The notes beneath the pieces were generated by a model. The model did no database searches. It was not told the DNA's origin and worked only from the letters and a program-made list of their open reading frames with translations. The position numbers and the translations under genes are program-made. Shown here piece by piece: positions 1 through 64,000 of a stretch of DNA of 64,000 nt. Source of the DNA: Halobacteriovorax sp. GB3 (GTDB lineage Bacteria; Bdellovibrionota; Bacteriovoracia; Bacteriovoracales; Bacteriovoracaceae). Each line of letters opens with the position of its first letter. Position 1 is the stretch's first letter. The stretch spans positions 744,001 to 808,000 of the forward strand of contig NZ_JAQSLN010000001.1 of NCBI RefSeq assembly GCF_028649655.1. Reading direction: 5' to 3'.

Positions 1-2
1 GA

Positions 3-836
3 GAATTCTTTCAAGCAATTCGTTATCCGATTGATATTACTCTGACAACAATTGAGAATTCTCTTCTAAGTATTCCACCAGTTGTTGTGATCATTTTTAT
101 GGCACTTTTAGCCTGGCAAGTTTCTGGTAAGAAATTAAGTATTGGAACACTCATTTCACTCGTTATCATTGGTGCAATTGGCGCTTGGGATCAGGCCATG
201 GTTACCTTGGCCCTCGTTTTTACATCGATGATTTTCTGTGTCTTCATTGGAATACCAATCGGTATTTATATTTCAAAGTCAAAGCGAGCGTCTGCTATTG
301 TTAGACCAGTATTAGATGCTATGCAGACAACTCCTGCTTTTGTTTATCTTATTCCAATTGTTATGCTCTTTGGAATTGGTAACGTTCCTGGCGTTGTTGT
401 AACAATCGTTTTTGCACTACCACCACTCGTTCGACTTACAGACCTTGGTATTAAGCAAGTACCAAGTGATCTCGTGGAAGCAGCGGACTCTTTTGGGGCG
501 AGTCGATGGCAGTTACTCTTTCGTGTTCAATTACCGGTGGCCCTTCCTACTATTATGGCCGGAGTGAATCAGACGCTCATGTTGTCTTTATCTATGGTTG
601 TTTTTGCTTCAATGATTGCCGTAGGTGGTTTAGGGCAAATGGTTCTTAGAGGAATTGGTCGACTGGACATGGGACTGTCTGCTGTTGGTGGTCTTGGGAT
701 TGTCTTGTTAGCTGTTGTTTTAGATAGAATGACACAGTCTTTTGCTACCAAGCAGAGAACGACAATCCACACTCATTGGTATGAAACTGGTCCTGCTGGA
801 ATTATCTATAAAATAATGAGTAAAGTTAAATCTTAA
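3..836 (+). CDS. proW: Glycine betaine/proline ABC transporter permease, 5' end outside window
   Basis: Membrane permease of the ProVWX osmoprotectant importer, moving glycine betaine or proline betaine across the inner membrane. The frame is open from the first bases and already reads as ProW protein there ([11 protein letters not shown], then [16 protein letters not shown]), so the start lies before the window; an internal ATG at 87 is not the real start. The binding-protein-dependent transport domain is intact, with the EAA loop near [21 protein letters not shown], followed by the usual C-terminal helices. proX starts 13 bases downstream, so the two are one operon, and proV is expected just upstream. 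Assignment is firm; substrate choice among betaines is inferred from ProX. Confidence 0.93.
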
Positions 837-849
837 AGAGGAGATACAG

Positions 850-1836
850 ATGAAAAATCTTTTTATTGGAATGCTTCTTGGGCTTTCAAGTTTATCAATG
901 GCACAAGATCTTCCTGGAAAGGGTGTTAAGGTTTATCCTATGCATTCACCGATTGCGGAAGAGAAGTTTCAAACCATGATTTTAATGAAGGCACTTTCTA
1001 AACTTGGTTACGATGTTCAACCAATTAAAGAAGTTGCTTACGCCGTTGCTTATAAATCAATTGCGCAAAATAAAGACGATAAGAATATCCACTTTCTCTC
1101 AGTCAACTGGGCGCCATTGCATGAAAATATGTATAAAAAGGCCGGTGGGGATAAGGCCTTCTATCGAAAGGGAACTTTCATCGATGGATGTGCTCAAGGT
1201 TATCTCATCGATAAGAAAACGGCCGATAAGTATAAAATTCGCTATTTCAATGATCTAAAGAAACCTGAAATCGCTAAACTCTTTGACAGTGATGGAAATG
1301 GTAAGGCCGATCTAGCAGGATGTAATCCAGGTTGGGGATGTGAGAAAGTTATTGAACACCAACTTGATGCCTTTAAATTAAGAAAAACTGTCGAGCACAG
1401 ACAGGGGGAGTACGCTGCGATTATTTCTGAAACGATTGCTAAGTTTGATAAGGGTGAACCTGTTCTATATTACACATACACTCCTTATTGGGTAAGTGGA
1501 AAGCTTGTGCCAGGTAAAGACGTAGTCTGGTTGCAGGTAACAGAGTCTAGCCATCCAATTTCAAAGAGTACGCGTCTTCCAAATGGTGATGACTATGGTT
1601 TTAATATTAACAACATGAGAATTGTTGCTAATGCGGCCACAGGTAAGCACCATAAAGTTGCAGCAAAATTATTTGAAGTTGCGAAAATGAATGTTAATGA
1701 TATTTCACTTCAGAATATGCTGATCTCTAAAGGTGAGAATACTGAAAAGCAAATTGAACGACATGCTGATTCATGGATTAAGGCCCATCAAAAGGACTTT
1801 GATAGTTGGATTGAGCAAGCAAAAAAAGCGAAATAG
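850..1836 (+). CDS. proX: Glycine betaine/proline betaine periplasmic binding protein
   Basis: Periplasmic solute receptor that delivers betaines to the ProVW transporter during osmotic stress. A signal peptide covers about residues 1-18, cleaved near SMA-QD. The mature protein follows E. coli ProX closely by memory: DLPGKGVKV at the N-terminus, NWAPLHENMY, AAGGDK-like AGGDKAFYRKG, LIDKKTADKYKI, DGNGKADLAGCNPGWGCE with its conserved cysteine pair, YYTYTPYWV for the aromatic ligand box and KDVVWLQV. Length (328) matches the family. A good ribosome site (AAAGAGGAG) precedes the ATG. It follows proW directly and a hairpin terminator follows the stop. Confidence 0.95.
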   Translation: MKNLFIGMLLGLSSLSMAQDLPGKGVKVYPMHSPIAEEKFQTMILMKALSKLGYDVQPIKEVAYAVAYKSIAQNKDDKNIHFLSVNWAPLHENMYKKAGGDKAFYRKGTFIDGCAQGYLIDKKTADKYKIRYFNDLKKPEIAKLFDSDGNGKADLAGCNPGWGCEKVIEHQLDAFKLRKTVEHRQGEYAAIISETIAKFDKGEPVLYYTYTPYWVSGKLVPGKDVVWLQVTESSHPISKSTRLPNGDDYGFNINNMRIVANAATGKHHKVAAKLFEVAKMNVNDISLQNMLISKGENTEKQIERHADSWIKAHQKDFDSWIEQAKKAK

Positions 1837-1843
1837 GATAATG

Positions 1844-1873
1844 AAAAAGGAAGCTCTAGGGCTTCCTTTTTTT
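1844..1873. terminator. Bidirectional rho-independent terminator
   Basis: Stem AGGAAGC/GCTTCCT with a 6-base loop, an A-run on the left and a T-run on the right. It ends the proW-proX transcript and, read on the other strand, the convergent CNNM gene whose stop overlaps it. Confidence 0.85.
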
Positions 1874-2843
1874 ATGGAGAGTCAAATTCGTCTTCGATTT
1901 CTAGACCTAATAAATTTTCAATAATATTTTCTAATGTCACAATCCCTACAAACTTTCCGTAGTCATCAACGACGGCACAAATATGTTCTCGGCGCTCTAA
2001 AAGGCGGTAGAAAAGCTTTTTTAACGGGAGGTAAGAGGGAACAATTAACATGGGCTTCATGCACTGATTTAAGTCTATATCAAGGCCTTTGACCATTAAT
2101 TGGAGAAGATCATTTTTAAGGGCGTAGCCTTTAATGTCATCATGATTTAGGCCAAATATGGGAATACGACTGAAGTTATTTTCTATGATGTGCTCGCGAA
2201 TACTCTCTGTTGTTTCATCGATGGTCAAGCCTACAACTTGAGATCTTTTCGTCATGACTTCTTTTGATGGAACTTTTTTAAACTCAAGAGAGTTTTTAAG
2301 CATGGTGTATTCGCTCTTTTCTAAAGCACCATCACGAAGGCCGATGTCGACAATGGCCTTGATTTCATCTCTTGATGTTTTATCACCGTCGCTCTTGCTA
2401 AAGAGTTTTGAGAGAAGTTCACTGATATAAACTAGTGGATAAGTAAGTGCTATCATCGGTGGAAGCACTTTTGCTGCAAATCCTGCTAAGCTCTTAGCGT
2501 ATTGAGCGCCAATAGATTTTGGAATGATCTCGCTTAGAAAGAGAATTCCAAGAGTCAGAACAACAGAAAACGTTGCGATCCACTCGTTGCCAAAAACCTC
2601 AAGTGCCTGAGCTCCAGCTCCGGCCGCTCCTATGGTGTGGGCAAAAGTATTAATCGTTAAAATTGATGCCAGTGGCTTTTCAATATTTGTTCTTAAAGGA
2701 AGAAGCTTTTTATATTTTGCAGGCTCCTTGTCTTTTAGTGATTCGAGATAATTGGGCGATATACTCAAAATGACGGCCTCTAATATCGAACATAAAAAAG
2801 AGACGCCAATGGCCAATGTTATGTAAATGATCAATAAATTCAA
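1872..2843 (-). CDS. CNNM/CorC-family membrane protein with CBS pair
   Basis: Inner-membrane protein of the CNNM (DUF21)-CBS class, whose relatives take part in Mg2+/Co2+ efflux or resistance. The N-terminal half (about 1-175) is the DUF21 membrane domain with three to four hydrophobic segments and the conserved stretch LFLSEIIPKSIGAQYA. A CBS pair follows at about 195-318 (VMTKRSQVVGLTIDETTESI and CAVVDDYGKFVGIVTLENIIENLLG). The protein stops right after the CBS pair at EIEDEFDSP, so it lacks the C-terminal CorC_HlyC domain of full-length members (about 420 residues). Monocistronic by context. The transported ion cannot be read from sequence. Confidence 0.85.
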   Translation of the reverse strand: MNLLIIYITLAIGVSFLCSILEAVILSISPNYLESLKDKEPAKYKKLLPLRTNIEKPLASILTINTFAHTIGAAGAGAQALEVFGNEWIATFSVVLTLGILFLSEIIPKSIGAQYAKSLAGFAAKVLPPMIALTYPLVYISELLSKLFSKSDGDKTSRDEIKAIVDIGLRDGALEKSEYTMLKNSLEFKKVPSKEVMTKRSQVVGLTIDETTESIREHIIENNFSRIPIFGLNHDDIKGYALKNDLLQLMVKGLDIDLNQCMKPMLIVPSYLPLKKLFYRLLERREHICAVVDDYGKFVGIVTLENIIENLLGLEIEDEFDSP

Positions 2844-3005
2844 GTTTTCTCCTTTAAATACATAGGCTTATTATAGCAAATCTTCCAAAGGAATTTAAAG
2901 AATTATCGAACTGTAATACACAAAGAAATAGTCGAAATAGTCAGTTATGTGCTATATCTGAAGTTCATTTAAGGTTTAATTCTCTAGCGATAATTGGAAA
3001 ACTCT

Positions 3006-4178
3006 ATGGCAACTTTTGAAGAACTCGGTCTCAGTGAGAGTATTGTTAAGGCCCTTGTAAATAAAGGCTACAAAATCCCAACTGAGGTTCAAGAGAAATC
3101 GATTCCAATTCTCTTAGAGGGCGAAGACTTACTCGGTCTCTCGGATACGGGAACGGGAAAAACGGCTGCCTTTTCATTGCCTCTCATTCATCGACTGTCC
3201 GCAAATAAAAAGAAGCTAAGGCCCTATCGTATTCGTTCTTTGATTTTAACTCCTACACGTGAACTTGCCGACCAAGTCGAACAGCAAATTAAATTATATG
3301 CTAAAGGAAATGCTCTTCGTGTTCTCGCTGTCTATGGTGGTTCGAGAATTAAAGATCAAAAAGAATACTTAATGAAAGGTGTCGATGTTCTTGTCGCAAC
3401 TCCAGGACGCTTAAAAGAGCTCTTTGATAAAGAGAGTCTTTTTTTTGAAGAGGTTGAATACCTCGTTTTAGATGAAGTTGATAAGATGCTCGATATGGGT
3501 TTCTACCCTGATGTAAAAGAGATTCTCTCTCATATGCCTAAAGAGAGACAGAACGTTTTTTATTCGGCAACACTTCCAAAAGAAATAGAAGAATTAGTGA
3601 CTCTTGAGCTTAAAGAACCAAAAAAGATTGAGGTTGCTCCTGTTGATGATTCTGATGATCAATCAAATCTTCAAGAGTATATTTTTCAAGTTCATAGAGC
3701 GAATAAACCTCTTCTCTTAACGAGCTTACTTAAAAAGCATGCTTTAAAGTCTGCGATAATTTTTGTTCGAACTAAAAAGACTTGTGACCGTGTAACAAAA
3801 ATGCTTAGAGAAGATGGTCATAGTGTTATGGCCTTCCACGGTGGAAAGAATCAAGGGCAGCGAATGCATGCTCTAAAGCTTTTTAAAAAGAAAAAGCTCA
3901 AGGCCATTGTCGCTACTGATGTAGCCTCTCGTGGTATTGATGTGGACGATGTTACTCACGTTATTAATTATCAACTTCCTGAAGATAGTGAGTCCTATAT
4001 CCATCGCGTTGGAAGAACTGCACGAGCTGGTAAGAAGGGAGTTGCTATTACATTTTGTGATGATCTCGAAGTTGACCAAATGAAAGATATTGAAAATGAA
4101 ATTGGTCGCAAGATCGAAATTGATTCTAATCATCCTTATCATGGTAAAGAGGCAGACTTTAAATCTCAAAAAAAGTAA
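3006..4178 (+). CDS. DEAD-box ATP-dependent RNA helicase, RhlE-like
   Basis: Cytoplasmic RNA helicase for ribosome assembly, RNA decay or cold adaptation. All core motifs are present: Q motif region at 1-30, Walker A SDTGTGKT (46-53), PTRELADQ, TPGRL, motif II written DEVD instead of DEAD, SAT, then ATDVASRGID and HRVGRTARAGK in the second RecA domain. The C-terminal tail is very short, so there is no extra RNA-binding domain. I chose the ATG at 3006 because GGA lies 8 bases before it; a TTG at 2994 in frame lacks a site. RhlE is the best subfamily guess; SrmB or CsdA-type is possible. Confidence 0.9.
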   Translation: MATFEELGLSESIVKALVNKGYKIPTEVQEKSIPILLEGEDLLGLSDTGTGKTAAFSLPLIHRLSANKKKLRPYRIRSLILTPTRELADQVEQQIKLYAKGNALRVLAVYGGSRIKDQKEYLMKGVDVLVATPGRLKELFDKESLFFEEVEYLVLDEVDKMLDMGFYPDVKEILSHMPKERQNVFYSATLPKEIEELVTLELKEPKKIEVAPVDDSDDQSNLQEYIFQVHRANKPLLLTSLLKKHALKSAIIFVRTKKTCDRVTKMLREDGHSVMAFHGGKNQGQRMHALKLFKKKKLKAIVATDVASRGIDVDDVTHVINYQLPEDSESYIHRVGRTARAGKKGVAITFCDDLEVDQMKDIENEIGRKIEIDSNHPYHGKEADFKSQKK

Positions 4179-4412
4179 GCTCTGTTTTTTTTTACGCACT
4201 TTTTTTGCCAATTGATTCCTATTCTTAGTGGAACCTAATCATTTATATGATCCAGCTCAGGTTCTACGCTTAAATTCAATAAATACTCTTTTGAAACAAA
4301 CCTTGGGTTAAGCTAAGGCTGTAAAGATATTGAAATAACATTGGATTTAAAAAGTTAAAAAGAACTTAAGAATTTTAAGTTCTTTGCCGAAATCCCATTT
4401 GAGGAGTCAATT
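4179..4412 (+). promoter_or_regulatory. Intergenic leader of the chemoreceptor gene with several hairpins
   Basis: A 234-base gap without an ORF. It holds an inverted repeat GAACCT/AGGTTC (4231-4264) enclosing ATCAT/ATGAT, and a perfect 11-bp hairpin AAAGAACTTAA/TTAAGTTCTTT at 4359-4385 with a 5-base loop, only 28 bases before the ATG. No T-run follows that hairpin, so it is not a simple terminator. It may be a structured 5' leader. No known riboswitch motif was recognised. Confidence 0.4.
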
Positions 4413-6002
4413 ATGAATGAAGTATTTATGTCTTTAAAAGAGAAAGTGAAGCATTTTTTTAGTGCCTCATTCTTTTCAATCTGTTCTTCTGCTGTGTTTG
4501 TTTTCGTGATTTTTTATATTACGCTACCAGCTTTAGAATCAACTGCTAGAAATGGTAAAAGTGATTCAGTTCGCGTGGCCATTGAAAATGCATACTCTTT
4601 AGTGAATCATTCTTATAAGAGGTTTCAAAATGGTGAAATTAGCGAAGAGCAGGCCATGAAAGAGGCCAAGGGAATGCTCCAGGCACTTCGTTACAACACC
4701 AAAGATTATTTCTTTGTAAGTGATATGGAATACAATGTCGTCGCGCACGGTGCAGACCCTTATAAAGTCGGTCGTAATATGAAAGATTACACTGATGCTA
4801 AAGGCGTTCATCTTTATCAAGAGTTTGTGAAAATAGCTAAAGCCAAAGGCGAAGGACACGTTACATATTTTAGACCAAAAAAAGGTGAGAAAACTGTTTT
4901 AGAGAAAACCTCATATATTAAGCTTTTCAAGCCTTGGGGCTGGATACTTGGTACAGGTGTTTATGTTGATGATGTCTTAATCTCTGTTAAAGAGGCCGAA
5001 CGCTCAACGATCTACGGTCTTATTGGAGCGATTCTCTTTGCTCTTATTCTCTCTATTTCAAGCACTCTCTATCAGTATAAAACTTTTATTGCCCCAGTTA
5101 AGCGTGTTATTGGTCGACTTAAAAATGAATATACAGAGTTGAATAAAATTACCAACGTTATTGGCTCTAGTAGTGAATCAATCGTTGTTGCGACAAATCA
5201 GCAGGCCATGTCTGTTGAAAATATGGCGGCTGCCATGAGTGAAATTAAAATGATGGTTGATACGACTAAAAATAATGCTAATCGATCGCATGAAGTTGCC
5301 AATGTCACGGCGTCTATTTCAAATGATAGTCGAGATAAAATTTCTAATCTCTTAAACTCTTTTCAAGCAATTCAAGATGACAATAAAAGAGTTGTTGAGA
5401 CGATTAAAAGTAACAGTGAACACTTGCATGATATTTCAAAAACAATTGCAGAAATTCAAGATAAGACAAAAATTATTACGGATATTGTTTTTCAAACAAA
5501 ACTTCTCTCGTTCAATGCTTCTGTCGAAGCGGCAAGAGCAGGGGAACACGGAAGAGGCTTTAGTGTGGTCGCTGGAGAAATTGGAAACTTAGCTCAAGTT
5601 AGTGGATCTTCAGCTGTGGAGATTACTGATATCGTCGAAAAAAGCACTCGAGAAGTTCAAAATCTTTCAGAGCGAACTAAAGCGAGTATCGAATCAATCA
5701 TTGAAACAACTGAGCTCAATCTTCAAACAGGGCAGGACCTTATGAATGATTGCAAAAACGCTCTAGAAGAACTTGTTGAGCAATCACAACGTTCCAGTGC
5801 TATGAGCGATGAGATTCTAAGGGCCTTGAGTGAGCAAGAGCTTGGAATTCACGATATGACTGATTCTGTTACATCGCTCAATGAGACGCAAATCGAGTTT
5901 AAGCAGTCTCAACAACAGGCCGCCTCTCAAGTTAAGTTATTGATCAAAAAGAGTGAATCTCTCAAAAAAGCAGTCACAACGCTCGAGAAAATCGCATCTT
6001 AG
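4413..6002 (+). CDS. Methyl-accepting chemotaxis protein with single Cache domain
   Basis: Transmembrane chemoreceptor that senses a periplasmic small molecule and signals to CheA/CheW. TM1 is at about residues 20-40, an sCache_2-type periplasmic domain at about 55-190 ([19 protein letters not shown] and [16 protein letters not shown] are typical), and TM2 at about 198-220. There is no clear HAMP domain. The cytoplasmic coiled coil carries the conserved hairpin tip ([30 protein letters not shown]). sCache_2 receptors often bind small organic acids, but the ligand here is unknown. Start is supported by GAGGAG 7 bases upstream. It stands alone, with a hairpin after the stop. Confidence 0.92.
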
Positions 6003-6011
6003 AACATTATC

Positions 6012-6044
6012 TATAGGGGTGTTAGAATCCTAGCACCCCTATAA
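6012..6044 (+). terminator. Strong hairpin after chemoreceptor gene
   Basis: Nearly perfect stem TATAGGGGTG(T)TAG with CTAGCACCCCTATA. It lacks a T-run on the plus strand, so termination may be weak or it may act mainly as a 3' stabilising hairpin. Confidence 0.6.
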
Positions 6045-6095
6045 TAATTGCCTTAGAATCTATTTATCTTTCGTCATTTCAATTACATTAAGTAT

Positions 6096-9000
6096 GTGAA
6101 ATTAATCTGGAAATTTACATTTATCACTTTCTTTTTTTTGCTTACTTTGAATCAAAGTATTTTAGCGACAGATTGTTTCGACTTATCTAAGCTCTTTCAC
6201 TCAAAAGAAATTCAAATTGATGAAAAAGATCTCATTGATCTCTATTTAAAAAGACTTTATGGATCAGAAAGTGGTTCTGACTATACCATTGGGAAAATGA
6301 AAAACTCGGATGCCGTTTTAGCTATCGATGATTTTTCACCGCTCGTTCGTAAAATTACTTACGGAGAGTTCTATGAACTCTATGAAAGAAACTTCAGTTT
6401 AAAAACTTTTAAAAGAAGATTAAATTCACTTGGACTCGATATTAAAAAATTTGATCTTCAAAGCTTTGTTCGTTCTTTTGTTAAAGAGATGTCCCTCGTA
6501 GAGACTGATTTTGTTTTTAATGGACCTAGCTATATGCGCCTTGAGCACAAGAAAAAAGAATTCGAGGCCATTCTTCTTAAAAAATCAGGATCTAAAATAA
6601 GTTACAAGGCTTTTCTTGGTCAAATTAAAGAGATTGGTGGGAAGAAAAATTGGGAAGAAAACCTCATCTCAATAGGCCTTGTTGATGGAAAAACAAATAT
6701 TCACCGCTATAAGAAATCTCTCAAACATAGGCTAAATTACAATGAAAGCGAATTTGAAAAAGATTTAAAGTATGAGTTTTGGAAAAATGAGGGGCTTCCC
6801 CTCAAAGATGATAAGAAAAATAAAGAGCTATCAAGAAGAATCGTCAATGAGCTTTTAGGAAAAGTGCTGAGTGAAGATGAATTTAGCACAATGGTAAAAA
6901 AAGTTTTTCCTACGACATGGCATTATTACGTTAGTGGTACATCTAAATTAACAAAAGATAAGCTGATTGATCTCTTCATGCAGTTAAAAAAGAGACCACT
7001 TTCAGAGCGCGATGAATTTATCCTTCTCTTTCAAAATTACAGCGGTAAGTATAAGTCTGATAAGATTCTAGATATACAAGAAGAATTGGTTGGAACGCGC
7101 GATGGTGTAGCTAAGATCCTCAATAAAATGAAAGAGGTCTCAGGTCTAGATTCATTTGAAGATCAATTAAAGTATTTTGGCGTTATTGCAAAAAACGAGA
7201 CATTAAGAAGGCATCATAAGAGAATAAGACTAAATCGTAATTTTAGTTATAAGAGTTTTGAAAAGGCCTTCGCACTTGAATTGAAAGAACATGAGAAACT
7301 ACCTGTTGATAACTTTCAAGAGAATTATCTCATTGCAAAAGAAGTTGCTGAGCAATTACTTGGAAAGGAAGTCACAAACGCTTTCTTATATCGCTATGTC
7401 GATCGTATTTTTCCATCTCAATCATTTAAGTTTCGTGAAAATGTAAACTTAAAAACAAGTCGTCAATTTCTTATTGATCAGTTAAGAAAAGAGAAGTTAG
7501 ATGATCTCTCTGTACAAGAGCGACATGAAATATCTAAAAAAGTTTTACACAAATATCTTGGTGATAGTGTTTTGAATCTTAATCGTTATTACGAAGTTGT
7601 TAAGTTTCTTTATCCTGTCAATTATTACAAATTCTATCAAACAGGTTTCTTAGATAGAGAAGACGTTATTGACTCTCTTATTTTTAATGCTGAAACAGTA
7701 GAGGATCTTTTTTCTGAGGCCTCTAATCGTATTGGTCGTTCTTTATCTGAAAGAATGAAAGAAACGCTTAGAAATCAATTACAAAATAGATATCAAAAGA
7801 TTTCTGGGAGAAGTCTTTCTTATCTCTTTGATTATAGAGATTTAACGAAACGCTCAATCATTAATCTCAAAACCTACGCTCTTAAAATCAAGGGTGATGA
7901 TACTCATCGCTTTAGTCCAAAGAATTTTAAGTTTATGAGTTATTTAATTTCTAACAACGCTCACTTTAATGGTCATCGTTTAGAGAACTTTGATAAGGCC
8001 AAAAAACTCTATGAGGCGTGTTTTTCTGAGAATATTACTCATTCTGACTTAAAAAACTTTCTAATTGGTCTTTACGGTAAAAGTGATGTGAACACTGTCT
8101 TTTCAACAAAAAAAGTCATCTCCAAAGATCAGATCGCACTTTTAAAAAAGGAAATGGCCAAGTCGAATCTTCGTAGAAATAAGAGTGAAAATCGTTATCG
8201 AGTAAGTCGCTTAATTTTAAAACGATTTGGAATCTTTATTGATAAAAGAGAATTAGATCAGATCTTAAAGTTTATCTATCCTGAGATTGTTTACAATAAT
8301 TACTTCAGAGTCGAGCTGAGTTTTCAAGAAGCCTATTCTTATTTAAAAAATGAATTCAAGTATAATTTCTTCAAAGAAAATGAAGTCGATTCTAAGCGTT
8401 CTATACGCTTTTATTTAAAGTCACGCTTTCATATACAATTGAATAGTCAACAACTTGATAGGCTTTATGTCTATATCATTAAACAGGTAGGTGAGGAGTC
8501 TCTTTCTAAGAATGCAAAACTTCTCAATGATGAGTCGATTAAAAGGAAGTTGATTTCTCTTGGTCTACCTCATAAGCTGAACTTTAAAGAAAACTTTAGT
8601 GAAGCTAAGAAGGTAATACAGGAGTACTATCCTAGTAAAAAAAGCTATAAGGCCGTTACTGATCTTCTAAGGGAACTTTTTCAAGAGAATCTTGAATACG
8701 AGAAATTTCTTTATCAAGACAAAGATGTCGCTGTTAAATATATTGTTGATCTCTATGAACAAACAATTCGCGACAATTCTATTTTTGAAGCTAAGGATTC
8801 ATTTGGAGCTTTAAAACAAAGTATTCAAATAATACTTGGTGAAGCTAATGAATTTTCTGATAATACAGTTATCTCCTATGCCGTCCTTGGTCATATCAAT
8901 CACCTTGATATTGGGGTTGCTGAAAAGGCCTATTGGCAAGCTGCTAATAAAGTTATTCAGGGAAGCTCTAAAAAAGATATCAGTTCTTATGGTATTTTTG

Positions 9001-9347
9001 ATGGAAGAGATTATGTTCGTGAATACGATGATGAGGGATTTTATAATATTATCGTCGAGGATTTCGAGTCTAATCCAGAAAATGAAATGATTAAGTTAGA
9101 AAAAAATGGCGCTGATGAAACTTCTTTGCAGATTGATTATGCTGAGTTGATTATTGAGAAGCTCGAGTTAGCAGAGGGAGTCGAATCACAAATTATTCGT
9201 CTCATGATCAACGAAGGTCACTACAGTGAAACAGAAATCGCCTCGGCCCTCGAGGATGAGTACTCCTCTCGTATAGTAGGACTGGCCTACGAATCACTCA
9301 TTAAAAATGAAATGTTTTTGAAACTAATTACTTCAATGGGACAATAA
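6096..9347 (+). CDS. Large exported protein of unknown family with internal repeats
   Basis: I do not recognise this 1083-residue protein. It begins with a signal peptide (about 1-25, ending ILA-TDC) and then is highly charged, mostly helical and rich in Lys, Phe and Tyr, with almost no cysteine after the first. A degenerate unit of about 50 residues recurs at roughly 246-297, 414-465, 480-531 and 704-753: a short helix ending LLGK or similar, then a YxxVVKFLYP-type core, then a Lys/Arg-rich helix. Start is GTG at 6096, with no better ATG nearby. It is monocistronic. Length, export and repeats suggest a periplasmic or secreted scaffold; no enzymatic motif was seen. Confidence 0.75.
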   Translation: MKLIWKFTFITFFFLLTLNQSILATDCFDLSKLFHSKEIQIDEKDLIDLYLKRLYGSESGSDYTIGKMKNSDAVLAIDDFSPLVRKITYGEFYELYERNFSLKTFKRRLNSLGLDIKKFDLQSFVRSFVKEMSLVETDFVFNGPSYMRLEHKKKEFEAILLKKSGSKISYKAFLGQIKEIGGKKNWEENLISIGLVDGKTNIHRYKKSLKHRLNYNESEFEKDLKYEFWKNEGLPLKDDKKNKELSRRIVNELLGKVLSEDEFSTMVKKVFPTTWHYYVSGTSKLTKDKLIDLFMQLKKRPLSERDEFILLFQNYSGKYKSDKILDIQEELVGTRDGVAKILNKMKEVSGLDSFEDQLKYFGVIAKNETLRRHHKRIRLNRNFSYKSFEKAFALELKEHEKLPVDNFQENYLIAKEVAEQLLGKEVTNAFLYRYVDRIFPSQSFKFRENVNLKTSRQFLIDQLRKEKLDDLSVQERHEISKKVLHKYLGDSVLNLNRYYEVVKFLYPVNYYKFYQTGFLDREDVIDSLIFNAETVEDLFSEASNRIGRSLSERMKETLRNQLQNRYQKISGRSLSYLFDYRDLTKRSIINLKTYALKIKGDDTHRFSPKNFKFMSYLISNNAHFNGHRLENFDKAKKLYEACFSENITHSDLKNFLIGLYGKSDVNTVFSTKKVISKDQIALLKKEMAKSNLRRNKSENRYRVSRLILKRFGIFIDKRELDQILKFIYPEIVYNNYFRVELSFQEAYSYLKNEFKYNFFKENEVDSKRSIRFYLKSRFHIQLNSQQLDRLYVYIIKQVGEESLSKNAKLLNDESIKRKLISLGLPHKLNFKENFSEAKKVIQEYYPSKKSYKAVTDLLRELFQENLEYEKFLYQDKDVAVKYIVDLYEQTIRDNSIFEAKDSFGALKQSIQIILGEANEFSDNTVISYAVLGHINHLDIGVAEKAYWQAANKVIQGSSKKDISSYGIFDGRDYVREYDDEGFYNIIVEDFESNPENEMIKLEKNGADETSLQIDYAELIIEKLELAEGVESQIIRLMINEGHYSETEIASALEDEYSSRIVGLAYESLIKNEMFLKLITSMGQ

Positions 9348-9370
9348 AAAATGGCCCAAGTCAGGGCCAT
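9346..9370 (-). terminator. Rho-independent terminator for the minus-strand gene
   Basis: Stem ATGGCCC/GGGCCAT with a 6-base loop. The T-run (TTTTT) exists only on the minus strand, so it serves the 9449-10357 gene, although it also sits at the stop of the convergent large gene. Confidence 0.75.
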
Positions 9371-9448
9371 TGATCTAATAATTTCAGAGTGAATAATTTG
9401 CGTAAAAACCACCACCGTCTGCTTCTCTTAACGATAGACTGGCATTTA

Positions 9449-10357
9449 TTATAATGAGCCTCTATATCTTAAGACTCCTCCGTCTCCTATGATTGTAAAA
9501 CTAGAACAGTCTTCTTTTGTTCTTCGAAATATCGCTCCATTAGAAATAAAATCCCATTTAGATCGACACTTTTTCATTTCTGTTCCACTATTGTTTCTTT
9601 TGCTGATATACGTATACTGAATACGTGATAGTCTTTCTTTAGTGATCTCTTGTACTAATTGTTTACGGAATTCTCTTTCAGATCTGGCGTAATCTTCTCT
9701 GTCACTATTGTCATTTTCTCCAATGACAACATCGTTTAAAACGTCTTTAAACTGTGAATTCTTACAGTAATTGAAAATGACTCCTACTTTGTGATCAACT
9801 GTTTCAATAAAATCAATGCTCGATACTTTTTGTGAATAGTTATTCCAAGTCATTCTATCTGCTTTATATAAAAAGTTCTCAAATTCAAATCCGTTTTCTT
9901 CTTTAATTGCGTTTTCTAGTTCTTTAGTCGTAATTGTCGTGTGTTTAAGTACCTTCGTTTCACTTTTGCATGAACTATTTCTTGGATTTATTTTTAAATG
10001 TAGTAGGGAATTATTATTCTTTGATGAGGCCTTGTATTTAAGACATTTATAAAGTAAAACTCCGACTCTATCTTGACCTGTACTAATGTAATCAATCTTT
10101 TCGATATTACTTTTAATTGAAAAGGGTAGATTTAGTGTTGCTTCATGTAGCTGAAGAAGGCCTCTTTCATTTTGTACTTTTTCTAAAAAGGTCAGGACGT
10201 CTGTTCGGGTATCTCTAAACTCAGTGCGATACTCAAGACATTCACCTTTTAAGGGAGAGCTAAGATCAACTTCTAGTAGAGATGTTGCTGTATTTTTATC
10301 TGTTGCATTACTAACTAGTGAAGTCGCTGTCAGTGCCAATAGCATTAGCTTTTTCAT
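9449..10357 (-). CDS. Exported protein of unknown family (302 aa)
   Basis: Unrecognised. It has a classic signal peptide (MKKLMLLALTATSLVSNA, cleaved before TDKN). The mature part contains what look like two related halves: each has a segment of the type [L/F]...K.D....S.IDFIETVDHKVGVIFNYCK or IEKIDYISTGQDRVGVLLYKCLK, that is an I-D-x-I/F stretch followed by a V-G-V core and a cysteine. The C-terminus adds several cysteines (KKCRSKWDF, EDCSSFTIIG). This suggests an internal duplication of a small periplasmic domain. A GAGGAG ribosome site precedes the ATG. Monocistronic, with its own terminator. Confidence 0.65.
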   Translation of the reverse strand: MKKLMLLALTATSLVSNATDKNTATSLLEVDLSSPLKGECLEYRTEFRDTRTDVLTFLEKVQNERGLLQLHEATLNLPFSIKSNIEKIDYISTGQDRVGVLLYKCLKYKASSKNNNSLLHLKINPRNSSCKSETKVLKHTTITTKELENAIKEENGFEFENFLYKADRMTWNNYSQKVSSIDFIETVDHKVGVIFNYCKNSQFKDVLNDVVIGENDNSDREDYARSEREFRKQLVQEITKERLSRIQYTYISKRNNSGTEMKKCRSKWDFISNGAIFRRTKEDCSSFTIIGDGGVLRYRGSL

Positions 10358-10551
10358 TTCATTCTCCTCGTTCTAAGGGCATTGATTTGTGAATATAAGT
10401 CTTATTTAGAGATTAAATATGCCATTTAAAGAAATTAAATAAAGGTTGTTCTGTGGGAAATGGTAAAGTTTATATGTCGATTTGAACGGTGTTTTCGAAG
10501 ATTCTATTGAAGACTTTGGATGTCTTTTAAAACTTCAAAATTTTAAAGAAG
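10358..10551. other. Intergenic, nothing recognised
   Basis: About 190 AT-rich bases between two minus-strand genes. It should contain the promoter of the 9449-10357 gene, but I could not identify a clear -35/-10 pair, small ORF or RNA. Confidence 0.3.
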
Positions 10552-10585
10552 AAAAAACCAGAGTCTAATGTCGCTCTGGTTTTTG
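10552..10585 (-). terminator. Terminator downstream of coiled-coil protein gene
   Basis: Stem CCAGAG/CTCTGG flanked by an A-run and a T-run, so it is symmetric. It lies just after the stop of the 10606-10962 gene on the minus strand. Confidence 0.75.
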
Positions 10586-10605
10586 TTATTCGATTTTTTA
10601 TTTTC

Positions 10606-10962
10606 TTATTTACAAGATTCTTTGTGACCTTTTTCATATTGTTCAACTTGGCCAACAATCACATCGTGAAGTTTCTTCTTTTCTTCAATCAATTCCATTC
10701 GATTATTTGATCTTGTTTCTAGTAGCTTCAGTAGGGCGATTGCTCTTGGATTAGTAATAGGAGTTTCGAGCTCTTGTCTAAGCATTGTAAGATCAGCAAG
10801 AATATGGGATAAATCCTTTTGTTCTTCTTTGATTTCCTTTTCTAGTTTAAGGATTCTTTGTTCCATTAAAGTAATTTCTTTTTTAATGAAGTCGCAATCA
10901 GATTGTACTGTTGCCCAAGAGAAACTTGGGATAAGAATTGCTGTTAGTAAAAGCATTTTCAT
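10606..10962 (-). CDS. Small exported coiled-coil protein
   Basis: Unrecognised 118-residue exported protein. The signal peptide is about residues 1-18 (MKMLLLTAILIPSFSWA). The mature part is one long amphipathic helix with heptad-like spacing (ITLMEQRILKLEKEIKEEQKDL) broken around ITNP, then a second helix. One cysteine lies near each end of the mature chain (SDC and ESC), compatible with a disulfide-closed helical hairpin. I start it at 10962 because AGGATG sits 5 bases upstream; the in-frame ATG at 10980 would add six residues ahead of the signal peptide. No functional prediction beyond a periplasmic structural role. Confidence 0.65.
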   Translation of the reverse strand: MKMLLLTAILIPSFSWATVQSDCDFIKKEITLMEQRILKLEKEIKEEQKDLSHILADLTMLRQELETPITNPRAIALLKLLETRSNNRMELIEEKKKLHDVIVGQVEQYEKGHKESCK

Positions 10963-11052
10963 GATTCCATCCTTTTTCATGTTTGTTGAAAAATACCATG
11001 AGAAGCTCTGGATGATCTTTAGAATTGTTAATTTTTCACGGGCGTCAAAATT

Positions 11053-12018
11053 CTAAACAGGTGGGTGTTCAAAAGTGCATGGTCCAAGATCTCCCTTTCT
11101 AAAGTCGAGTAGAACGAGCTTGTAGACGCGATCATAGTCGATATGTCCGCCCTTTAAAAGACAGCCGCGGACCTTTCCGATTTCTTCTAGGGCCTTAATA
11201 TAGTCTCTACTAGAATCCTCTTCTAATTCATAGCGATCAAGAAAAGTTTTTGACTTCTTCTCTAAAAGATAGCGAATAATAAAACAGGCGGCCGTATCAA
11301 CTCCTACTATATGATCAGGAATAGCATGGATGGCACTCAACCACATTCCTTGATCTTCTGTATCGATTCTTGGATGCATAATTCCTGGAGTATCTAGTAG
11401 CTCTAGGTCTTCATCTAGTTTTATCCACTGCTGGGATTGCGTGTGACCTGGCTTATCAGCCGTTCTTGCGGCACTTTTACTCGAGAGGTGGTTGATGATT
11501 GTCGATTTTCCAGTGTTTGGAAGACCAATAATCATGGCGCGCATTTTTCCTTTTTTAACGGTAAGACCTTGTTGATTTTCTCTTTTATTTTGAATCGTTT
11601 CTTTAATAAGGTTTAAAAGAGATTTAACTTCGGCCTTTTCAAATGTATTCACAAAAATATAAGGAGTTTGATTCCTATCGAGAAACTCCTTCCATTTATT
11701 GGTGACAGAGTCTTCGGCCATATTAACTTTGTTAAAGATAATAAGTCTTAGCTTTTGACCGACTTCTTGGACAAGGTATTCATTTCCAGAAGTCATAGGT
11801 GCACGTGCATCTCTGATTTCGAGAATAATGTCGACCAATTTAAGCTTTTCTTTGACCTTTTTAATGGCCTTGGCCATGTGACCAGGAAACCAGTTGATGC
11901 GAGACATCAGATTTGTATCTTCAGTTAACTCGATATCATCAGAGTTTTTCTTTTTCTTCTTTGTTTTGAAGGTCTGATCTTGCTTTTGTTTTACTTGTTT
12001 TGACTTATATTTTTTCAT
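11053..12018 (-). CDS. rbgA: Circularly permuted ribosome-biogenesis GTPase, RbgA/YlqF family
   Basis: Cytoplasmic GTPase that promotes a late step of 50S subunit assembly. The family signature INWFPGHMAKA is at 41-51. GTPase motifs are in permuted order: G4 at 96-99, then G1 GLPNTGKST (165-173), the switch region with TADKPGHTQSQQWIKL, and G3 DTPG (209-212). G4 reads NKVN where most GTPases have NKxD, which might weaken guanine specificity. A Lys-rich N-terminal tail of about 35 residues precedes the core and looks like an RNA-binding extension. The C-terminal four-helix domain is present. Length (321) is usual. Confidence 0.88.
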   Translation of the reverse strand: MKKYKSKQVKQKQDQTFKTKKKKKNSDDIELTEDTNLMSRINWFPGHMAKAIKKVKEKLKLVDIILEIRDARAPMTSGNEYLVQEVGQKLRLIIFNKVNMAEDSVTNKWKEFLDRNQTPYIFVNTFEKAEVKSLLNLIKETIQNKRENQQGLTVKKGKMRAMIIGLPNTGKSTIINHLSSKSAARTADKPGHTQSQQWIKLDEDLELLDTPGIMHPRIDTEDQGMWLSAIHAIPDHIVGVDTAACFIIRYLLEKKSKTFLDRYELEEDSSRDYIKALEEIGKVRGCLLKGGHIDYDRVYKLVLLDFRKGDLGPCTFEHPPV

Positions 12019-12129
12019 CTTTAATCCAGTGCGGCTATTTTAACCATTTTTACTCAACTAATCTAGAGAAACTGTACTTTCGATAGATTCGTGATTAAAA
12101 TTTTCTTATCTTTTAACAAGGAAATGATT

Positions 12130-12513
12130 TTGAAATTAAAATATGGGCACATGCTCTCTCTTGCTTGTTTTATGCTCTTTTTAGCCGTTGCATTAGGTGC
12201 TTTTGGTGCTCATGGCCTAAAGGAATTAGTAACTGGAAAGTACTTAGAAACCTATAAAACGGGTGTGACTTATCACTTCTACCATAGTTTCGCTCTTTTA
12301 ATTCTTCCTATTATTGGCAAAACGTTCAATATCAATGTCAGAGGTTCATTTTACTTCTTTATCGCCGGTATTATACTTTTTAGTTTCAATTGCTATCTCT
12401 ATGCTATTTTACAAGTTAAAACTTTTGCGATGATCGTACCTCTTGGTGGATTTTCGTTTCTTATTGGTTGGCTTATGCTTGCCTTAACAACTCTTAAAAC
12501 GAGTGAAGGATAA
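12130..12513 (+). CDS. DUF423-family inner-membrane protein
   Basis: Small integral membrane protein of the DUF423 (YgdD-like) family, function unknown. Four hydrophobic segments are visible. The conserved family features are ALGAFGAHGLK after TM1, the TYHFYHSFALL stretch, and FSFLIGWLMLA at the end. I place the start at the TTG at 12130, 7 bases after AAGGA; an ATG at 12124 would touch the ribosome site and the GTG at 12091 has none, so the N-terminus is uncertain by up to 13 residues. The next gene starts 4 bases after the stop, so they are co-transcribed. Confidence 0.8.
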   Translation: MKLKYGHMLSLACFMLFLAVALGAFGAHGLKELVTGKYLETYKTGVTYHFYHSFALLILPIIGKTFNINVRGSFYFFIAGIILFSFNCYLYAILQVKTFAMIVPLGGFSFLIGWLMLALTTLKTSEG

Positions 12514-12517
12514 ATTC

Positions 12518-12919
12518 ATGAAATCTCTTTTTATTGGTCTTCTTTTTTTATCACAACTAAGCTTTGCCAACGATTGCAACACCGACTTTAGAAATGGAGC
12601 CACTGATCTAAACTTTGGTGAAACCACTTTCAATTTCGCCATTGATCAATACAATAATGCCGTGGAAGAGTCTGAATCGGATAGTCCAAGTATTCAGCTC
12701 ATCTGTGATTATCTTCATAGCTCAGGAGCTAACTTTCAAGTGGCCTCAGAGAGATTTCAATTTTGTGGTGCCTCGTTTCTTGCGGCCATGAGTTCGTGTC
12801 AGGGTGAAGATGTTATCATCGCGAGTCGATACAAGAATACGTGTTTAAAAAATAAAGAAACGGCATTTGCAAATGGTCATCATCTGCAAAATCTCTATGA
12901 TCAAACTTGTCGTAAATAA
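12518..12919 (+). CDS. Small exported cysteine-containing protein
   Basis: Unrecognised 133-residue protein with a clear signal peptide (MKSLFIGLLFLSQLSFA-NDC). The mature chain has six cysteines spread along it (NDCN, LICD, QFCG, SSCQ, NTCL, QTCR), an even number that would allow three disulfides in the periplasm or outside the cell. The stop of the DUF423 gene overlaps its ribosome site (AAGGAT, 8 bases before the ATG), implying translational coupling. An in-frame ATG at 12503 lies inside the preceding gene and was not used. A terminator follows. Confidence 0.7.
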   Translation: MKSLFIGLLFLSQLSFANDCNTDFRNGATDLNFGETTFNFAIDQYNNAVEESESDSPSIQLICDYLHSSGANFQVASERFQFCGASFLAAMSSCQGEDVIIASRYKNTCLKNKETAFANGHHLQNLYDQTCRK

Positions 12920-12944
12920 GTAAGACTGTCTAAATTTTTTACAG

Positions 12945-12979
12945 AAAAAAGGCCAACGACTTGTTTGTTAGGCCTTTTT
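12945..12979 (+). terminator. Rho-independent terminator
   Basis: Stem AAAAAGGCC/GGCCTTTTT with a roughly 16-base loop, followed by the T-run. It ends the DUF423-small-protein operon. Confidence 0.75.
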
Positions 12980-13001
12980 CGCCTCTAATTCGACCCAATC
13001 T

Positions 13002-13017
13002 TGGTATTTAATTTGCA
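13002..13017 (+). promoter_or_regulatory. Sigma-54-like promoter
   Basis: TGGTAT-N5-TTGCA, which keeps the invariant GG and GC exactly 10 bases apart, as sigma-54 promoters require, and fits TGGYAY...TTGCW. It ends 35 bases before the ATG of the six-repeat protein, a sensible leader length. Predicted start of transcription is near 13028. Confidence 0.55.
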
Positions 13018-13051
13018 TCGTTATTAAATACTTTATGTCATAGGGGCCCAT

Positions 13052-15130
13052 ATGAAATCGAAATCTCTCTTTGTTTTTTTTAGTTTAATCTCTTGTGCGA
13101 GTGCATTTGAGTTTAATGTCGCCATCTCTAAGATGGCCTATGAAAATCCAAAAGAGAGTGAATTTGAACAGAAAAAAGAAGCGGGTTACTTAAGGGCCGG
13201 AAGTTTTCGCATTCAACTTCCTAATGTTAAATTTGTATTGAAACCTAATCAATCACTCGATTCCTCTATTTTTCTCGATGATACATGGCTTTATCTCGAT
13301 GATCAGATGTTTGAGCTCTCATATCGAAAAGAAGAAATTCCGGGGCTCAATAAAGTCTACCGCGCTGAGCTTGATAACTTCACAATGCTTACCAATGACA
13401 ATCTCTTGTCGATAGAAGGTGAGTATGGCCAATTGGAATTTGATGAAACAGTTTTTCTTTTTAAAAATATGAATCTCTTGTGCCATTTGAATGAGAGTGT
13501 TTTATCGAAGGGAAGTGGTGTAATTGATTCTTGTCTTAATTCATCTAAAATTTCCCAATATAATGACAAAGGATCGCTCTATACAGATATTGAATATGGA
13601 AATGAAAAACTAAAAACAAAATTTCTCATTGAAAGTGCTGAAGTTACTGAAGATAGTTTTAATGTCGATACAAATAACTTCTTTGTTGTATCAGATGATT
13701 TCGTCGTGGGATCTGAAAAATTAAGTCTAAGTTGTTATAAAGAGCATTATTCAAAAGATATTGATCCAAAGATAGTTGTCGCTAATTGTTTAAAGAGTGC
13801 AGATATTCAAACGCCTCTCATTCATTTTTCTGCTCAGAAAAATAAAGTAACAGGGGCCATCTCTGTTGATGATTTTCGCGCTAATGGAAAGCAAGTTCTC
13901 TTTAAAGGCCCTGATGTTAATATTCAGACCGAAAATAATCAGATTAGCTTCTCGAATCTCTTTGCCTTTTGTCAATTACCAGCACTTGATGAGGGATTTG
14001 AATACTCACATATGGCCAATGGCTGTTATGATCGCTCTTCGATAGGTCTTAAGAGCTTGTCTCTATCGTCTATGAAGGGGAATGTTGATATTGATCAGAT
14101 GTCATTGAATTTCAATGAGGACAACTTTAAATTTTACACTCCAAATTTTCAGGCCAACTGGGGTAAATCTACTTATAAAGTTAAAGAAATCAGCTACGGT
14201 TGCCACAAACTTGAAACAGATAAAGAAATTACTCAAGATCTTATTGTTAATGGTTGTCTCGAATCCTCTAGTGGACTTATAAATAACTTCTTACTCGATA
14301 GTGAACAAACGACATTGTCATTTCTAAAAGCAAACCTTGATGTAAAGAAAAATAGACTAAGCTTCTCTAGTCCAATCGTTCAAGTTGTCTCTAAAGAAAA
14401 TACTTTAAGCCTAGACTTTCTTAATCCTGAGATTTCTTGTCAAAGGGATCGTGATAGCGAGTTGAGTGTGGAAAGTGTTCTACGCGGTTGTTTTGACAGT
14501 TCAAAAATTACTGTAGGTTCTGTTCGTTTAAGTCACGACAATATTGATTCAAAAATTCATGTTGATAAAGTATCAGTGGATAAAAATAATCTCTTTTTAA
14601 GTAGTCCATCAGGCAAGTACTCACTTAACGGTATGGACAATGTGTATAAGAAATTAAAAATAAGCTGTGGTCTAAACGCTAGTTATGACCTTGCAAAAAA
14701 TCATGACTGGGAAACAGTTCTTGAAAACTGTCTACACAGTACGACTTTTAGTCTCGACTCTCTTGTCGCTAAGTATAATGGAGATAGTACATTTAGACGT
14801 TTTGGTAATTCTCTTAAAAACTTTGGAATTAAGGGAATGAGTGATATTCATTATGACTCGAAGTCTCACTCAAAAGAGAAATTTACCTTAGAAATCGTTC
14901 CAAAATTACTTTCCGTCATTCCTGTTAGCGTGACGGTAAAAGGGAATATCTCTTATAATCGCGATCAGAAAATCATTGATATCAAAGTTAATAAAACAAA
15001 GTTCTATGGCATTATTCCGGCGCGCTTTCTCGTTCAATTGATTCTCAAGGCCTTTGTCGCCAACGATAGTATGAAAGTGGATGGAAATCGCATTACAATC
15101 GATTTAAATGCCAGTGATGATGAAGCCTAA
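13052..15130 (+). CDS. Exported protein with six Cys-paired beta-type repeats
   Basis: Unrecognised 692-residue protein with a signal peptide (1-19, cut after ASA). Twelve cysteines of the mature chain fall into six pairs at 144/161, 228/246, 307/325, 384/402, 463/480 and 539/560. The pairs are 17-21 apart and the units repeat every 76-84 residues, each ending in C-[LYF]-x-[SR]-[SA]. The rest of each unit is alternating polar/hydrophobic sequence with paired Asn/Asp turns, so beta-strand rich. The last 90 residues form a different domain (VKGNISYNRDQKIIDIKVNK, later ITIDLNAS) that loosely recalls AsmA/LmeA-type lipid-binding folds; that resemblance is weak. Preceded by a sigma-54-like promoter. 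Confidence 0.75.
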   Translation: MKSKSLFVFFSLISCASAFEFNVAISKMAYENPKESEFEQKKEAGYLRAGSFRIQLPNVKFVLKPNQSLDSSIFLDDTWLYLDDQMFELSYRKEEIPGLNKVYRAELDNFTMLTNDNLLSIEGEYGQLEFDETVFLFKNMNLLCHLNESVLSKGSGVIDSCLNSSKISQYNDKGSLYTDIEYGNEKLKTKFLIESAEVTEDSFNVDTNNFFVVSDDFVVGSEKLSLSCYKEHYSKDIDPKIVVANCLKSADIQTPLIHFSAQKNKVTGAISVDDFRANGKQVLFKGPDVNIQTENNQISFSNLFAFCQLPALDEGFEYSHMANGCYDRSSIGLKSLSLSSMKGNVDIDQMSLNFNEDNFKFYTPNFQANWGKSTYKVKEISYGCHKLETDKEITQDLIVNGCLESSSGLINNFLLDSEQTTLSFLKANLDVKKNRLSFSSPIVQVVSKENTLSLDFLNPEISCQRDRDSELSVESVLRGCFDSSKITVGSVRLSHDNIDSKIHVDKVSVDKNNLFLSSPSGKYSLNGMDNVYKKLKISCGLNASYDLAKNHDWETVLENCLHSTTFSLDSLVAKYNGDSTFRRFGNSLKNFGIKGMSDIHYDSKSHSKEKFTLEIVPKLLSVIPVSVTVKGNISYNRDQKIIDIKVNKTKFYGIIPARFLVQLILKAFVANDSMKVDGNRITIDLNASDDEA

Positions 15131-15237
15131 TATTGGGCAATTTCAGCAAAATTAAGGTTAAATCAAGCTTAGAATAGGTGACTCCATAAATTGTTAGTTG
15201 TTAAAATGGAACTAATCATTTTATGAAAGGGGTCACT

Positions 15238-16245
15238 ATGAAGTCATTATTATTCATCTTGTCGCTCGCTTTATTACCATCGTTGAGTTATTCAAAATCA
15301 ACTCTCGATGTTGTTAAAGAGAGAGGGTTTATTAAGTGTGGTGTTAACCAAGGTGTCGTTGGATTTTCTTCTCCTGATTCTAAAGGAAAGTGGAAGGGAA
15401 TTGATGTTGATTTTTGTCGTTGGGTCTCGGCGGCGATCTTTGGTGATGATTCCAAAATTCGCTATATACCATTAAGTGGTCAACAGCGCTTTACGGCCCT
15501 TCAGTCTGGAGAGATTGATGTTTTGGCCAGAAATACTACCAATACACTTTCCCGCGACACTTCTCTAGGACTCAATTTTGCTCCAACAACTTATTATGAT
15601 GGTCAGGGCTTTATGGTCCGCAAGAAAGATGGGATCACTTCGGTAAAAGATCTTAACGGAGCCTCTTTGTGTATTCAGCAGGGAACGACAACAGAGTTGA
15701 ATGCTTCTGATTATTTTCGCGCTCATAAAATGAAATTCAAGCCAGTGGTTTTTGAAAATGTTGATGAAGTCACACAGGCCTTCTTAAAAAAGAGGTGTGA
15801 TGTTTTATCTGCAGACGCCTCGGCTTTGGCCTCAGAGCGCTCTAAAGTTAAAAACCCTGATGACTTTATTATTCTTCCTGAAATCATCTCTAAAGAGCCA
15901 TTAGCACCAGTGGTAAGACATGGCGATGATCGTTGGCTCGATGTCGTCACATGGTCAGTTTATGCAGCGATTAATGCTGAAGAAATAGGACTTGGGCAAA
16001 AGAATATCGATAGTTTCAAAAAGAGTAGTGATCCAAGAATTAAGAGATTTCTTGGAATTACTGAAGGAAATGGTAAGGCCTTAGGTCTTGATGAGAGATG
16101 GTCTTATCATATTGTTAAATTAGTTGGAAATTATGGTGAGGTTTTTGATCGGAATGTCGGCATGGGCAGTCCACTTAAGCTTGAAAGAGGCCTCAATGGA
16201 CTTTGGAATAATGGTGGAATCATGTATGCGCCACCAATGAGATAA
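15238..16245 (+). CDS. Polar amino-acid ABC transporter binding protein, AapJ/BztA type
   Basis: Periplasmic binding protein of the general L-amino-acid transport family (SBP_bac_3). Signal peptide about 1-19. The mature N-terminus DVVKERGFIKCGVNQGVVGFS, then WKGIDVDFCRWVSAAIFGD, FTALQSGEIDVLARNTT, GQGFMVRKKDG, and a C-terminal GGIMYAPPMR match AapJ. C34 and C63 could form the family disulfide. No AapQ, AapM or AapP is next to it, so it is an orphan receptor here: it may use a distant permease or serve as a sensory receptor. The ATG at 15238 follows AAGGGG; an in-frame ATG at 15223 would include the ribosome site. Confidence 0.88.
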   Translation: MKSLLFILSLALLPSLSYSKSTLDVVKERGFIKCGVNQGVVGFSSPDSKGKWKGIDVDFCRWVSAAIFGDDSKIRYIPLSGQQRFTALQSGEIDVLARNTTNTLSRDTSLGLNFAPTTYYDGQGFMVRKKDGITSVKDLNGASLCIQQGTTTELNASDYFRAHKMKFKPVVFENVDEVTQAFLKKRCDVLSADASALASERSKVKNPDDFIILPEIISKEPLAPVVRHGDDRWLDVVTWSVYAAINAEEIGLGQKNIDSFKKSSDPRIKRFLGITEGNGKALGLDERWSYHIVKLVGNYGEVFDRNVGMGSPLKLERGLNGLWNNGGIMYAPPMR

Positions 16246-16275
16246 AAAAAGGGCCTTTAAATAGGCCCTTTTTTT
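16244..16275. terminator. Bidirectional terminator
   Basis: Stem GGGCCT/AGGCCC with an A-run of seven on the left and a T-run of seven on the right, shared by the two convergent genes. Confidence 0.88.
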
Positions 16276-16693
16276 AATTACAATTTGGTACTTCGAATTT
16301 TTCAGATTTTACTAATTTCTTTACAACTCTCTGCTTTTGAAGAGTCGTCTCATAAGTCTTTACATTCGCCTGTAGTGGATATTCTCTTTGAACCTCTTTG
16401 TAGTTCACACAGCTTCCTTTTGCTCCCGAGACACATTCTAGCTCTGAGTAGGTAAGATCAGTTGTTAGGTATTGTTTCCCAAGATATTCTGTTCCCTTTC
16501 TCTTTCCTTCATCCAGCTCTTCGTATTGATCAACTTTGAAAGTGGTTTTCAATTTTCCATCTTTATCAAGACACGTCTTTGTTAGGGGAACAAGTGTTTC
16601 ATCAAACTTAACCATAGGAACACTTTTGGAAAGTCCTTGAGAGGCGAGTGAGTTTACTGAAATCAGTAAAAAAAGTGGTAAAATGTATTTCAT
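16274..16693 (-). CDS. Small exported protein of unknown family
   Basis: Unrecognised 139-residue protein. Signal peptide MKYILPLFLLISVNSLA, cleaved near SQG. The mature chain has four cysteines (TKTCLD, LECVS, GSCVN, PNCN) and many Lys and Thr residues in short alternating strands, so a small disulfide-linked beta domain is likely. A GGAG-type site (AAGGAGAGAAG) precedes the ATG. It is monocistronic and shares a terminator with the amino-acid binding protein gene. Confidence 0.65.
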   Translation of the reverse strand: MKYILPLFLLISVNSLASQGLSKSVPMVKFDETLVPLTKTCLDKDGKLKTTFKVDQYEELDEGKRKGTEYLGKQYLTTDLTYSELECVSGAKGSCVNYKEVQREYPLQANVKTYETTLQKQRVVKKLVKSEKFEVPNCN

Positions 16694-16843
16694 TCTTCTC
16701 TCCTTTAAATAAAATTTCTATGTTGAACTTAGGCTAACAAAAAATTTTCATTTACCGAAGGAGAGGAAAAATAATTGAAATATCTACAAAACTGGACAAA
16801 CTTTAGATAATTCTAACCTCCTGAAAGAAGGATATCTTAACAA

Positions 16844-16872
16844 TTGAATACAAATATTCTAAAGGTTATATT
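16844..16872 (+). promoter_or_regulatory. Sigma-70-type promoter of gloA
   Basis: TTGAAT-N17-TATATT with optimal 17-base spacing. Expected transcription start about 16879, giving a leader of roughly 29 bases before gloA. Confidence 0.5.
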
Positions 16873-16907
16873 TAGTTTTCATCGTTATCTTTAAAAAGGA
16901 CTTCAAT

Positions 16908-17327
16908 ATGAAATTTCTCCACTCAATGGTACGTGTTAAGAATCTAGATGAGTCTCTTGATTTTTATGTGAATAAATTAGGACTCGTAGAAAATCGCAGA
17001 AAAGAATATCCAGACGCTAAGTTTACTTTGGTTTATTTAAGAGATCGCGAAACGCAAGCAGAGGTTGAACTTACATATAACTGGGAGCAAGAAGAAGGCT
17101 ATACAAATGGAAATAACTTTGGTCACCTTGCTTTTCTTGTCGACGATATTTATCAGATGTGTGAGCAACTCGAAAAAGAGGGCGTTCAAATTCTAAGACC
17201 TCCACGCGATGGGTATATGGCCTTTATTAAATCTCCTGATGGAATTTCTATTGAGCTTCTTCAAAAAGATGGGCCTTTGGAAGTAAAAGAGCCATGGAAA
17301 TCTCGTGAAAGTGTAGGAACTTGGTAG
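16908..17327 (+). CDS. gloA: Lactoylglutathione lyase (glyoxalase I)
   Basis: Isomerises the hemithioacetal of methylglyoxal and glutathione to S-lactoylglutathione in the cytoplasm, the first step of methylglyoxal detoxification. It is a VOC-fold protein of usual length (139). The four metal ligands of bacterial GloA are recognisable: H5 (LHSMVRV), E54 (AEVELTYNW), H73 (NFGHLAFLV) and E116 (GISIELLQ). The motif LDFYVNKLGL and the EGVQILRPP loop also fit. Its own promoter lies just upstream. Glutathione use is inferred from the family; other thiol cofactors are possible. Confidence 0.9.
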   Translation: MKFLHSMVRVKNLDESLDFYVNKLGLVENRRKEYPDAKFTLVYLRDRETQAEVELTYNWEQEEGYTNGNNFGHLAFLVDDIYQMCEQLEKEGVQILRPPRDGYMAFIKSPDGISIELLQKDGPLEVKEPWKSRESVGTW

Positions 17328-17560
17328 TTCGCCTGCATACCAATTTTGACAGAAGGTCGTCCCAGGTTTCTGTCTAGGCATACGCTTTCCTTTTGCAAAT
17401 TATATCTCTCTTGTGCCTTAAAATAAGGGCGTGCAATTGTGTTCCTATCTCATCTAGGATGACCTTTAAGTCATAGAAAATAGGACAGAGTTAAGATTTT
17501 TACTTGAGTTTTACCCTGAGCATGCCGTTAAATAGATAAAAATAAATGGGGATACTTGAA
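17328..17560 (+). other. Intergenic segment with a run of small hairpins
   Basis: No ORF. It contains GACAGAA/TTCTGTC (17348-17374), CCTTA/TAAGG with a 3-base loop (about 17417-17429), TCATC/GATGA with a 3-base loop, and an overlapping ATGAC/GTCAT. The first may end gloA transcription, though no clear T-run follows. The density of short inverted repeats suggests a structured leader or small RNA, but nothing known was recognised. Confidence 0.3.
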
Positions 17561-17995
17561 ATGTTTGACAAGGAAATGCTTGAGAGCTTTGTTTGTGAAA
17601 TTAAGGATATTCGAAAAGAGATGGTCGATTCCATCGATGGTCTCATACAATCGAAGATGGCCAATAAGATTCAATTTGAAGTCTTTGGTCAATTGGTTGA
17701 TCGAATCTATGGAACAGCGGCAACTCTTGGATTTAGTGAGATTGCCTCCTATACAAAGTCGATTAAAGACGTAAGCTACATGGCCTCTTCAAGTGAGAAT
17801 GAAAGAGGGTGTAAAAAAACACTTCGCATGCTGATTAAGTATATTGAACTAAGCGATAAGATTTGTGAGTCGATCTTTGATAAAGAAGAGTTGAAGCTTA
17901 TTAATCACACTTTAAATTTAGAGAAGTCACGAGTTGATCTCTTAAATAGACGTGAATTTTTTAGCGTAGATAAAAAGAGTTGTGATTTCTCATGA
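17561..17995 (+). CDS. HPt-like helical protein lacking the phospho-histidine
   Basis: A 144-residue soluble, all-helical protein. The stretch VDRIYGTAATLGF (46-58) matches the HPt motif HxxKGxxxxLG in layout, with Asp47 where the phosphorylated histidine would be and Tyr50 in place of Lys. The next helix (IASYTKSIKDVSYMA) also fits the HPt bundle. If this is right, it is a phosphotransfer fold that cannot be phosphorylated on histidine and might bind or titrate response regulators. I chose ATG 17561 because GGGG lies 9 bases upstream; ATG 17546 would place the site inside the gene. The similarity is short, so this is a hypothesis. Confidence 0.55.
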   Translation: MFDKEMLESFVCEIKDIRKEMVDSIDGLIQSKMANKIQFEVFGQLVDRIYGTAATLGFSEIASYTKSIKDVSYMASSSENERGCKKTLRMLIKYIELSDKICESIFDKEELKLINHTLNLEKSRVDLLNRREFFSVDKKSCDFS

Positions 17996-18030
17996 TTCTC
18001 ATTTGCACACTTTTCTAGTAAAGTGGTTCC

Positions 18031-19317
18031 ATGAAAAAGATTCGCTTAGGAAGTACAGACATACTCTTTGAGGATGATCACTACATAGCCGTTAATAAAA
18101 AAAGAGGTTGGCCAGTTCATAGTACTCTCGATAAGAGTCGATCTAACCTCTTTGATGCTCTAAAGAGCTATTTAAAACATCGCGATTCACAAGATATTTA
18201 TTTGACCCTTCATCACCGAATTGATCTTCATACTAGTGGAATTGTTATCTTTGCAAAATCTAAGGCCGCCAATCCCATTCTAAGTGATATTTTTAAAGAG
18301 CGAAAGGCCAAGAAACTCTATCTTGGACTTTGCTTTGGTGTTCCTGAAAAAAAAGAAGGGACTTTAAGTGACTTCTTTAAGAAGACCAAAATAGGGAAAA
18401 AAGAGAAAATGCTCCCTGTGCGTTCTGGTGGTGTAAAAATGATCACTGGTTATCGTGTATTAGAGAGTAATGATCATTTATCTCTTGTGGAGTTTGATCT
18501 TATCACAGGAAGAACTCATCAAATTAGGGCCCATAGTGATCACTACGGTTTCCCACTTGTTGGGGACCTTCTCTATGGAGATGAGCAAAAGAATCGTCAA
18601 TACCAAATAGAGGGTCAGCTTCTTCATGCCCATAAGTTTAGCTTCTTTGATCCCTTGAGTTCAAAAGAGATTTCTATTAGTGCTCCTGCTCCTTTTGATT
18701 TATCTCTCACAGACTTTGGTGATGAAATAAAAGAAGAATCTAGGAATACGCGGGATAAGCGCTACGTTCTTTTCAATAAGCCTTACAATGTTCTTTGCCA
18801 ATTCACTAAGCAAAGTGAAGATGAATCATCCTTGGCCGATTTTGGTCTACCAAAAGAAATCTATCCAGCAGGAAGATTGGATAAAGATAGTGAAGGACTT
18901 TTACTTCTTACAAATGATGGAGAGTTTATTAATAAAATTGCTTCTCCTAAATTTCATAAAGAGAAAACATATTGGGTGCAAGTTGAGCGAATTCCCTCTC
19001 CAAAGTCTTTAAAAGAGCTCGCCTCAGGTGTTACGATCAAAGGTGGTTATAAGACGCGACCTTGTCGAGTTAAAATTTTAGATGCTCCATCAATTGCAAA
19101 GAGAAATCCACCTATTCGCGAACGAAAGAATGTTCCAACATGCTGGTTAGAAATTGTCATTACTGAAGGACGAAATAGACAGGTCAGAAGAATGACGGCC
19201 AAGATTGGTCATCCTACCTTGCGATTAATCCGTGTTGGAATTGGAAAGCTTCGCATGGACAGTTCTTTAAAGAGTGGAGAGTTTAAAGAGCTTAAGAAGT
19301 CAGAATTAGTATTCTAG
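18031..19317 (+). CDS. Bifunctional fusion of RluA-type and RluE-type pseudouridine synthases
   Basis: Two rRNA pseudouridine synthases in one 428-residue chain. Domain 1 (about 8-225) is RluA-family: catalytic Asp65 in HHRIDLHTSG, then KKLYLGL, and RTHQIRAH. Domain 2 (about 242-425) is RsuA/RluE-family: Asp284 in AGRLDKDSEGLLLLTNDGE, RNPPIRERKNVPTCWLEI and EGRNRQVRRMTAKIGHPTLRLIR, the last very like RluE, which modifies 23S U2457. Both active sites look intact. The usual RsuA N-terminal S4 domain is absent. The joint is a short charged linker near 230-242. The 3' end overlaps the convergent PhnP-like gene by 12 bases. Confidence 0.9.
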   Translation: MKKIRLGSTDILFEDDHYIAVNKKRGWPVHSTLDKSRSNLFDALKSYLKHRDSQDIYLTLHHRIDLHTSGIVIFAKSKAANPILSDIFKERKAKKLYLGLCFGVPEKKEGTLSDFFKKTKIGKKEKMLPVRSGGVKMITGYRVLESNDHLSLVEFDLITGRTHQIRAHSDHYGFPLVGDLLYGDEQKNRQYQIEGQLLHAHKFSFFDPLSSKEISISAPAPFDLSLTDFGDEIKEESRNTRDKRYVLFNKPYNVLCQFTKQSEDESSLADFGLPKEIYPAGRLDKDSEGLLLLTNDGEFINKIASPKFHKEKTYWVQVERIPSPKSLKELASGVTIKGGYKTRPCRVKILDAPSIAKRNPPIRERKNVPTCWLEIVITEGRNRQVRRMTAKIGHPTLRLIRVGIGKLRMDSSLKSGEFKELKKSELVF

Positions 19318-20136
19318 AATTTGACCATCAAAAGTTGGAAAGACGGGAAAATCAAAGCTCTCTTTACAGAGATTTTCTAGCCACTTGTGATCAAGATCAT
19401 GACCCATGTGAATGAGTCCACAGCGCTTAGGTTTTATCTCTCTAATATATTTAAATGCAGTCTCAACCGTCAGGTGGGTATTGTGTTTTTTTGCATTGAC
19501 GCAATCTAAGATCAGCAGATCGATCTCTCTACTTTTTAACTGTTCAATCACTGACTTAGGAATAGCATTGCAGTCGATGATATAGGCGAATGACTCGTGG
19601 ATAAAACCAAGAGTCTTTGTGTGGCCATGGGGTAAATTAAAAAAATAAAATAGATCGTTAGCGATTTTATTTTCTTCGTTTAATTTTACGAGATGTTTTT
19701 TTAAATGGGCAATACCACCGCCAAGAATTGGCCTATCTTTAAATACATTTTCTCTATCAAGAATATAGTCAAAGCGTTTAGTTAATGATTTGGAGATTTT
19801 CTCTTCCATGTACACAGGAAGGTCGTGGTCCATGGCAAAAGTGAAGGCCCTAAGATCATCTATGCCGTTGGCATGATCTGCATGATCATGGGTAATGATG
19901 ACTCCATCAATCTTTCTTATATCATTAGCAAGGGCCTGTGATCTAAGGTCAGGAGTACAGTCGACTAATAGCGTAAGGTCTCTCTTTGTTTCTAAATAAA
20001 TACTTGTGCGAAAACGTCGGTTTTTCTCGTTTTTTGAGAGGCAGACCTCACATTGGCACCCAATAATAGGGATGCCCGTGCTTGTGCCGGAACCGAGAAT
20101 GGTAATCTTATTTAGTTTGTCTTCTTTTTTATCCAT
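19306..20136 (-). CDS. Metallo-beta-lactamase-fold hydrolase, PhnP-like
   Basis: Cytoplasmic hydrolase of the MBL superfamily closest to PhnP, the phosphoribosyl 1,2-cyclic phosphate phosphodiesterase. The N-terminus has LGSGTSTGIPIIGCQCEVC, the PhnP-type glycine loop plus CxCxxC (residues 27-32), which can bind a structural zinc. The metal site follows: HDHADH (83-88), LPHGHT for the third histidine group, DCNAIP and HMGHDLDH. No other phn gene is nearby, so the substrate may be another cyclic nucleotide-like phosphodiester. Length (276) fits. Firm on fold, modest on substrate. Confidence 0.85.
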   Translation of the reverse strand: MDKKEDKLNKITILGSGTSTGIPIIGCQCEVCLSKNEKNRRFRTSIYLETKRDLTLLVDCTPDLRSQALANDIRKIDGVIITHDHADHANGIDDLRAFTFAMDHDLPVYMEEKISKSLTKRFDYILDRENVFKDRPILGGGIAHLKKHLVKLNEENKIANDLFYFFNLPHGHTKTLGFIHESFAYIIDCNAIPKSVIEQLKSREIDLLILDCVNAKKHNTHLTVETAFKYIREIKPKRCGLIHMGHDLDHKWLENLCKESFDFPVFPTFDGQILEY

Positions 20137-20213
20137 AACTTGTCAAAAATGGGAACTCTCTTTAACCTATATACTTATATATTTTGAATTATATCATACT
20201 GGAGTTATGGAAG

Positions 20214-21596
20214 ATGATCCAAAGAAAATTGAAAGTCTTCGCTATGCTTGGAACGTTATTTTTTGGAGCAAGTTGTGCTCACAAAGAGATGGACCAATCA
20301 ATGGCCAAAGATGGATTGAATCTCAACGTTAAAAAGGTTGTACTCGATAATGGTCTTAGAGTTCTTATTTATGAGAATCATAAGTTACCAATCTTTTCTT
20401 ATTACACTTTCTTCGATGTAGGAGGAAGGTATGAAGAAGGCGGGACAACTGGTGCCACACACTTTTTAGAGCACATGATGTTCAAAGGTGCTAAGAAGTA
20501 TGGGCCTCGTCAATTTGATACTTTCATTGAAAGTAACGGTGGTTCTACAAATGCCTATACAACATTTGATAATACTGTTTACTACGAAAGTCTTCCTTCC
20601 CATGCCATTGAAAAAGTTGTGGATATGGAGGCCGATAGACTTCAGCATTTACTCTTAGAGAAACAATCTTTTGAAAAAGAAAGACAAGTTGTTCTTGAAG
20701 AGAGAAAGATGCGCTATGAAAATAGCGATAGAGGTAAGCTCTATCTTTCTATGATGAAAGAAGTTTTTCAGGGAACACCTTATGGTGGCTCTGTCATCGG
20801 TGACAAGAAAGATGTTGAGAATCTCAACCGTGATCAAATGAGAGAATTTTTCAAGCGCTTCTATACTCCAGATAATGCGATCATCGTCATTGCTGGAGAT
20901 GTTGATGCCGACGATACGATTAAAATGATTAAAGATAAATTTGGAGATATCAAAAAGAGTGAAGGTCTAAAAGAATACAAGGCCAAAAAAGATGATCCAA
21001 AGAGATATGAATTTAAAACAAAGTTCAATAGAAGTGTTCGCATTAAAGGGCAAAGTAAAGATCCTACATTCTTTGCGGCCTACAAAGGTGTTCCGATTGG
21101 ATCGAGAAAAGCTTATGCTATGGACATCCTGGCTTCAATTATTGGTCAAGGAGAGAGTAGTTATCTAAATCAAAAGTGGGTTAAGTCTAATAGACCAAAG
21201 CTTGCAGGCGTCTATGCTGCTAACTACACACTTAAAAATAATGGTGTTTTCTATATTTGGGGAAAACTTTTAAATAAGGTTAGCCTTCGATCATTCAAAA
21301 AAGATCTTTCACGAACGATGAGATCAATTTGTAAGAACTCTATTAGTGAAAGAACGTTACAGAAAACAAAGAACAAATATCTTGTTTATTATTACAACAA
21401 TGTTCAATCTAATAGTGATGTCGCCTCTTTTCTTGGTGATTTAGAATTCTTTTACGGTGATTATAAACACTATAAAAAGGAATTAGAGATCATCAACTCA
21501 ATTGAAGTTAATGAAGTTCAAGAGGTTTGTAAGGAAGTTCTTTCTAAGAACGAGAGAATTTTTGTTTCAATTTGGGATAAGCATCCTAAAAGATAA
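20214..21596 (+). CDS. M16-family zinc peptidase, lipoprotein, catalytic partner
   Basis: Insulinase-type protease anchored as a lipoprotein: the signal peptide ends in FFGASC with the lipid-bearing cysteine at 21. The inverted zinc motif HxxEH is HFLEH at 83-87, and the downstream acidic ligand lies in QVVLEERKMR (about 162). NAYTTFDNTVYYESLP and the C-terminal half are typical of the beta-type subunit. I start at ATG 20214 (GGAG about 10 bases upstream). The gene 11 bases downstream is an M16 homologue without the zinc site, so the two likely form a heterodimer like mitochondrial processing peptidase or bacterial M16 pairs. Confidence 0.92.
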   Translation: MIQRKLKVFAMLGTLFFGASCAHKEMDQSMAKDGLNLNVKKVVLDNGLRVLIYENHKLPIFSYYTFFDVGGRYEEGGTTGATHFLEHMMFKGAKKYGPRQFDTFIESNGGSTNAYTTFDNTVYYESLPSHAIEKVVDMEADRLQHLLLEKQSFEKERQVVLEERKMRYENSDRGKLYLSMMKEVFQGTPYGGSVIGDKKDVENLNRDQMREFFKRFYTPDNAIIVIAGDVDADDTIKMIKDKFGDIKKSEGLKEYKAKKDDPKRYEFKTKFNRSVRIKGQSKDPTFFAAYKGVPIGSRKAYAMDILASIIGQGESSYLNQKWVKSNRPKLAGVYAANYTLKNNGVFYIWGKLLNKVSLRSFKKDLSRTMRSICKNSISERTLQKTKNKYLVYYYNNVQSNSDVASFLGDLEFFYGDYKHYKKELEIINSIEVNEVQEVCKEVLSKNERIFVSIWDKHPKR

Positions 21597-21607
21597 TCGA
21601 GGATCAT

Positions 21608-22972
21608 ATGTTTAAAAAGATATTAATAACGACAGCTCTTTTAGCAACAGGTGCAACGACACTTGCTAAAGATAATATTAAAAAAATGTACTGGGATGGA
21701 GTAGAGGTCGTCTGGTTGGAAGATAACCGTTTTCCTACTTATGATATTCAAGTCTATTTCGCAGATGGGGCCTTGAGTGATGGAAATAAAAAGGCCGTAA
21801 CGGAATCAATGTTCAATTTAATTGATGCTGGAACGAGAAGATTTTCTCAAAAAGATATCGTTGATAATTTAGATTATTACGGTGTTTCATACTCTTCTAA
21901 TGTAAATCATGAATATTCTAAATTTGTTGTTTCAGGTCTTGTAAAAGATATTGACCCAACGATGAGAAAGATTTGTCATCTTTTTAAAGACTCTGTTTTT
22001 CCAAAAAACCAATTAAATATTGCTAAAAAGAGAGCGAAAAACCATTTGATGAATCTTTCAACAGATCATGCTTCTCTTGCGAGTAGGGCCTTTAGAGAGA
22101 TCTCTCTCTATCCAAGCCCATTCTCTTATCCAACAGGTGGAAAGCTTTCTGATATTAAAAGAATTGGTCAGAAGGACTTAAAAAATAAATTAGAGTATTT
22201 CAATAAGACTGTACTTAAAAGAATTTATCTAACAGGTCCTAAGAATGTTCTCTCAATTAAGAGGATCATTAATGAGGATTGTGGATGGTCAGGAAGCGCT
22301 CAATTTGTTCGTAAAGTTAATTTTGATAAGCGTAAAGATCACAAAGGCCCACGTATCACGCTCGTTACAGTAGATAAGGCCAATCAAGCTCAAGTGAGAT
22401 TTGGAAAGCTTCTTTTAAAAGAAGAATATGAAAAAAGAGCTCCACTAACTCTTGCAAGTCACTATCTTGGTGGTGGGTTTACTTCAAGGCTGATGAGAGA
22501 ACTTCGCTCAAATAGAGGTTTTGTTTACAGTGTTAGTGCCTTTGCCGGTGGTCAAAAAGATTATGGTCGTAGTGTGATTAGCACATTTACAAAAAATGAA
22601 AATGTTATTGAGCTGATCAAAGTTGTTAAAGGAATTTTAGCTAATTCTGATGCAAAAACTTTGGATAAGACAAAAGACTTTGCACTGTCTCAGTCATCAC
22701 TGGCAGGAAGTCACCCTTTCAAATATGAGTCGAACTCATCTTTTCTCTCTGAGCTTATGTTCATGGATCACGTGGGAAGAGAGTATAGTGAGATCTATAA
22801 CTTTCCAAATGCCATTATGAAGTCGACTCCTCAAGATGTTGCCGACTCTCTTTATGGGGCCTTCAATTGGGATGACATGAATATTGTTATACTAGGAGAT
22901 AAGGCACTTTTAAAATCTTTGAAAAAAGAATTTAAGAATGTCAGGGCCGTGACCTACAAGAGATATCTATAA
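21608..22972 (+). CDS. M16-family peptidase-like protein, non-catalytic partner
   Basis: Exported M16 homologue with a cleavable signal peptide (about 1-20, ending TLA). The region aligned with HxxEH reads VTESMFNLIDAG, so the zinc ligands are gone. The substrate-binding R/Y element is kept: LGGGFTSRLMRELRSNRGFVYSVSAFAG. That is the pattern of the alpha-type subunit of M16B pairs, which binds substrate while the partner cuts. It follows the active gene by 11 bases and ends at a strong terminator, so the operon is just these two. The second protein is soluble while the first is lipid-anchored. Confidence 0.9.
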   Translation: MFKKILITTALLATGATTLAKDNIKKMYWDGVEVVWLEDNRFPTYDIQVYFADGALSDGNKKAVTESMFNLIDAGTRRFSQKDIVDNLDYYGVSYSSNVNHEYSKFVVSGLVKDIDPTMRKICHLFKDSVFPKNQLNIAKKRAKNHLMNLSTDHASLASRAFREISLYPSPFSYPTGGKLSDIKRIGQKDLKNKLEYFNKTVLKRIYLTGPKNVLSIKRIINEDCGWSGSAQFVRKVNFDKRKDHKGPRITLVTVDKANQAQVRFGKLLLKEEYEKRAPLTLASHYLGGGFTSRLMRELRSNRGFVYSVSAFAGGQKDYGRSVISTFTKNENVIELIKVVKGILANSDAKTLDKTKDFALSQSSLAGSHPFKYESNSSFLSELMFMDHVGREYSEIYNFPNAIMKSTPQDVADSLYGAFNWDDMNIVILGDKALLKSLKKEFKNVRAVTYKRYL

Positions 22973-22983
22973 AAATCATGCAA

Positions 22984-23008
22984 GGGGTCATATAGACCCC
23001 TTTTTTTT
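22984..23008 (+). terminator. Rho-independent terminator of the M16 operon
   Basis: Stem GGGGTC/GACCCC with a 5-base loop, followed by eight T. Confidence 0.92.
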
Positions 23009-23107
23009 GGTGGCATTTTGTCATCAGTGTCACTTATGGGACCAATTAGATTTAGTTAATTCTTACCAGTCCTACGTCATAATCGTTAGTTACAACTTTT
23101 CAAATTT

Positions 23108-23123
23108 TGGCACAGCGCTTGCT
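23108..23123 (+). promoter_or_regulatory. Sigma-54 promoter of the first DksA/TraR gene
   Basis: TGGCAC-N5-TTGCT, a near-exact match to the sigma-54 consensus with the required GG-N10-GC spacing. Transcription should start near 23134, about 130 bases before the ATG, leaving a long leader. Such promoters need an enhancer-binding ATPase; none is in the window. Confidence 0.85.
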
Positions 23124-23133
23124 CTATGTCATG

Positions 23134-23264
23134 GCAACAGGATGGGCCGCTAGGATGGTGGTCTCGATCAGGAAGATCACAGGGTTCATGACAGAACGCG
23201 AACATCCGCAGGAGAAACCCTTGTTCATTGAAGAACAAGACCACACAGGAGAAAGGGGTACATT
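23134..23264 (+). promoter_or_regulatory. Long leader with five AGGA motifs and small hairpins
   Basis: AGGA occurs at 23139, 23152, 23170, 23210 and 23247. The third lies in the loop of GATC-aggaa-GATC (23167-23178), and the second in the loop of a weak GGCC/GGTC stem. A 7-bp hairpin CTTGTTC/GAACAAG is at 23220-23239. Repeated GGA in loops plus one near the ribosome site is the layout of CsrA/RsmA-bound leaders. CsrA involvement is inference. Confidence 0.45.
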
Positions 23265-23711
23265 ATGGCAATCAATCTTGAGCACTTCAAAAACTTATTC
23301 TTAGCAATGAAAGAAGATAACTCTCACTTAGAGACAGAAGCTAAGGGCGAGCTCGATTCGAGGTTATCAGGAGATGATGCTGACCTAGCAATGGCCGAAA
23401 GAGATCGCTCTATGGTTTTAAAACTAAATCAAAGAAACGCTTTCTATAATCGTAAAATTGATGAGGCCCTTACAAAAATTGAAGAAGGAGAGTTTGGGTT
23501 ATGCGAAGAGTGTGGAGATGAGATTTCTGAGAAGCGCTTATTAGCAAGACCAACTGCTTGCCTATGCATCAACTGTAAGGAAGAAAATGAAAGAGGCGAA
23601 GGACACTTACTCTACGCTAAAAGAAGCAAAACGAGAGGACAAGAGTTCATCGTTAACGGTGAAAACATCGTTAAGGCCTTTAAAGAAGTTAGCCGCCATC
23701 AGGCCGGTTAA
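23265..23711 (+). CDS. DksA/TraR-family zinc-finger protein
   Basis: Predicted secondary-channel regulator of RNA polymerase. A helical N-terminal half forms the coiled coil; at its expected tip is DDADLA (37-42), matching the DxxDxA motif that DksA needs for activity. A four-cysteine zinc finger follows: C80, C83, C101 and C104 (GLCEECG ... CINCK), with GEFGLCEECGDEI typical of the family. The tail of about 45 residues is basic and novel. At 148 residues it is DksA-sized. It sits alone between a sigma-54 promoter and a terminator, so it is produced under a specific signal rather than constitutively. Confidence 0.88.
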   Translation: MAINLEHFKNLFLAMKEDNSHLETEAKGELDSRLSGDDADLAMAERDRSMVLKLNQRNAFYNRKIDEALTKIEEGEFGLCEECGDEISEKRLLARPTACLCINCKEENERGEGHLLYAKRSKTRGQEFIVNGENIVKAFKEVSRHQAG

Positions 23712-23727
23712 TCCCTATAATTAACTG

Positions 23728-23750
23728 GGCTTCTCTTAGGAGAAGCCTTT
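23728..23750 (+). terminator. Rho-independent terminator
   Basis: Perfect 8-bp stem GGCTTCTC/GAGAAGCC with a TTAG loop and a short T-rich tail. Confidence 0.8.
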
Positions 23751-23829
23751 GCAATTTTTAGATAGATATCTTCTAATCTATATTATTTTGATTCCGCAAT
23801 TTTTTGTTTATAACTTAGACATAAAAGAA

Positions 23830-23866
23830 AAGGAGGGTGAAGGTTGCACCCCCAAGGAGGAATCAA
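23830..23866 (+). promoter_or_regulatory. Hairpin between two Shine-Dalgarno-like sites
   Basis: AGGAGGG precedes a GGGTG/CACCC hairpin, and AAGGAGG follows it 6 bases before the ATG at 23867. The first purine tract could compete with the second, so the element may tune translation. Function is not shown. Confidence 0.35.
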
Positions 23867-24247
23867 ATGAAAGCTTTAATACCACTTCTTATCGGCGCTC
23901 TCATGGCCGCACCATCACTAGCAAACGATTGCTATGATAAATTCATTGAAGACGGTGCCTATGATAGCCGCTCATTTCAAATTCCTGACTATCAATTAGA
24001 AAATGACTTCGAGTCTGAATCGCTTGATCTTTCGAAAGAGGCCGTGGTTCAAGTGGCAAAAAACTTAGGTTGTCACGAAAGTGAACTTGGACTTCACAAT
24101 AAATCAGCTCAAGTTGCTCGATGCCAAGAAATTGTTCCAGGCAATGAACTCTCTAAAGTTTGTTATCTGGAGTCTGATGTTGGCTACTTTATGATTTCTA
24201 AGGATATGCTCAGTAACATTAACATTATTTTTAATCGCTGGGACTAG
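23867..24247 (+). CDS. Small exported protein of unknown family
   Basis: Unrecognised 126-residue protein with a signal peptide (MKALIPLLIGALMAAPSLA-NDC). The mature chain is acidic and has four cysteines (NDCY, LGCHE, ARCQE, VCYLE). Segment LSKEAVVQVAKNLGCHE looks helical and the rest short strands. Start is fixed by an excellent AAGGAGG site; a longer in-frame start at 23837 would put that site inside the gene. The next small exported gene begins 8 bases after the stop, so the two are an operon located between two DksA/TraR genes. Confidence 0.7.
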   Translation: MKALIPLLIGALMAAPSLANDCYDKFIEDGAYDSRSFQIPDYQLENDFESESLDLSKEAVVQVAKNLGCHESELGLHNKSAQVARCQEIVPGNELSKVCYLESDVGYFMISKDMLSNINIIFNRWD

Positions 24248-24255
24248 GAGGAATT

Positions 24256-24672
24256 ATGAAAATATTTCTTGTCCTTTTAATTGCAGTTTTAATTTTTAGC
24301 CCGTCATATGCTCAGGATAATGATCTTCTCTATGCTAACGACTCCCTAATCATGGCAAGTGAAGATCTTCCTGTTGGGCAATTTCTTTCATTTCAAAAAA
24401 ATAAACGACTTCCTGAGAACTGTGAATCAATTGATCAAAGTGAAGTTGAAAAGTTTTATGATGAGGCCGTCGCAAATTATATTGAATTTTACGGCGATGA
24501 TGAAGGAATTAACTGGCAAAATGCTAGGGCCCAATTAGTGAATCTTTTAGATGAAAATATTGTTGGCTGTCCAATGGATAACTCTGATGATCTTGCATCG
24601 GAGAGAGTTTATGAAGTCTATGAAAAAGATTCAGGGCGGTTCCTAATGGGACTGATACAATTAATTCACTAG
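24256..24672 (+). CDS. Small acidic exported protein of unknown family
   Basis: Unrecognised 138-residue protein. Signal peptide about 1-19 (ending SYA-QD). The mature chain is strongly acidic with only two cysteines (ENCES and VGCPM), so one disulfide is possible, and includes a helical stretch EVEKFYDEAVANYIEFYGDDEG. A good AGGAGGA site overlaps the end of the previous gene, implying coupled translation with it. A strong terminator follows. No functional clue other than its co-expression with another small exported protein. Confidence 0.68.
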   Translation: MKIFLVLLIAVLIFSPSYAQDNDLLYANDSLIMASEDLPVGQFLSFQKNKRLPENCESIDQSEVEKFYDEAVANYIEFYGDDEGINWQNARAQLVNLLDENIVGCPMDNSDDLASERVYEVYEKDSGRFLMGLIQLIH

Positions 24673-24687
24673 AGACAATCTTCTTTT

Positions 24688-24711
24688 GGCCCCATTCTTT
24701 GGGGCCTTTTT
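24688..24711 (+). terminator. Rho-independent terminator
   Basis: Stem GGCCCC/GGGGCC with a 7-base loop and five T. Confidence 0.9.
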
Positions 24712-24755
24712 ATCACCAAAACAACCAAGTTCTATTGATTATCAGACGAAAAAAT

Positions 24756-24771
24756 TGGCATCGATTTAGCA
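24756..24771 (+). promoter_or_regulatory. Sigma-54-like promoter of the second DksA/TraR gene
   Basis: TGGCAT-N5-TAGCA keeps GG and GC 10 bases apart, with one deviation from TTGCW. Expected transcription start near 24782, immediately before an AGGA-loop hairpin. The same arrangement upstream of the first DksA/TraR gene strengthens the call. Confidence 0.6.
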
Positions 24772-24783
24772 TAGTATAAGACA

Positions 24784-24800
24784 TCTTCCAGGAGGGAAGA
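24784..24800 (+). promoter_or_regulatory. AGGA-loop hairpin at the 5' end of the leader
   Basis: Perfect 6-bp stem TCTTCC/GGAAGA whose loop is AGGAG. This is the geometry of a high-affinity CsrA site (GGA in a hairpin loop) and falls at the predicted 5' end of the mRNA. The protein that would bind is not in the window. Confidence 0.5.
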
Positions 24801-24836
24801 CAATAGCTAAAAAGTAGAACGTAAAGAAGGGTGCCA

Positions 24837-25256
24837 ATGGACGATCGTACGTTAGACCATTTTAAAGAATTATTTATTGCGATGAAAAAAAAGCAATTAC
24901 AGGGAATTTACAATTTAGATAAAGAAGACTGGGGCGATCATGATCAAACTTTAAGGATGAAGTTAGAACAGAAGCGAAGTCATTATCTAAAAAAAATCAA
25001 CAATGCACTAAAACGAATTGAACAAGGAACGTTTGGTTTATGTACTGAGTGCGACGGTGTCATTGAGGCCGAGAGGATCTTTATGAAGCCAACAACTGAA
25101 AGATGTCAGTTGTGTGTTGATAACGATGTCTTAACCGATAGAGAAGTTTCAACAAGAGTAGGAAATGTTTTAGAAAAAATTGTTCCCTTTCCTGTTAATC
25201 TCTCTGAAGGCGCAAAGATATTGCCGTTTAGACCAAGAGAAGAAACAACGTTATAA
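24837..25256 (+). CDS. DksA/TraR-family zinc-finger protein, second copy
   Basis: A 139-residue relative of the protein at 23265, sharing the opening DHFKELFIAMK and the helical N-terminal half. The zinc finger is C69, C72, C90 and C93 (FGLCTECDG ... RCQLC). The tip motif is degenerate: D31 and D34 are there but the Ala position is Asp36, so it may bind RNA polymerase without full DksA activity. The tail (about 100-139) differs from the first copy. I start at ATG 24837, 6 bases after GAAGG; a GTG two codons upstream is less likely. Probable tandem paralogue with its own sigma-54-like promoter. Confidence 0.85.
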   Translation: MDDRTLDHFKELFIAMKKKQLQGIYNLDKEDWGDHDQTLRMKLEQKRSHYLKKINNALKRIEQGTFGLCTECDGVIEAERIFMKPTTERCQLCVDNDVLTDREVSTRVGNVLEKIVPFPVNLSEGAKILPFRPREETTL

Positions 25257-25259
25257 ATT

Positions 25260-25288
25260 TTGACGTTTCAAAATGCAGAAGATAAGAT
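25260..25288 (+). promoter_or_regulatory. Sigma-70-type promoter of a short transcription unit
   Basis: TTGACG-N17-TAAGAT with ideal spacing, starting 3 bases after the stop of the second DksA/TraR gene. The -10 lies within GATAAGATTTT (25281-25291), which has a perfect inverted copy at 25337-25347, a possible operator or RNA stem. Expected start near 25295. Confidence 0.6.
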
Positions 25289-25329
25289 TTTCACAACGCA
25301 AGGATGCGTGCACAGACAAGGATGTTAGT

Positions 25330-25395
25330 GTGAACAAAAATCTTATCATTCTGATTGCACTCATTGTCATCACTATTGAAATGGGACGCATGTAG
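25330..25395 (+). CDS. 21-residue hydrophobic peptide
   Basis: Short ORF starting with GTG, 7 bases after AAGGA. The product has Asn-Lys-Asn at the start, a run of 12 hydrophobic or small residues (LIILIALIVITI) and ends EMGRM, so it would be a single membrane-spanning peptide. In size and character it resembles type I toxins of the Ibs/Ldr kind (19-35 residues), though no antisense RNA could be defined. It lies within an independent short transcription unit, which argues that it is expressed. It could instead be a membrane-embedded modulator or a chance ORF. Confidence 0.4.
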   Translation: MNKNLIILIALIVITIEMGRM

Positions 25396-25400
25396 AAAGA

Positions 25401-25446
25401 AAAGCCCCTCAAGGTTGCGTGTACTTTTGAGGGGCTTTCTTTTTTT
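25401..25446. terminator. Long-stem terminator
   Basis: 12-bp stem AAAGCCCCTCAA/TTGAGGGGCTTT with a 14-base loop and a T-rich tail. On the minus strand it is followed by TTTTCTTTC, so it can also end the convergent acyltransferase gene. Confidence 0.88.
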
Positions 25447-26254
25447 AATGTTGTTGATCACCCTTATTGATTCTGGCCTTAGGTAAAATAACTGAATGTG
25501 GCTTCACTGTTACTTTTTCCCCAATAATAACATCACCCATGATCGAGGCCTTCAGTCCTACTGTAGCTCCCTTTTTAACAATGACTGGAGCAAGGATGAG
25601 AAAACCACCTTGGGCATAATGGCCAAAGATTGTCGCTGACCCACCAATCGTTACATTATCTTCTAAAGTAATGAGGCAAGGATCAGAGATATTGGATGTG
25701 TTGATCATGACACCTTTACCAACTTTCATTCCCATCATTTTATAAAAGAGAACATTGAGTGGGGTTGGAGTGACAAAGTCTAGAAAAGTATAGCGAACCA
25801 TCTGAGTAAGGGCATTGTGATAATACCAAGGAAGGGCCTCGAGTGAGAACCAGCTTCCACGCCAATTAGATTTGATAAATTTATTCAAAAAGAGAATCTT
25901 ATTGAAGAAGGGGGCCAAAAATAAAAGGGAAAGACCAAAAATAAAATAACCTAGTCCAATAGAAAATGAACAGAGAAGGGCACGAGCGATAATGCTACTT
26001 TCTGCTGTAAATTGATATGACCAAAGAGTTAGTGAAACACCGGGAGTCAATGCAAGGGTAAAGCTTAGGAGATAGATGAAAATCATCGGTGCAATAGCAA
26101 AGAGAAAGGCAACGCCACGAAAGCTTCGAATAATTGTTTCAAAGATCCCGAGAAAACCTTTTTTGTCAGACTTTCTGGAGTGCACATCAATTTGTTTTTT
26201 CTTTAGACCTTCTTCTAGGTGAGGAGAGTCTTCATAGTTTCTTTTTCTAGTCAT
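25445..26254 (-). CDS. Membrane-linked hexapeptide-repeat acyltransferase
   Basis: Predicted acyl- or acetyltransferase with a left-handed beta-helix. After a charged N-terminal 40 residues there are two or three membrane helices at about 45-70, 85-110 and 115-130. The beta-helix follows from about 170: MGMKVGKGVMINTSNISDPCLITLEDNVTIGGSATIFGHYAQG, then VIVKKGATVGLKASIMGDVIIGEKVTVKPHSVI, with hexapeptide turns and a candidate active histidine in FGHYAQGG. This layout resembles the C-terminal part of Pls/NRPS-linked transferases. The substrate, perhaps an envelope polysaccharide or lipid, is not evident. Located between a terminator on each side. Confidence 0.75.
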   Translation of the reverse strand: MTRKRNYEDSPHLEEGLKKKQIDVHSRKSDKKGFLGIFETIIRSFRGVAFLFAIAPMIFIYLLSFTLALTPGVSLTLWSYQFTAESSIIARALLCSFSIGLGYFIFGLSLLFLAPFFNKILFLNKFIKSNWRGSWFSLEALPWYYHNALTQMVRYTFLDFVTPTPLNVLFYKMMGMKVGKGVMINTSNISDPCLITLEDNVTIGGSATIFGHYAQGGFLILAPVIVKKGATVGLKASIMGDVIIGEKVTVKPHSVILPKARINKGDQQH

Positions 26255-26294
26255 ATGACTATTATAAACTGACTTGAGTATTATGTCGTGAAGA

Positions 26295-26326
26295 TAAAAA
26301 AAAGCCCTCTTCGCGAGAAAGAGGGC
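26295..26326 (-). terminator. Terminator of htpG
   Basis: Stem GCCCTCTT/AAGAGGGC with an eight-to-nine-base T-run on the minus strand. It separates htpG from the acyltransferase gene. Confidence 0.88.
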
Positions 26327-26327
26327 C

Positions 26328-26397
26328 TGTCCTTAGCAATCCTCATGAAGGGATTGAAAAGTGTTGCGTTGAAGAAACCAGAAGAACGCCAAGGACA
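26328..26397 (-). other. Branched RNA structure in the htpG 3' UTR
   Basis: An outer stem TGTCCTTAGC/GCCAAGGACA (one mismatch) encloses two hairpins, CAATCC/GGATTG and GCGTT/AACGC, between the htpG stop and its terminator. It looks like a three-way junction. Such 3' UTR elements can be processed into small RNAs or stabilise the mRNA. Confidence 0.35.
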
Positions 26398-26408
26398 ATA
26401 AATTTAAC

Positions 26409-28340
26409 TTATAAGGCCAAGTTTGTGAGCTCTTGCATGAGGTCTTGAGTTCTTGTAATAAACAGATCTTTTTCCTCGGGCTTGAGTCCTTCACTTGAAA
26501 TCGTTGCCATATCTTCTACATGTTTGCAGATTTTTTCAACCAGGGCCTCATTTTTTCCGGATTGATGAATTTTCAATGCGTTACGAACGAGAGGATTTCC
26601 TGGATTGACCACTAATGTTCTCTTTATTGGAAAAGCTGCATTGTTGCCCATAGACATTGCCATCTTTGAGAAGCGCTTCATTTGCTCATCAACTTTAAAG
26701 AAGGCGGCCGACTTTGAGTTTTTTATTTTTGCAATTTCAACTTCTCTATCAGAAGGAGACTCTTCTTCACCTTCTTTTTTAGGAGCGAGTACCTTTTCAA
26801 AGAGCTCTTTTACTTGAAGATCTTCTTCGTTTGTATTTTCACTTTCAAGGAGGTTCGCAATTTCACTATCAATTGAACTGAATTGAATAGATTCATCACC
26901 AACTTTTTTCATCTCCATGTGTTGCATGAGATGTGGGTCGATGTGGTCATCTGTTTCAATGGCATGAATTCCTTGCTCGAGAAGTTCTCTTCTTAATGTG
27001 GCATCGGACTTATCTTTTTCAAAGTAGAGTACCTTGTTTTTCATCTTCTCTTTGAAGGCCTCTGGAATTGATTCAGCATATTCAGTCAGAGTTACATTTT
27101 TATTTTCACTATTTTTAAAGAGGATTTTATCTCTCATAAGAGAGTCAAATTTCTCATCACTCAAACAACCATATTTAATGAATAGGTGAATATCTTCCCA
27201 GATTTGCTCGTAACGTGGGCGATCTTTCATCCAAAGCTTCTTTAAGGCCTCTGCTACTTTTTTTACAATGTAGTTTGAGATCTTTCTTACGTTTGGATCA
27301 CCTTGTAGTGATGAACGTGAAACGTTAAGTGGTATATCGACAGAGTCAATTGAACCTTTAAGAAGTCCAAGGAACTCTGGAATAATATTTTTAACATCAT
27401 CAGAAACAAAGACCTGCTTGCAATAAAGTCTAATGGCCCTTTCGTTAACTGGTTTTGTTGGATTAAATTTTGGAAAGAAGAGAACACCATCGAGAGTGAA
27501 TGGGTGATCAACTTTTAAGTGAATCCAAAAAAGAGGTTCCCCATCCATTGGAAACATCTGACGATAGAACTTCTTATAGTCTTCGTCATTAAGTTCTTTT
27601 GGATCTTGTTTCCAGATTGGTTTCGTATTGTTGATGATTGTAGGAGTAACGGCAACAGCAGGTGCGTCTTCGTCAATTGTTCCATCTTCTTTTGTTGGTT
27701 TTACTGGTTCTTTGTTCACATCGAGAAGACCAATTGGATAAGGCATAAAATCACAATGGTTTTTCAACGTATTTGAGAGTTTAAACTCGTCCAAAAACTC
27801 TTCGCTTTCTTCGTTAATGTGAAGTGTGATCTCTGTTCCAACATTGGTTCTTTTAGATTCGCTAAAAGTGTACTCAGTATCTCCCTCACAAGACCAATGA
27901 ACTGGAGTTGCTCCCTCGTTCATTGAAAGCGTATCAACTTCAACTTTATTAGAAACCATGAAGGCCGAGTAGAAACCAAGACCAAATTTACCGATAATAT
28001 CTTGATCCTTTTCACCTTCTTTTTCCATTTTCTTTACAAACTCTTCGGCGCCCGAAAAGGCCAGTTGAGCAATGTACTTTTCAACTTCTTGCTCGCTCAT
28101 ACCAAGACCGTTATCGATGATCTTAATTGTCTTTTGTTTCTTGTCGACACGGACATCAATTCTTCCCTCTGGAAGTTCAACATTCAGTGAACGTGAAAGA
28201 GTCTGTCTCTTTGTAATGGCATCAGTCGCATTGGCGATGAGCTCTCTTATGAAAATGTCGTGCTCTGAGTAGAGCCATTTTTTGATAATTGGGAAAATGT
28301 CAGCGGTTTGTACCGAAATTTGTCCTTTTCTTTCACTCAT
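26409..28340 (-). CDS. htpG: Hsp90-family molecular chaperone
   Basis: Cytosolic ATP-dependent chaperone that remodels client proteins, here 643 residues as usual. The GHKL ATP-binding domain has LIANATDAITKRQ, IIDNGLGMSEQEV, and IGKFGLGFYSAFMV. The middle domain shows LPLNVSRS-type sequence (IPLNVSRSSLQGD), which carries the catalytic-loop arginine, and the C-terminal dimerisation domain is complete. An acidic insert of about 35 residues (around KPTKEDGTIDEDAPAV) is present in the middle domain start. I start at 28340, where GAAGGAG lies upstream; a further upstream start would run through the leader. A heat-shock promoter precedes it. Confidence 0.96.
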   Translation of the reverse strand: MSERKGQISVQTADIFPIIKKWLYSEHDIFIRELIANATDAITKRQTLSRSLNVELPEGRIDVRVDKKQKTIKIIDNGLGMSEQEVEKYIAQLAFSGAEEFVKKMEKEGEKDQDIIGKFGLGFYSAFMVSNKVEVDTLSMNEGATPVHWSCEGDTEYTFSESKRTNVGTEITLHINEESEEFLDEFKLSNTLKNHCDFMPYPIGLLDVNKEPVKPTKEDGTIDEDAPAVAVTPTIINNTKPIWKQDPKELNDEDYKKFYRQMFPMDGEPLFWIHLKVDHPFTLDGVLFFPKFNPTKPVNERAIRLYCKQVFVSDDVKNIIPEFLGLLKGSIDSVDIPLNVSRSSLQGDPNVRKISNYIVKKVAEALKKLWMKDRPRYEQIWEDIHLFIKYGCLSDEKFDSLMRDKILFKNSENKNVTLTEYAESIPEAFKEKMKNKVLYFEKDKSDATLRRELLEQGIHAIETDDHIDPHLMQHMEMKKVGDESIQFSSIDSEIANLLESENTNEEDLQVKELFEKVLAPKKEGEEESPSDREVEIAKIKNSKSAAFFKVDEQMKRFSKMAMSMGNNAAFPIKRTLVVNPGNPLVRNALKIHQSGKNEALVEKICKHVEDMATISSEGLKPEEKDLFITRTQDLMQELTNLAL

Positions 28341-28411
28341 TGTGTAAAGCTCCTTCTTTTTTGTTAAACTATATGTGTTTACGTTGTAAATTACATCAAA
28401 TACCATCTTTA

Positions 28412-28439
28412 AGATGGGATGGATTTTTCACTCGTCAAG
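28412..28439 (-). promoter_or_regulatory. Sigma-32 heat-shock promoter of htpG
   Basis: On the minus strand CTTGACG-N14-CCCATCT, nearly the classic CTTGAAA-N11-16-CCCATNT of RpoH promoters. It would give a leader of about 65 bases before htpG, as expected for a heat-shock gene. Confidence 0.8.
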
Positions 28440-28539
28440 GGTCTAAACGTAGACGAAGGCCATTTTTTTAGTTAAATCTATAGCTTTAAAGAATCATAAG
28501 TGTTGCGACACGTTAAGCTTACGAAAAGAGGGGACTTTT

Positions 28540-29073
28540 ATGTTGCCAAAAAATCCTTACCCTAACAAAGATGATGTCATCATTATTACAACGGGTGGAA
28601 CAATTGAGAAAACTTATGATGAAGTTGAAGGTTCACTATTAAATCGTGAGTCGGTTGTTAAGCAAATGATTCTCTCTCGTTTGAGACTTCCTTATACCCA
28701 CTTAAATATCTTTTCAATTATTAATAAGGACTCTTTGGATTTTACTGATAAAGATCGTGAGCTCCTCGTTAATACTTTAAAGGTTCAACAAGAGATGGGA
28801 CTTCCTATTGTTGTGCTTCACGGAACAGATACGATGTCTTTAAGTGCAGAATTTGTTCAAAAAGAAATGGGTATTCCAAAAGTTCCCATCGTTTTCACTG
28901 GTGCCATGAGACCTATGGGCTTTGAAAATAGTGATGCGACTCAAAATGTAACGGAAGCGCTTCTTGCTGCGAAATTACTGAGCGAAGGAATTTATATTTC
29001 TTTTCACAATAGAATCTTCACTGTTCCAGGTGTTCGAAAGAATAAACTCAATAGGACTTTCGAAACTTTTTAA
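28540..29073 (+). CDS. Stand-alone N-terminal asparaginase domain
   Basis: A 177-residue protein corresponding only to the N-terminal domain of bacterial L-asparaginases (about 330 residues). The catalytic threonine motif ITTGGTIEKTYD (T18) and the second motif HGTDTMSLSAE (T96-D97) are intact, as is the VFTGAMRPMGFENSD loop. It ends at FETF with a clean stop, no C-terminal domain and no following remnant, so it is a deliberate short form or an ancient truncation. Active sites of classical enzymes need residues from the partner C-terminal domain, so activity may be altered. A good AGAGGGG site precedes the ATG. The next membrane gene follows by 11 bases. Confidence 0.82.
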   Translation: MLPKNPYPNKDDVIIITTGGTIEKTYDEVEGSLLNRESVVKQMILSRLRLPYTHLNIFSIINKDSLDFTDKDRELLVNTLKVQQEMGLPIVVLHGTDTMSLSAEFVQKEMGIPKVPIVFTGAMRPMGFENSDATQNVTEALLAAKLLSEGIYISFHNRIFTVPGVRKNKLNRTFETF

Positions 29074-29084
29074 GGGAGAACATT

Positions 29085-29711
29085 TTGATTTTAGGCCAAG
29101 CAAAGAAGCTCTATACTGAAAGTTTATTACAACTTTCGCCTCTTTATCTTTTGGTTTTTATTCTCAATGTCTGTTTCGGATTCTTTTTTAAAAGCTCTTT
29201 AGATGCGCAAAAAGCTCATATCGCTTCATCGTTTACAACGACATTTTTAAGTTTCTTTGTGGCCGCTGTTGTCATTCTCTATCATCGAGAGAATCGAGTC
29301 GACCATCTCTTATCAATGATACAAAAAGAGAAGATGTCCATACTTGAGTATTACTTCATTAGTATAAAATTTCTGATTCTCTTTGTTGCTGGTTTTGCAC
29401 TTTTATTTGTTCCAGCTTTCTATGTTCTCTTCTTTTTGTACTATGCTCCTTTTATTTGTCTGCTTGATAAGAGCGAAATGAATCACTTTAAACGTTCAAA
29501 AGAATTTGTGAAAAGTAATTGGAAACTGCAAATCGTTTTAACTATTTTTTATCTCATTTATTGTTTCATGATGGAGGTCTGGCCCTCTGGCCTGCGCTTT
29601 CAATCACATCTTGTTAATTCAGTTTTTCTTTTTGTCGATGCTTTTATTCAACCATTCATCATGACCTATATTTTTGTTCTTCTTTCCAATAAATTAAAAC
29701 CGACTGAATGA
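29085..29711 (+). CDS. Integral membrane protein of unknown family
   Basis: Unrecognised 208-residue protein with about six hydrophobic segments. An amphipathic stretch HRENRVDHLLSMIQKEKMS in the middle, and the segment SEMNHFKRSKEFVKSNWKLQIVLTIF, recall UPF0259/DUF975-type proteins, where a loop with (R/K)S..(F/L)VK.NW is common. This is a weak similarity. Start is TTG at 29085, 7 bases after GGGAG, with no ATG close by. Co-transcribed with the short asparaginase. Confidence 0.6.
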   Translation: MILGQAKKLYTESLLQLSPLYLLVFILNVCFGFFFKSSLDAQKAHIASSFTTTFLSFFVAAVVILYHRENRVDHLLSMIQKEKMSILEYYFISIKFLILFVAGFALLFVPAFYVLFFLYYAPFICLLDKSEMNHFKRSKEFVKSNWKLQIVLTIFYLIYCFMMEVWPSGLRFQSHLVNSVFLFVDAFIQPFIMTYIFVLLSNKLKPTE

Positions 29712-29919
29712 GTCGGTAAAGATTGCCTAGAATCAGACGCACTTTTAGAAAGTTAAGTGATGATGGAAATCTACTAAGTTCTTGTTATTAAAAGAGAATA
29801 CCTTGTTTTTAAAGGAAGCCTTTTCCCTAAGTGTTAATATTACTTAAGGGTTTTAAAAGTTTTAACCCTTTAGCCGATAAGCCTAAGTGAAATAGGCATT
29901 GGTTTTAAGGACGAAACAA
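29712..29919 (+). promoter_or_regulatory. Structured intergenic leader before the Cys-rich lipoprotein
   Basis: About 200 bases without ORF. Hairpins: ACCGACT/AGTCGGT at 29699-29717, CCCTAAGT/ACTTAAGGG (29825-29850), a near-palindrome AAGGGTT/AACCCTT (29846-29870) overlapping it, and GCCTA/TAGGC (29881-29897) just before the ribosome site. The two overlapping stems at 29825-29870 are mutually exclusive, as in an attenuator. No known riboswitch core was recognised. Confidence 0.35.
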
Positions 29920-31866
29920 ATGATAAAAACTGTAGTTAAAATTCCATTACTCATCACATTGCTGGTTAGTGCTCTGTTGGCCCAGTCGTGTATGCAAGAA
30001 GTTAGCTCAAATAGAGCGAAAACTTTTGCTGGTTCTAAAGATTCTAATACGGGAGATGGAACTGGAATAGGTGGGGATACCGCTGTTTCTGACGATGACT
30101 CTCTTGATGATAGTGGTACAGAAGAAATTCTAAAAGTAGATATTACAAATATCTTTGATCCTTTTTCGGGAACGCTAAAATCTAAAGCAACGATTCCAAA
30201 AGATTATAATAAGCCTCTCTATATTACGGGTCTTAATATTACTGCGATTAAAGATAAAAGTGAGCTCTTTGTTCGCTTTCGCTTCGGTCGAGAATTGACG
30301 ACAATCGATGTTCCTGCCGTTGTAGGGATGACGACTGGGATTACTCCTCAGGCCGAAATTGATGTTATCACTTTGAATATGGCCAATTCGCCATTTAAAG
30401 ATCTTCGATTAAATTATGATCTTTTTGATTACAATGATTATTCTTCTGGTCATGGGTTGGAAGATGATGAACTCTACGTAGAGCCTTGGAATAATAATCT
30501 CTATTGTCGAGGACTACTCATTGAACACGACCCAACATTTTCGGGTAACTCAGCTAGTAACCCTGTTTGTAATGAAGCGGGTGAGAAGTGTTACTATGCA
30601 TACGCAAAGATTGAAGATCAAACTTTTGCAACTGATCAGGTCGTCGATGGTCAAAATGCCATTGTCACAAGCAGACCAACAAAGAGACAAATCAATGTTC
30701 TACCGACTGCAAGCTATGCAAATGATCTTCACTCAAATGCAGTACAAAAGTGTTTACCAGATACTAATGCTTACGCTCAGTATAACCTATTACTTGGAAC
30801 CAACTTTACTTCAGACCTAGCGATGACTGATGTCTTTAATCCTCCTGCGGTTGTTTGGAAAACGGATTATTCTTCGACTTCAAATTATTACTACTCTTCC
30901 CCTTACAATACTGTTGGTGTTTTAACTGAACCAACAACGAAAGCAGAGTTCAGTGACTGGGAAATTAGTGGTGATGCTGTCTTTGGATCGACTGGGGTCT
31001 TTTCTGATTCCATGCTCGTTGTTAACAGTGAAAAGAGAATCAATGGTGGTTTTGGAGCTTTTCTCTATCCACGATTTGCAAGGCAAAAAATGAATCAAGG
31101 TGTTCAGTACGCAGGTTCTGATGATGCCTTTGATTTAAAGTCAATTCTCTCTGTGACTTCGACAGGGCGATCAAAGTTTATGTATGGGTGTAATGAAAGA
31201 GTTGCTACGTATAATGAATCAACTTTAGAGTCTGTTTCCTCTTGTAACGTCGCTGCGACAATTTCACTGGTTGTGAAAGATTCCTCTGGAACTGTCACTG
31301 AAGTTTTAACGGAGACATCGACATTGAAGCTTCAGATTATTCGCGAGAGCGATGAAGACTTCTACGGTAACGAGACCGTTTATACATCTCTTCGTTCATG
31401 TGACTCTAACCGTACATGTGGAAAAGATGAATGTTGTTTCAATAATAAGTGTTGGTCAAAAGATATCGTCTCACAGTGTTATGACACTGATGATCGCGTA
31501 GGAGATCAGCTACCAACAGATTCTCAATGTAGCTCTGATCTTCAATGTGCGAGTCTTTGCTGTAATAAATCAACAGGTAAGTGTGCTGATCACATTATCC
31601 AAGAGGGGCGCGATCCCGTTTATTGTGGAAAGTCGATTGGTCAATCTTGCTTAACCAGAGAATACTGTGCGCAAGTTGAAGTGACTGTGTATAAGAACAT
31701 TCGATTTGGTCCAGGGGCCGATGAGTGTAAATTAATGCCTTTCATCAAAAAAGTCTTTGCCGATTGCGATGGATCATGTCGCCAACCTGAAGCGCCAACT
31801 GTTCCAACAATCGATCCAGATAATCCATGTGAAGGAGCTATTGAAGGACCGCCTACGGACCTGTAA
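29920..31866 (+). CDS. Large lipoprotein with cysteine-rich C-terminal modules
   Basis: A 648-residue lipoprotein: the signal peptide ends LLAQSC with the modified cysteine at 24, followed by a Ser/Asp/Gly-rich linker. The central 400 residues look beta-rich and are unrecognised. The C-terminal 150 residues hold about 18 cysteines, in units such as CDSNRTCGKDECCFNNKCW and CSSDLQCASLCCNKSTGKC. This C-x(6)-C-x(3)-CC-x(3-6)-C spacing resembles Dickkopf/EB-type disulfide modules, unusual in bacteria. I start at ATG 29920 behind AAGGAC; a TTG at 29899 adds seven residues. It heads a co-directional set with the small exported gene, mce and the rhomboid homologue. Confidence 0.75.
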   Translation: MIKTVVKIPLLITLLVSALLAQSCMQEVSSNRAKTFAGSKDSNTGDGTGIGGDTAVSDDDSLDDSGTEEILKVDITNIFDPFSGTLKSKATIPKDYNKPLYITGLNITAIKDKSELFVRFRFGRELTTIDVPAVVGMTTGITPQAEIDVITLNMANSPFKDLRLNYDLFDYNDYSSGHGLEDDELYVEPWNNNLYCRGLLIEHDPTFSGNSASNPVCNEAGEKCYYAYAKIEDQTFATDQVVDGQNAIVTSRPTKRQINVLPTASYANDLHSNAVQKCLPDTNAYAQYNLLLGTNFTSDLAMTDVFNPPAVVWKTDYSSTSNYYYSSPYNTVGVLTEPTTKAEFSDWEISGDAVFGSTGVFSDSMLVVNSEKRINGGFGAFLYPRFARQKMNQGVQYAGSDDAFDLKSILSVTSTGRSKFMYGCNERVATYNESTLESVSSCNVAATISLVVKDSSGTVTEVLTETSTLKLQIIRESDEDFYGNETVYTSLRSCDSNRTCGKDECCFNNKCWSKDIVSQCYDTDDRVGDQLPTDSQCSSDLQCASLCCNKSTGKCADHIIQEGRDPVYCGKSIGQSCLTREYCAQVEVTVYKNIRFGPGADECKLMPFIKKVFADCDGSCRQPEAPTVPTIDPDNPCEGAIEGPPTDL

Positions 31867-31877
31867 GATAGTTCTCA

Positions 31878-32183
31878 GTGAAAACATTATCAATTATCTT
31901 TCTATTTTTTCTTATAGGTTCTTCCTGTCTTGCGACGGGAAGAGCTCTTTTTAGTGCTGAAGAAAAGCGCTACCTTGCGAAATTGAAATCAAAGAAAATG
32001 ACGAATTTAAAAAGGGAAGAAGAGCTCATAGAAAACTCTGAAGTCTTTTTTAATGAACTCATTAAAATGGGTCAGGATCAGCTTATCTTGCAAAACAAAA
32101 AGAGCGATGCTTGGAGTGAGATGGAATTTATTGATAATCAACTCATGTGGAAACAACTTTTAAAGAAAGCTGAAACAAATTAA
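31878..32183 (+). CDS. Small exported helical protein
   Basis: A 101-residue protein starting with GTG, 11 bases after the lipoprotein gene. Signal sequence with core LSIIFLFFLIGSSCLA: C17 follows GSS, so it may be a lipoprotein or be cut after CLA. The rest is highly charged helix (FSAEEKRYLAKLKSKKMTNLKREEELIENSE) with heptad-like spacing. It is unrecognised. Weak ribosome site suggests translation coupled to the upstream gene, and the two may act together at the outer membrane. Confidence 0.6.
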   Translation: MKTLSIIFLFFLIGSSCLATGRALFSAEEKRYLAKLKSKKMTNLKREEELIENSEVFFNELIKMGQDQLILQNKKSDAWSEMEFIDNQLMWKQLLKKAETN

Positions 32184-32198
32184 TTGAGGAGAGTCATT

Positions 32199-32615
32199 AT
32201 GCTAGATAAAGATTGTATATTGGATCACGTTGCTGTTGCCGTGAAAGATTTAGAAAAATCAGTTAAAATTTATGAAGATATGGGCCTGAGCTTTTCAAAA
32301 GAAAGAGAAGTCGTCGAGTCTCAAGGGGTGACGACGGCCTTTGCGGCCATGGATGAAAATGCTCACCTTGAACTTCTTTGTCCTTACGGCGAAGATGGAC
32401 CTATCCATAAATATCTCGCTAAAAAAGGCGAGGGGATTCACCATATGTGTTTTAAAGTTCCAGACGTTGAGAAAAAATGTCAGGAATTGCGCGAAAAAGG
32501 TTATGTTCTTCTCTATGAAAAACCAACTGTTGGCGCTGGAAATTGTCTCGTCAATTTCGTACACCCAAAATCAACTGGTGGAGTTCTTTTAGAGATTTCT
32601 CAAAAACTTAAATAG
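32199..32615 (+). CDS. mce: Methylmalonyl-CoA epimerase
   Basis: VOC-fold enzyme interconverting (S)- and (R)-methylmalonyl-CoA, linking propionyl-CoA breakdown to succinyl-CoA. Metal ligands expected for the family are present: H10 (ILDHVAVAVKDLEK), an acidic ligand in AHLELLCP, H in GIHHMCFKV, and E near the end (GVLLEISQ). SPIHKYLAKKGEGIHHMCF-like sequence (GPIHKYL...) is diagnostic. Length (138) is normal. Start at ATG 32199 follows GAGGAG; a TTG at 32184 would include that site. The mutase genes are not in this window. The rhomboid homologue begins 8 bases downstream. Confidence 0.92.
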   Translation: MLDKDCILDHVAVAVKDLEKSVKIYEDMGLSFSKEREVVESQGVTTAFAAMDENAHLELLCPYGEDGPIHKYLAKKGEGIHHMCFKVPDVEKKCQELREKGYVLLYEKPTVGAGNCLVNFVHPKSTGGVLLEISQKLK

Positions 32616-32623
32616 GATCGATT

Positions 32624-33355
32624 ATGAATAACGGATCACCACAATTTCAAATGCCACCAATTACAAAGACCAATAAGATTCTTATGATTGGCGTTGTTGC
32701 GCTCTTTCTTTTGAATTCACTGTTATTAAAATTTAGTGGTTTTAGTTTGCTTGGAATCTTTGGGCTCTCACCTGTTAAGTTGCTTTCTGGTCACATTTAT
32801 CAGCTCGTTACTTATCCCTTGGTGAACTCGTCTTTAATGAGTGTCATTTTTGATTGCCTACTTCTATGGTTTCTTGGATGTGAGCTTGAGAGAATGTGGG
32901 GGACACGCCGCTATTTGAATTTTATTCTAACGACTATTGTGGGAGCTGGGATTCTTTACACTGTTATCATGAGCCTCTTTTTTTCAGGTAATATGATTGC
33001 AATGTATCCATTTTCAGGACTCGGTGGGTTGGCCAGTGCTATGTGTGTGGCCTATGCGGTTCTTTTTCCGACACGCCTATTTAGTTTTATGATGATCTTT
33101 CCTATTCAGGCTAAATACTTTTGTTTGATTCTTATTGGAATGTCTCTTTATTCTGGCTTTTTTACTCCTGGTGGAGCGGGGGCCTGGGGTCAATTGGGAG
33201 CGATGCTCTGTGGTTTTCTATGGATGATTTTTGTGGCCAATAAAGGCGGTGGGCTGCCAAAGTTTGGAAATAAGAAGAAGTCGAGACCAAAAAGTAGAGC
33301 TAATTTGCACATTGTTAAAGATGAGGATGAAAAACCTCCACGCTATTGGCAATAG
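32624..33355 (+). CDS. Rhomboid-fold membrane protein lacking catalytic residues
   Basis: Six-helix rhomboid-family protein (243 residues). The L1-loop signature is intact: GCELERMWGTRRYLNFIL (about 85-102). The catalytic Ser of GxSG is Gly134 (SGLGG), and the His of the last helix is Gln190 (WGQLGA), while the TM2 HxxxN is absent too. It is therefore predicted to be a pseudoprotease. Such proteins bind and route membrane substrates instead of cutting them. The basic C-terminal tail (KFGNKKKSRPKSR) is cytosolic. It directly follows mce, which is not functionally linked by any known pathway. Confidence 0.82.
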   Translation: MNNGSPQFQMPPITKTNKILMIGVVALFLLNSLLLKFSGFSLLGIFGLSPVKLLSGHIYQLVTYPLVNSSLMSVIFDCLLLWFLGCELERMWGTRRYLNFILTTIVGAGILYTVIMSLFFSGNMIAMYPFSGLGGLASAMCVAYAVLFPTRLFSFMMIFPIQAKYFCLILIGMSLYSGFFTPGGAGAWGQLGAMLCGFLWMIFVANKGGGLPKFGNKKKSRPKSRANLHIVKDEDEKPPRYWQ

Positions 33356-33429
33356 TGAAAAAGAGATTGGCATATCAGATATTTAGTGGTAAATTTTGGC
33401 CCAAATATGTTTTAAAAGAGGTTTTTTAA

Positions 33430-33612
33430 ATGAGACTAAGTAGAGCTTTACAAGATAAAATCATGGATCTTCGTCTTCGTGACAAACTAGTTGCTGAAGG
33501 AAAGCTTTCCAAAGCTCAAGTTGATGAGTACCTAACTGCTTTAAATGATGAGACAACTAACGCTGTTTTCACAGACGAAGTTAGCAAAAAATCAACTAGC
33601 GACGAAGATTAA
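33430..33612 (+). CDS. Small soluble protein of unknown family
   Basis: A 60-residue protein with no signal or membrane segment. It reads as two short helices (LSRALQDKIMDLRLRDKLV and LSKAQVDEYLTALND) with a helix-turn-helix feel (EGKLSKAQVDEYL), then an acidic, Ser/Thr-rich tail. A clear terminator follows 29 bases after the stop, and AAAAGAGG stands upstream, so this is likely a real, highly expressed short gene. Function unknown. Confidence 0.65.
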   Translation: MRLSRALQDKIMDLRLRDKLVAEGKLSKAQVDEYLTALNDETTNAVFTDEVSKKSTSDED

Positions 33613-33640
33613 TTAATCGATTCCATTTCGAAGATATAGA

Positions 33641-33661
33641 CCCCGCAATATGCGGGGTTTT
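33641..33661 (+). terminator. Rho-independent terminator
   Basis: Perfect stem CCCCGCA/TGCGGGG with a 3-base loop and a short T-run. Confidence 0.85.
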
Positions 33662-33679
33662 CCAGTTTATGCTTCTTTT

Positions 33680-34159
33680 TTATTGTACGATGAATTTCGA
33701 GAAGTGAATTTCTTTGACAGTCGGTTTTTGAAAATACTTGTTGATGCTCTTCTTTACGCGATTTTCAAAAAGAATTTTACCTGAGATTGAATTGAGTTCT
33801 TCAGGAGTCATTTCATTGGCAAGGCGAATGAGCGTGTCATTTATAATGGCCTTGCTGTCTATAATACTTTGTGATTGAGATTGTTTGAAAGTTACAAAGT
33901 TCACTTCCACTTCCAAAAAGCGAAGCCTCTTCGTTCTAGATTCTAAGTTGATAATCAATTTATCCATCTTAGTTGTACTAGGGTAGTTGTAACTTTCGCT
34001 ATCGCTCATGAGCTTTTCTTTCTCAGCTTTCTCAGAAGGAACAGGCGGTGTGTAGATCACTTCCGTGTAGACAAAGAGGCCCATCGTCACAAGGCTTGCG
34101 AGTAGAGTGAGAAGAGTAAGAACTTTATCAATTGCATTATTTCCAGTCATAACATTCAT
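33680..34159 (-). CDS. fliL: Flagellar basal-body protein FliL-like
   Basis: Inner-membrane protein around the flagellar stator that supports motor torque. It has a short cytoplasmic N-terminus, one membrane helix at about 10-33 (VLTLLTLLASLVTMGLFVYTE), a linker, and the FliL domain: FLEVEVNFVTF, then AIINDTLIRLANEMTPEELNSISGKILFENRVKKSINKYF and VKEIHFSKFIVQ at the end. Those C-terminal motifs are typical. It is away from a flagellar operon, so it may be one of several paralogues. Start is uncertain by three codons (34159 or 34150), with no strong ribosome site. The nearby MotAB-like pair at 39.5 kb is a possible partner. Confidence 0.8.
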   Translation of the reverse strand: MNVMTGNNAIDKVLTLLTLLASLVTMGLFVYTEVIYTPPVPSEKAEKEKLMSDSESYNYPSTTKMDKLIINLESRTKRLRFLEVEVNFVTFKQSQSQSIIDSKAIINDTLIRLANEMTPEELNSISGKILFENRVKKSINKYFQKPTVKEIHFSKFIVQ

Positions 34160-34268
34160 ATCATAGCATCATATTGATTTCTTAAGAAGTTAGACCGTTT
34201 TTTGCCCAAAAAGCTTTGTCAAAGAATTAAAAAAACTGTATTTAAGGGGGCAACAAGAGGAAAAAATT

Positions 34269-35165
34269 ATGCTACGTGTCGCACTACTGTTACTTGTTCT
34301 TAATACTCAAGCTTTTTCTATGGATAAAGTTCTCTATGGAGAAGATAATCGCAGAGACTGGTTTGAGCTTTCGATGCAGGAAAAGTTATTAACGAGGAAA
34401 GTCGCTGCCATGATTCCTAAGAACTTTCTCAGCGAATTGACCGATGGCACATACACCTATACGGCAAAACTTCCAACGTTACTCGGTAAGAAAAAACTCT
34501 GTCGAGACGTTCCTTATTATGATCAAACTTCTCTTTCCGACTGTAGTGGTTTTCTTGTTGCACCTGATCTTTTAATCACTGCTGGCCACTGCGTATCAGA
34601 AATTGAAAATTCATGTTCAAATTATTCATGGGTCTTTAGCTACAATCTCTATGGCCCAAATCGTCTCAATTATAATATGCCTCGCCACGATGTTTACCAC
34701 TGTAAAGAAGTAGTAAAAGCAAAGACGCAAACGAGACTTGATTACGCGCTCATTCGTCTTGATCGCCCAGCAGAACAAAGAAGCCCTATGAAGCTTAATA
34801 GAACAGTTAAAGTTCAGCCTGGCATGGAAGTGGCGACGATTGGCCACCCGCTTGGTCTTCCTACTAAGTATGCTGATGATGGAGTTGTTTTAAATAGAAG
34901 CTCTGATTATTTGTTTTCAGTGAATCTCGATACGTTTGCAGGAAATTCTGGTTCACCAGTTTTTGATCCTAAAACTGGGGATGTGTTCGGAATTCTCGTA
35001 CGCGGAAAAATTGATTTCGCCGAAGACTATGATCGTTCTATTGGAGTATGCTACACTTTGAATCGCTGTAACGAACAAGCGAGAAATTGTAGCGAACCTG
35101 ACCGTCTTTTAGGTGAACAGGTTGTGAATATTAAAAAAGTTCTAGAGGAGATTAGCTTAGAATGA
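34269..35165 (+). CDS. Secreted trypsin-like (S1/V8) serine protease
   Basis: Exported endopeptidase with a short signal peptide (about 1-17, cut near FS-MDK). The triad is H107 (TAGHC), D158 (RLDYALIRLD) and S227 (GNSGSP). GNSGSPVF and TIGHPLGLPTKY are typical of V8/glutamyl-endopeptidase-like S1 enzymes. An N-terminal segment of about 85 residues before the catalytic domain could be a propeptide. Cysteines (12 or so) suggest several disulfides, as in extracellular enzymes. It overlaps the mechanosensitive channel gene by 4 bases. In a predatory bacterium it is a candidate prey-degrading protease. Confidence 0.9.
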   Translation: MLRVALLLLVLNTQAFSMDKVLYGEDNRRDWFELSMQEKLLTRKVAAMIPKNFLSELTDGTYTYTAKLPTLLGKKKLCRDVPYYDQTSLSDCSGFLVAPDLLITAGHCVSEIENSCSNYSWVFSYNLYGPNRLNYNMPRHDVYHCKEVVKAKTQTRLDYALIRLDRPAEQRSPMKLNRTVKVQPGMEVATIGHPLGLPTKYADDGVVLNRSSDYLFSVNLDTFAGNSGSPVFDPKTGDVFGILVRGKIDFAEDYDRSIGVCYTLNRCNEQARNCSEPDRLLGEQVVNIKKVLEEISLE

Positions 35166-35983
35166 AAGAATTATCACTCGATAAAATTTGGCAACAAGTG
35201 AGTGCTAACTTTGCCGAAAGTGCTATTAAAGTTATCACCGCCCTTATTCTTTTCTATATCGGAATTAAGGTCATCAATGTCCTTTTAGTTGGCACTAAGA
35301 AATTTTTTGAAAAAAAGAAAATTGAAAAGACGTTGAGTAGTTTCTTTGTCGTTTGTTTTTCTGCAATTCTCAAAGTAGCACTTGTTATTTCACTTCTAGG
35401 ATATGTTGGCATTGATACAACATCATTTGCTGCACTTCTTGCTTCGGCTGGTCTTGCTATTGGTTTTGCTTTGAAAGGCTCTCTTTCAAGCCTTGCTGGT
35501 GGAGTGATGATCGTTGCGTTCAAGCCATTTAAGGTGGGAGAGTTTATTCAGGCTCAAGGTGAAAGTGGAACAGTAAAAGAAATTCTTCTCATGAATACAA
35601 TGCTAACGACTGCAGATAATAAAACAATCTTTCTTCCAAATGGTCCATTGGCCACGGGGAAAGTTGTAAACTTCTCTCGCCAAGACACTCGTCGAGTCGA
35701 TCTCGTTTTTGGAATTGGTTATGATGACGATCTTAAAAAAGCAAAAGATCTTCTTCTACAAATTGCTAATGAAGAAGAGAGAGTTTTAAAAGATCAGCCA
35801 ATCGTTGTTGCTGTAAACGAGCTCGCTGATAGTTCGGTTAATTTCGTCTTTCGCGTCTTTGTAAATAAGGCCGATTATTGGGCGGTTTATTGGGATACAG
35901 TAGAGAAGGTTAAGTTAACTTTTGATGCTGAGGGAGTTTCGATTCCTTTCCCACAAAGAGATGTGCACGTTTATAATAAATAA
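35162..35983 (+). CDS. mscS: Small-conductance mechanosensitive channel, MscS family
   Basis: Inner-membrane tension-gated channel that releases osmolytes on osmotic downshock. About 273 residues, the E. coli MscS size. Three hydrophobic segments are at about 20-40, 57-80 and 88-120; the pore helix is ALLASAGLAIGFALKGSLSSLAGGVMIVAFKPFKVGEF, with the Ala/Gly packing expected. The beta domain has FLPNGPLATGKVVNFSR and the C-terminal alpha/beta domain ends FPQRDVHV, both diagnostic. Start codon overlaps the protease stop (ATGA), so the two are co-translated. Confidence 0.93.
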   Translation: MKELSLDKIWQQVSANFAESAIKVITALILFYIGIKVINVLLVGTKKFFEKKKIEKTLSSFFVVCFSAILKVALVISLLGYVGIDTTSFAALLASAGLAIGFALKGSLSSLAGGVMIVAFKPFKVGEFIQAQGESGTVKEILLMNTMLTTADNKTIFLPNGPLATGKVVNFSRQDTRRVDLVFGIGYDDDLKKAKDLLLQIANEEERVLKDQPIVVAVNELADSSVNFVFRVFVNKADYWAVYWDTVEKVKLTFDAEGVSIPFPQRDVHVYNK

Positions 35984-36076
35984 CGCCTAGCACACACTCC
36001 CTCTAAAGGTTAGTCCTTTACAAAAGGTCATCCTCTTTTGACAATAGAATAGGAAATTGAAAAAAGGGGATGATCC
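35984..36076 (+). other. Intergenic hairpins before acs
   Basis: TAAAGG/CCTTTA (36005-36020 region) and CAAAAGG/CCTCTTTTG follow the mscS stop. The lack of a T-run makes them weak terminators. The region should also hold the acs promoter (TTGACA at about 36037), for which I could not find a good -10. Confidence 0.3.
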
Positions 36077-37975
36077 ATGGAATGGACAATCAAATCACTG
36101 GATCAGTACAACACTGATTATCAACGCTCTTTAAATGATACTGAAAACTACTGGGCTCAAATTGCTAAAACATTTACTTGGCACAAAGAATGGGACTCTG
36201 TTTTAAGCGGAGATCTAAGTAACGCCGATGTTCAATGGTTCAAAAATGGGCAGTTGAATATTACTGAAAATTGTCTCGATAGGCATCTTAAAGACAAGGG
36301 CGACAAAGTTGCACTTCTCTATGTTGGCAATGACCCATTAGAAAAAGAAGTTCGTTATACTTATAAAGAGTTACATGAAGCAGTTTGTAAGTCGGCCAAC
36401 ATGCTAAAGTCTCTTGGAGTTACTAAAGGCGATAGAGTTTGTCTCTATATGTCGATGGTTCCAGAACTTCTAATCTCTGTTCTCGCTTGTGCTCGAATCG
36501 GTGCCATACACTCCGTTGTCTTTGGAGGATTTTCATCTTCCGCTCTTGCAAGTCGTATTGAAGATGCTGACTGTAAGCTTCTTATTACTAATGATGCCGG
36601 ATTTCGTGGAAATAAAATTATTGAATTAAAAGAAATTGCTGATGAAGCACTAACTCTTGATCAGTGCCAATGCATTGAAAAGGTACTTGTTCATAAGCGT
36701 GTTGGAAACGAAGTGCAAATGAAAGAGGGGCGCGATGTGTGGTGGCACGATCTCTATGAGAAGAGCTCATCTGATTGTCCAGCTGAAGTGATGGACTCAG
36801 AGGACCCTTTGTTTATTCTCTACACATCAGGTTCTACAGGAAAGCCTAAGGGTGTTAAGCACACTTGTGGTGGTTACATGGTGTGGGCAAGCTATACGTT
36901 CGAAAATGTTTTTCAAATGAAAGATGAAGATGTTTATTGGTGTAGCGCTGACATTGGTTGGATCACAGGACATAGTTATATTACATATGGCCCACTTTTA
37001 AATGGTGCTACGACAACGATGTTTGAGGGGGTTCCTACTTGGCCAGACGCTGGTCGCTTCTGGGAGATTATTGAAAAGTATAAAATATCTCACTTCTATA
37101 CGGCCCCGACTGCAATTCGTGCGCTTATGGGTAAAGGAGACGAGTGGGTAAATAAGTATGATCTTTCCTCATTAAAGGTTCTTGGAAGTGTTGGTGAACC
37201 AATTAATGAAGAGGCCTGGGAGTGGTATAACGAAGTTGTTGGCAAGAAGAATTGTCCAATTGTTGATACTTGGTGGCAAACTGAAACTGGTGGAATCATG
37301 ATTACTTCCTTCGCTGGTGTTACTGAGGGCAAACCTTGTTTTGCTACGAGACCAATGCCAGGGATTGAGCCGGTGTTATTAGATGAAAATGGAAAAGAAG
37401 TTACTGGAAATCCAGCTGAAGGAAATCTCTGTGTGAAAAAACCGTGGCCTGGAATGCTTCGCTCGGTTTGGGGTGACCACGAAAGATTTAAGCAGACTTA
37501 TTTATCTGCCTATCCTGGACATTATTTCACTGGAGATGGTGCAAAAAGAGATGAAGAAGGCCTTTATCGAATAACTGGACGTGTTGACGATGTTCTCAAC
37601 GTTTCTGGTCACCGCATTGGAACAGCTGAAGTTGAAGATGCAATTGATGAGCATCCTGAGGTTATTGAGACAGCGGTTGTTGGCTATCCACACGATGTTA
37701 AAGGACAAGGAATTTATGCCTTTCTCATTGTGAGAAGTGAGCAAAACGAAGATGATCTCAGAGAAGAGATTAGGGCCGAGGTCACTAAACACATTGGTCC
37801 AATTGCAAAGCCTGATAAAATTCAAATTGTCCAGGGTCTTCCTAAGACACGTTCAGGAAAGATTATGAGACGAATTCTTCGCAAACTTGCTGCGGGGGAG
37901 TTTAATAGTCTTGGTGACACATCAACTCTCTTGGATCCAAGTGTTGTTGAAGAAATCAAAAAAGGCCTTCGTTAA
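36077..37975 (+). CDS. acs: Acetyl-CoA synthetase
   Basis: Activates acetate to acetyl-CoA through acetyl-AMP. Full length (632). Recognisable are the P-loop-like YTSGSTGKPKG, DIGWITGHSYITYGPL, the WWQTETGG motif, TGDGAKRDEEGLYRITGRVDDVLNVSGHR hinge region, and near the end KTRSGKIMRR, whose lysine is acetylated by Pat-type enzymes for regulation. All match AMP-forming Acs. A GGGG site precedes the ATG. It lies between mscS and a small lipoprotein gene on the other strand. Confidence 0.96.
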   Translation: MEWTIKSLDQYNTDYQRSLNDTENYWAQIAKTFTWHKEWDSVLSGDLSNADVQWFKNGQLNITENCLDRHLKDKGDKVALLYVGNDPLEKEVRYTYKELHEAVCKSANMLKSLGVTKGDRVCLYMSMVPELLISVLACARIGAIHSVVFGGFSSSALASRIEDADCKLLITNDAGFRGNKIIELKEIADEALTLDQCQCIEKVLVHKRVGNEVQMKEGRDVWWHDLYEKSSSDCPAEVMDSEDPLFILYTSGSTGKPKGVKHTCGGYMVWASYTFENVFQMKDEDVYWCSADIGWITGHSYITYGPLLNGATTTMFEGVPTWPDAGRFWEIIEKYKISHFYTAPTAIRALMGKGDEWVNKYDLSSLKVLGSVGEPINEEAWEWYNEVVGKKNCPIVDTWWQTETGGIMITSFAGVTEGKPCFATRPMPGIEPVLLDENGKEVTGNPAEGNLCVKKPWPGMLRSVWGDHERFKQTYLSAYPGHYFTGDGAKRDEEGLYRITGRVDDVLNVSGHRIGTAEVEDAIDEHPEVIETAVVGYPHDVKGQGIYAFLIVRSEQNEDDLREEIRAEVTKHIGPIAKPDKIQIVQGLPKTRSGKIMRRILRKLAAGEFNSLGDTSTLLDPSVVEEIKKGLR

Positions 37976-37986
37976 GAGGAGGCCTT
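37957..37986 (-). terminator. Terminator of the small lipoprotein gene
   Basis: Stem AAGGCC/GGCCTT with a 13-base loop. The run of T exists only on the minus strand, and the hairpin lies across the acs stop, so the two convergent genes share this space. Confidence 0.6.
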
Positions 37987-38146
37987 AACTTAATTTGACG
38001 TATGTCGTTATCTCCAAGTGGCGATCATTAAGTAGAAATAAATGTTTCTCCATATTCTTGTCGCCACGCTCCTTGATAGTTTTTGTTGAAGTTGTTGTGG
38101 CACATGAAATGATTAAGAGCAGAGGCAGTAATTTAAGTATTTTCAT
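37985..38146 (-). CDS. 53-residue lipoprotein
   Basis: A short gene easily missed. The product starts MKILKLLPLLLIISC, a compact signal peptide with lipobox IISC and the modified cysteine at 15. It is followed by a Thr/Ser stretch (ATTTSTKT) and a charged helical tail ending ITTYVKLS. A strong ribosome site (AAAGGATG) lies 6 bases before the ATG, and a minus-strand terminator directly follows the stop. This organisation makes it a real gene. Small lipoproteins of this kind often act as envelope structural or assembly factors, but the family is not recognised. Confidence 0.7.
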   Translation of the reverse strand: MKILKLLPLLLIISCATTTSTKTIKERGDKNMEKHLFLLNDRHLEITTYVKLS

Positions 38147-38299
38147 CGTTCATCCTTTAACGTTTAAGTTTATGATGCCAAATTTAGCGTAGAATTTGTC
38201 AAATCGGTGTTAGTTTTCGAAGAGTAGTTGGTTAAAAAAAAGGTGACTGTTTAGGTTTTCCCTTAGTAAAATAAGATAAAAAATTAACAAGGGTTACTA

Positions 38300-39457
38300 T
38301 TGAAACTACTTTCTTCTGAAGTCCAATACCTGATTTTATTTGTCAGTGTTATTATTTTACCTAAGCTCTTACTCCGATTTAGAATTCCTGTTGGAATTAC
38401 ATGTCTATCCTTAGGTTTTTTTACAACGGCGTTTCTCAATTGGTTTCAAGGCGACCAACTTCTTTTAATGCTCTCTAGACTTGGAATTACTTCTCTTTTT
38501 CTCTTTGCAGGGATGGAGATCGAATTAGATGAGCTTAAAAAAGATGGGAAAACCCTTAGTATGGACCTACTAAAGTCTACGGTTCTTCTGTTTGCCATAG
38601 CCTATGGACTGACCTTCTTTTTTGATCTCAGTTACCGTGCTGCCATTATTTTATCTTTAGGACTGATGACGCCTTCAACTGGCTTTATCTTAAACTCTCT
38701 TAAAAATTATACGTTTTCCGCCGGTGAAGAATATTGGATTCGATCGAAGGCCATTGCTAAAGAGATTGTGGCGATCTTAATTCTCTTTGTTGCGCTTCAG
38801 TCGAGCTCTTGGCAAGACTTTCTTGTTTCAAAGGCCGTCTTGGTCTTATTAATTGTCTTTCTACCTCTGTTATTTAAATTTTTCTTACGTATAGTTGCCC
38901 CTTATGCTCCCGATACTGAAGTAGGCTTTCTTATTCTAGTCGCTCTTATTAGTGGTGTTGTGACTAAGAAAATTGGGACTTACTATCTTGTTGGAGCCTT
39001 TATTGTAGGAATTGTGGCAGGGAATTTTAAACACTTTATCTCTAAAGATAATCACGAAAATATTTTACGATCTCTTAGCGTCTTCTTCTCATTCTTTGTT
39101 CCGTTTTATTTCTATAAAGCTGGACTTACAATTACAACAGAGATGTTTTCAATGAAAGGGCTCATAATTGGACTTGTTTTCTTATTGGTCTTTCTTGCAA
39201 TTCGCGTTCTCTCAGTCTTTGTGACAGTGAAGTACTTTATCCCTGATTTTTGGAAAAATAGATTATCCATATCCATGTCTCTGCTTCCTACATTGATTTT
39301 CGGACTTGTAATTGTATCGATTCTAAGAGAGAGATTTGATGTCTCTCCTGAGATTCTATCAGGCCTCATTGTCTATACAGTCGTCTCAAGCTTGATTCCA
39401 TCCTTTGTGTTTGAGAAAGCTCCACCGGTCTTTCACGATACGAGTATGGGAAGATAA
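38300..39457 (+). CDS. CPA2-type cation/proton antiporter
   Basis: Polytopic inner-membrane transporter of the monovalent cation:proton antiporter-2 family, about 12 hydrophobic segments over 385 residues. Family features include LFLFAGMEIELDELKK (the conserved GxE/D region after TM3) and LGLMTPSTGFILNSL, followed by a second half with VGAFIVGIVAGN. There is no cytoplasmic TrkA-N domain as in KefB/KefC, so it is more like NapA/GerN transporters of Na+ or K+. Start is TTG at 38300 after AAGGG. The ion cannot be told from sequence. Confidence 0.82.
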   Translation: MKLLSSEVQYLILFVSVIILPKLLLRFRIPVGITCLSLGFFTTAFLNWFQGDQLLLMLSRLGITSLFLFAGMEIELDELKKDGKTLSMDLLKSTVLLFAIAYGLTFFFDLSYRAAIILSLGLMTPSTGFILNSLKNYTFSAGEEYWIRSKAIAKEIVAILILFVALQSSSWQDFLVSKAVLVLLIVFLPLLFKFFLRIVAPYAPDTEVGFLILVALISGVVTKKIGTYYLVGAFIVGIVAGNFKHFISKDNHENILRSLSVFFSFFVPFYFYKAGLTITTEMFSMKGLIIGLVFLLVFLAIRVLSVFVTVKYFIPDFWKNRLSISMSLLPTLIFGLVIVSILRERFDVSPEILSGLIVYTVVSSLIPSFVFEKAPPVFHDTSMGR

Positions 39458-39514
39458 AATTATTTAAAAGTAACTTGATTATTTGCGTCCACTTTCTTGA
39501 ATTTCTTAGAGAAA

Positions 39515-41317
39515 ATGGACGCTTTTGTTAAGATTTTCTTCTCTTTTGATAAAGTTGACTGTGATCCTAATAAAACGAATTTAATTGTCGATAGGGTGCT
39601 TACAAGGAGCACTCTTTTGGATTATCAAAATAGAAACCCATTTAGAAATAATGAACTTGAAGGCGATGACTCTCAAAAAGCATTGAGTTCTTATAGTGAT
39701 TTATTTGTTGCTATATCTTTTGTTTTTCTCTTTCTCTTTATCGTAGCAAATATTCAAAATAGTTTGCACCAGATTATGGGCTCCATTCAAAGAGAGCAAG
39801 AAAAAGAGCTACAAAAGAAAGAAGTCGCAAACCTTGAAGCAAAACAACAAAAGCAACTAACAGAGCTAATCCAAAAGTATGAGAGGATTATAGCAACTTA
39901 TCAAACTGAAAAAGAGGACTATATCAACAATAGGGCCTCAAAGTCAGAGCTTGCGGTTTATCAACAGGCCCTTTCAAAATTAAAACTCATTGAACAAGAG
40001 AAGAAGCAAAAGAAAGAAGAGTATGAAAAACTCTCTAAAAGCTTTGCAACAAAGGAAGCAGAATATCAAAATTTTGCAGAAACACTCAATTCAATTATTA
40101 ATGCAAATATGGCCATTAAGGGTCAAATCGCTAAGACAGTTCATGAAAAAGAAAAACTAGAGAAGAATCTTAATCAATATAAGCAGTCATTTAAGAAGAA
40201 GACCTTGGCCGAATTTGATCAAGATTATAAGACAAGAGTTGCTGATATAGAGAAGAAGCTTAATGCTAAATTTAATCAGGAAACTGAGAATGTTAAAAAG
40301 CAATTTAAGAAACGTCTTAAAACGAGTCTTAGCAAAGTTAAAAGTGACCATGTTAAAGAGATCTCTCTTATTCAAAATAAAATTAAGAAAGAAAAACAGA
40401 AGATCGTTGCTAGTTACACGGATCAATTGTCTAGCCTTGAAGCTGAAAAAATTAAACTTAAAAAGTCATTTGAAAAACAAGTTAATAGTATCAAAAATCA
40501 AAATGAAAGAAAAATTGCTTCTCTAGAGTCTGAGCATTTAGAAGAATACGAAAAGCAAGTGCAAATGACCAATAGTGAGAAAGAAAAGATTGCTAATTTA
40601 GAAAAAGAATTTGAGCAAAGGTTTGAAGAATTAAAAGGTCAAAAAGAGGCATTGAAAAAGAAGCAAGAGTTTTTGGTTGCAAAGAACGATCAACAGGCAA
40701 AGGAATTTCATGAAGCTCTTGAGTTCTCTAAAGTTGATCAGAAAAAGGCCATTCAAGATATCTCTAAAGTCTTATCTGATGCATTTAAGGCCAATAATAT
40801 CGATGCTATTGTTGATGGCAAAACGGGTGAAGTAAGTCTTAATTTTGATGAAGCCTACTTTGAGATGGGAAGTCACAAACTTAATAAGGCGATGAAAGAT
40901 AAAATCAGTAAAGTTATTCCAACATATGCTCGCGCTCTCTTTGACAATCCAGCGATTATCACACGAATTGGTAATTTCGAAATCGTCGGTTTTTCCTCTC
41001 CTGTTTTTGGTAAGAAGTTTGTGAATCCAAAAGAACTTTCTGCTAAAAACTACTGGCCACTTAATTACAATATGGATCTAAGTTACAAAAGAGCGAGATC
41101 GGTTTTTAAGTATGTTTTCAATCCTTATGAAGTTAAGGATTTTGATAAGAAGCAAGAAATGTTTCAAATGACTAAGGTTTCGGGACGTTCTTATCTTGAG
41201 GGACGAGTTCCGGCCCAGTTATCGAAAAAGAAGAAGCTATCATGGAAGAAGTACTGTGAAAAATACAATTGTAAGGGACAACAAAAAGTTGTTATCAAAT
41301 TTAATTTAAAATATTAG
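39515..41317 (+). CDS. MotB/OmpA-like stator subunit with giant coiled coil
   Basis: A 600-residue B subunit of an ion-driven motor. One membrane helix (about 63-80) opens with SYSDLFVAISFVFLFLF, which lines up with MotB's YADFMTAMMAFFL, so the proton-binding aspartate is D62. Before it are 60 cytoplasmic residues, more than usual. After it comes about 330 residues of charged coiled coil (86-415; Lys/Glu/Gln-rich), then an OmpA/MotB-type peptidoglycan-binding domain (about 420-600; NFDEAYFEMGSHKLN, LSYKRARSVFKYVF). I prefer ATG 39515 over TTG 39497; neither has a strong site. The A subunit gene starts 17 bases after the stop. Confidence 0.8.
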   Translation: MDAFVKIFFSFDKVDCDPNKTNLIVDRVLTRSTLLDYQNRNPFRNNELEGDDSQKALSSYSDLFVAISFVFLFLFIVANIQNSLHQIMGSIQREQEKELQKKEVANLEAKQQKQLTELIQKYERIIATYQTEKEDYINNRASKSELAVYQQALSKLKLIEQEKKQKKEEYEKLSKSFATKEAEYQNFAETLNSIINANMAIKGQIAKTVHEKEKLEKNLNQYKQSFKKKTLAEFDQDYKTRVADIEKKLNAKFNQETENVKKQFKKRLKTSLSKVKSDHVKEISLIQNKIKKEKQKIVASYTDQLSSLEAEKIKLKKSFEKQVNSIKNQNERKIASLESEHLEEYEKQVQMTNSEKEKIANLEKEFEQRFEELKGQKEALKKKQEFLVAKNDQQAKEFHEALEFSKVDQKKAIQDISKVLSDAFKANNIDAIVDGKTGEVSLNFDEAYFEMGSHKLNKAMKDKISKVIPTYARALFDNPAIITRIGNFEIVGFSSPVFGKKFVNPKELSAKNYWPLNYNMDLSYKRARSVFKYVFNPYEVKDFDKKQEMFQMTKVSGRSYLEGRVPAQLSKKKKLSWKKYCEKYNCKGQQKVVIKFNLKY

Positions 41318-41334
41318 CAAAGTAGGAAAGAATC

Positions 41335-42360
41335 ATGTTATCTGAAATGGTCAACTCACTCTCACTAGGATTAAGTCAGCTAAGTTCGAGCTATCTCATC
41401 CCATTTATGGCGGGTGTTTTCGTCATCTTTTTTTGTATGAAGATGCTAATTTATTATATCGCAAAGACTCAACTTAAAATCGTAAAAGAGTTTGAAGTTC
41501 GCGTTCACCGTCATATGGAAGGAACATATGAAGAGAGTAAAGCAATGAGCTTTCATCATCTGGCAAAGTTTCTTCTCAATAAAACTTGGAATGATTACTT
41601 TCTGATGAGAAAAAAGAATATGAGAAGAAGATTCGATCAGACGACATCTTTTCTTGATAGGATTTTCTTCATTGATTCTGGTGCAATGGCACTTTTTGAA
41701 GATACAATTAAGCAAACTCGTTATATCGAAAAGGAGAGTGGTCCAAATTTTAGATCAGTTTCTTCTTTTGCTTTTTCATCGAATGTTTACTTTAATTTTC
41801 TTTTTGGAGTTATCCCTGCTAAAACGGCGAACCAATTTTTAAATCTCTTACCTGGTCTGTTTATTGTCGGTGGGATTTTTGGAACATTTCTCGGTATTGT
41901 TAAAGGTATTCCAGGACTTAAAGGACTGGATCCGTCAAATGTTGAGAGTGCACAGATGGTGCTTAATCATTTTCTTGATCAGATGGCCTTTTCAATGAAT
42001 ACATCAATCATGGGAATCGCATTTTCTGTTTTCTTTACGATTGTAAATTCACTCTTTTCTCCAACTCGTTTACAGGCAGATGCCTTTGAAGTTTATTCTA
42101 ATAGTTTAGAATTTCTCTTTAAAAACTCTATTGCGAGCAAATCTTCTCATAGTAGAGAAGAGTCTTCAAAAGAGAGTTCTGATGAGGGGTGGTATGTTGA
42201 TGATGAGATTGTCGTTCCGCAAATTCCATCAGATGAAATGAAGAGAAAAGAAAGAGAGCATAGGGCCTATAATCGAAGGGCAAAAGATAGTTCTGATCAA
42301 CATCGCCCAGAGATCATAATATTAAATCAAGAAGTTGAAGTAGAAGATAAAGCGAGTTAA
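41335..42360 (+). CDS. MotA/TolQ/ExbB-type proton-channel subunit
   Basis: A 341-residue A subunit. It has a first membrane helix at about 21-43, a cytoplasmic loop of some 100 residues, then the channel pair: LLPGLFIVGGIFGTFLGIVKGI (171-192, with the family motif GTFLGI at 183-188) and SMNTSIMGIAFSVFFTIVNSLF (220-241). That is the three-helix TolQ/ExbB layout rather than four-helix MotA. The C-terminal 100 residues are a charged, Ser-rich cytoplasmic tail. Paired with the coiled-coil MotB-like protein just upstream. Related to ZorA, flagellar MotA and TolQ; it does not match any of them fully. Confidence 0.8.
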   Translation: MLSEMVNSLSLGLSQLSSSYLIPFMAGVFVIFFCMKMLIYYIAKTQLKIVKEFEVRVHRHMEGTYEESKAMSFHHLAKFLLNKTWNDYFLMRKKNMRRRFDQTTSFLDRIFFIDSGAMALFEDTIKQTRYIEKESGPNFRSVSSFAFSSNVYFNFLFGVIPAKTANQFLNLLPGLFIVGGIFGTFLGIVKGIPGLKGLDPSNVESAQMVLNHFLDQMAFSMNTSIMGIAFSVFFTIVNSLFSPTRLQADAFEVYSNSLEFLFKNSIASKSSHSREESSKESSDEGWYVDDEIVVPQIPSDEMKRKEREHRAYNRRAKDSSDQHRPEIIILNQEVEVEDKAS

Positions 42361-42390
42361 AAAAAAGGCCCTCAATTAGAGGGCCTTTTT
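42361..42390. terminator. Bidirectional terminator
   Basis: Stem GGCCCTC/GAGGGCC with an A-run before and a T-run after, shared by the motor operon and the convergent ald gene. Confidence 0.9.
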
Positions 42391-42391
42391 A

Positions 42392-43498
42392 TTAGATATT
42401 TAATTCTGTATATGGCAGTTCGAGATCTTCAGCAACTTGCTTATAGACAAGTCCACCTTTGTATACGTTGATCCCTTTCTTAAAAGCTGCATCTTTTCTT
42501 GCTGCTTCGTCAACACCAAATTTTGCAATCATTCTTGCATAATTTAATGTTACGTTTGTAAGAGCATAAGTTGAAGTTTGAGCAACAGCACCTGGCATAT
42601 TGGCAACACAGTAGTGAACAACGTCATCTACTAGGAACGTTGGGTTTTGGTGAGTCGTCGGCTTACAAGTTTCAATACATCCACCTTGGTCTACAGCGAT
42701 ATCGACTACAACAGATCCCTTTTCCATTTTCGAGATCATGTCTCTTGTTACAAGCTTAGGAGCTTTGGCACCTGGAATAAGAACCGCACCAATAACGAGG
42801 TCAGAATTAATTACTGAACTTTCGATATTTTCTAAGTTTGAATAAAGAGTTGTGATTCTGTTATCAAAGAGGTCATCTAATTCAGCAAGACGTCTTGCTG
42901 AAAGATCAATTGCTGTTACATCAGCACCCATTCCCATGGCCATCTTGATCGCATTTGTTCCTGCAACTCCACAACCAATAACGGTTACTTTCGCTCTTCT
43001 TGTACCTGGTACACCACCAAGAAGGATTCCTTTTCCTCCGTGATCTTTTTGAAGGTAAGAAGCACCAATTTGTGTGGCCATTCTTCCTGCAACTTCAGAC
43101 ATTGGAGTTAGAAGTGGAAGTGATCCATCTTCTGGTTGAATCGTCTCGTAAGCAATACAAGTTGCTCCAGAGTCCATGAGCCCTTTTGTTTGCTCAGGAT
43201 CAGCAGCAAGGTGAAGGTATGTGTAAAGAATATGATGAGGCTTAAGGCAAGCGATCTCTCTTGGTTGAGGTTCTTTTACCTTAATGATCATATCTGATTT
43301 TTCGAAAACTTCTTCAAGAGAACCAAGAATTGTAGCACCAGCTTTTACATAAGCTTCATCATCAATTCCAATTCCTGAACCAGCATTTGTTTCAACAAAT
43401 ACTTCATTTCCATCCATAACAAGTTGTCTTACTCCACCTGGAACAAGTCCAACTCTATTTTCATTGTTTTTGATTTCCTTAGGAACACCAATTCTCAT
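42392..43498 (-). CDS. ald: Alanine dehydrogenase
   Basis: NAD-dependent oxidative deamination of L-alanine to pyruvate and ammonia, and the reverse. 368 residues, as usual. The catalytic residues are exactly at family positions, K75 (IIKVKEPQ) and H96 (TYLHLAAD), and the NAD site is GCGVAGTNAIKMAMGMGADVTAID. The opening MRIGVPKEIKNNENRVGL is diagnostic. A GGAG ribosome site precedes the ATG. Monocistronic. In an amino-acid-feeding organism it would move alanine carbon into central metabolism. Confidence 0.96.
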   Translation of the reverse strand: MRIGVPKEIKNNENRVGLVPGGVRQLVMDGNEVFVETNAGSGIGIDDEAYVKAGATILGSLEEVFEKSDMIIKVKEPQPREIACLKPHHILYTYLHLAADPEQTKGLMDSGATCIAYETIQPEDGSLPLLTPMSEVAGRMATQIGASYLQKDHGGKGILLGGVPGTRRAKVTVIGCGVAGTNAIKMAMGMGADVTAIDLSARRLAELDDLFDNRITTLYSNLENIESSVINSDLVIGAVLIPGAKAPKLVTRDMISKMEKGSVVVDIAVDQGGCIETCKPTTHQNPTFLVDDVVHYCVANMPGAVAQTSTYALTNVTLNYARMIAKFGVDEAARKDAAFKKGINVYKGGLVYKQVAEDLELPYTELNI

Positions 43499-43669
43499 GG
43501 TCTCAACTCCTTAAAAATTTAAGCATTTAACGAGTCGATCATAATCATAATGAAGCTTTTAGGAAAGGAAAAAAAGGAGCTAATATTCGCTGTAATGAAT
43601 GCGTAGAAAAGTACGTAATTTCAATGTCTTGAAGGCCAATCTCTGTGACCGACCTCCAAGGGTTTTAGG
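43499..43669 (-). other. Intergenic region with one imperfect stem
   Basis: About 170 bases holding the ald promoter region and, at about 43627-43662, an imperfect 10-bp inverted repeat CTTGAAGGCC/GACCTCCAAG with two mismatches. It lies just after the carboxypeptidase stop on the minus strand but lacks a T-run. Nothing else was recognised. Confidence 0.3.
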
Positions 43670-45031
43670 CTAAAAGTTGAGCTGAAAATTGCTTTTAGCT
43701 ACATTGGCAACTATTGATGCATGTTGTTTTTTATTTGTATGAAGCTCAAAGCGATACTTTCCTTCATTGAGAATAATATGAAAGCTCCCATCGTCGTTTA
43801 CGCGATAAATCTGCATCAATTGATTCTCGTTATTGTACACATGAATGCGAGCATCTTTTTTGTACTTTGCTGGAACGACTCCTGAAGCGGCCGGTCCATG
43901 AAGTCTTTCAAAGAGATACTGCCAAGCTGCACGGTTTCTCTCTACTGTTTTATCGCGCCACTGTTCATAATTAGGCTGGAATCCTTCACGTCTAGAGTTC
44001 ACTTCCACAACATAAGGGATGACCTGATAGGCATCATGCATCCAATCGATATCTGAACCATCGACTGAGTAGAGGAGCTCCCATGCTGTTCCCGCTTGGT
44101 AATCAATGAGTCGACCCATTTCTTTTCCAATTGGTTCAACGATTTCTTTGTTATTGGCCCTCTGTCCTTTACATCCTTGTGGGTAAATCACGATTTCACT
44201 ATAGGCGTGATAACTGATGTTAAAGACGGGACGAATCTTTTTAACGAGTCCCATGAGGGCCTTTGTTTCAGGCTCTGACTGGGCACTCGGTCCACGATAA
44301 GTTTGTGACCATGCTGAACCACTTGAACCTCGGCATTCTCCCCACTTGTAAGGATAGTTTCTATTAATATCTACCCCGTTTGATAGGCGAGTATTCTTTC
44401 TCCACATTCGTGAGCCATCCCAAACTTTAGCATTTCCGTCCACGTTGAGCATTGGAACAACCCAGATTTCACTTCTATCTACGTACCCGCGATAAGTTTG
44501 GTTAGACTCATATTGAGTGAGAAGTTGATCGATAATATCGAGGCTCACTTCTGGTGACATAACTTCTCTTGCATGGTGCATACTGTTGAAAAGAATGCTT
44601 GGTTCATCGATTTCATCTTTTTCTACATGATCTGAAATTTTGAGGGCCAGTATATCTCGATTTTCGAAAGACTTTCCTATTTTGTAGATTTTTGCAATCT
44701 TTGGAAATCGCCTAACGTATTCTTTTAATATACTTTCAATTTCTTGGTGTGTTTTATAGCCTTCATCAAGGGCCTTGCGTTCTTTTTTCCAGTCTACTTG
44801 ATAAACGAATCCTAGTTCTTGAATTTTTTCAATTTGATCCTTTGTTAACAAGAGATCGACTACTTTATTCTTTATATCGACACCGGCGACATCGAAGTCA
44901 AGTTTTTGAATTTTCTGCATGTCTGTATGATAGTTTTTTAAATGCACTGTAGTTTTTATGGCATCACTTGGATCGTGAGCAAATGCACTATAGGAAAGTA
45001 GTAATGACAAAGTCATTGTCGTAAGCTTCAT
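43670..45031 (-). CDS. Secreted M14 zinc carboxypeptidase
   Basis: Exported carboxypeptidase of the M14A type (carboxypeptidase T-like). Signal peptide about 1-18 (ending AFA-HD); a propeptide of about 70 residues precedes the catalytic domain. Zinc ligands are H153 and E156 (MHHAREVM) and H275 (ISYHAYSE); the catalytic glutamate is E343 (YVVEVNS). NVDGNAKVWDGSRMWRKN and DINRNYPYKWG are typical. A C-terminal carboxypeptidase-associated beta domain (about 385-453) ends in SNFQLNF. Full, intact enzyme of 453 residues. Likely digests peptides released by the endoproteases. Confidence 0.93.
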   Translation of the reverse strand: MKLTTMTLSLLLSYSAFAHDPSDAIKTTVHLKNYHTDMQKIQKLDFDVAGVDIKNKVVDLLLTKDQIEKIQELGFVYQVDWKKERKALDEGYKTHQEIESILKEYVRRFPKIAKIYKIGKSFENRDILALKISDHVEKDEIDEPSILFNSMHHAREVMSPEVSLDIIDQLLTQYESNQTYRGYVDRSEIWVVPMLNVDGNAKVWDGSRMWRKNTRLSNGVDINRNYPYKWGECRGSSGSAWSQTYRGPSAQSEPETKALMGLVKKIRPVFNISYHAYSEIVIYPQGCKGQRANNKEIVEPIGKEMGRLIDYQAGTAWELLYSVDGSDIDWMHDAYQVIPYVVEVNSRREGFQPNYEQWRDKTVERNRAAWQYLFERLHGPAASGVVPAKYKKDARIHVYNNENQLMQIYRVNDDGSFHIILNEGKYRFELHTNKKQHASIVANVAKSNFQLNF

Positions 45032-45092
45032 AGTAAACTCCCAAATTTAAGGTCTTTTAACTATTATCGCTTTGAATATGTTTGAAACAAGT

Positions 45093-45126
45093 AATGTCAT
45101 CAAATGATAGGACACTTGATGACATT
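45093..45126 (-). terminator. Perfect 11-bp inverted repeat after the heme chemoreceptor gene
   Basis: AATGTCATCAA/TTGATGACATT with a 12-base loop, ten bases beyond the stop of the minus-strand gene. The T-run is poor, so it could be a terminator-like hairpin or a protein-binding operator upstream of the carboxypeptidase gene. Confidence 0.5.
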
Positions 45127-45135
45127 AGTCGGAAA

Positions 45136-46737
45136 CTATAGTTTAAATTTCGAAATTAAGAGTTTAAGGTTTTCGGCCATTGTTGAGAATTGCTCGCCAA
45201 CTTCTTCCATCTTTACTGCACTTTGAGATGTTTGATTATTGAGATCCATAATAATTTGTAGATTAGAGTCAATATCATCAGAGGCACTACTTTGTTCACT
45301 TGCTGCGATTGAAATGTGAGAGTTGAATTCGTTAACGTTTGAAACTTCCTTAGCAATTGTCATAAGAGCATTTGTTGAGAGAACAACTTGTTCATTACCT
45401 TCTTGCGCGACATTCTTTGTTTCTCTCATAATTTCTGCCGTAGAGAGAATAGTATCTTTAAGAGCTTGTGTGATCTCTTGAATCTGGTTTGTTGATTGCT
45501 TCGTTTGCTGAGCAAGTTCTCCGATCTCTTCGGCCACGACGACAAAGCCTCTTCCGTGTACTCCCGCTCGAGCAGCTTCGACAGCGGCATTAATTGAGAG
45601 GTGTTGAGTTTTAGTTGTAATCTCATTGATCATATCGATGACCTCTGTGATTTTAGAACTTTGCATCTCAAGGTTTTCCATGCGCTTAGTTGTATCTTCA
45701 ACATAAGAGGTGAGAGTACTAATCTTTGATTGAACTGACTCTGCTTGCTTTGACCCTTGTGTAGCCTGATCATTTGCTGTTTCTGTTGCAATTTTTGCTT
45801 CATGAGCATTTGAAGCCACTTGCTTGGCCGTCGTGCTCATTTCTGTCATTGCACTTGCAACTTTATTGGTCTCATCTTGTTGCGAGAAAATCGCTTCTTT
45901 CGTATTCTCTGTTAATCTCGCAATCTCTTGGCTTCCACTAATGAGCTCTCTTGTCGCATTTTCTACTTGTCTCATTCCGCTATGAAAACTTTCAATCATT
46001 TGGTTAAATGAGATCGCCATTTTTGCTATTTCATCTTTTGACTTTGTATCACTGATTCTTGTCGTAAGGTCAAAGTTCTTACTCATTTGATCCAAAGAAG
46101 TTTTAAAGAGGGTAATTCTTTTGATGATGAGAAGACGTAAGATGAAGGCAATGAGAATTAAGGCCATAAAAAAGAGGAAGGCCATTAGTTTTGCTGTATC
46201 CATTGTGTTTGAATCAATTTGCGCATCGAGATCATTTAAATTGTAAGAGATTCTAACTGCCCCAAGAACTGTTCCTTCTTTTACCTCATGGCATTCAAGA
46301 CAATTTGTTCCTCTATAGTTTTTAAGTGCTCTAAAAGGTTTTATAACGGTGAGAACTCTTATTCCTTTTTCATTTTCTTTAATAAAAGAAAAGTCATTCC
46401 CTTGGAGTGCTTTTTTATCTAGCTCGTCTTTAGCAAGCTCGTGATCAAATCCTGGACCAAAGACTTTTGAAACCTCGCTACCTCTAATGATACGCGCATC
46501 TATAATTTCTTTTCTTTCTAATATTTTATTACGAAGCACTTCACGATCATCCATGGCCCCTGTAATCATTAATGTGTTCACGCTATCAAAGTATTGATCA
46601 ACGGTATGGTGGGTTTGCTGTTCTACGACGCTTTCAACGAAGGCCTTCTCTCCTTGGTGATTAAGATAGATAATACCACTTGTTAGCGAGATAAAAATAA
46701 TAACAAGAACAGTTAAAACTTTTGACTGAAGACCCAT
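45136..46737 (-). CDS. Methyl-accepting chemotaxis protein with periplasmic c-type heme motif
   Basis: Chemoreceptor of 533 residues. TM1 about 7-25; a periplasmic sensor of about 165 residues follows, with CLECH at 146-150 (NYRGTNCLECHEV), the covalent heme-binding motif CxxCH with H150 as proximal ligand. TM2 is at about 192-213, then HAMP (about 215-265), then a methyl-accepting domain with the full tip LSINAAVEAARAGVHGRGFVVVAEEIGELA. Heme sensors of this kind detect redox state, O2 or NO, as in Geobacter GSU0582/GSU0935. Start 46737 is the methionine of MGLQSKVL, leaving out a non-hydrophobic 13-residue extension. Confidence 0.9.
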   Translation of the reverse strand: MGLQSKVLTVLVIIFISLTSGIIYLNHQGEKAFVESVVEQQTHHTVDQYFDSVNTLMITGAMDDREVLRNKILERKEIIDARIIRGSEVSKVFGPGFDHELAKDELDKKALQGNDFSFIKENEKGIRVLTVIKPFRALKNYRGTNCLECHEVKEGTVLGAVRISYNLNDLDAQIDSNTMDTAKLMAFLFFMALILIAFILRLLIIKRITLFKTSLDQMSKNFDLTTRISDTKSKDEIAKMAISFNQMIESFHSGMRQVENATRELISGSQEIARLTENTKEAIFSQQDETNKVASAMTEMSTTAKQVASNAHEAKIATETANDQATQGSKQAESVQSKISTLTSYVEDTTKRMENLEMQSSKITEVIDMINEITTKTQHLSINAAVEAARAGVHGRGFVVVAEEIGELAQQTKQSTNQIQEITQALKDTILSTAEIMRETKNVAQEGNEQVVLSTNALMTIAKEVSNVNEFNSHISIAASEQSSASDDIDSNLQIIMDLNNQTSQSAVKMEEVGEQFSTMAENLKLLISKFKL

Positions 46738-46867
46738 GATTTTATGCCTTTCTTGAAAAACGTAACAATATGGCATATTTTAAGGAGAAGTTCATGAAAT
46801 CCTAGGGGGGAAAGAAATTTATTGTGAAAGGATGATAAATATCATGAACAATAAGGGTTCTTAATTT

Positions 46868-47497
46868 ATGAGTAATATCACAAGTATTAATCGCCAGGAT
46901 GTTCAGCTCGATGCTTATTTTTCAAATGAAATGGGTGAAGGAGAATTACTCTTTATCCATAGTTTAGATAATCAAAAAGAGCAATGGCATCGCGATCTGA
47001 GTTGTATGTCACATCGTTATGGTGTGGCGGCTACTTTGCGTTCACAATCTGAAAATGCCTTGGCCGTGAATCATCATATTCAAGACTATCTTAGCGACCT
47101 AGTTGAAACATGTAAGCAGACGGGTCTTATTCGCCCTCTTATTGTTGCCTCCGGGGCTTCTGTCTATCTCGCTTGTGAAGCAGTTACTAGGGGCTTAATT
47201 CAAGCAAGTGGACTTATCCTTGTGGATAGTGACTTTGAGTTGAAGAAGTTGAGTCAACTTTGTCCAGAAATAGCACAGAAGATAGAAGAATCGTTTAAAG
47301 GTGAAGAACCTTTGTGTTATAGGGACCTCACAATTCCTGTTGCTCTGGTTGAAAATTGCCACAATAAACTCGAGCAAAATGCCTTACTTTTTAATTCTAA
47401 TACCTCCAAGGGACATTATTTTAATGGCCTTGACTACCCGCTAACCCATGAAAATGAGGAAGAATTCTGGGCATTGATGGAGTCTTTTTTTCTCTAA
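46868..47497 (+). CDS. Alpha/beta-hydrolase-like protein with altered nucleophile elbow
   Basis: A 209-residue cytosolic protein with an alpha/beta-hydrolase pattern. LLFIHSLDNQKEQWHRDL resembles the oxyanion-loop strand (HS replaces HG), LIVASGASVYLACEAV aligns with the nucleophile elbow (VASGA instead of GxSxG, Ser95 kept), LILVDSDFEL follows, and the end LTHENEEEFWALMESFF could supply the histidine. The site is degenerate, so activity is doubtful. It precedes a MalT-like STAND regulator by 48 bases; E. coli Aes, also an alpha/beta hydrolase, binds and inhibits MalT, so a regulatory role is possible. Confidence 0.6.
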   Translation: MSNITSINRQDVQLDAYFSNEMGEGELLFIHSLDNQKEQWHRDLSCMSHRYGVAATLRSQSENALAVNHHIQDYLSDLVETCKQTGLIRPLIVASGASVYLACEAVTRGLIQASGLILVDSDFELKKLSQLCPEIAQKIEESFKGEEPLCYRDLTIPVALVENCHNKLEQNALLFNSNTSKGHYFNGLDYPLTHENEEEFWALMESFFL

Positions 47498-47545
47498 GGA
47501 TCTGACTAAAATGATCCGATAATAAGAGAAAGGGAGAATTACATC

Positions 47546-50500
47546 GTGATTCAAAGAGGGAAGCTACTTTCGAAGCTGGATAAGCTCTATGAAAGTCAGC
47601 ACGTCTTATTCGTATATGGACAGAAAGGACTTGGTAAATCAAGTCTGCTCTCTCATTATCTTGCCAATAGAGATCAGAGTTATCTTTGGATATCTCTTGA
47701 GAGACAAACCTCACTTTTAGAAATTCTTTCTTATGAAGTTGAATTTGAAACAGACGGGAAGCAACTAGAGTGGGTTCTTCGTAAGTATTCAAAGGATTGG
47801 AAAGGTATTGATGTCATTGTCTGGGATAATATTCACTATATTTCTGACACTGTTAAAGAATTACTTATAAACTTCACGACATCCAGGCCTCAATTTCCAA
47901 AGCAAGTTTTTATGAGTGATGAAGTTATCTCTGATGACTTTTATCCTATTTTTTCGCGCTTAAAAACACCTACATTTGATAACGAAGAGGTGGCACTATT
48001 TATTGAACAGCATCAATTAAAAATGTCTGTCGATGATCTAATTTCTAAAACATCGGGGATTCCTCTTTTAATGAATTTGTACTCTCTTGGGAACAAGGGG
48101 ATTCAGCACTTTCTTGATGAGCTTCTCAATAATCTTTCACAAGAGATCATTCGCGGATTGAAAAAATGTGCTTTACTTTCTCGCTCTCTTTCAAAAGACG
48201 AATTAACTTCATTGCTAGAGTTAGATGATGAAAGGGAAATTACAAAACTCATTAACTTAGGATTAATTCAATCATTTAATGATGAAGATGATCGATACTT
48301 TTTAGCGAAGCATATTGAAGTCTTTCTACTTGATGAACTTGAAGCAAATGAATTGGAGAGTCTTCAAGCTGAATTATTGGAATTCAGTGGAAGAAGTAAT
48401 AATAGAAGCTTTGAGACACTCATTCTTCATCTCGAGAGAGGTGATGGCAATAAGATAAACTCTTATTTGAAGGAGCTTGATCTCAATCTCGACTTATCTC
48501 GTCTTGAATCTTTTTCAAAAGAATTTTTAGAAGAGTTTAAAATAGATATTGAAGCTGTTTTAAAATCAAATGATCTAAATATTGATTCCAAGGTAACGTT
48601 GTATCGTTATTTAATGAAAATTTATATTTTAAGAGGTGATAGGGCCGCACTTAAAGAAGCTCTTCATCACTTTGTTCAGCGTTTTATAGACTTTTCTAAT
48701 CTATCAGCTGCTAAAGAGTGGTTTCTTTATGAATATATCACTTTGTTAAATACATCTTACTTCTTTGATATATCAAAAGATGTCTGCAAAGAAATCTCTA
48801 AAGTTGATAACGAAAGACTTAAGATTCTTATAGAAATTGAATCGGGTGTTGCCATTATGCAAGAAGATTTCTCTCTTGCTATTAATAAGTTTAAAACTAT
48901 TCTGGCAAAGGTTGTTAATAGCGAGTTTGCACAAGATGATAAGATTCTTGGGAACTTACATTTTCAATTGGCCCGCTCATATTATCACTCTAATGATGAC
49001 TACTTTGCTCTTGAGCACTTTCTAAAGGCCGCGGATATTTTTAAAGAAGGTAAAAATCTTTATTTCCATGCTGTCAGTCGAATGAATGCTGTATGGATTC
49101 ATTTAAGAAAAGAAGACTGGAATGCAATTAAAGAAACCTACGAGGAACTTTACCCCTATGCTGATCAATTTGGTCACACTCTTGTTAAAGCGGGGCTAAA
49201 TTTACTTATGGCCAAGCACGAAAGGCATCATCTTAAGCTCGGTGACTCTGTTCAGTTTATTGATCAGGCCTTGTCTTTGATTGGTAAAAACTCACCTTTT
49301 TATTCAATGAGAGACATATATTGTGAAAAGATTCGCATTTCGTTAGCGCTAGATCAAAGAATCTTAGCTGAAGAACTTTACGATAAATTATTGCAAAAGA
49401 GTATAGAAACAAATCAACAAAATGATTATCAGATTCGATACCTCGAATTAGAGCTACGTTCATATGATATTCCTGTAGATGAATTACTGGAGATGTGGTC
49501 TGAAATAGAACATAGAAAGAATGAAGAGGCGTTTGGTCTGCCTTTTCAAATTTTATTTTCCGACAAACTCGATTCAATGATTAAAACTCCTTTTTATGAG
49601 CAGTTTAAATTAGAAAGAGAGCTTCGTGAAATGATGAGCTCTGGTGATAAGGCCCTTGTGCTTAAACAAATTCAAAAAATAAGAAAGTTAATTTCACCAG
49701 CAGAGCAAAAAACATATCTTAGTTTCATTTTGGATATCTTGGAAATGAGCTATCTTTCAAAACAAGATCCTGATTTTATGTCTCGACTAGATTGTTCTTT
49801 GATGGATGAAAGTCTTAAAGATCAATTACGCCATTGGTATAGCTTTTCAAAAGCATCCAGTGATGAGAAGGAGAGCTTTGATTGGAGTTTACTAAGACGT
49901 TTTGATCAAAACCGAATTAAAGCTTTTGTAAACAATCTTCAAGTAGAAGGTGAAGAAAGCTATGACCGCTATGAAAATGGTAAACACAGTTTATGTTCTA
50001 ACATAAAGGAAAATTATAAAAAATCTTTGAAGAAGTATCTCTTTATTAGTGAACTCGGAGAACTTTGGTTTGAAGGAAAAGTTAACGAAGATTTATTAAA
50101 GAGAAATCAACTTAAAGAGCTCATCGTCTCTTTCATGAAAAGCTTTCCCGATGAATTAACAAAAGAAGATATTACTACACTTGTTTGGGGTGAGAATTAC
50201 GATCCTTTGATTCATGATGCTCGTATTTATACGGCCATCCAAAGAACGCGAAGTCTTCTTGATGATGAGGTCATTGTTAAAGGTAAAGAGGGGTATATTT
50301 GGAATCATAAAAAGAATTTCATCCTCTACGTAAAAAAACGCTGTCAAAAAACAATGTCAAATAATAGAAATCAGGCCCTCATTATGAAATGCTTTGAGAC
50401 TTCATTAAAAAATGGAAGTGCAGAGCTTTCAAGGCGTGAGATTGTCGATAAAACGAACCTCTCTGAGAGTTCAATTAAAAGAGAAGTTTCTATTCTTTTG

Positions 50501-50560
50501 GATCGTGGCGCGCTTATTCGTCTTGGCGCTGGACGTTCTGTCCGTTATAAGTTGTCGTAA
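47546..50560 (+). CDS. MalT-like STAND NTPase regulator with two C-terminal winged-helix domains
   Basis: A 1004-residue cytosolic signal-transducing ATPase. The N-terminal NTPase has Walker A GQKGLGKSS (25-33), Walker B VIVWDN (90-95), and a STAND-type ending (TSGIPLLMNLYS). A long helical repeat region (about 290-780) includes TPR-like pairs such as GNLHFQLARSYYHSNDDYFALEHFLKAADIF. Near the C-terminus is an OmpR-like winged helix (about 860-925; DITTLVWG, RIYTAIQRTRSLL) and a second winged helix (about 940-1004; SRREIVDKTNLSESSIKREVSILLDRGAL). GTG start behind GGGAG. Likely a transcription activator that oligomerises on ligand and ATP. Confidence 0.85.
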   Translation: MIQRGKLLSKLDKLYESQHVLFVYGQKGLGKSSLLSHYLANRDQSYLWISLERQTSLLEILSYEVEFETDGKQLEWVLRKYSKDWKGIDVIVWDNIHYISDTVKELLINFTTSRPQFPKQVFMSDEVISDDFYPIFSRLKTPTFDNEEVALFIEQHQLKMSVDDLISKTSGIPLLMNLYSLGNKGIQHFLDELLNNLSQEIIRGLKKCALLSRSLSKDELTSLLELDDEREITKLINLGLIQSFNDEDDRYFLAKHIEVFLLDELEANELESLQAELLEFSGRSNNRSFETLILHLERGDGNKINSYLKELDLNLDLSRLESFSKEFLEEFKIDIEAVLKSNDLNIDSKVTLYRYLMKIYILRGDRAALKEALHHFVQRFIDFSNLSAAKEWFLYEYITLLNTSYFFDISKDVCKEISKVDNERLKILIEIESGVAIMQEDFSLAINKFKTILAKVVNSEFAQDDKILGNLHFQLARSYYHSNDDYFALEHFLKAADIFKEGKNLYFHAVSRMNAVWIHLRKEDWNAIKETYEELYPYADQFGHTLVKAGLNLLMAKHERHHLKLGDSVQFIDQALSLIGKNSPFYSMRDIYCEKIRISLALDQRILAEELYDKLLQKSIETNQQNDYQIRYLELELRSYDIPVDELLEMWSEIEHRKNEEAFGLPFQILFSDKLDSMIKTPFYEQFKLERELREMMSSGDKALVLKQIQKIRKLISPAEQKTYLSFILDILEMSYLSKQDPDFMSRLDCSLMDESLKDQLRHWYSFSKASSDEKESFDWSLLRRFDQNRIKAFVNNLQVEGEESYDRYENGKHSLCSNIKENYKKSLKKYLFISELGELWFEGKVNEDLLKRNQLKELIVSFMKSFPDELTKEDITTLVWGENYDPLIHDARIYTAIQRTRSLLDDEVIVKGKEGYIWNHKKNFILYVKKRCQKTMSNNRNQALIMKCFETSLKNGSAELSRREIVDKTNLSESSIKREVSILLDRGALIRLGAGRSVRYKLS

Positions 50561-50657
50561 TTATTTAAAATAAATGGTCCATAATTGTAAGTTTATCTAA
50601 GCTTTGAAATTCATTGTTTCCATTAGGATGTCTTCAACAAATCAAAAGGAGACAACA

Positions 50658-51542
50658 ATGAAATTAACAAAAATTATCGGAACACTTGGATTAATGACAC
50701 TTTCTTTAAACTCAATGCCAGCTCTTTCTGCTGGACAGTGTCCACTTAAAAAAACAATTTCTTTTTCACAGGCGATGAGTATTCATTCTCAAAGTATGAG
50801 TGAAAATGATTCTCTTGAATTTTTTGATCAATGTATTGAAGTTCTTGCTGAAATTAAAGCACAGAGAAATATGGCCGTTGATGAATGGAGATATGGAAAG
50901 AAAAATGAAGCGGTTCAACGTCTACATTCAGTTCTTGCTGAAGCATCGAGATTAAATCCTTATATGAGTACAGAGCTTCCACCTCTTAGTGCGCAGACGA
51001 TACAAAACGCGAATTCAGTTGCTCAAGTTCTTAAGAAAACGATTTCTGAGAATATTAAGAATAAATACATCGGTATTCAAGTTGAGTTCATGATGCTTAA
51101 TAAGCTAATTGATCTTGCTCTTTGGACATACGATGAGATCGATAGCCGTTACTATACAAACCTCGTTGATAGATATTACGGAGTATCATTTTTTAACTCT
51201 AACATCATTAAAGATCATTTTGAAAAGGTAAAAACTCTTTCAAAGAAGTATCTTGATCTCTTTGATGAAGTTTCATTGGCCCTTGCCAGTAATGAAGTTG
51301 AGCTAGATATGGCCTATGCCATGGTTGCTTCTACTAAAACGCTTTTTTCTAATAGTGTTTATAGAAGAAATCTTTGTGAAGTAAATGCAAATATCGAAGC
51401 AATCCTAAATCTTATTGTCGATTATAGATGTGATCAGATTCGAGTTCCATCAAATCGTAAAGTTAAAGTGGTAAGAGCTGAACTAAAGCAACTGAGACAA
51501 ACAATCAACAATGTATATGTAAGTAAAGATACTTGTTTCTAA
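50658..51542 (+). CDS. Exported helical protein of unknown family
   Basis: Unrecognised 294-residue protein, first of a five-gene exported cluster. The signal peptide covers about 1-24 (ending ALSA-GQC). The mature chain is almost entirely helical, with five cysteines (GQCP, DQCI, NLCEV, YRCD, DTCF). ALWTYDEIDSRYYTNLVDRYYGVSFFN is a Tyr-rich core. I start at ATG 50658 behind AAAGGAG; an earlier ATG at 50604 would include the leader. The next gene starts 11 bases after its stop. Confidence 0.7.
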   Translation: MKLTKIIGTLGLMTLSLNSMPALSAGQCPLKKTISFSQAMSIHSQSMSENDSLEFFDQCIEVLAEIKAQRNMAVDEWRYGKKNEAVQRLHSVLAEASRLNPYMSTELPPLSAQTIQNANSVAQVLKKTISENIKNKYIGIQVEFMMLNKLIDLALWTYDEIDSRYYTNLVDRYYGVSFFNSNIIKDHFEKVKTLSKKYLDLFDEVSLALASNEVELDMAYAMVASTKTLFSNSVYRRNLCEVNANIEAILNLIVDYRCDQIRVPSNRKVKVVRAELKQLRQTINNVYVSKDTCF

Positions 51543-51553
51543 GAGGAGTAGTG

Positions 51554-52459
51554 ATGAAAACGACAACAAAAGCAATAGCGTTAAGTTTATTATTTGCCAT
51601 TCAACCAATGAGTTATGCTCAAAAAATTGAATCATACTCGCTCGACGAGGTCTTTCAAGAAGTAAAAGAAACGACAGCTAAAAGAAAGTTACAGATTGAA
51701 AGTGGTTACTATGAAGCTGAAGGAATGAATTATTCGAAAAAATATGAAGTTCTCGTAGAAGAAGATGTTAACGATAAAGAGAGAAAGTTTTTTCTTTTTA
51801 TTGATAAGAAAACCGTTGCTGGAAAGACTTCGAGTATTGGAAGAATCTATCACTCAAGAGCAACAAAAAATGGAAAGAATATCATGCTGAGCCCTCTTAG
51901 CGTAACGAATAGTGGTAATGTTCAAATTGATTCGGAGGATAATCCTCGCTCGAAAGTTGTTCTTATCTCTAAGTACAATGGTAATAAGGGATTTAGCTAC
52001 TTACTGAAAGGTCAAAATGGTGCCTTCGAAGGTGAAATTTTCAAGATGAAAAGAAAAAGCAAGAAAACTCGTAACCCAAAACTAAGTGCACGCTCTAAGC
52101 ATGGCTTTTTCGCGAGTGGTTCTTCAAGAAAAGGATTACAGTTGATGGTTGTCGGCGATGAAATCTCTTTTTATGGAAAAAATGAATTACAAAATACATA
52201 CAATCTTATTGACCTCAATGCTGATGGTATCTTTTCAGGACTCGTTGTTAGTGAGTTTAATGCTATGAGTGCGAGTGCTGTTAGTTATGAGAGAATTCAA
52301 TCTTTAGCTGTCTTTTTTGAAAGCTATAAAGGTCAGAGTGAGAGTGTGCTTGTTGCAACTCCAACTTTTGAACCAGGTGAATTTAGAATGTCTGTGTATA
52401 AAAACGGTTCTCCAAGCTTTTTAAAGAAGATTTGGATGAACATTAAGGATCAATTTTAG
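51554..52459 (+). CDS. Exported beta-rich protein of unknown family
   Basis: Unrecognised 301-residue protein, second gene of the cluster. Signal peptide about 1-22 (ending SYA-QK). The rest is a beta-type chain with short Gly/Asn/Lys turns: KKYEVLVEEDVNDKERKFFLFID, KIMLS-like segments and a basic patch FKMKRKSKKTRNPKLSARSK. A segment LNADGIFSGLVVSEF could be a repeated-sheet element. No cysteine in the mature part. ATG 51554 follows GAGGAG. Function unknown; co-transcription with the neighbours suggests shared work outside the cell or in the envelope. Confidence 0.68.
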   Translation: MKTTTKAIALSLLFAIQPMSYAQKIESYSLDEVFQEVKETTAKRKLQIESGYYEAEGMNYSKKYEVLVEEDVNDKERKFFLFIDKKTVAGKTSSIGRIYHSRATKNGKNIMLSPLSVTNSGNVQIDSEDNPRSKVVLISKYNGNKGFSYLLKGQNGAFEGEIFKMKRKSKKTRNPKLSARSKHGFFASGSSRKGLQLMVVGDEISFYGKNELQNTYNLIDLNADGIFSGLVVSEFNAMSASAVSYERIQSLAVFFESYKGQSESVLVATPTFEPGEFRMSVYKNGSPSFLKKIWMNIKDQF

Positions 52460-52467
52460 GAGTTAAC

Positions 52468-53346
52468 ATGAAAAATATAAGATTATTTTTAACATTAATT
52501 TTAGTTATAAACGCAAGCGCTATGGCCATTGAACCAAAGGATCTAAGTGATCTCGATGATCAATCACTATCAAGCAAGGTAGATCAAACGTTTATCAATG
52601 ACCTTGGTGATATGAATGATCAATTAGATTATGAAGGTTTAGATGATAGTGAAATCGAAGAGATTGTTGCGGATGCCTATACATCGAAAGAAATGATTAA
52701 AAAGTGTCTCGATAGAAGAGTGGATTTTAATCTTTCAGATAGACTTAAATATTTAGATCACAGTGCAGGTGAAATTATTGCTAATTCAAATAATAATGAA
52801 GATGAACTTTATTTGAGAAAGACACTTAAAAGAACAAGAGATATGGTTCGCTCAGTTATTTCAATATCAGGTGCTAATCACGATGAAACGGTAAGATCAC
52901 TTACAACATTTTATGTGGGTGGAATGAACCTTGCCTATGCAGTTGTTAATAACAACACAGAAATCCATGGTGCGCTTGATGATCTTCCTGGAGAGTACAC
53001 AGATTATTTAAACCGTAATACATTTCATATCTCTAGTGCTGAATTTGGAAGAATGCATGCTCTTAGAATGTGGAGTCACTCTCAAGGTTTAAAAAGTGAT
53101 GCTTCAAAAGGTGTTTTTCTTATTAAGCTTGTTCAATATCTTGTTGACGACCTCGCTAGCGATACGCGCGTTCGTAAGAATGTTATCAAAAGTGTTTTAA
53201 AAGATGCCTATGGCCTAACGAAAAACCCTTATTACGTAAACGTACTTTCTTCTTTAAAAAATAGAGAAGTACCTAAGAGAGTTCAACTCGATGGACTGAG
53301 AATTGAAGTATATCGTCTGATCAGGGCTCTTAATGTCGCTCTTTAA
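52468..53346 (+). CDS. Exported acidic helical protein of unknown family
   Basis: Unrecognised 292-residue protein, third in the cluster. Signal peptide about 1-20 (ending SAMA-IEP). The N-terminal mature segment is very acidic (DLSDLDDQSLSSKVDQ and DDSEIEEIVADA). A helical domain follows with LRKTLKRTRDMVRSVIS and VGGMNLAYAVVNNN, a histidine-containing stretch FGRMHALRMWSHSQG, and a C-terminal LRIEVYRLIRALNVAL. It starts 8 bases after the previous stop behind AGGAG. A sigma-54 promoter begins 5 bases after its stop, so the gene that follows has its own control. Confidence 0.68.
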   Translation: MKNIRLFLTLILVINASAMAIEPKDLSDLDDQSLSSKVDQTFINDLGDMNDQLDYEGLDDSEIEEIVADAYTSKEMIKKCLDRRVDFNLSDRLKYLDHSAGEIIANSNNNEDELYLRKTLKRTRDMVRSVISISGANHDETVRSLTTFYVGGMNLAYAVVNNNTEIHGALDDLPGEYTDYLNRNTFHISSAEFGRMHALRMWSHSQGLKSDASKGVFLIKLVQYLVDDLASDTRVRKNVIKSVLKDAYGLTKNPYYVNVLSSLKNREVPKRVQLDGLRIEVYRLIRALNVAL

Positions 53347-53351
53347 AGAAT

Positions 53352-53367
53352 TGGCACTAGAATTGCT
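53352..53367 (+). promoter_or_regulatory. Sigma-54 promoter of the HExxH exported protein gene
   Basis: TGGCAC-N5-TTGCT, matching the sigma-54 consensus with exact GG-N10-GC spacing. Transcription should start near 53378, leaving a leader of about 105 bases that contains a long stem. Confidence 0.85.
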
Positions 53368-53405
53368 TAATATTAATAAGAAAATTATTTATAGCGATAA
53401 CAGTT

Positions 53406-53461
53406 GGTTGAGATAGGAATTTTTTAAAAAAGTGTTCAAATTTTAGACACCTGTCTCAACC
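53406..53461 (+). promoter_or_regulatory. 12-bp stem enclosing the leader
   Basis: GGTTGAGATAGG pairs with CCTGTCTCAACC (one U-G pair) around a 32-base AT-rich loop. It ends 22 bases before the ATG at 53484, inside the sigma-54 transcript leader. Role unknown; stabilisation or translational control is possible. Confidence 0.5.
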
Positions 53462-53483
53462 CTTGAAATCGATACGGAAACTT

Positions 53484-55877
53484 ATGAAAACTTTTATCCT
53501 TATACTAACAACATTTTTTCTTGGTCTTGCTAACGCTCATGCAGCGGTATCAGATGAGCTGCCAATCGAATTAGTAGAACAACTTGTTCAAAAAAATATG
53601 TGGCCTACTGATCTTGAAAGAGAAGGCTCACAATTAGAAAGAGAAATTAGTGCTTTTGTTAGAGATCTTAAATCCGAACAACTTTCTAAAGAAGATTTTG
53701 TTGCTAGGATTTTTGAATCGACTAAGTATAAAAACTCTTTCACTGTCACTTATCCAATTAAAGTCGCTATCCTAAGATATTATGCTGATTTTCGCTCAAC
53801 TTCATATAATAAAGAGCTTCGTAAACACTGGGTCAAAAACTATGTGTTAACGGCTTTGTCTTTAATCAAGGTTGTTGGTGATGATTCTATCCAACAGACT
53901 GCCCGTCAATTTGAAAGACTCGTTGTTAGAGGTGAGATTGAAGTAGAGGATCTCGGTCTTAAAAAGAGAAAAGAACTTTCAGGTCATCATGATCAGCATA
54001 CTCATGATCTTATGAAAAAAGATGATTTTGGAAACTTCTTAGTAACAGGTGCTTTTAACAGGGATAAGAATATCTTTTTAATCGACCTTGCAAGAAGAAG
54101 TATCGAAGAGACTCTTGTTACTTTTGTACATGAAATGATTCATGCCACTGATAAAGGAGTTAAACGATCTCGTGATTATGTTCTAGCAAATTTTGATGAC
54201 TTTCTCTCTCGTGTCAGTCGTTATCATAAGGGTGATAAAACTCAGTTGATTTTGAATTTAAAAAATCTAGAAGGTTACTTCTATGAAAAAGATTTTGGCC
54301 AGCTTGAGGATAAGATCCTTGCAAAGAAAGACCGTAATTCTAAAGTTGAAATGACTCTTCTAGACTCTGATAGAGCTAAAATTAAGTCCTTTCTAAGTGA
54401 GCTCATTAATATGAGTGTTATGAACGAATACCACGCTTATGGACGTTCATTGAAATTTCTTTACCAATTATCAAATAATCATGATCTAGTCTTTTCAAGT
54501 CTAGACCATTATAAAGATCTTCTTCAGAGTTTTCGTGGTGGAGATAGTGCTTTTATTTTTGGTCAAGGTTACTTGCTTAATCCATTTTCAAATTTAAAAG
54601 TAAATCTCTTACGTGGAAGTATGACTGGTGCAGAGAAGGTAAAACTAGGTCGAATTATCTCTAAACTTGAATCTATTTACTTAGAGATTTTAAGTGAGAA
54701 AAAAGAAGAAACAAAGAATTATTCTTTCTTTATTAAAAAGATTAATCTCAAAGGACAAGATCGTCGTCTTCCTGAATGGGTTGATGATCTTTCTATTCCA
54801 ACGAATCCATATCAAATATTACCAGCAAAAGTTACAACTGCTAGAGTTGCTCAATTTAAAAAAGATATTAAGCATATCAATGAATTTCTTTCTACTCAAG
54901 CGATGAAGCTCTATTCTTTAAAACTTGGAGTTCTCGATTTGAGTGATGTTAATCAAGGGGAGCTAAAGCTTCTTGGTATTCAGTGGGAGGAAAGCCGCTT
55001 TCAAAATGTGGATTCAAGTTTGAAAGATAAATTTAGAATGGATCTCAATTTGATCAATGAAGAAGTAAAAGAGCATTTTAAACTTTATCAATGGTCGCCA
55101 AAGAATGTTAATGATCAAAGCAATAAGTATATCGAGTCCGAAAAAGTTATTCAGAACTTAATTAAGCTTAAGCTCTTAAAAACATCAATTTGGATTGATC
55201 GAAATCTCTATGCTTGGAAAATGACTCTTATGAGTTCGAGAACTTTCGTAGAGAAATTAAGAAGTGGCCTTTATGTAAATCCACTTGAAATCTCCGATGA
55301 ACGTTCTGTTGAACTTGAAGAAGAGCTAATTGAAAACTTAAAGAAGGCCAGTGATGGACATGATTCTATATTGGAGTTAAAGGCACTCTTTAATCATTTG
55401 GCAGGTCTTTATAGCATGACCTTAGATGAAGACTGGGCAAGCTTATCTCAAGCAACCCATAATAAAATTCAACTTGTTCAACGAGTTTTAGATGGCCTTA
55501 ATGTTTATAGCTCCTACGAAGTTGATGCAAGTGAGCACATCGATCAAATTCAAGAGTCTTACGTCTCTCAGCTTAGACCTTATGTCGATTACTGCGCTAA
55601 AACTGATGATTTTATTAATTTGAAAGCTCGTGGACAATTTAAATCTAGTGAATATTTCAACTTTAAGGGGCATCAATTTTCGCTCATGTTGAGTTGTTTC
55701 AATGGGAAATTACACGCTGTCAGACAGCCTGGGGATTTCACTCGTTATATGACTCTTATTAGAACTTTAGATGGTAAAAATATTAAGGCCAAGATCTTTA
55801 GAGGTTCAAGAAATGTCCTTCTTAGCCCGGTTAAGATCAATATTAAAAAGCGAAAAAAGTTCTTAGGGATATTTTAG
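53484..55877 (+). CDS. Exported predicted zinc metalloprotease with HExxH
   Basis: A 797-residue exported protein, unrecognised as a family. Signal peptide about 1-20 (ending HAAVS). HExxH is at 216-220 (TLVTFVHEMIHATDKGV), placed after a hydrophobic strand as in zincins, in a region where LARRSIEETLVTF precedes it. No obvious third ligand (a downstream Glu or His) can be fixed by eye; YHAYGRSLKF about 105 residues further on is one candidate. The rest (about 250-797) is helical and Lys/Leu-rich. A sigma-54 promoter drives it. I start at ATG 53484, with GGA upstream, rather than TTG 53463. Confidence 0.65.
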   Translation: MKTFILILTTFFLGLANAHAAVSDELPIELVEQLVQKNMWPTDLEREGSQLEREISAFVRDLKSEQLSKEDFVARIFESTKYKNSFTVTYPIKVAILRYYADFRSTSYNKELRKHWVKNYVLTALSLIKVVGDDSIQQTARQFERLVVRGEIEVEDLGLKKRKELSGHHDQHTHDLMKKDDFGNFLVTGAFNRDKNIFLIDLARRSIEETLVTFVHEMIHATDKGVKRSRDYVLANFDDFLSRVSRYHKGDKTQLILNLKNLEGYFYEKDFGQLEDKILAKKDRNSKVEMTLLDSDRAKIKSFLSELINMSVMNEYHAYGRSLKFLYQLSNNHDLVFSSLDHYKDLLQSFRGGDSAFIFGQGYLLNPFSNLKVNLLRGSMTGAEKVKLGRIISKLESIYLEILSEKKEETKNYSFFIKKINLKGQDRRLPEWVDDLSIPTNPYQILPAKVTTARVAQFKKDIKHINEFLSTQAMKLYSLKLGVLDLSDVNQGELKLLGIQWEESRFQNVDSSLKDKFRMDLNLINEEVKEHFKLYQWSPKNVNDQSNKYIESEKVIQNLIKLKLLKTSIWIDRNLYAWKMTLMSSRTFVEKLRSGLYVNPLEISDERSVELEEELIENLKKASDGHDSILELKALFNHLAGLYSMTLDEDWASLSQATHNKIQLVQRVLDGLNVYSSYEVDASEHIDQIQESYVSQLRPYVDYCAKTDDFINLKARGQFKSSEYFNFKGHQFSLMLSCFNGKLHAVRQPGDFTRYMTLIRTLDGKNIKAKIFRGSRNVLLSPVKINIKKRKKFLGIF

Positions 55878-55948
55878 GGTCAAAATTGTTAGATTTAGTT
55901 AGAGATTAAAAAATTAGACTTAGATATTTTAGAATGACTGGAGATTAT

Positions 55949-56437
55949 ATGAATAAATTAAAAATGATGATTCTTTCTTTACTATTACTTACTGTTTCTT
56001 CAAGTTTTGCTGATGGCCTAAAGAAACTTGATATCGACTTTTTAAAAGGTACAGATCAAACGATCATCCTGAATGATTTAGAGTCGAAGCAAGTCTTTAA
56101 TCAATTTTTGGATGAAAATAGCTATCAAATTATCCTTAATTCTACGAAAAGTATTCTAAAAAAGAAGTGCAAATCTTCTGATATTTCTTGTAAGAAGAAG
56201 GGATTACAAGAAATTAAAAGACATCTACAGGGAAATCTCTACGGCACAATGAATGCTGAAATTGGTTCAGATCAGGGGACTGGTGGATGGAATTTTGAAG
56301 GTAAGATTCTTTCTGATTCGCTCTATGATATGGAAGTTGTTTTATTAGATGTTCTACTAATTAATTCTTCTCTTTTAAATGAAGATCCAAATGCTGTTAT
56401 GGACATTCTTTTTACGGGAATCGAAAACGATCTTTAA
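55949..56437 (+). CDS. Small exported protein of unknown family
   Basis: Unrecognised 162-residue protein, last of the exported cluster. Signal peptide about 1-21 (ending SFA-DGL). Two cysteines lie close together (KKKCKSSDISCKKKG), as in a short disulfide loop. A Gly-rich turn (SDQGTGGWNFEGK) precedes a hydrophobic helix (MEVVLLDVLLINSSLLNE). Start at ATG 55949 behind GGAG, 71 bases after the HExxH gene's stop, so it is probably in the same sigma-54 operon. Confidence 0.65.
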   Translation: MNKLKMMILSLLLLTVSSSFADGLKKLDIDFLKGTDQTIILNDLESKQVFNQFLDENSYQIILNSTKSILKKKCKSSDISCKKKGLQEIKRHLQGNLYGTMNAEIGSDQGTGGWNFEGKILSDSLYDMEVVLLDVLLINSSLLNEDPNAVMDILFTGIENDL

Positions 56438-56441
56438 TATT

Positions 56442-56463
56442 AAAATGGGCCTTTGATAGGCCC
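56442..56463. terminator. Terminator between convergent genes
   Basis: Stem GGGCCT/AGGCCC with a 5-base loop. The T-rich side is better on the minus strand, where it would end lipA-lipB; on the plus strand only a weak tail follows. Confidence 0.65.
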
Positions 56464-56464
56464 T

Positions 56465-57193
56465 CTATATTTGATGTAAGATTGAAGCTTTGATTGTATC
56501 AAAATATTGATCACTGTTTTTATTTTCTATCAATTGATCAATGGACTTGTATATACTGCCTGGAAGACCACAGGGAAAGACTTGTTTAAGAGCATCATTC
56601 ATCTTTTGATCGTTAATGAGATTTAAGGCCAAACCATGGTAACTAACAAATCTCTTTGCTGAGAGACCAATCGATGCAATTTTGTTCTCTTTATGCCAAA
56701 GTCCTAAAAGCTCTCTATCACATTCAAGATCATTTAGTGAGTACAATTGTTCCAAACTATACTTTGTCATCTTCAAAACATTTTTCAAAAAGTCAAAGAC
56801 TCTCAGTTTATGTTTCTCTAAGCTCATAATAGGGTAGAAGACTAATTGTCCTGGATAGTGAAAAGTTATTCCTCCACCTCTGCTAATTTTATGCACGGGA
56901 AATGGAAGTATATCGATAAGTTGTTCATTGAAATCGACGAGATTTTTATCGACTTCTCTGGTCTTTTGCAGTCCCTTTCCTAGCGTGAAACAGTGGGGAT
57001 GAGAGCAAAAAATGAGGGCCCTTTCATCTTTATTTTTCCAAATCCTCTCAACAAGGATTTCTTGAAGCTCTAAAGATTTGATGTAGTCCCAATTTTTCTT
57101 TGTGATGACGATTTCTTTATTTTCTAGATCTACTGTGTAATCAGATGGGTAAAGATCAAATTTTTCAAGATCTAGTCCCTCTAAGATCTTCAT
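56465..57193 (-). CDS. lipB: Octanoyl-[acyl-carrier-protein]:protein octanoyltransferase
   Basis: Transfers octanoate from ACP to the lipoyl domains of 2-oxoacid dehydrogenases and GcvH, the first step of lipoate synthesis. 242 residues. Family motifs: ISRGGGITFHYPGQLVFYPI and, near the C-terminus, FPCGLPGS, whose cysteine is the catalytic acyl acceptor. IGLSAKRFVSYHGLALNL, with the conserved lysine in SAK, completes the site. It is longer than E. coli LipB by some 30 N-terminal residues. Its ATG overlaps the lipA stop (ATGA), so the two are translationally coupled. Confidence 0.93.
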   Translation of the reverse strand: MKILEGLDLEKFDLYPSDYTVDLENKEIVITKKNWDYIKSLELQEILVERIWKNKDERALIFCSHPHCFTLGKGLQKTREVDKNLVDFNEQLIDILPFPVHKISRGGGITFHYPGQLVFYPIMSLEKHKLRVFDFLKNVLKMTKYSLEQLYSLNDLECDRELLGLWHKENKIASIGLSAKRFVSYHGLALNLINDQKMNDALKQVFPCGLPGSIYKSIDQLIENKNSDQYFDTIKASILHQI

Positions 57194-58161
57194 ACATTGT
57201 GACCTTGTTTTTTAAGGTGCTCAAGATAGTCGGCCGCTTTATAACTACTTCTAACAAGTGGACCAGAGGCGACAAATTTAAAGCCAAGTTCATAGGCCTT
57301 TTCTTTTAGTTTCTCAAAAACTTCCGGGCGGTAGTACTCTTGTACGGGAAGGTGACGAGGAGTCGGCCTTAGGTATTGACCAAAGGTTACGATATCGACG
57401 TTTCTCTCTCTGAGGTCTTCCATGCATTCAACTAACTCATCGTAAGTTTCACCTAGTCCAACCATGAGGGAAGTTTTTGTTGAAATATGAGGGTAGTTCT
57501 TTTTGTAGAACTCTAGGCAATCGAGCGTTTGCTCGTATCCAGCTCTTCTATCTCGAACGACATGAGTCAGTCTTTTAACTGTCTCAACATTCTGTGCGAT
57601 AACAAAAGGGTTACTTCTAGCAAGAGTATGCATATGTTCTTCAACGCCATTAAAGTCTGGGATGAGAACTTCCACAAGAGTATCACTATGTCTTTGGGCA
57701 ATGGCATTGACGACATCGGCAAAGTGTCCTGCTCCATAATCACTTAAATCATCTCTATCTACAGAAGTGACAACGAGGTATTTGAGCTTCATGATATCGG
57801 CCATACGCGCAGCATTTTCGATTTCATTTTTATCGACAAAGCCACCAGGGTTGCCTGTATCGACATGACAGAATTTACAGGCCCTCGTACAAGTTCCACC
57901 AAGAATCATCATCGTGGCGGTTTTTTGAGACCAACACTCGCTTAAATTAGGGCATGATGCCTCTTCACATACTGTCCATAAATTATTCTTACGCAGGTTT
58001 TGCTTAACTTCTTTATAGTTATCTCCACCAGGAAGCTTAATTTTAAACCAATCGGGCTTCGCTTCTCGCTCAATTTTTTTCGAGTAACTTTTTTGGGCCT
58101 TGATCTTTTTATCGAGGACTTTCTGTCTTTGTTCTTCGTAGCTATAATTGTCTTTTGTCAT
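57190..58161 (-). CDS. lipA: Lipoyl synthase
   Basis: Radical-SAM enzyme that inserts two sulfurs into octanoyl-lipoyl domains. 323 residues. Both iron-sulfur clusters are encoded: the auxiliary one by CEEASCPNLSEC and the radical-SAM one by CTRACKFC, with GGTCTRACKFCHVDTGNPG typical of the family. TSVDRDDLSDYGAGHFA and GLGETYDELVECMEDLR follow, and VASGPLVRSSYKA supplies the serine ligand. The N-terminal 35 residues are Lys-rich and poorly conserved. AAGG sits only one base before the ATG, an oddly tight spacing, but no other start is available. Confidence 0.96.
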   Translation of the reverse strand: MTKDNYSYEEQRQKVLDKKIKAQKSYSKKIEREAKPDWFKIKLPGGDNYKEVKQNLRKNNLWTVCEEASCPNLSECWSQKTATMMILGGTCTRACKFCHVDTGNPGGFVDKNEIENAARMADIMKLKYLVVTSVDRDDLSDYGAGHFADVVNAIAQRHSDTLVEVLIPDFNGVEEHMHTLARSNPFVIAQNVETVKRLTHVVRDRRAGYEQTLDCLEFYKKNYPHISTKTSLMVGLGETYDELVECMEDLRERNVDIVTFGQYLRPTPRHLPVQEYYRPEVFEKLKEKAYELGFKFVASGPLVRSSYKAADYLEHLKKQGHNV

Positions 58162-58344
58162 ACCTTATTGCTAGCTCTAAAACTAAATCATTTCAAGACG
58201 TTTTGATGAGATTAAGAAAATTCTAGCAGTTATTGGTATTCGCAAAAAATGTGAAGATATATTTTTTACTTTAGAGTGCCAAAGTCAGGTGGTCATTCCC
58301 ATTCGGTGCTATATATGGCTAAAATTATTATATCGAGGAATTTT
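58162..58344 (+). other. Intergenic between divergent lipA and L,D-transpeptidase
   Basis: Contains the promoters of both genes. AT-rich; no clear -35/-10 pair, hairpin or ORF was recognised beyond the GAGGA ribosome site before 58345. Confidence 0.3.
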
Positions 58345-58977
58345 ATGAAATATCTTATTCTCATTCTCTTTTCTGTCGTCTCATTTTCAAGTGCCGCGAA
58401 GCTTAAAGTAGATAAGATCAAAGTTTATAAACAAGAGAGACTCATGCGTGCTTATTACCAAGATGAGCTTGTGCGTGAATATAAAATTGCTCTTAGTATT
58501 TCACATAATATTCCAGGCTTTAGAATGGGACCTAAGAGGCTTCGTGGAGATATGAGAACTCCAGAGGGGTCATATAAAATCATTAAGAAAAGACAAAGAA
58601 CTCAATACCCACTTTCACTCTTAATAAATTATCCAAATAAAAAGGATATTGCATGGGGAAAGAAAAATGGGAAAACTAAGTGGGAGTTAGGGGACATGAT
58701 CCTTATTCATGGTTTCCCATATCGTCCAACAAAAGTAGTTAGAGACTTTGTTACCAAAATTGGTGCTGATGTTGAGACTGTTGATGAGTGGTTAAGAGCT
58801 TATTTTTATCCTTATTTTGACTGGACTTCTGGATGTATCGGTATCACAGATGAACAAATGAAAGAGCTCTTCGAGGCCGTAGAAGTAGGAACAGAAATCG
58901 AGATTAAAAGTTTTTTGTACTTCGATCGCTCCAAGCTTCCTGATCATCTTGAAGCTTATCCAATTCGCTACTACTAA
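58345..58977 (+). CDS. L,D-transpeptidase (YkuD domain)
   Basis: Exported cell-wall enzyme that makes 3-3 crosslinks or attaches lipoproteins or D-amino acids to peptidoglycan. Signal peptide about 1-20. The catalytic motif is HGxx...SxGCxG: ILIHGFPYRPTK then FDWTSGCIGITDEQMKELF, with the active cysteine in SGCIG. R in GPKRLRGDMRTPEGSYKI fits the substrate loop. About 210 residues, a single-domain form. Bdellovibrio-like bacteria use many such enzymes to modify prey and self wall. Start at ATG 58345 behind GAGGA; the ORF before it runs to 58276 without a signal sequence. Confidence 0.9.
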   Translation: MKYLILILFSVVSFSSAAKLKVDKIKVYKQERLMRAYYQDELVREYKIALSISHNIPGFRMGPKRLRGDMRTPEGSYKIIKKRQRTQYPLSLLINYPNKKDIAWGKKNGKTKWELGDMILIHGFPYRPTKVVRDFVTKIGADVETVDEWLRAYFYPYFDWTSGCIGITDEQMKELFEAVEVGTEIEIKSFLYFDRSKLPDHLEAYPIRYY

Positions 58978-58983
58978 ATAATA

Positions 58984-59009
58984 AGCTCCCGTAACTAGGG
59001 AGCTTTTTT
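58984..59009 (+). terminator. Rho-independent terminator
   Basis: Stem AGCTCCC/GGGAGCT with a 7-base loop and six T. Confidence 0.92.
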
Positions 59010-59093
59010 AGTTTTTACTTGATACTTGAGTGAAACTGTCCGATAGGTCAGTGATCAGTCACAAAAGCATATGATTTATTATGGGAGGTCTCA

Positions 59094-60770
59094 ATGCGCT
59101 ATCGCTCTTTGGTTTTAGCTCTATCCTTAGGGGTAAGTTCTTGTACTAACTTTAAAAGTAATAGTAGGAAAGTCGCTTCGGTCGAGGAAACGTCTCCGGT
59201 CTATCACGAGTTTCAAAGTTACGAAGAGAATTTTGAGATTTTTAATAAGAATGTTTCAAAGGCCTTAGAACTCAGATTGAGGGCCATCACATTTTATAAT
59301 AATATTGGAAATAAAATTGAAAAGGCTAAACTGAATAAGAGCAAAGACAAAAGAGTACTAAGCTCTGAAGATCTTCGTCTCATTCACGAGACGACAAAAT
59401 CATATGCGACGAATAGACAAGAGTTATTAACAAATGTTTCTGAATATAAGTGGTACAGTGATAAAGAAGTTGAATTTAAAATCACGGCCAATAAAACGAG
59501 AGTTAATAAAGAGTATGCGAACTGGTTTTCTGGTTTCTTTGGAAATTTCTTCGATATCGATAAGAAAGTAAATATTGAATTAAATCCAATGGAAGATGAA
59601 GGAATGCTTCATGTTCTAAGAATGAAAAAGAGCCTTGTTGCGGCACTTACTCTCTATGATAACTATATCCTCGCAATTCAGCCATATGATGAGGATAAAG
59701 AGCTTCGTCGTGTCGTTAATTTTGATAACGTAGAAGTTGAAGGACTCATCAAAGAGATTTCTGGAAATTTTAGAAAACTTGATAACTACAAAAGAGCGCT
59801 TCGAGTTGTTGAATATATCCAAGATATTAAGAAGTGGGAAAAGAGTAATCCTAAATCAAGTTTAACAACTAATAGTTACAACCATTACCTCAATGAATTG
59901 ATTGATGGTTCTTATACTTATGGAAAGATTCAAGAGATCACAATTGGTGATCGTATTAAGTTTAGGCTAGATCGTTTCGCTAAATCTCTTCGCGATAGAA
60001 TTTTTAAAATTGGTGATGAATCAATGAATATCGTAAGTATGGGATTTGGAAATACAGTCGGTCTTGTTCAGTCTCGTTCCGGGAAAATGAAAAGAATTAC
60101 TCTGCAAGAGGAAGTATCTATTAGAAAGCAAATTAAGGCATTAGATATTCTTCTTGAGAAAACGCCTTTTAGATTAACGGATAAGTTCATTCCTGGGCAC
60201 TGGGGACACGTGGCCATTTGGATTGGAACAGAAGAAGAACTTAAAGAAATCGGTATGTGGGATGAGTTAGATGAACTTTATGACTACGCTGTTAGTGTAA
60301 ATGGTTATGAAGGGGATGACTTTAAAACATTAATTAGAAATGGAAGAAATATTGTTGAGGCCTTAAGACCAGGGGTTCAAATCAACTCTCTTAGACACTT
60401 CCTCGATATTGATGACCTTGCAGTTGTTCGTACAAAAGAAGAGTTCTCACTTGAAGATAAGAAGCACTACTTAAGAAAAGCTTTCATGCAGGTTGGGAAA
60501 GAATATGACTTCAACTTCAATGTTCAAACGGATAAAAAAATTGTTTGCTCTGAACTTGCTTACGTTGTATACGAAGACTATCAATGGCCAGTGGCCAAGC
60601 AAGTCGGTCGTTATACGATCTCTCCTGATCACGTTGCCGAAAAAGCTCGTAATGAAGGTGAGTTTAAGCCTGTTTTGATTTATCATGATGGGAAAAAGAT
60701 TCAAAAGAATATCGCGCAAAATTTTGAATATCTACTTGATTTAAAATATGACAACGTGACATTTTATTAA
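59094..60770 (+). CDS. Lipoprotein with YiiX-like permuted papain-fold domain
   Basis: A 558-residue lipoprotein: signal peptide ending GVSSC (lipid cysteine at 17). The N-terminal 330 residues are helical, Lys-rich and unrecognised. The C-terminal domain (about 345-545) looks like the permuted NlpC/P60 family of YiiX/YaeF type: histidine H372 in PGHWGHVAIWIG and cysteine C485 in KKIVCSELAYVVYEDY, with the histidine before the cysteine as in that family. ALRPGVQINSLRHF and KEYDFNFN also fit. It may act on peptidoglycan or lipid-linked amides; the substrate is unknown. GGGAGG precedes the ATG. Confidence 0.8.
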   Translation: MRYRSLVLALSLGVSSCTNFKSNSRKVASVEETSPVYHEFQSYEENFEIFNKNVSKALELRLRAITFYNNIGNKIEKAKLNKSKDKRVLSSEDLRLIHETTKSYATNRQELLTNVSEYKWYSDKEVEFKITANKTRVNKEYANWFSGFFGNFFDIDKKVNIELNPMEDEGMLHVLRMKKSLVAALTLYDNYILAIQPYDEDKELRRVVNFDNVEVEGLIKEISGNFRKLDNYKRALRVVEYIQDIKKWEKSNPKSSLTTNSYNHYLNELIDGSYTYGKIQEITIGDRIKFRLDRFAKSLRDRIFKIGDESMNIVSMGFGNTVGLVQSRSGKMKRITLQEEVSIRKQIKALDILLEKTPFRLTDKFIPGHWGHVAIWIGTEEELKEIGMWDELDELYDYAVSVNGYEGDDFKTLIRNGRNIVEALRPGVQINSLRHFLDIDDLAVVRTKEEFSLEDKKHYLRKAFMQVGKEYDFNFNVQTDKKIVCSELAYVVYEDYQWPVAKQVGRYTISPDHVAEKARNEGEFKPVLIYHDGKKIQKNIAQNFEYLLDLKYDNVTFY

Positions 60771-60778
60771 AACATATA

Positions 60779-60804
60779 GGCCCTCTTTAACGAGGGCCTT
60801 TTTT
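60779..60804. terminator. Terminator shared by convergent genes
   Basis: Stem GGCCCTC/GAGGGCC with a 6-base loop and a T-run of six; it slightly overlaps the stop of the regulator gene on the other strand. Confidence 0.9.
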
Positions 60805-61612
60805 ATACTTCAAACATATCAATTGTATAGCAATACACTTCTTGTTCACTCGAATCTTTAATAACATCTCTTACATCTTGTAGTGACTTAATCAGAATAT
60901 TTTTAATGGCCAAGGCATCTTCTTTTTTTACGCTGATAACTCCTGAGTAGTGGAGGTCATCGTCGCTTTTTCGATCTAAAGATGAGATTGATCTTAAGCG
61001 CCAGTTCGTGTGGTGTTTACTAATCATTGGACTATCACTAGTCAGGTGAAAGTCTTTAGATGTAAAACTATAACCATCACTCTCTTTTACGATCAATCCA
61101 ATTTCTAATAAGAATTCAATGACCTCATTTACTTTTTCTAGGGGAAGAGAAAGCCTTTGAGATATCACTTCTTTATTTTGATACTCTTTAACTGAAAGAA
61201 GTGCATGTATGGCAATGTAGTGCCAACTACTATAATAGGTTTGTCTATCTTCTGCCTTGATTTCATCATCAACTTCTAAGCGCGCCTTGAGTTTTTTCTG
61301 TTCTTCTTTAAATTGCTCAATTTGTCCTAGAAAGTATTTTTCAAGTCGCTTTGAGCCGGACCTTTCCTTTTGTATTAAAAGTAGAAAAAAGTGCGACTCG
61401 TTCTTGGTAAGACCTAAGAACTCTGTCAGCTCTTCAGCTTGTTCAAGCGTAAAGTGCGGGTGATTATTTAGCACCTGCGAGACATAGGCGGTGTGTATTC
61501 TTAAGGCCTTTGCTATTTTTGCTTTTAGACCTCTGCCTCGATAAGGCCTTGAAATAATGTAGTCATTCAGAAAGTTCTTATAATCTGAATATTCATAGAT
61601 AGACTTTTTCAT
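60803..61612 (-). CDS. TIGR02147/DUF4423-family regulator
   Basis: A 269-residue predicted transcription regulator of the TIGR02147 family, which is expanded in Bdellovibrio-like and Fibrobacter genomes. The N-terminus has the family pattern IYEYSDYKNFLNDYI then an HTH-like segment GRGLKAKIAKALRIHTAYVSQVLNNHPHFTLEQAEELTEFLGL, followed by NESHFFLLLIQKER. The C-terminal part (about 130-260) is the DUF4423 domain, with SSWHYIAIHALLSV and YSGVISVKKEDALAIKNILIKS. Its targets are unknown, though the outer-membrane and repeat lipoprotein genes are divergent from it. Confidence 0.82.
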   Translation of the reverse strand: MKKSIYEYSDYKNFLNDYIISRPYRGRGLKAKIAKALRIHTAYVSQVLNNHPHFTLEQAEELTEFLGLTKNESHFFLLLIQKERSGSKRLEKYFLGQIEQFKEEQKKLKARLEVDDEIKAEDRQTYYSSWHYIAIHALLSVKEYQNKEVISQRLSLPLEKVNEVIEFLLEIGLIVKESDGYSFTSKDFHLTSDSPMISKHHTNWRLRSISSLDRKSDDDLHYSGVISVKKEDALAIKNILIKSLQDVRDVIKDSSEQEVYCYTIDMFEV

Positions 61613-61743
61613 AATTAAATCAGGCAGTTAAGTTTTCAAGTTAATTTTATTATAGCATAATATCTATAAAGACATTAATAAAAAGCTGATTTTTTACAGT
61701 GGTGTCTAGGCATAATGACACTGCGCATTTTATTCACGATAAT
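61613..61743. other. Intergenic between the TIGR02147 regulator and the OMP operon
   Basis: About 130 bases of AT-rich divergent promoter region. It includes a TATAGCATAATAT-like stretch and the near-repeat GTGTCTA/ATGACAC, but no confident operator could be assigned. Confidence 0.3.
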
Positions 61744-61772
61744 TTGGCTTTATCAGATCAAATTGCTACAAT
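61744..61772 (+). promoter_or_regulatory. Sigma-70-type promoter of the OMP-adhesin operon
   Basis: TTGGCT-N17-TACAAT. Expected start near 61779, where a hairpin AAGCTC/GAGCTT (61778-61798, 9-base loop, then TTTT) begins, ending 17 bases before the ATG. The hairpin could protect the 5' end or act as an attenuator. Confidence 0.5.
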
Positions 61773-61815
61773 TTTTTAAGCTCTATTGAGTGGAGCTTTT
61801 GAGGCAAGGAAGCCA

Positions 61816-62382
61816 ATGCGCCAACTAGTTTTTTTTCTTTTATTCATTCAAAGCACTTTTGCTGGAGTTCTCTTTGAGCCCCATGCAACTTTGCACGCCT
61901 CGGGTGATGCGACGTTACTCAATGAGTCCTATGGAATGAGCGCAATCGATGGTGGCCTTGGGATTGGCTACCAAAATAATTTACCATTTTTTAAGGCCGA
62001 AATGACTGGCCACTTTAGAACACTTGAATCCCCTGGTGGGACAAAGGAAAACTTCATCGGTGTGGCCTATGTTGTTGGTGCAGGTATTCGCTTTAGTGAT
62101 GTGTTGCGCCTCTATGCTGGCTGGATGCCTTCTGTTGAAATGAAGAGTACCGCCGATGAGAGCACTTATTCTGGAAGTGGTTTTAAAGGGGAGCTGTCTT
62201 TTCTTATTTATCGTCCATGGATGATGCACTTTTTCTCCGAGTTTAAAAATGAGACTTTTGATACTCAAACAACAAAGAACGGAGTGATCACAAAGTTAGA
62301 AGGAGATTTGAGCTTTGAAGTAAGTTCAATAGCGATTGGTGTTTCTTTTCCGTTTGATTTTTGGGGGAGGCAAGTTCGATGA
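61816..62382 (+). CDS. Predicted outer-membrane beta-barrel protein
   Basis: A 188-residue exported protein with signal peptide about 1-17 (ending TFA-GV). The mature chain shows about eight alternating strands with aromatic girdles (LGIGYQNNLPFFKAEMTGHF, YVVGAGIRFSDVLRLYAGW, FKGELSFLIYRPWMMHFFSEFK, VSSIAIGVSFPFDFWG), fitting an eight-stranded barrel such as OmpW/OmpX size class. It ends GRQVR rather than in the usual terminal Phe. I start at ATG 61816 behind AAGGAAG. Its stop overlaps the start of the repeat lipoprotein (ATGA), so the two are coupled and may form an anchoring pair. Confidence 0.7.
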   Translation: MRQLVFFLLFIQSTFAGVLFEPHATLHASGDATLLNESYGMSAIDGGLGIGYQNNLPFFKAEMTGHFRTLESPGGTKENFIGVAYVVGAGIRFSDVLRLYAGWMPSVEMKSTADESTYSGSGFKGELSFLIYRPWMMHFFSEFKNETFDTQTTKNGVITKLEGDLSFEVSSIAIGVSFPFDFWGRQVR

Positions 62383-64000
62383 GAAGTCTTGTTATCTCTC
62401 TTATCCTCACTTTCTTTCTTAGCTCTTGCCTAGGTGGCGGGGGTGAAGAATCTATTATAACTCCTGTTATTCAGGAGGAAACGCTCTCGGTTGATGCCGG
62501 AAACAAGATTTATACAAATTCAACGGCTACAGCTTCGCCAACGATCTCTGATGCTCCTAACAAAACTTATCTATGGGAAGTCGTCTCTGGAGCAGGTTCT
62601 ATTGGATTTTCAAGCACGACTGTGTCACAACCAATCATTACTCCAAGTACAGAAGGCGATTATCAACTTAGACTAACAGTTACTTCTGGATCAAAAGTTG
62701 TAAGTGATATTCTTGAACTAACTTATGATACAACTGATCCTGTTGTTAGTGCTGGTGGAGATAATCTTTTAGCAAATGCCGCTTTTTTTCAAACAGCTAC
62801 TGTTACTGAGCTAAATCCAGTGACTTTAAGGTGGAGTGTCACATCTGGCCCTGGTTCGCTGACAGTCTCCTCTCACTCTACAAATCCTACAATTAGTGTT
62901 AGCGCCGATGGCGATTATGTTATTCGATTGACGGCAACGGATGCTGCGGGAAATAGTGCATACGACGAGATGAATTTATCGTGGGATGGAACGAAGCCGA
63001 GTGTTTCTGTTGGTGCAGATGTCGTGGCCGGTGCGCTTTTTAATAAAGATGCAACAACCAGCGATGCTCATGCCATGACGTACTTGTGGGAAAAAGTATC
63101 GGGGCCTGGAAACTTAACTTTTGGAAGTGCTACAAGTGAAGATACGAGTGTCGTTGCCGATACTGATGGAAGTTATGTTGTCAGATTAAGGGCCACGGAC
63201 ACTTATTCAAATGTTGGTGAAGATAGTTTTACCTTGCTCTTTGATACGACTAATCCCGTTGTCGATGCAGGGGTTGATATTAATACAAATGTTGCTGTCT
63301 CAAGAACGGTTTCTGTGACAGATACAACGGCAACGACGATTGTTTGGTCTCAGGTTTCTGGTCCTGGAACGATGAGTTTTAATTCATCGACTTCTAAGAC
63401 GACGACAATTTCAGCTAATACTGAAGGCTCCTATGTCTTTCGTGCAACACTCACCGATGCTCTTGGAAACGTTGGAACTGATGATGTCAATTTTCTTTGG
63501 GATACCACTGCACCTGCTATTACAATGCCGGCCGATGTGATCACTGGAGCACTAGCAAACCTTGATGCAACGGTAACAGATTCCAATACTCTCACTTATT
63601 CATGGTCTAAAGTCTCGGGTCCTGGAACGATTGTTTTTGGAAGCTCAGCAAGTGAAGATACAAGCATTTTTACAACAACTGATGGCGATTATGTTCTTCG
63701 TCTAACAGCTACTGATGGAGCCGGAAATGTGAGTAGTGATACAGTCGCTCTCACTTGGGACTCTACAGATCCTGTTGTCGATGCTGGAGTCGATCAGGTC
63801 GTTAATGGCCTATTTTCTCAAGATGCAACAGTCAGCGATGCGACAAGTGTGACTTACTTATGGTCTAAAATCTCAGGGCCTGGGAATGTGACTTTTAGTG
63901 CAGGAACTTCAGAGGATACTGATATAAGTGTTGATGCCGATGGCCAGTATGTCATTCGTCTGACTGTCACTGATCAAGCTGGAAATATTGCAAGTGATGA
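62379..64000 (+). CDS. Repeat lipoprotein/adhesin, 3' end outside window
   Basis: An open frame of at least 540 codons that runs off the window without a stop. The signal peptide ends LTFFLSSC with the lipid cysteine at 17, followed by LGGGGEE, a glycine linker. From about residue 32 it is built of Ig/PKD-like modules, each with a D[TSG]T[DNAK]P opening, a YLW.KVSGPG strand pair, and a DG.YV.RL.ATD.AGN closing segment. Such proteins are surface adhesins or surface-layer components. It starts inside the stop of the barrel protein gene. Total length cannot be given. Domain type is PKD/REJ-like by pattern only. Confidence 0.82.
   Translation, partial: MRSLVISLILTFFLSSCLGGGGEESIITPVIQEETLSVDAGNKIYTNSTATASPTISDAPNKTYLWEVVSGAGSIGFSSTTVSQPIITPSTEGDYQLRLTVTSGSKVVSDILELTYDTTDPVVSAGGDNLLANAAFFQTATVTELNPVTLRWSVTSGPGSLTVSSHSTNPTISVSADGDYVIRLTATDAAGNSAYDEMNLSWDGTKPSVSVGADVVAGALFNKDATTSDAHAMTYLWEKVSGPGNLTFGSATSEDTSVVADTDGSYVVRLRATDTYSNVGEDSFTLLFDTTNPVVDAGVDINTNVAVSRTVSVTDTTATTIVWSQVSGPGTMSFNSSTSKTTTISANTEGSYVFRATLTDALGNVGTDDVNFLWDTTAPAITMPADVITGALANLDATVTDSNTLTYSWSKVSGPGTIVFGSSASEDTSIFTTTDGDYVLRLTATDGAGNVSSDTVALTWDSTDPVVDAGVDQVVNGLFSQDATVSDATSVTYLWSKISGPGNVTFSAGTSEDTDISVDADGQYVIRLTVTDQAGNIASD
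62727..64000 (+). repeat. Exact 258-bp (86-residue) tandem protein repeats
   Basis: The unit opener D[TSG]T[DNAK]P falls at 62727, 62985, 63243, 63501 and 63759, always 258 bases apart with no indel in four successive intervals. Individual copies differ clearly in sequence. The constant length with diverged sequence points to structural selection on the module size rather than very recent duplication. The array continues past the window. Confidence 0.9.

Follow-up and report, generated by a model that had tools for sequence, protein, structure and literature searches.

The window, the whole 64,000-nucleotide stretch of the Halobacteriovorax sp. GB3 genome analyzed here, carries an open reading frame (13052-15130, +) that encodes a 692-amino acid protein with six repeat units. 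The protein begins with a signal peptide, probably of the signal peptidase I type (MKSKSLFVFFSLISCASA; 13052-13105), which, as read from the sequence, is short, has an A-S-A cleavage motif, and is followed by no second hydrophobic segment. Behind it lie a beta-rich N-terminal region without cysteines (13106-13300) and the units themselves, each with one pair of cysteines: unit 1 (C144-C161; 13301-13534, its start approximate), unit 2 (C228-C246; 13535-13789), unit 3 (C307-C325; 13790-14026), unit 4 (C384-C402; 14027-14257), unit 5 (C463-C480; 14258-14491), and unit 6 (C539-C560; 14492-14731), all on the + strand. The last 132 residues (14732-15130, +, stop codon included) form a domain that differs from the units, with a strand-strand-strand-helix-strand order that is common to all family members, and end in NASDDEA. 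Ahead of the gene are a sigma-54-type promoter (TTGGTATTTAATTTGCA, GG-N10-GC; 13001-13017, +), 34 bases from the ATG, and a terminator-like inverted repeat (AAAAAGGCC...AGGCCTTTTT; 12946-12981), recognized by direct reading, which separates the gene from the upstream ORF. Just upstream, positions 12503-12919 encode a small, exported, cysteine-rich protein of 138 amino acids, which has no Pfam match and is apparently unrelated.

How regular is this layout? The two cysteines of a pair are 17-21 residues apart, and successive units are spaced by 76-84 residues. When 12 cysteines were placed at random in the mature chain, none of 200,000 placements gave six consecutive pairs 16-22 residues apart (the best gave five), and unit spacing this even was likewise never reached (0/200,000). 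An earlier note on this DNA had described the six pairs, their spacings, and a distinct C-terminal domain, and the 692-residue frame returns exactly those positions. The sole cysteine outside the pairs, C15, sits inside the signal peptide; it is unlikely to be a lipoprotein anchor, because the orthologue L004 lacks this cysteine.

The promoter belongs to a genome-wide pattern. The motif TTGGYAYN5TTGCW has 25 matches in the genome—the promoter of the 692-residue protein among them—vs. 1 for a reversed control, and the genome encodes sigma-54. A looser pattern, TTGG-N8-TTGC, was found six times in the window alone against 2.2 expected, a mild enrichment only. The two closest orthologues, one from the same genus and one from another, also have a sigma-54-type site ahead of the called start, at a distance of 17-39 bases: TCGGCACTCATTTTGCA in L004/L089 (39 bases ahead of the start) and TTGGAATGGATATTGCT in L053 (17 bases ahead of the called start). 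Because of the pattern counts, the sigma-54 gene, and the sites at the orthologues, the prediction of a sigma-54-like promoter is sounder than a first look at the letters alone could know. Strong sites of the same type also occur elsewhere in the window, at 23107-23123 before a DksA/TraR-like ORF (23265) and at 53351-53367 before an ORF for an 804-amino acid exported protein (53463).

How widespread is the protein, and how variable is its unit number? The family is apparently undescribed, with no catalogue entry or convincing family match in Pfam, NCBIfam, and PDB sequence searches made with the protein and with profiles; hits to PAS_6 (E 0.028), to spore YabP (on a relative), and to cytochrome oxidase (E 0.44) were judged unconvincing. 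An orthologue from the same genus, in Bacteriovorax sp. BSW11_IV, is 43-44% identical. Within the same bacterial family, 92 of 129 genomes and 36 of 48 genera have members; in a search of 369 genomes of the phylum, one genome outside that family had a match. The viral contigs scanned contained no homologues, and the plasmids searched gave no match. Members carry one to six cysteine pairs, and their lengths (261 to 752 amino acids) track the pair number: 261-311 with one pair, 338-429 with two, 422-502 with three, 567-568 with four, 615-752 with five, and 670-695 with six, these being lengths of open frames, some of which are called from a start that precedes the true one. The class with five includes three members with five units, one of which lacks both cysteines. 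The parts that flank the units stay constant: the first cysteine is mostly found around residue 125-165, and about 106-160 residues follow the last pair. The variation in repeat number among homologues that the earlier note had proposed looking for is present.

Unit number has also changed repeatedly. On a tree of 71 proteins, built from the last unit and the C-terminal domain, it changes at least 11 times. The five-unit orthologue L053 clusters with the six-unit proteins of the window and of BSW11_IV (support 100/99), and its alignment gap amounts to about one unit, around unit 4, a region that it lacks. At an hflC-like/argK-like locus, the gene of the window's genome has three units and that of two further genomes (G008 and G087) has five. 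One-unit and multi-unit members are homologous over the last unit and the C-terminal domain (hhalign E 1.5e-15). Elsewhere in the family, two two-unit genes (L007 and L013; G003:C1:2127546-2130523) form a same-strand tandem that looks like a gene duplication.

The cysteines of a unit come or go together. A cysteine-masked unit profile—built from two-cysteine units, so that strongly diverged units could escape it—recovered 209 units: both cysteines are present in 207 and absent from 2, and no unit has only one. This all-or-none distribution is the pattern that a disulfide within the unit would predict, and it argues for such a bond; several DsbA-family proteins (oxidases) are encoded in the genome. 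Cysteines that were not conserved in homologues would have spoken against the repeat reading of the earlier note, and they are instead conserved as intra-unit pairs. Coevolution on 217 units gave a hint of neighboring hairpins that was too weak to use, and the Cys-Cys signal in it is there by construction. One family member, L077, has no cysteines at all, and a 571-amino acid relative (L065:1097-2809) has a different cysteine layout, which suggests extra disulfides across units.

What does a unit look like? In the consensus of the 217 units, a unit of ~78 residues has four strands of ~13 residues, then the first cysteine, a loop with a short helix, and the second cysteine. All four strands show alternating hydrophobic positions with an odd step at mid-strand, as would be seen in a strand bent across a V. 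In the window protein, hydrophobic residues occupy 82% of the positions that face inward and 14% of those that face outward (Fisher P about 1e-31), in columns chosen without the protein itself and its same-genus orthologue. An AlphaFold model of units 4 and 5, made from a six-row repeat alignment whose rows were other units of the window protein and the BSW11_IV orthologue, reached pLDDT 73 and pTM 0.65, with four 13-residue strands, a helix (71-80) at the second cysteine, and then the strands of the next unit. The chain is modeled as a continuous antiparallel sheet rather than as separate globular domains, the outcome that the earlier note had named as telling against its proposal.

Structural comparison places this model nearest to the lipopolysaccharide transport proteins. 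In VIA-align, LptC was the best match of the two-unit model (Z 9.3 and 9.1; rmsd 3.9-4.1, 109-111 residues aligned across both units), followed by the LptD taco (Z 8.7 and 8.1), ApoB100 (7.7), and LptA (about 6-7); a Z near 9 is barely to moderately above the level that unrelated models reach, and the single-layer sheets of OspA (mutants) and TCP10 come nearly as high (Z 5-9 against the models, 5-7.5 for the two-unit model). The alignments to LptC and LptD extend over both units and so argue, with moderate force, for a single continuous sheet. Since the Z values exceed background only moderately, the claim for the fold is itself moderate, and we regard the groove topology as moderately supported. 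A full-length model, from a two-row alignment, had a pLDDT of 42 and formed one continuous meander, and its fold matches were used as support only. Of the earlier note's proposal of a repeating beta-groove protein akin to AsmA, the groove gains from the two-unit model and its Lpt-like neighbors; the AsmA kinship finds no Pfam match.

The C-terminal domain points, faintly, toward lipid-binding folds. One-unit relatives matched DUF4403 (E 1.4e-4, below the cut-off) and LmeA (PF11209, DUF2993) at best with 17.9 bits and E 0.0034, where the cut-off is 27.3 bits; the six-unit window protein itself matched neither. When 369 genomes were scanned with DUF4403, only four had matches, and at least three of these fall on one-unit family members (G101:C45:7286-7462, G129:C19:7148-7399, and G113:C17:113880-114131); the fourth genome (G121) also holds a family match. 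The similarity to these TULIP-type families thus appears faint but specific. DUF4403 and the C-terminus of DUF2993/LmeA are assigned to the TULIP lipid-binding fold, and LmeA is described as a Chorein-N part joined to TULIP, in Levine 2019 (PMC6791001). By weak profile similarity, then, the end of the window protein may be TULIP-like, and the whole could be an extended analogue of the LmeA layout, a lead rather than a demonstrated membership. In the full-length model this domain falls below pLDDT 50. The hint of AsmA/LmeA that the earlier note saw here survives weakly for LmeA, through the one-unit relatives, and does not for AsmA.

Do the neighboring genes suggest a function? The six-unit gene has different neighbors in the window and in BSW11_IV, and next to the window gene there is neither a conserved operon partner nor a lipid enzyme. 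Behind many genes with three, four, or five units comes a small exported cysteine protein, whose start is no more than about 40 bases past the stop (11-37 bases downstream). This protein (L002:855-1133, L006:2817-3158, and others) has about 93-130 amino acids, conserved cysteines, and no Pfam match; it is likely an operon partner of the three- to five-unit genes, and none lies downstream of the window gene. In three genera, one of them that of the window, one-unit relatives (L049, L079, L085, and L086) lie between murG-like and HI0933-like flavoprotein genes, divergent from the murG-like gene.

What, then, might the protein do? We think it somewhat more probable than otherwise that it is a lipid carrier: soluble, periplasmic, built around a beta-groove whose length can be adjusted, and finished by a TULIP-like domain. 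Every ~78-residue unit, six in all, would add four antiparallel strands to one continuous bent sheet; these strands are hydrophobic on a single face and have an offset halfway along. Beyond strand 4, the chain would make a short helical excursion, and a disulfide would join the two ends of that excursion at the junction between strand 4 and the following unit's strand 1; one edge of the trough would thereby be stapled once per unit. The TULIP-like domain would close the series. Such a trough would most likely hold the acyl chains of lipids and move them between membranes or hand them to an acceptor; both the lipid cargo and the direction of transfer are putative. The number of units would set the length of the trough: by geometry (4 strands × 4.8 Å per unit), six units and the N-terminal part would give a groove of roughly 13 nm, to which the end domain is added, and one unit with the N-terminal part about 4 nm. 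The protein has no membrane anchor, and most of its relatives, with one to three units, could not reach across the periplasm. Bridging can therefore not be what the family does in general, and we favor a soluble carrier, or a component of some larger assembly, over a fixed bridge; with six units, the protein might nearly span the periplasm.

The same observations can be read in other ways. A secreted scaffold or adhesin—an OspA-like single-layer beta rod or a string of disulfide-bonded beta-domains that binds proteins or glycans rather than lipids—would fit the export, the lack of an anchor, and a repeat-number variation typical of surface rods, and the OspA mutants and TCP10 are the structures that would speak for it. 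A free single-layer sheet, however, could not expose so strongly hydrophobic a face; with LptC and LptD as the best matches of the two-unit model and a C-terminal domain that leans to TULIP families, we hold this reading to be unlikely. The groove might also be real and its cargo different, as in a periplasmic chaperone whose trough would shield outer-membrane proteins, lipoproteins, or hydrophobic peptides. TamB-type grooves have also been implicated in protein assembly (PMC11014939), and the small cysteine protein encoded after the three- to five-unit genes is a possible client or partner. The window gene lacks such a partner, however, and the closest folds carry LPS or lipids, which leaves a chaperone rather improbable.

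An outer-membrane beta-barrel, whose alternating strands would face lipid on the outside, seems to us very improbable. The signal peptide and the alternating strands of about 13 residues would suit it, and porins are among the structures that align with the low-confidence full-length model (Z 7-9), but the alternation is broken at mid-length of every strand and the C-terminus has no terminal aromatic strand of the usual kind. A barrel would also sit poorly with conserved stapled helical loops and with the removal of four-strand units in any number, and the two-unit model is LptC-like. The lipid carrier remains our preferred reading, and it has a bolder form, which we put forward only tentatively: a new class of bacterial lipid-transfer protein in which groove length evolves through the gain or loss of four-strand modules, each locked by a disulfide of its own, with a TULIP end, which would act in the envelope of these predatory-type bacteria or at their interface with prey, with one branch under sigma-54 control.

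Bridge-like groove proteins are central to the passage of lipids across the periplasm and between organelles, but in old, diverged families it is difficult to trace how such grooves have lengthened over evolution. The single lineage studied here offers a ladder of one to six near-regular modules, and its orthologues differ by whole units; groove length, disulfide stapling, and function can therefore be compared directly along it. If the lipid-carrier reading is right, this is an unannotated lipid-handling family of predatory-type bacteria, one branch of which has a conserved sigma-54-type promoter.

How does the protein compare with known systems? Like the beta-taco (beta-jellyroll) of LptA, LptC, and LptD, it is predicted to form a continuous antiparallel meander with one hydrophobic face. 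Unlike them, it would have a stapled Cys-helix-Cys loop for every four strands, an extra C-terminal domain, and up to six units in one chain, where Lpt proteins are oligomerizing single modules; neither the window protein nor any family member examined matched an Lpt family in Pfam or NCBIfam. LmeA, which joins a groove-like N-terminal part to TULIP, and DUF4403 share weak profile similarity with the one-unit relatives, whereas the passages of PMC6791001 used here mention neither repeats nor cysteine staples for LmeA or DUF4403. The AsmA superfamily (AsmA, TamB, YhdP, and YdbH) offers the concept of an exported, elongated beta-groove with proposed lipid transport; the window protein is far smaller and has a cleavable signal in place of AsmA's inner-membrane anchor. 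It has no match to AsmA (PF05170) at E up to 10, the genome as a whole has none, and a separate TamB is encoded there. The eukaryotic RBG bridges (VPS13, ATG2, and BLTP1-3) resemble it in that the count of groove modules sets the length and each module ends in a helical loop (PMC7613979). An RBG domain, however, has five strands and a loop that crosses the groove (PMC7613979), whereas the ~78-residue unit here has four strands in the consensus and, with moderate confidence, in the two-unit model, and its disulfide-closed loop apparently stays on one edge; we do not assign it to that domain. The earlier note was thus largely right on the fold and partly on the kinship. The protein stands outside the AsmA, LmeA, and Lpt sequence families tested, yet it would work much as an Lpt or RBG groove does.

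Follow-up and report, generated by a model that had tools for sequence, protein, structure and literature searches.

Conserved sigma-54-type promoters and GGA-loop leaders of DksA-type genes in Halobacteriovorax and its relatives

What controls two DksA/TraR-type genes that each lie behind a sigma-54-type site and a leader with GGA motifs? Both are in a 64-kb window, the whole stretch of DNA analyzed here (G000:C1:744001-808000), where G000 is the 3.62-Mb genome of Halobacteriovorax sp. GB3; G001 is a congener. The original prediction read the locus as a three-layer switch, consisting of an enhancer-binding ATPase, CsrA-type control and a DksA-like factor, that would fit a life-cycle transition such as attack to growth phase.

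Two DksA/TraR-type genes and their promoters

The genes and their putative promoters are as follows.

23108..23123, + strand: sigma-54 promoter 1, TGGCAC-N5-TTGCT (TGGCACAGCGCTTGCT), a pattern match conserved in the DksA1 clade
23265..23711, + strand: gene 1, DksA-type protein of 148 aa with a C4 zinc finger and a DDADLA tip, from ORF translation, domain searches and alignment
24756..24771, + strand: sigma-54 promoter 2, TGGCAT-N5-TAGCA (TGGCATCGATTTAGCA), a pattern match with identical layout in the congener G001
24837..25256, + strand: gene 2, diverged DksA/TraR-type paralogue of 139 aa, C4 kept and tip motif lost, from ORF translation, domain searches and alignment

Both sigma-54-type sites are present where they had been predicted, with GG-N10-GC at -24/-12 ahead of both genes, and the promoter-and-gene layout of gene 1 and gene 2 is also found in G001. 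The pattern TGGCAYN5TWGCW has three matches in the window compared with 0.14 expected from dinucleotide shuffles, and G000 as a whole contains 44 sigma-54-pattern sites, compared with three for a reversed-pattern control. The third match in the window (53352-53367) is 5' of the gene for a predicted secreted protein of ~800 aa; it has neither a high score for the upstream activator site (UAS) described below nor GGA hairpins.

Both products are four-cysteine proteins of the DksA/TraR type, as had been proposed. A DxxDxA motif at the coiled-coil tip is a defining feature of DksA. Gene 1 reaches the Pfam zf-dskA_traR cut-off, its cysteines are arranged as CEEC...CINC, and its DDADLA stretch aligns with the tip of E. 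coli DksA (DxxDxA). Because its score against the NCBIfam equivalog TIGR02420 (87.6 bits) does not reach the cut-off of 115.5, we call it DksA/TraR-type and not a certified DksA. Gene 2 is below the Pfam cut-off and has sub-cut-off NCBIfam matches alone, the best being TIGR02890 (48.0 bits); no DxxDxA tip was found in the alignment, where this segment is shortened and replaced. The proposed third layer, a DksA-like factor reprogramming RNA polymerase, is plausible for gene 1, whose tip is intact; in gene 2 the tip is lost. The tree is based on few columns and leaves many forks open; in it, gene 2 and the copy in the congener fall within the gene-1 clade on a long branch, which is consistent with gene 2 being a diverged genus-level duplicate that is found in this genus only.

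Two small proteins, both predicted to be secreted, are encoded between the paralogues (23867-24672). Neither gave a Pfam or NCBIfam match, and the first has an obvious counterpart in G001.

Promoter conservation in the DksA1 clade

We compared 134 DksA-type upstream regions (30 loci among the matches listed, 100 further stretches, two paralogues from G000, gene 2, and gene 2 of the congener), and took a score of at least 19 as a strong sigma-54 site. The DksA1 clade comprises 38 sequences from 35 of the 48 family genomes among these rows, which derive from the matches listed; the rows examined include no clade member from the other 13 family genomes. A strong site precedes 35 of the 38 clade rows compared with 4 of the 96 other rows (Fisher p 3e-24), and the tree groups the sigma-54-preceded DksA rows into one clade. 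The clade exceptions are L088 and L114, which have weaker sites, and L111, which begins at a contig end. Strong-site rows outside the clade are L215, L234, L250 and L277. The sigma-54 site is nearly universal in the DksA clade of gene 1 and rare in the DksA paralogues.

A shared upstream repeat

A recurrent imperfect palindrome near GGGGCATTTTGNCACC occurs upstream of the sigma-54 sites, with a log-likelihood of 97.1 compared with 20.9-25.4 for three shuffled sets; this control applies to a palindromic 16-bp motif, and the scans used a non-palindromic motif without such a control. The null 95% threshold of 11.1 was derived from 200-nt windows and then applied to 140-nt ones. The candidate sites at the two promoters are as follows.

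23010..23025, + strand: candidate UAS half-palindrome GTGGCATTTTGTCATC, ~100 bp upstream of promoter 1, score 18.6 against a null 95% of 11.1, with the motif trained on the same promoter set
24702..24717, + strand: candidate UAS of promoter 2, from the UAS motif scan, ambiguous because it overlaps a terminator stem at 24688-24706

The threshold is exceeded at 36 of 40 dksA promoters, a count with some circularity, given that those promoters served as the training set of the motif. UAS scores of at least 12 in G000 belong to dksA1, gene 2, L160, L166 and L169. The conserved repeat suggests that one activator may be shared among these promoters. With a nearly clade-wide site, an rpoN gene in the genome and an upstream repeat that fits an enhancer-binding ATPase site, the first proposed layer, sigma-54 control, has strong comparative support. 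L166 covers the start of a predicted secreted protein, protease-like by eye, behind GATC-AGGAA-GATC.

We also examined 95 non-dksA sigma-54 sites from five genomes, including sites inside genes and dropping one near a locus end. A GGA hairpin of at least 5 bp is found at 8 of the 14 high-UAS sites compared with 12 of the 81 others (Fisher p 0.0014), and two or more GGA hairpins of at least 4 bp at 5/14 compared with 5/81 (p 0.0056). GGA count alone is not significantly associated with the UAS at these 95 sites (p 0.18), and the rank correlation is of borderline significance (p 0.051). Among the eight high-UAS sites with a GGA hairpin, L169 and L357 are not CsrA-like, and L329 and L351 are just upstream of dksA1. 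A general rule by which a sigma-54 site with a UAS leads to a GGA leader is weakly supported; the association is real but modest. In G014 (L329) and G008 (L351), an ORF of ~50 aa upstream of dksA1 has its own UAS and sigma-54 site, and its leader carries three GGA hairpins.

GGA loops in the leaders

The leader elements in the window are as follows.

23133..23264, + strand: leader 1, with five GGA motifs, from a predicted transcription start; fold z -2.67
23166..23178, + strand: GATC-AGGAA-GATC hairpin holding the third GGA, a candidate CsrA site from sequence and predicted fold
23248..23250, + strand: fifth GGA, within the Shine-Dalgarno region of gene 1 (ACAGGAGAAAGGGG), from sequence
24784..24800, + strand: TCTTCC-AGGAG-GGAAGA hairpin at the start of leader 2, from sequence; main element of the predicted fold of leader 2

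The five AGGA motifs of leader 1 (GGA at 23140, 23153, 23171, 23211 and 23248), one of them in a GATC hairpin loop, and the hairpin that opens leader 2 were recovered as the original prediction described them. The counterpart of the leader-2 hairpin in G001 is CTCCT-AGGAA-GGGAG. A GGA overlaps the Shine-Dalgarno region in gene 1 and not in gene 2, and the predicted fold of leader 1 pairs part of some GGA sites. The GGA stems of leader 1 are 4 bp only, with none of 5 bp under the strict stem rule, and for this reason the case rests on the relatives.

Under that rule a GGA counts as looped in a hairpin with a loop of 4-8 nt and a stem of at least 5 bp without mismatch, with one G-U pair allowed and the last 18 nt of the leader excluded. 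We applied it to 39 leaders. This set includes L088, which has a weaker -12 element, L195, which belongs to the clade but has an unusual site, and the non-clade leaders L215, L234, L250 and L277, the last from another family; it leaves out L249, L264 and L281, whose sites looked weak on inspection by eye, and L279 (TGG start failed). Outside the Shine-Dalgarno region, 56 of 164 GGA are in hairpin loops. Dinucleotide shuffles of the leaders give 4.6 +/- 2.1 looped GGA, with a maximum of 11 in 200 runs, and with the 5' flank of one GGA joined to a 3' flank taken from another the count is 7.3 +/- 2.6, with a maximum of 17 in 500. GGA is first among the 64 trinucleotides in looped fraction. Upstream regions of 85 weak-site genes, mostly paralogues, have 14 looped GGA out of 142. 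The 35 clade leaders alone, a set with L195 and without gene 2 and its congener copy, have 53 out of 152.

Nearly everywhere the stems vary between genomes, but the loop keeps its AGGA-like sequence; examples are gatcttcc-AGGAA-ggaagatc, cttcc-AGGAA-gggag and agttagc-AAGGAA-gctaact. Conservation of GGA loops among relatives had been proposed as a check, and the loops are indeed kept as the stems change. The leaders are under selection for GGA in loops beyond chance across relatives; a selected loop on a stem of free sequence matches what CsrA binding predicts.

csrA, rpoN and fliW

Absence of csrA and rpoN had been named as evidence against the prediction. We looked for both and found one copy of each in G000, along with fliW; csrA is between a flgL-like gene, recognized by eye, and fliW. 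The CsrA translation has L4, R6 and R44, which we take to be residues with roles in CsrA, and also N55. A role for N55 is given in a section of PMC13407953.

We found csrA in 65 and rpoN in 73 of the 78 genomes searched. Four family genomes (G013, G030, G033 and G041) gave no csrA match, and the match in G017 is a fragment at the end of a contig. In G013 and G030, each with a completeness of about two-thirds, no rpoN match was obtained either. G033 is rated 100% complete in a fragmented assembly and has GGA leaders on two clade genes; it stands against the CsrA model unless its assembly misses csrA. Searches of G022 (95% complete, fragmented) and G038 gave no rpoN match despite a sigma-54-type site before dksA. 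With GGA loops kept and csrA present, the second proposed layer has strong comparative support, and the part played by CsrA itself is a prediction.

Small RNAs behind sigma-54 sites

Two candidate RNAs elsewhere in G000 also follow sigma-54 sites.

G000:C3:724374-724472, - strand: RNA R1 (L171/L370), ~100 nt, with GUGUGUGU, a GGA loop, a UGUCUCUC stretch and a terminator; model match behind a sigma-54 site
G000:C2:61509-61720, + strand: L160, candidate sigma-54-preceded intergenic RNA with two UUCAAGGAUGAA GGA hairpins and a CAUUCCCUCUCUCCC stretch, partly conserved in G001 (L399)

R1 was first spotted in L171, L288, L294 and L311, and a model was built. The model matches 33 of the 48 family genomes and none of 30 others. 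A sigma-54 site is present at 29 of the 30 fetched loci, the thirtieth being cut by a contig end, and the GGA loop is readable at all 30. Two helices covary, with double changes at 6 of 11 pairs and none of 500 shuffles as high, in an alignment fitted to the model. Rfam at gathering scores gave no match for the window or for 13 loci, R1 among them. RNAs of the CsrB/RsmY type are defined by multiple GGA stem-loops; R1 has one clear GGA loop and a partly paired AGGAG, and we rejected it as a CsrB-type sponge.

Another apparently conserved sigma-54-preceded RNA (L169, L320, L357) reads CCGGACAA...GGCCUUGG...ACCGGC; its UAS score is high, and none of its loops is CsrA-like.

We tentatively suggest a coherent feed-forward loop, in which one sigma-54 activator might drive both CsrA-target mRNAs (dksA1, the secreted-protein gene and others) and GGA small RNAs that withdraw CsrA, alongside FliW. 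RNA and protein antagonists of CsrA would then act in the same cell.

Proposed mechanism and alternatives

The promoter match and its conservation, the selection for GGA loops across relatives, and the presence of rpoN, csrA and fliW were computed. The arrangement is probably best explained by stacked control of gene 1, with sigma-54 and an activator, a CsrA-repressed GGA leader and a DksA-type factor. RNA polymerase with sigma-54 would transcribe gene 1 with the help of an enhancer-binding activator at the conserved upstream repeat. Several GGA motifs would be exposed on the ~130-nt leader, in hairpin loops in some cases and at the ribosome-binding site in one. CsrA dimers could repress translation by binding a loop of high affinity and bridging from there to the Shine-Dalgarno region. 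Repression would be lifted once FliW or GGA-bearing RNAs withdraw CsrA, and the DksA-type protein would then redirect RNA polymerase. Gene 2, as a genus-level duplicate, may be under similar control with altered activity. We infer CsrA binding, its repressive sign, the activator and the physiological role; taken as inference, the mechanism overall is well supported. The attack-to-growth reading is speculative. Sections of a Bdellovibrio study (PMC3627812) describe mapped attack-phase promoters, most of them FliA-type, and connect the life-cycle switch with FliA and with a c-di-GMP riboswitch RNA.

The leader might instead be mainly a trans-acting CsrA sponge, a dual-function mRNA for which control of DksA is secondary. 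Clade leaders have a median of six GGA including the Shine-Dalgarno region, which is within the ordinary range of cis targets, but some have up to eight GGA and up to five hairpin loops. The flaA mRNA of Campylobacter jejuni provides a precedent, as far as the relevant part of PMC4894983 describes it. We consider a sponge unlikely.

It is also conceivable that the sigma-54 promoter is real and the GGA hairpins are bound by a factor other than CsrA, or are plain structure around ribosome binding. CsrA binding to the leader is a prediction, and G033 is without a csrA match. However, the kept GGA loop, the freely changing stems and the preference for AGGA are CsrA-site-like, and csrA is widespread in the genomes searched; we regard this alternative as quite improbable. 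Chance would mean purine-rich leaders and an accidental -24/-12 match in a low-GC genome whose Shine-Dalgarno sites are AGGA-like. It is contradicted by the shuffle, swapped-flank and paralogue controls, which rule out plain purine richness and leave chance a negligible likelihood.

Comparison with known systems

We did not find the arrangement reported in open-licence PMC papers on Bdellovibrio, Bacteriovorax, Halobacteriovorax, CsrA, DksA, RpoN and FliW. If the mechanism is true, a DksA-type polymerase regulator is tied to two upstream control layers in a presumably predatory family. A 2020 review that also covers E. coli CsrA states, in one section, that whether FliW and sRNAs jointly modulate CsrA in any species remains to be determined (PMC7652899). 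In this family csrA is next to fliW, GGA-loop leaders are conserved and GGA RNAs follow sigma-54 sites, and the joint question is therefore testable there.

The GGA loops are shared with the antagonist RNAs of the Gac/Rsm (RsmY/Z) and CsrB/C systems, which CsrA-family proteins bind, as is predicted here. Those RNAs are driven by GacA/UvrY according to sections of PMC7652899 and PMC8249394, whereas the candidate RNAs here are behind sigma-54 sites and have only one or two GGA loops. Campylobacter jejuni, in the part of PMC4894983 on flaA and RpoN-dependent flagellar mRNAs under CsrA-FliW, has the same FliW-type CsrA, GGA-motif leaders and some RpoN-dependent targets. However, those targets are flagellar, whereas here the target is a DksA-type regulator with a probable shared activator site.

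The closest parallel in target is E. coli, where CsrA represses dksA post-transcriptionally (Edwards 2011, as cited in a section of the review PMC7652899); CsrA acts at that level on a DksA gene there, as predicted here. That section adds that the effect of CsrA can be masked there, as DksA feeds back on the transcription of its own gene, and it mentions neither a sigma-54 promoter nor a multi-hairpin leader, both of which are conserved here. The individual control layers are known, and we would call their conservation here striking. CsrA was already known to regulate dksA in E. coli; the present case departs from that one in its conserved sigma-54 promoter, its multi-hairpin leader and its FliW-type CsrA.
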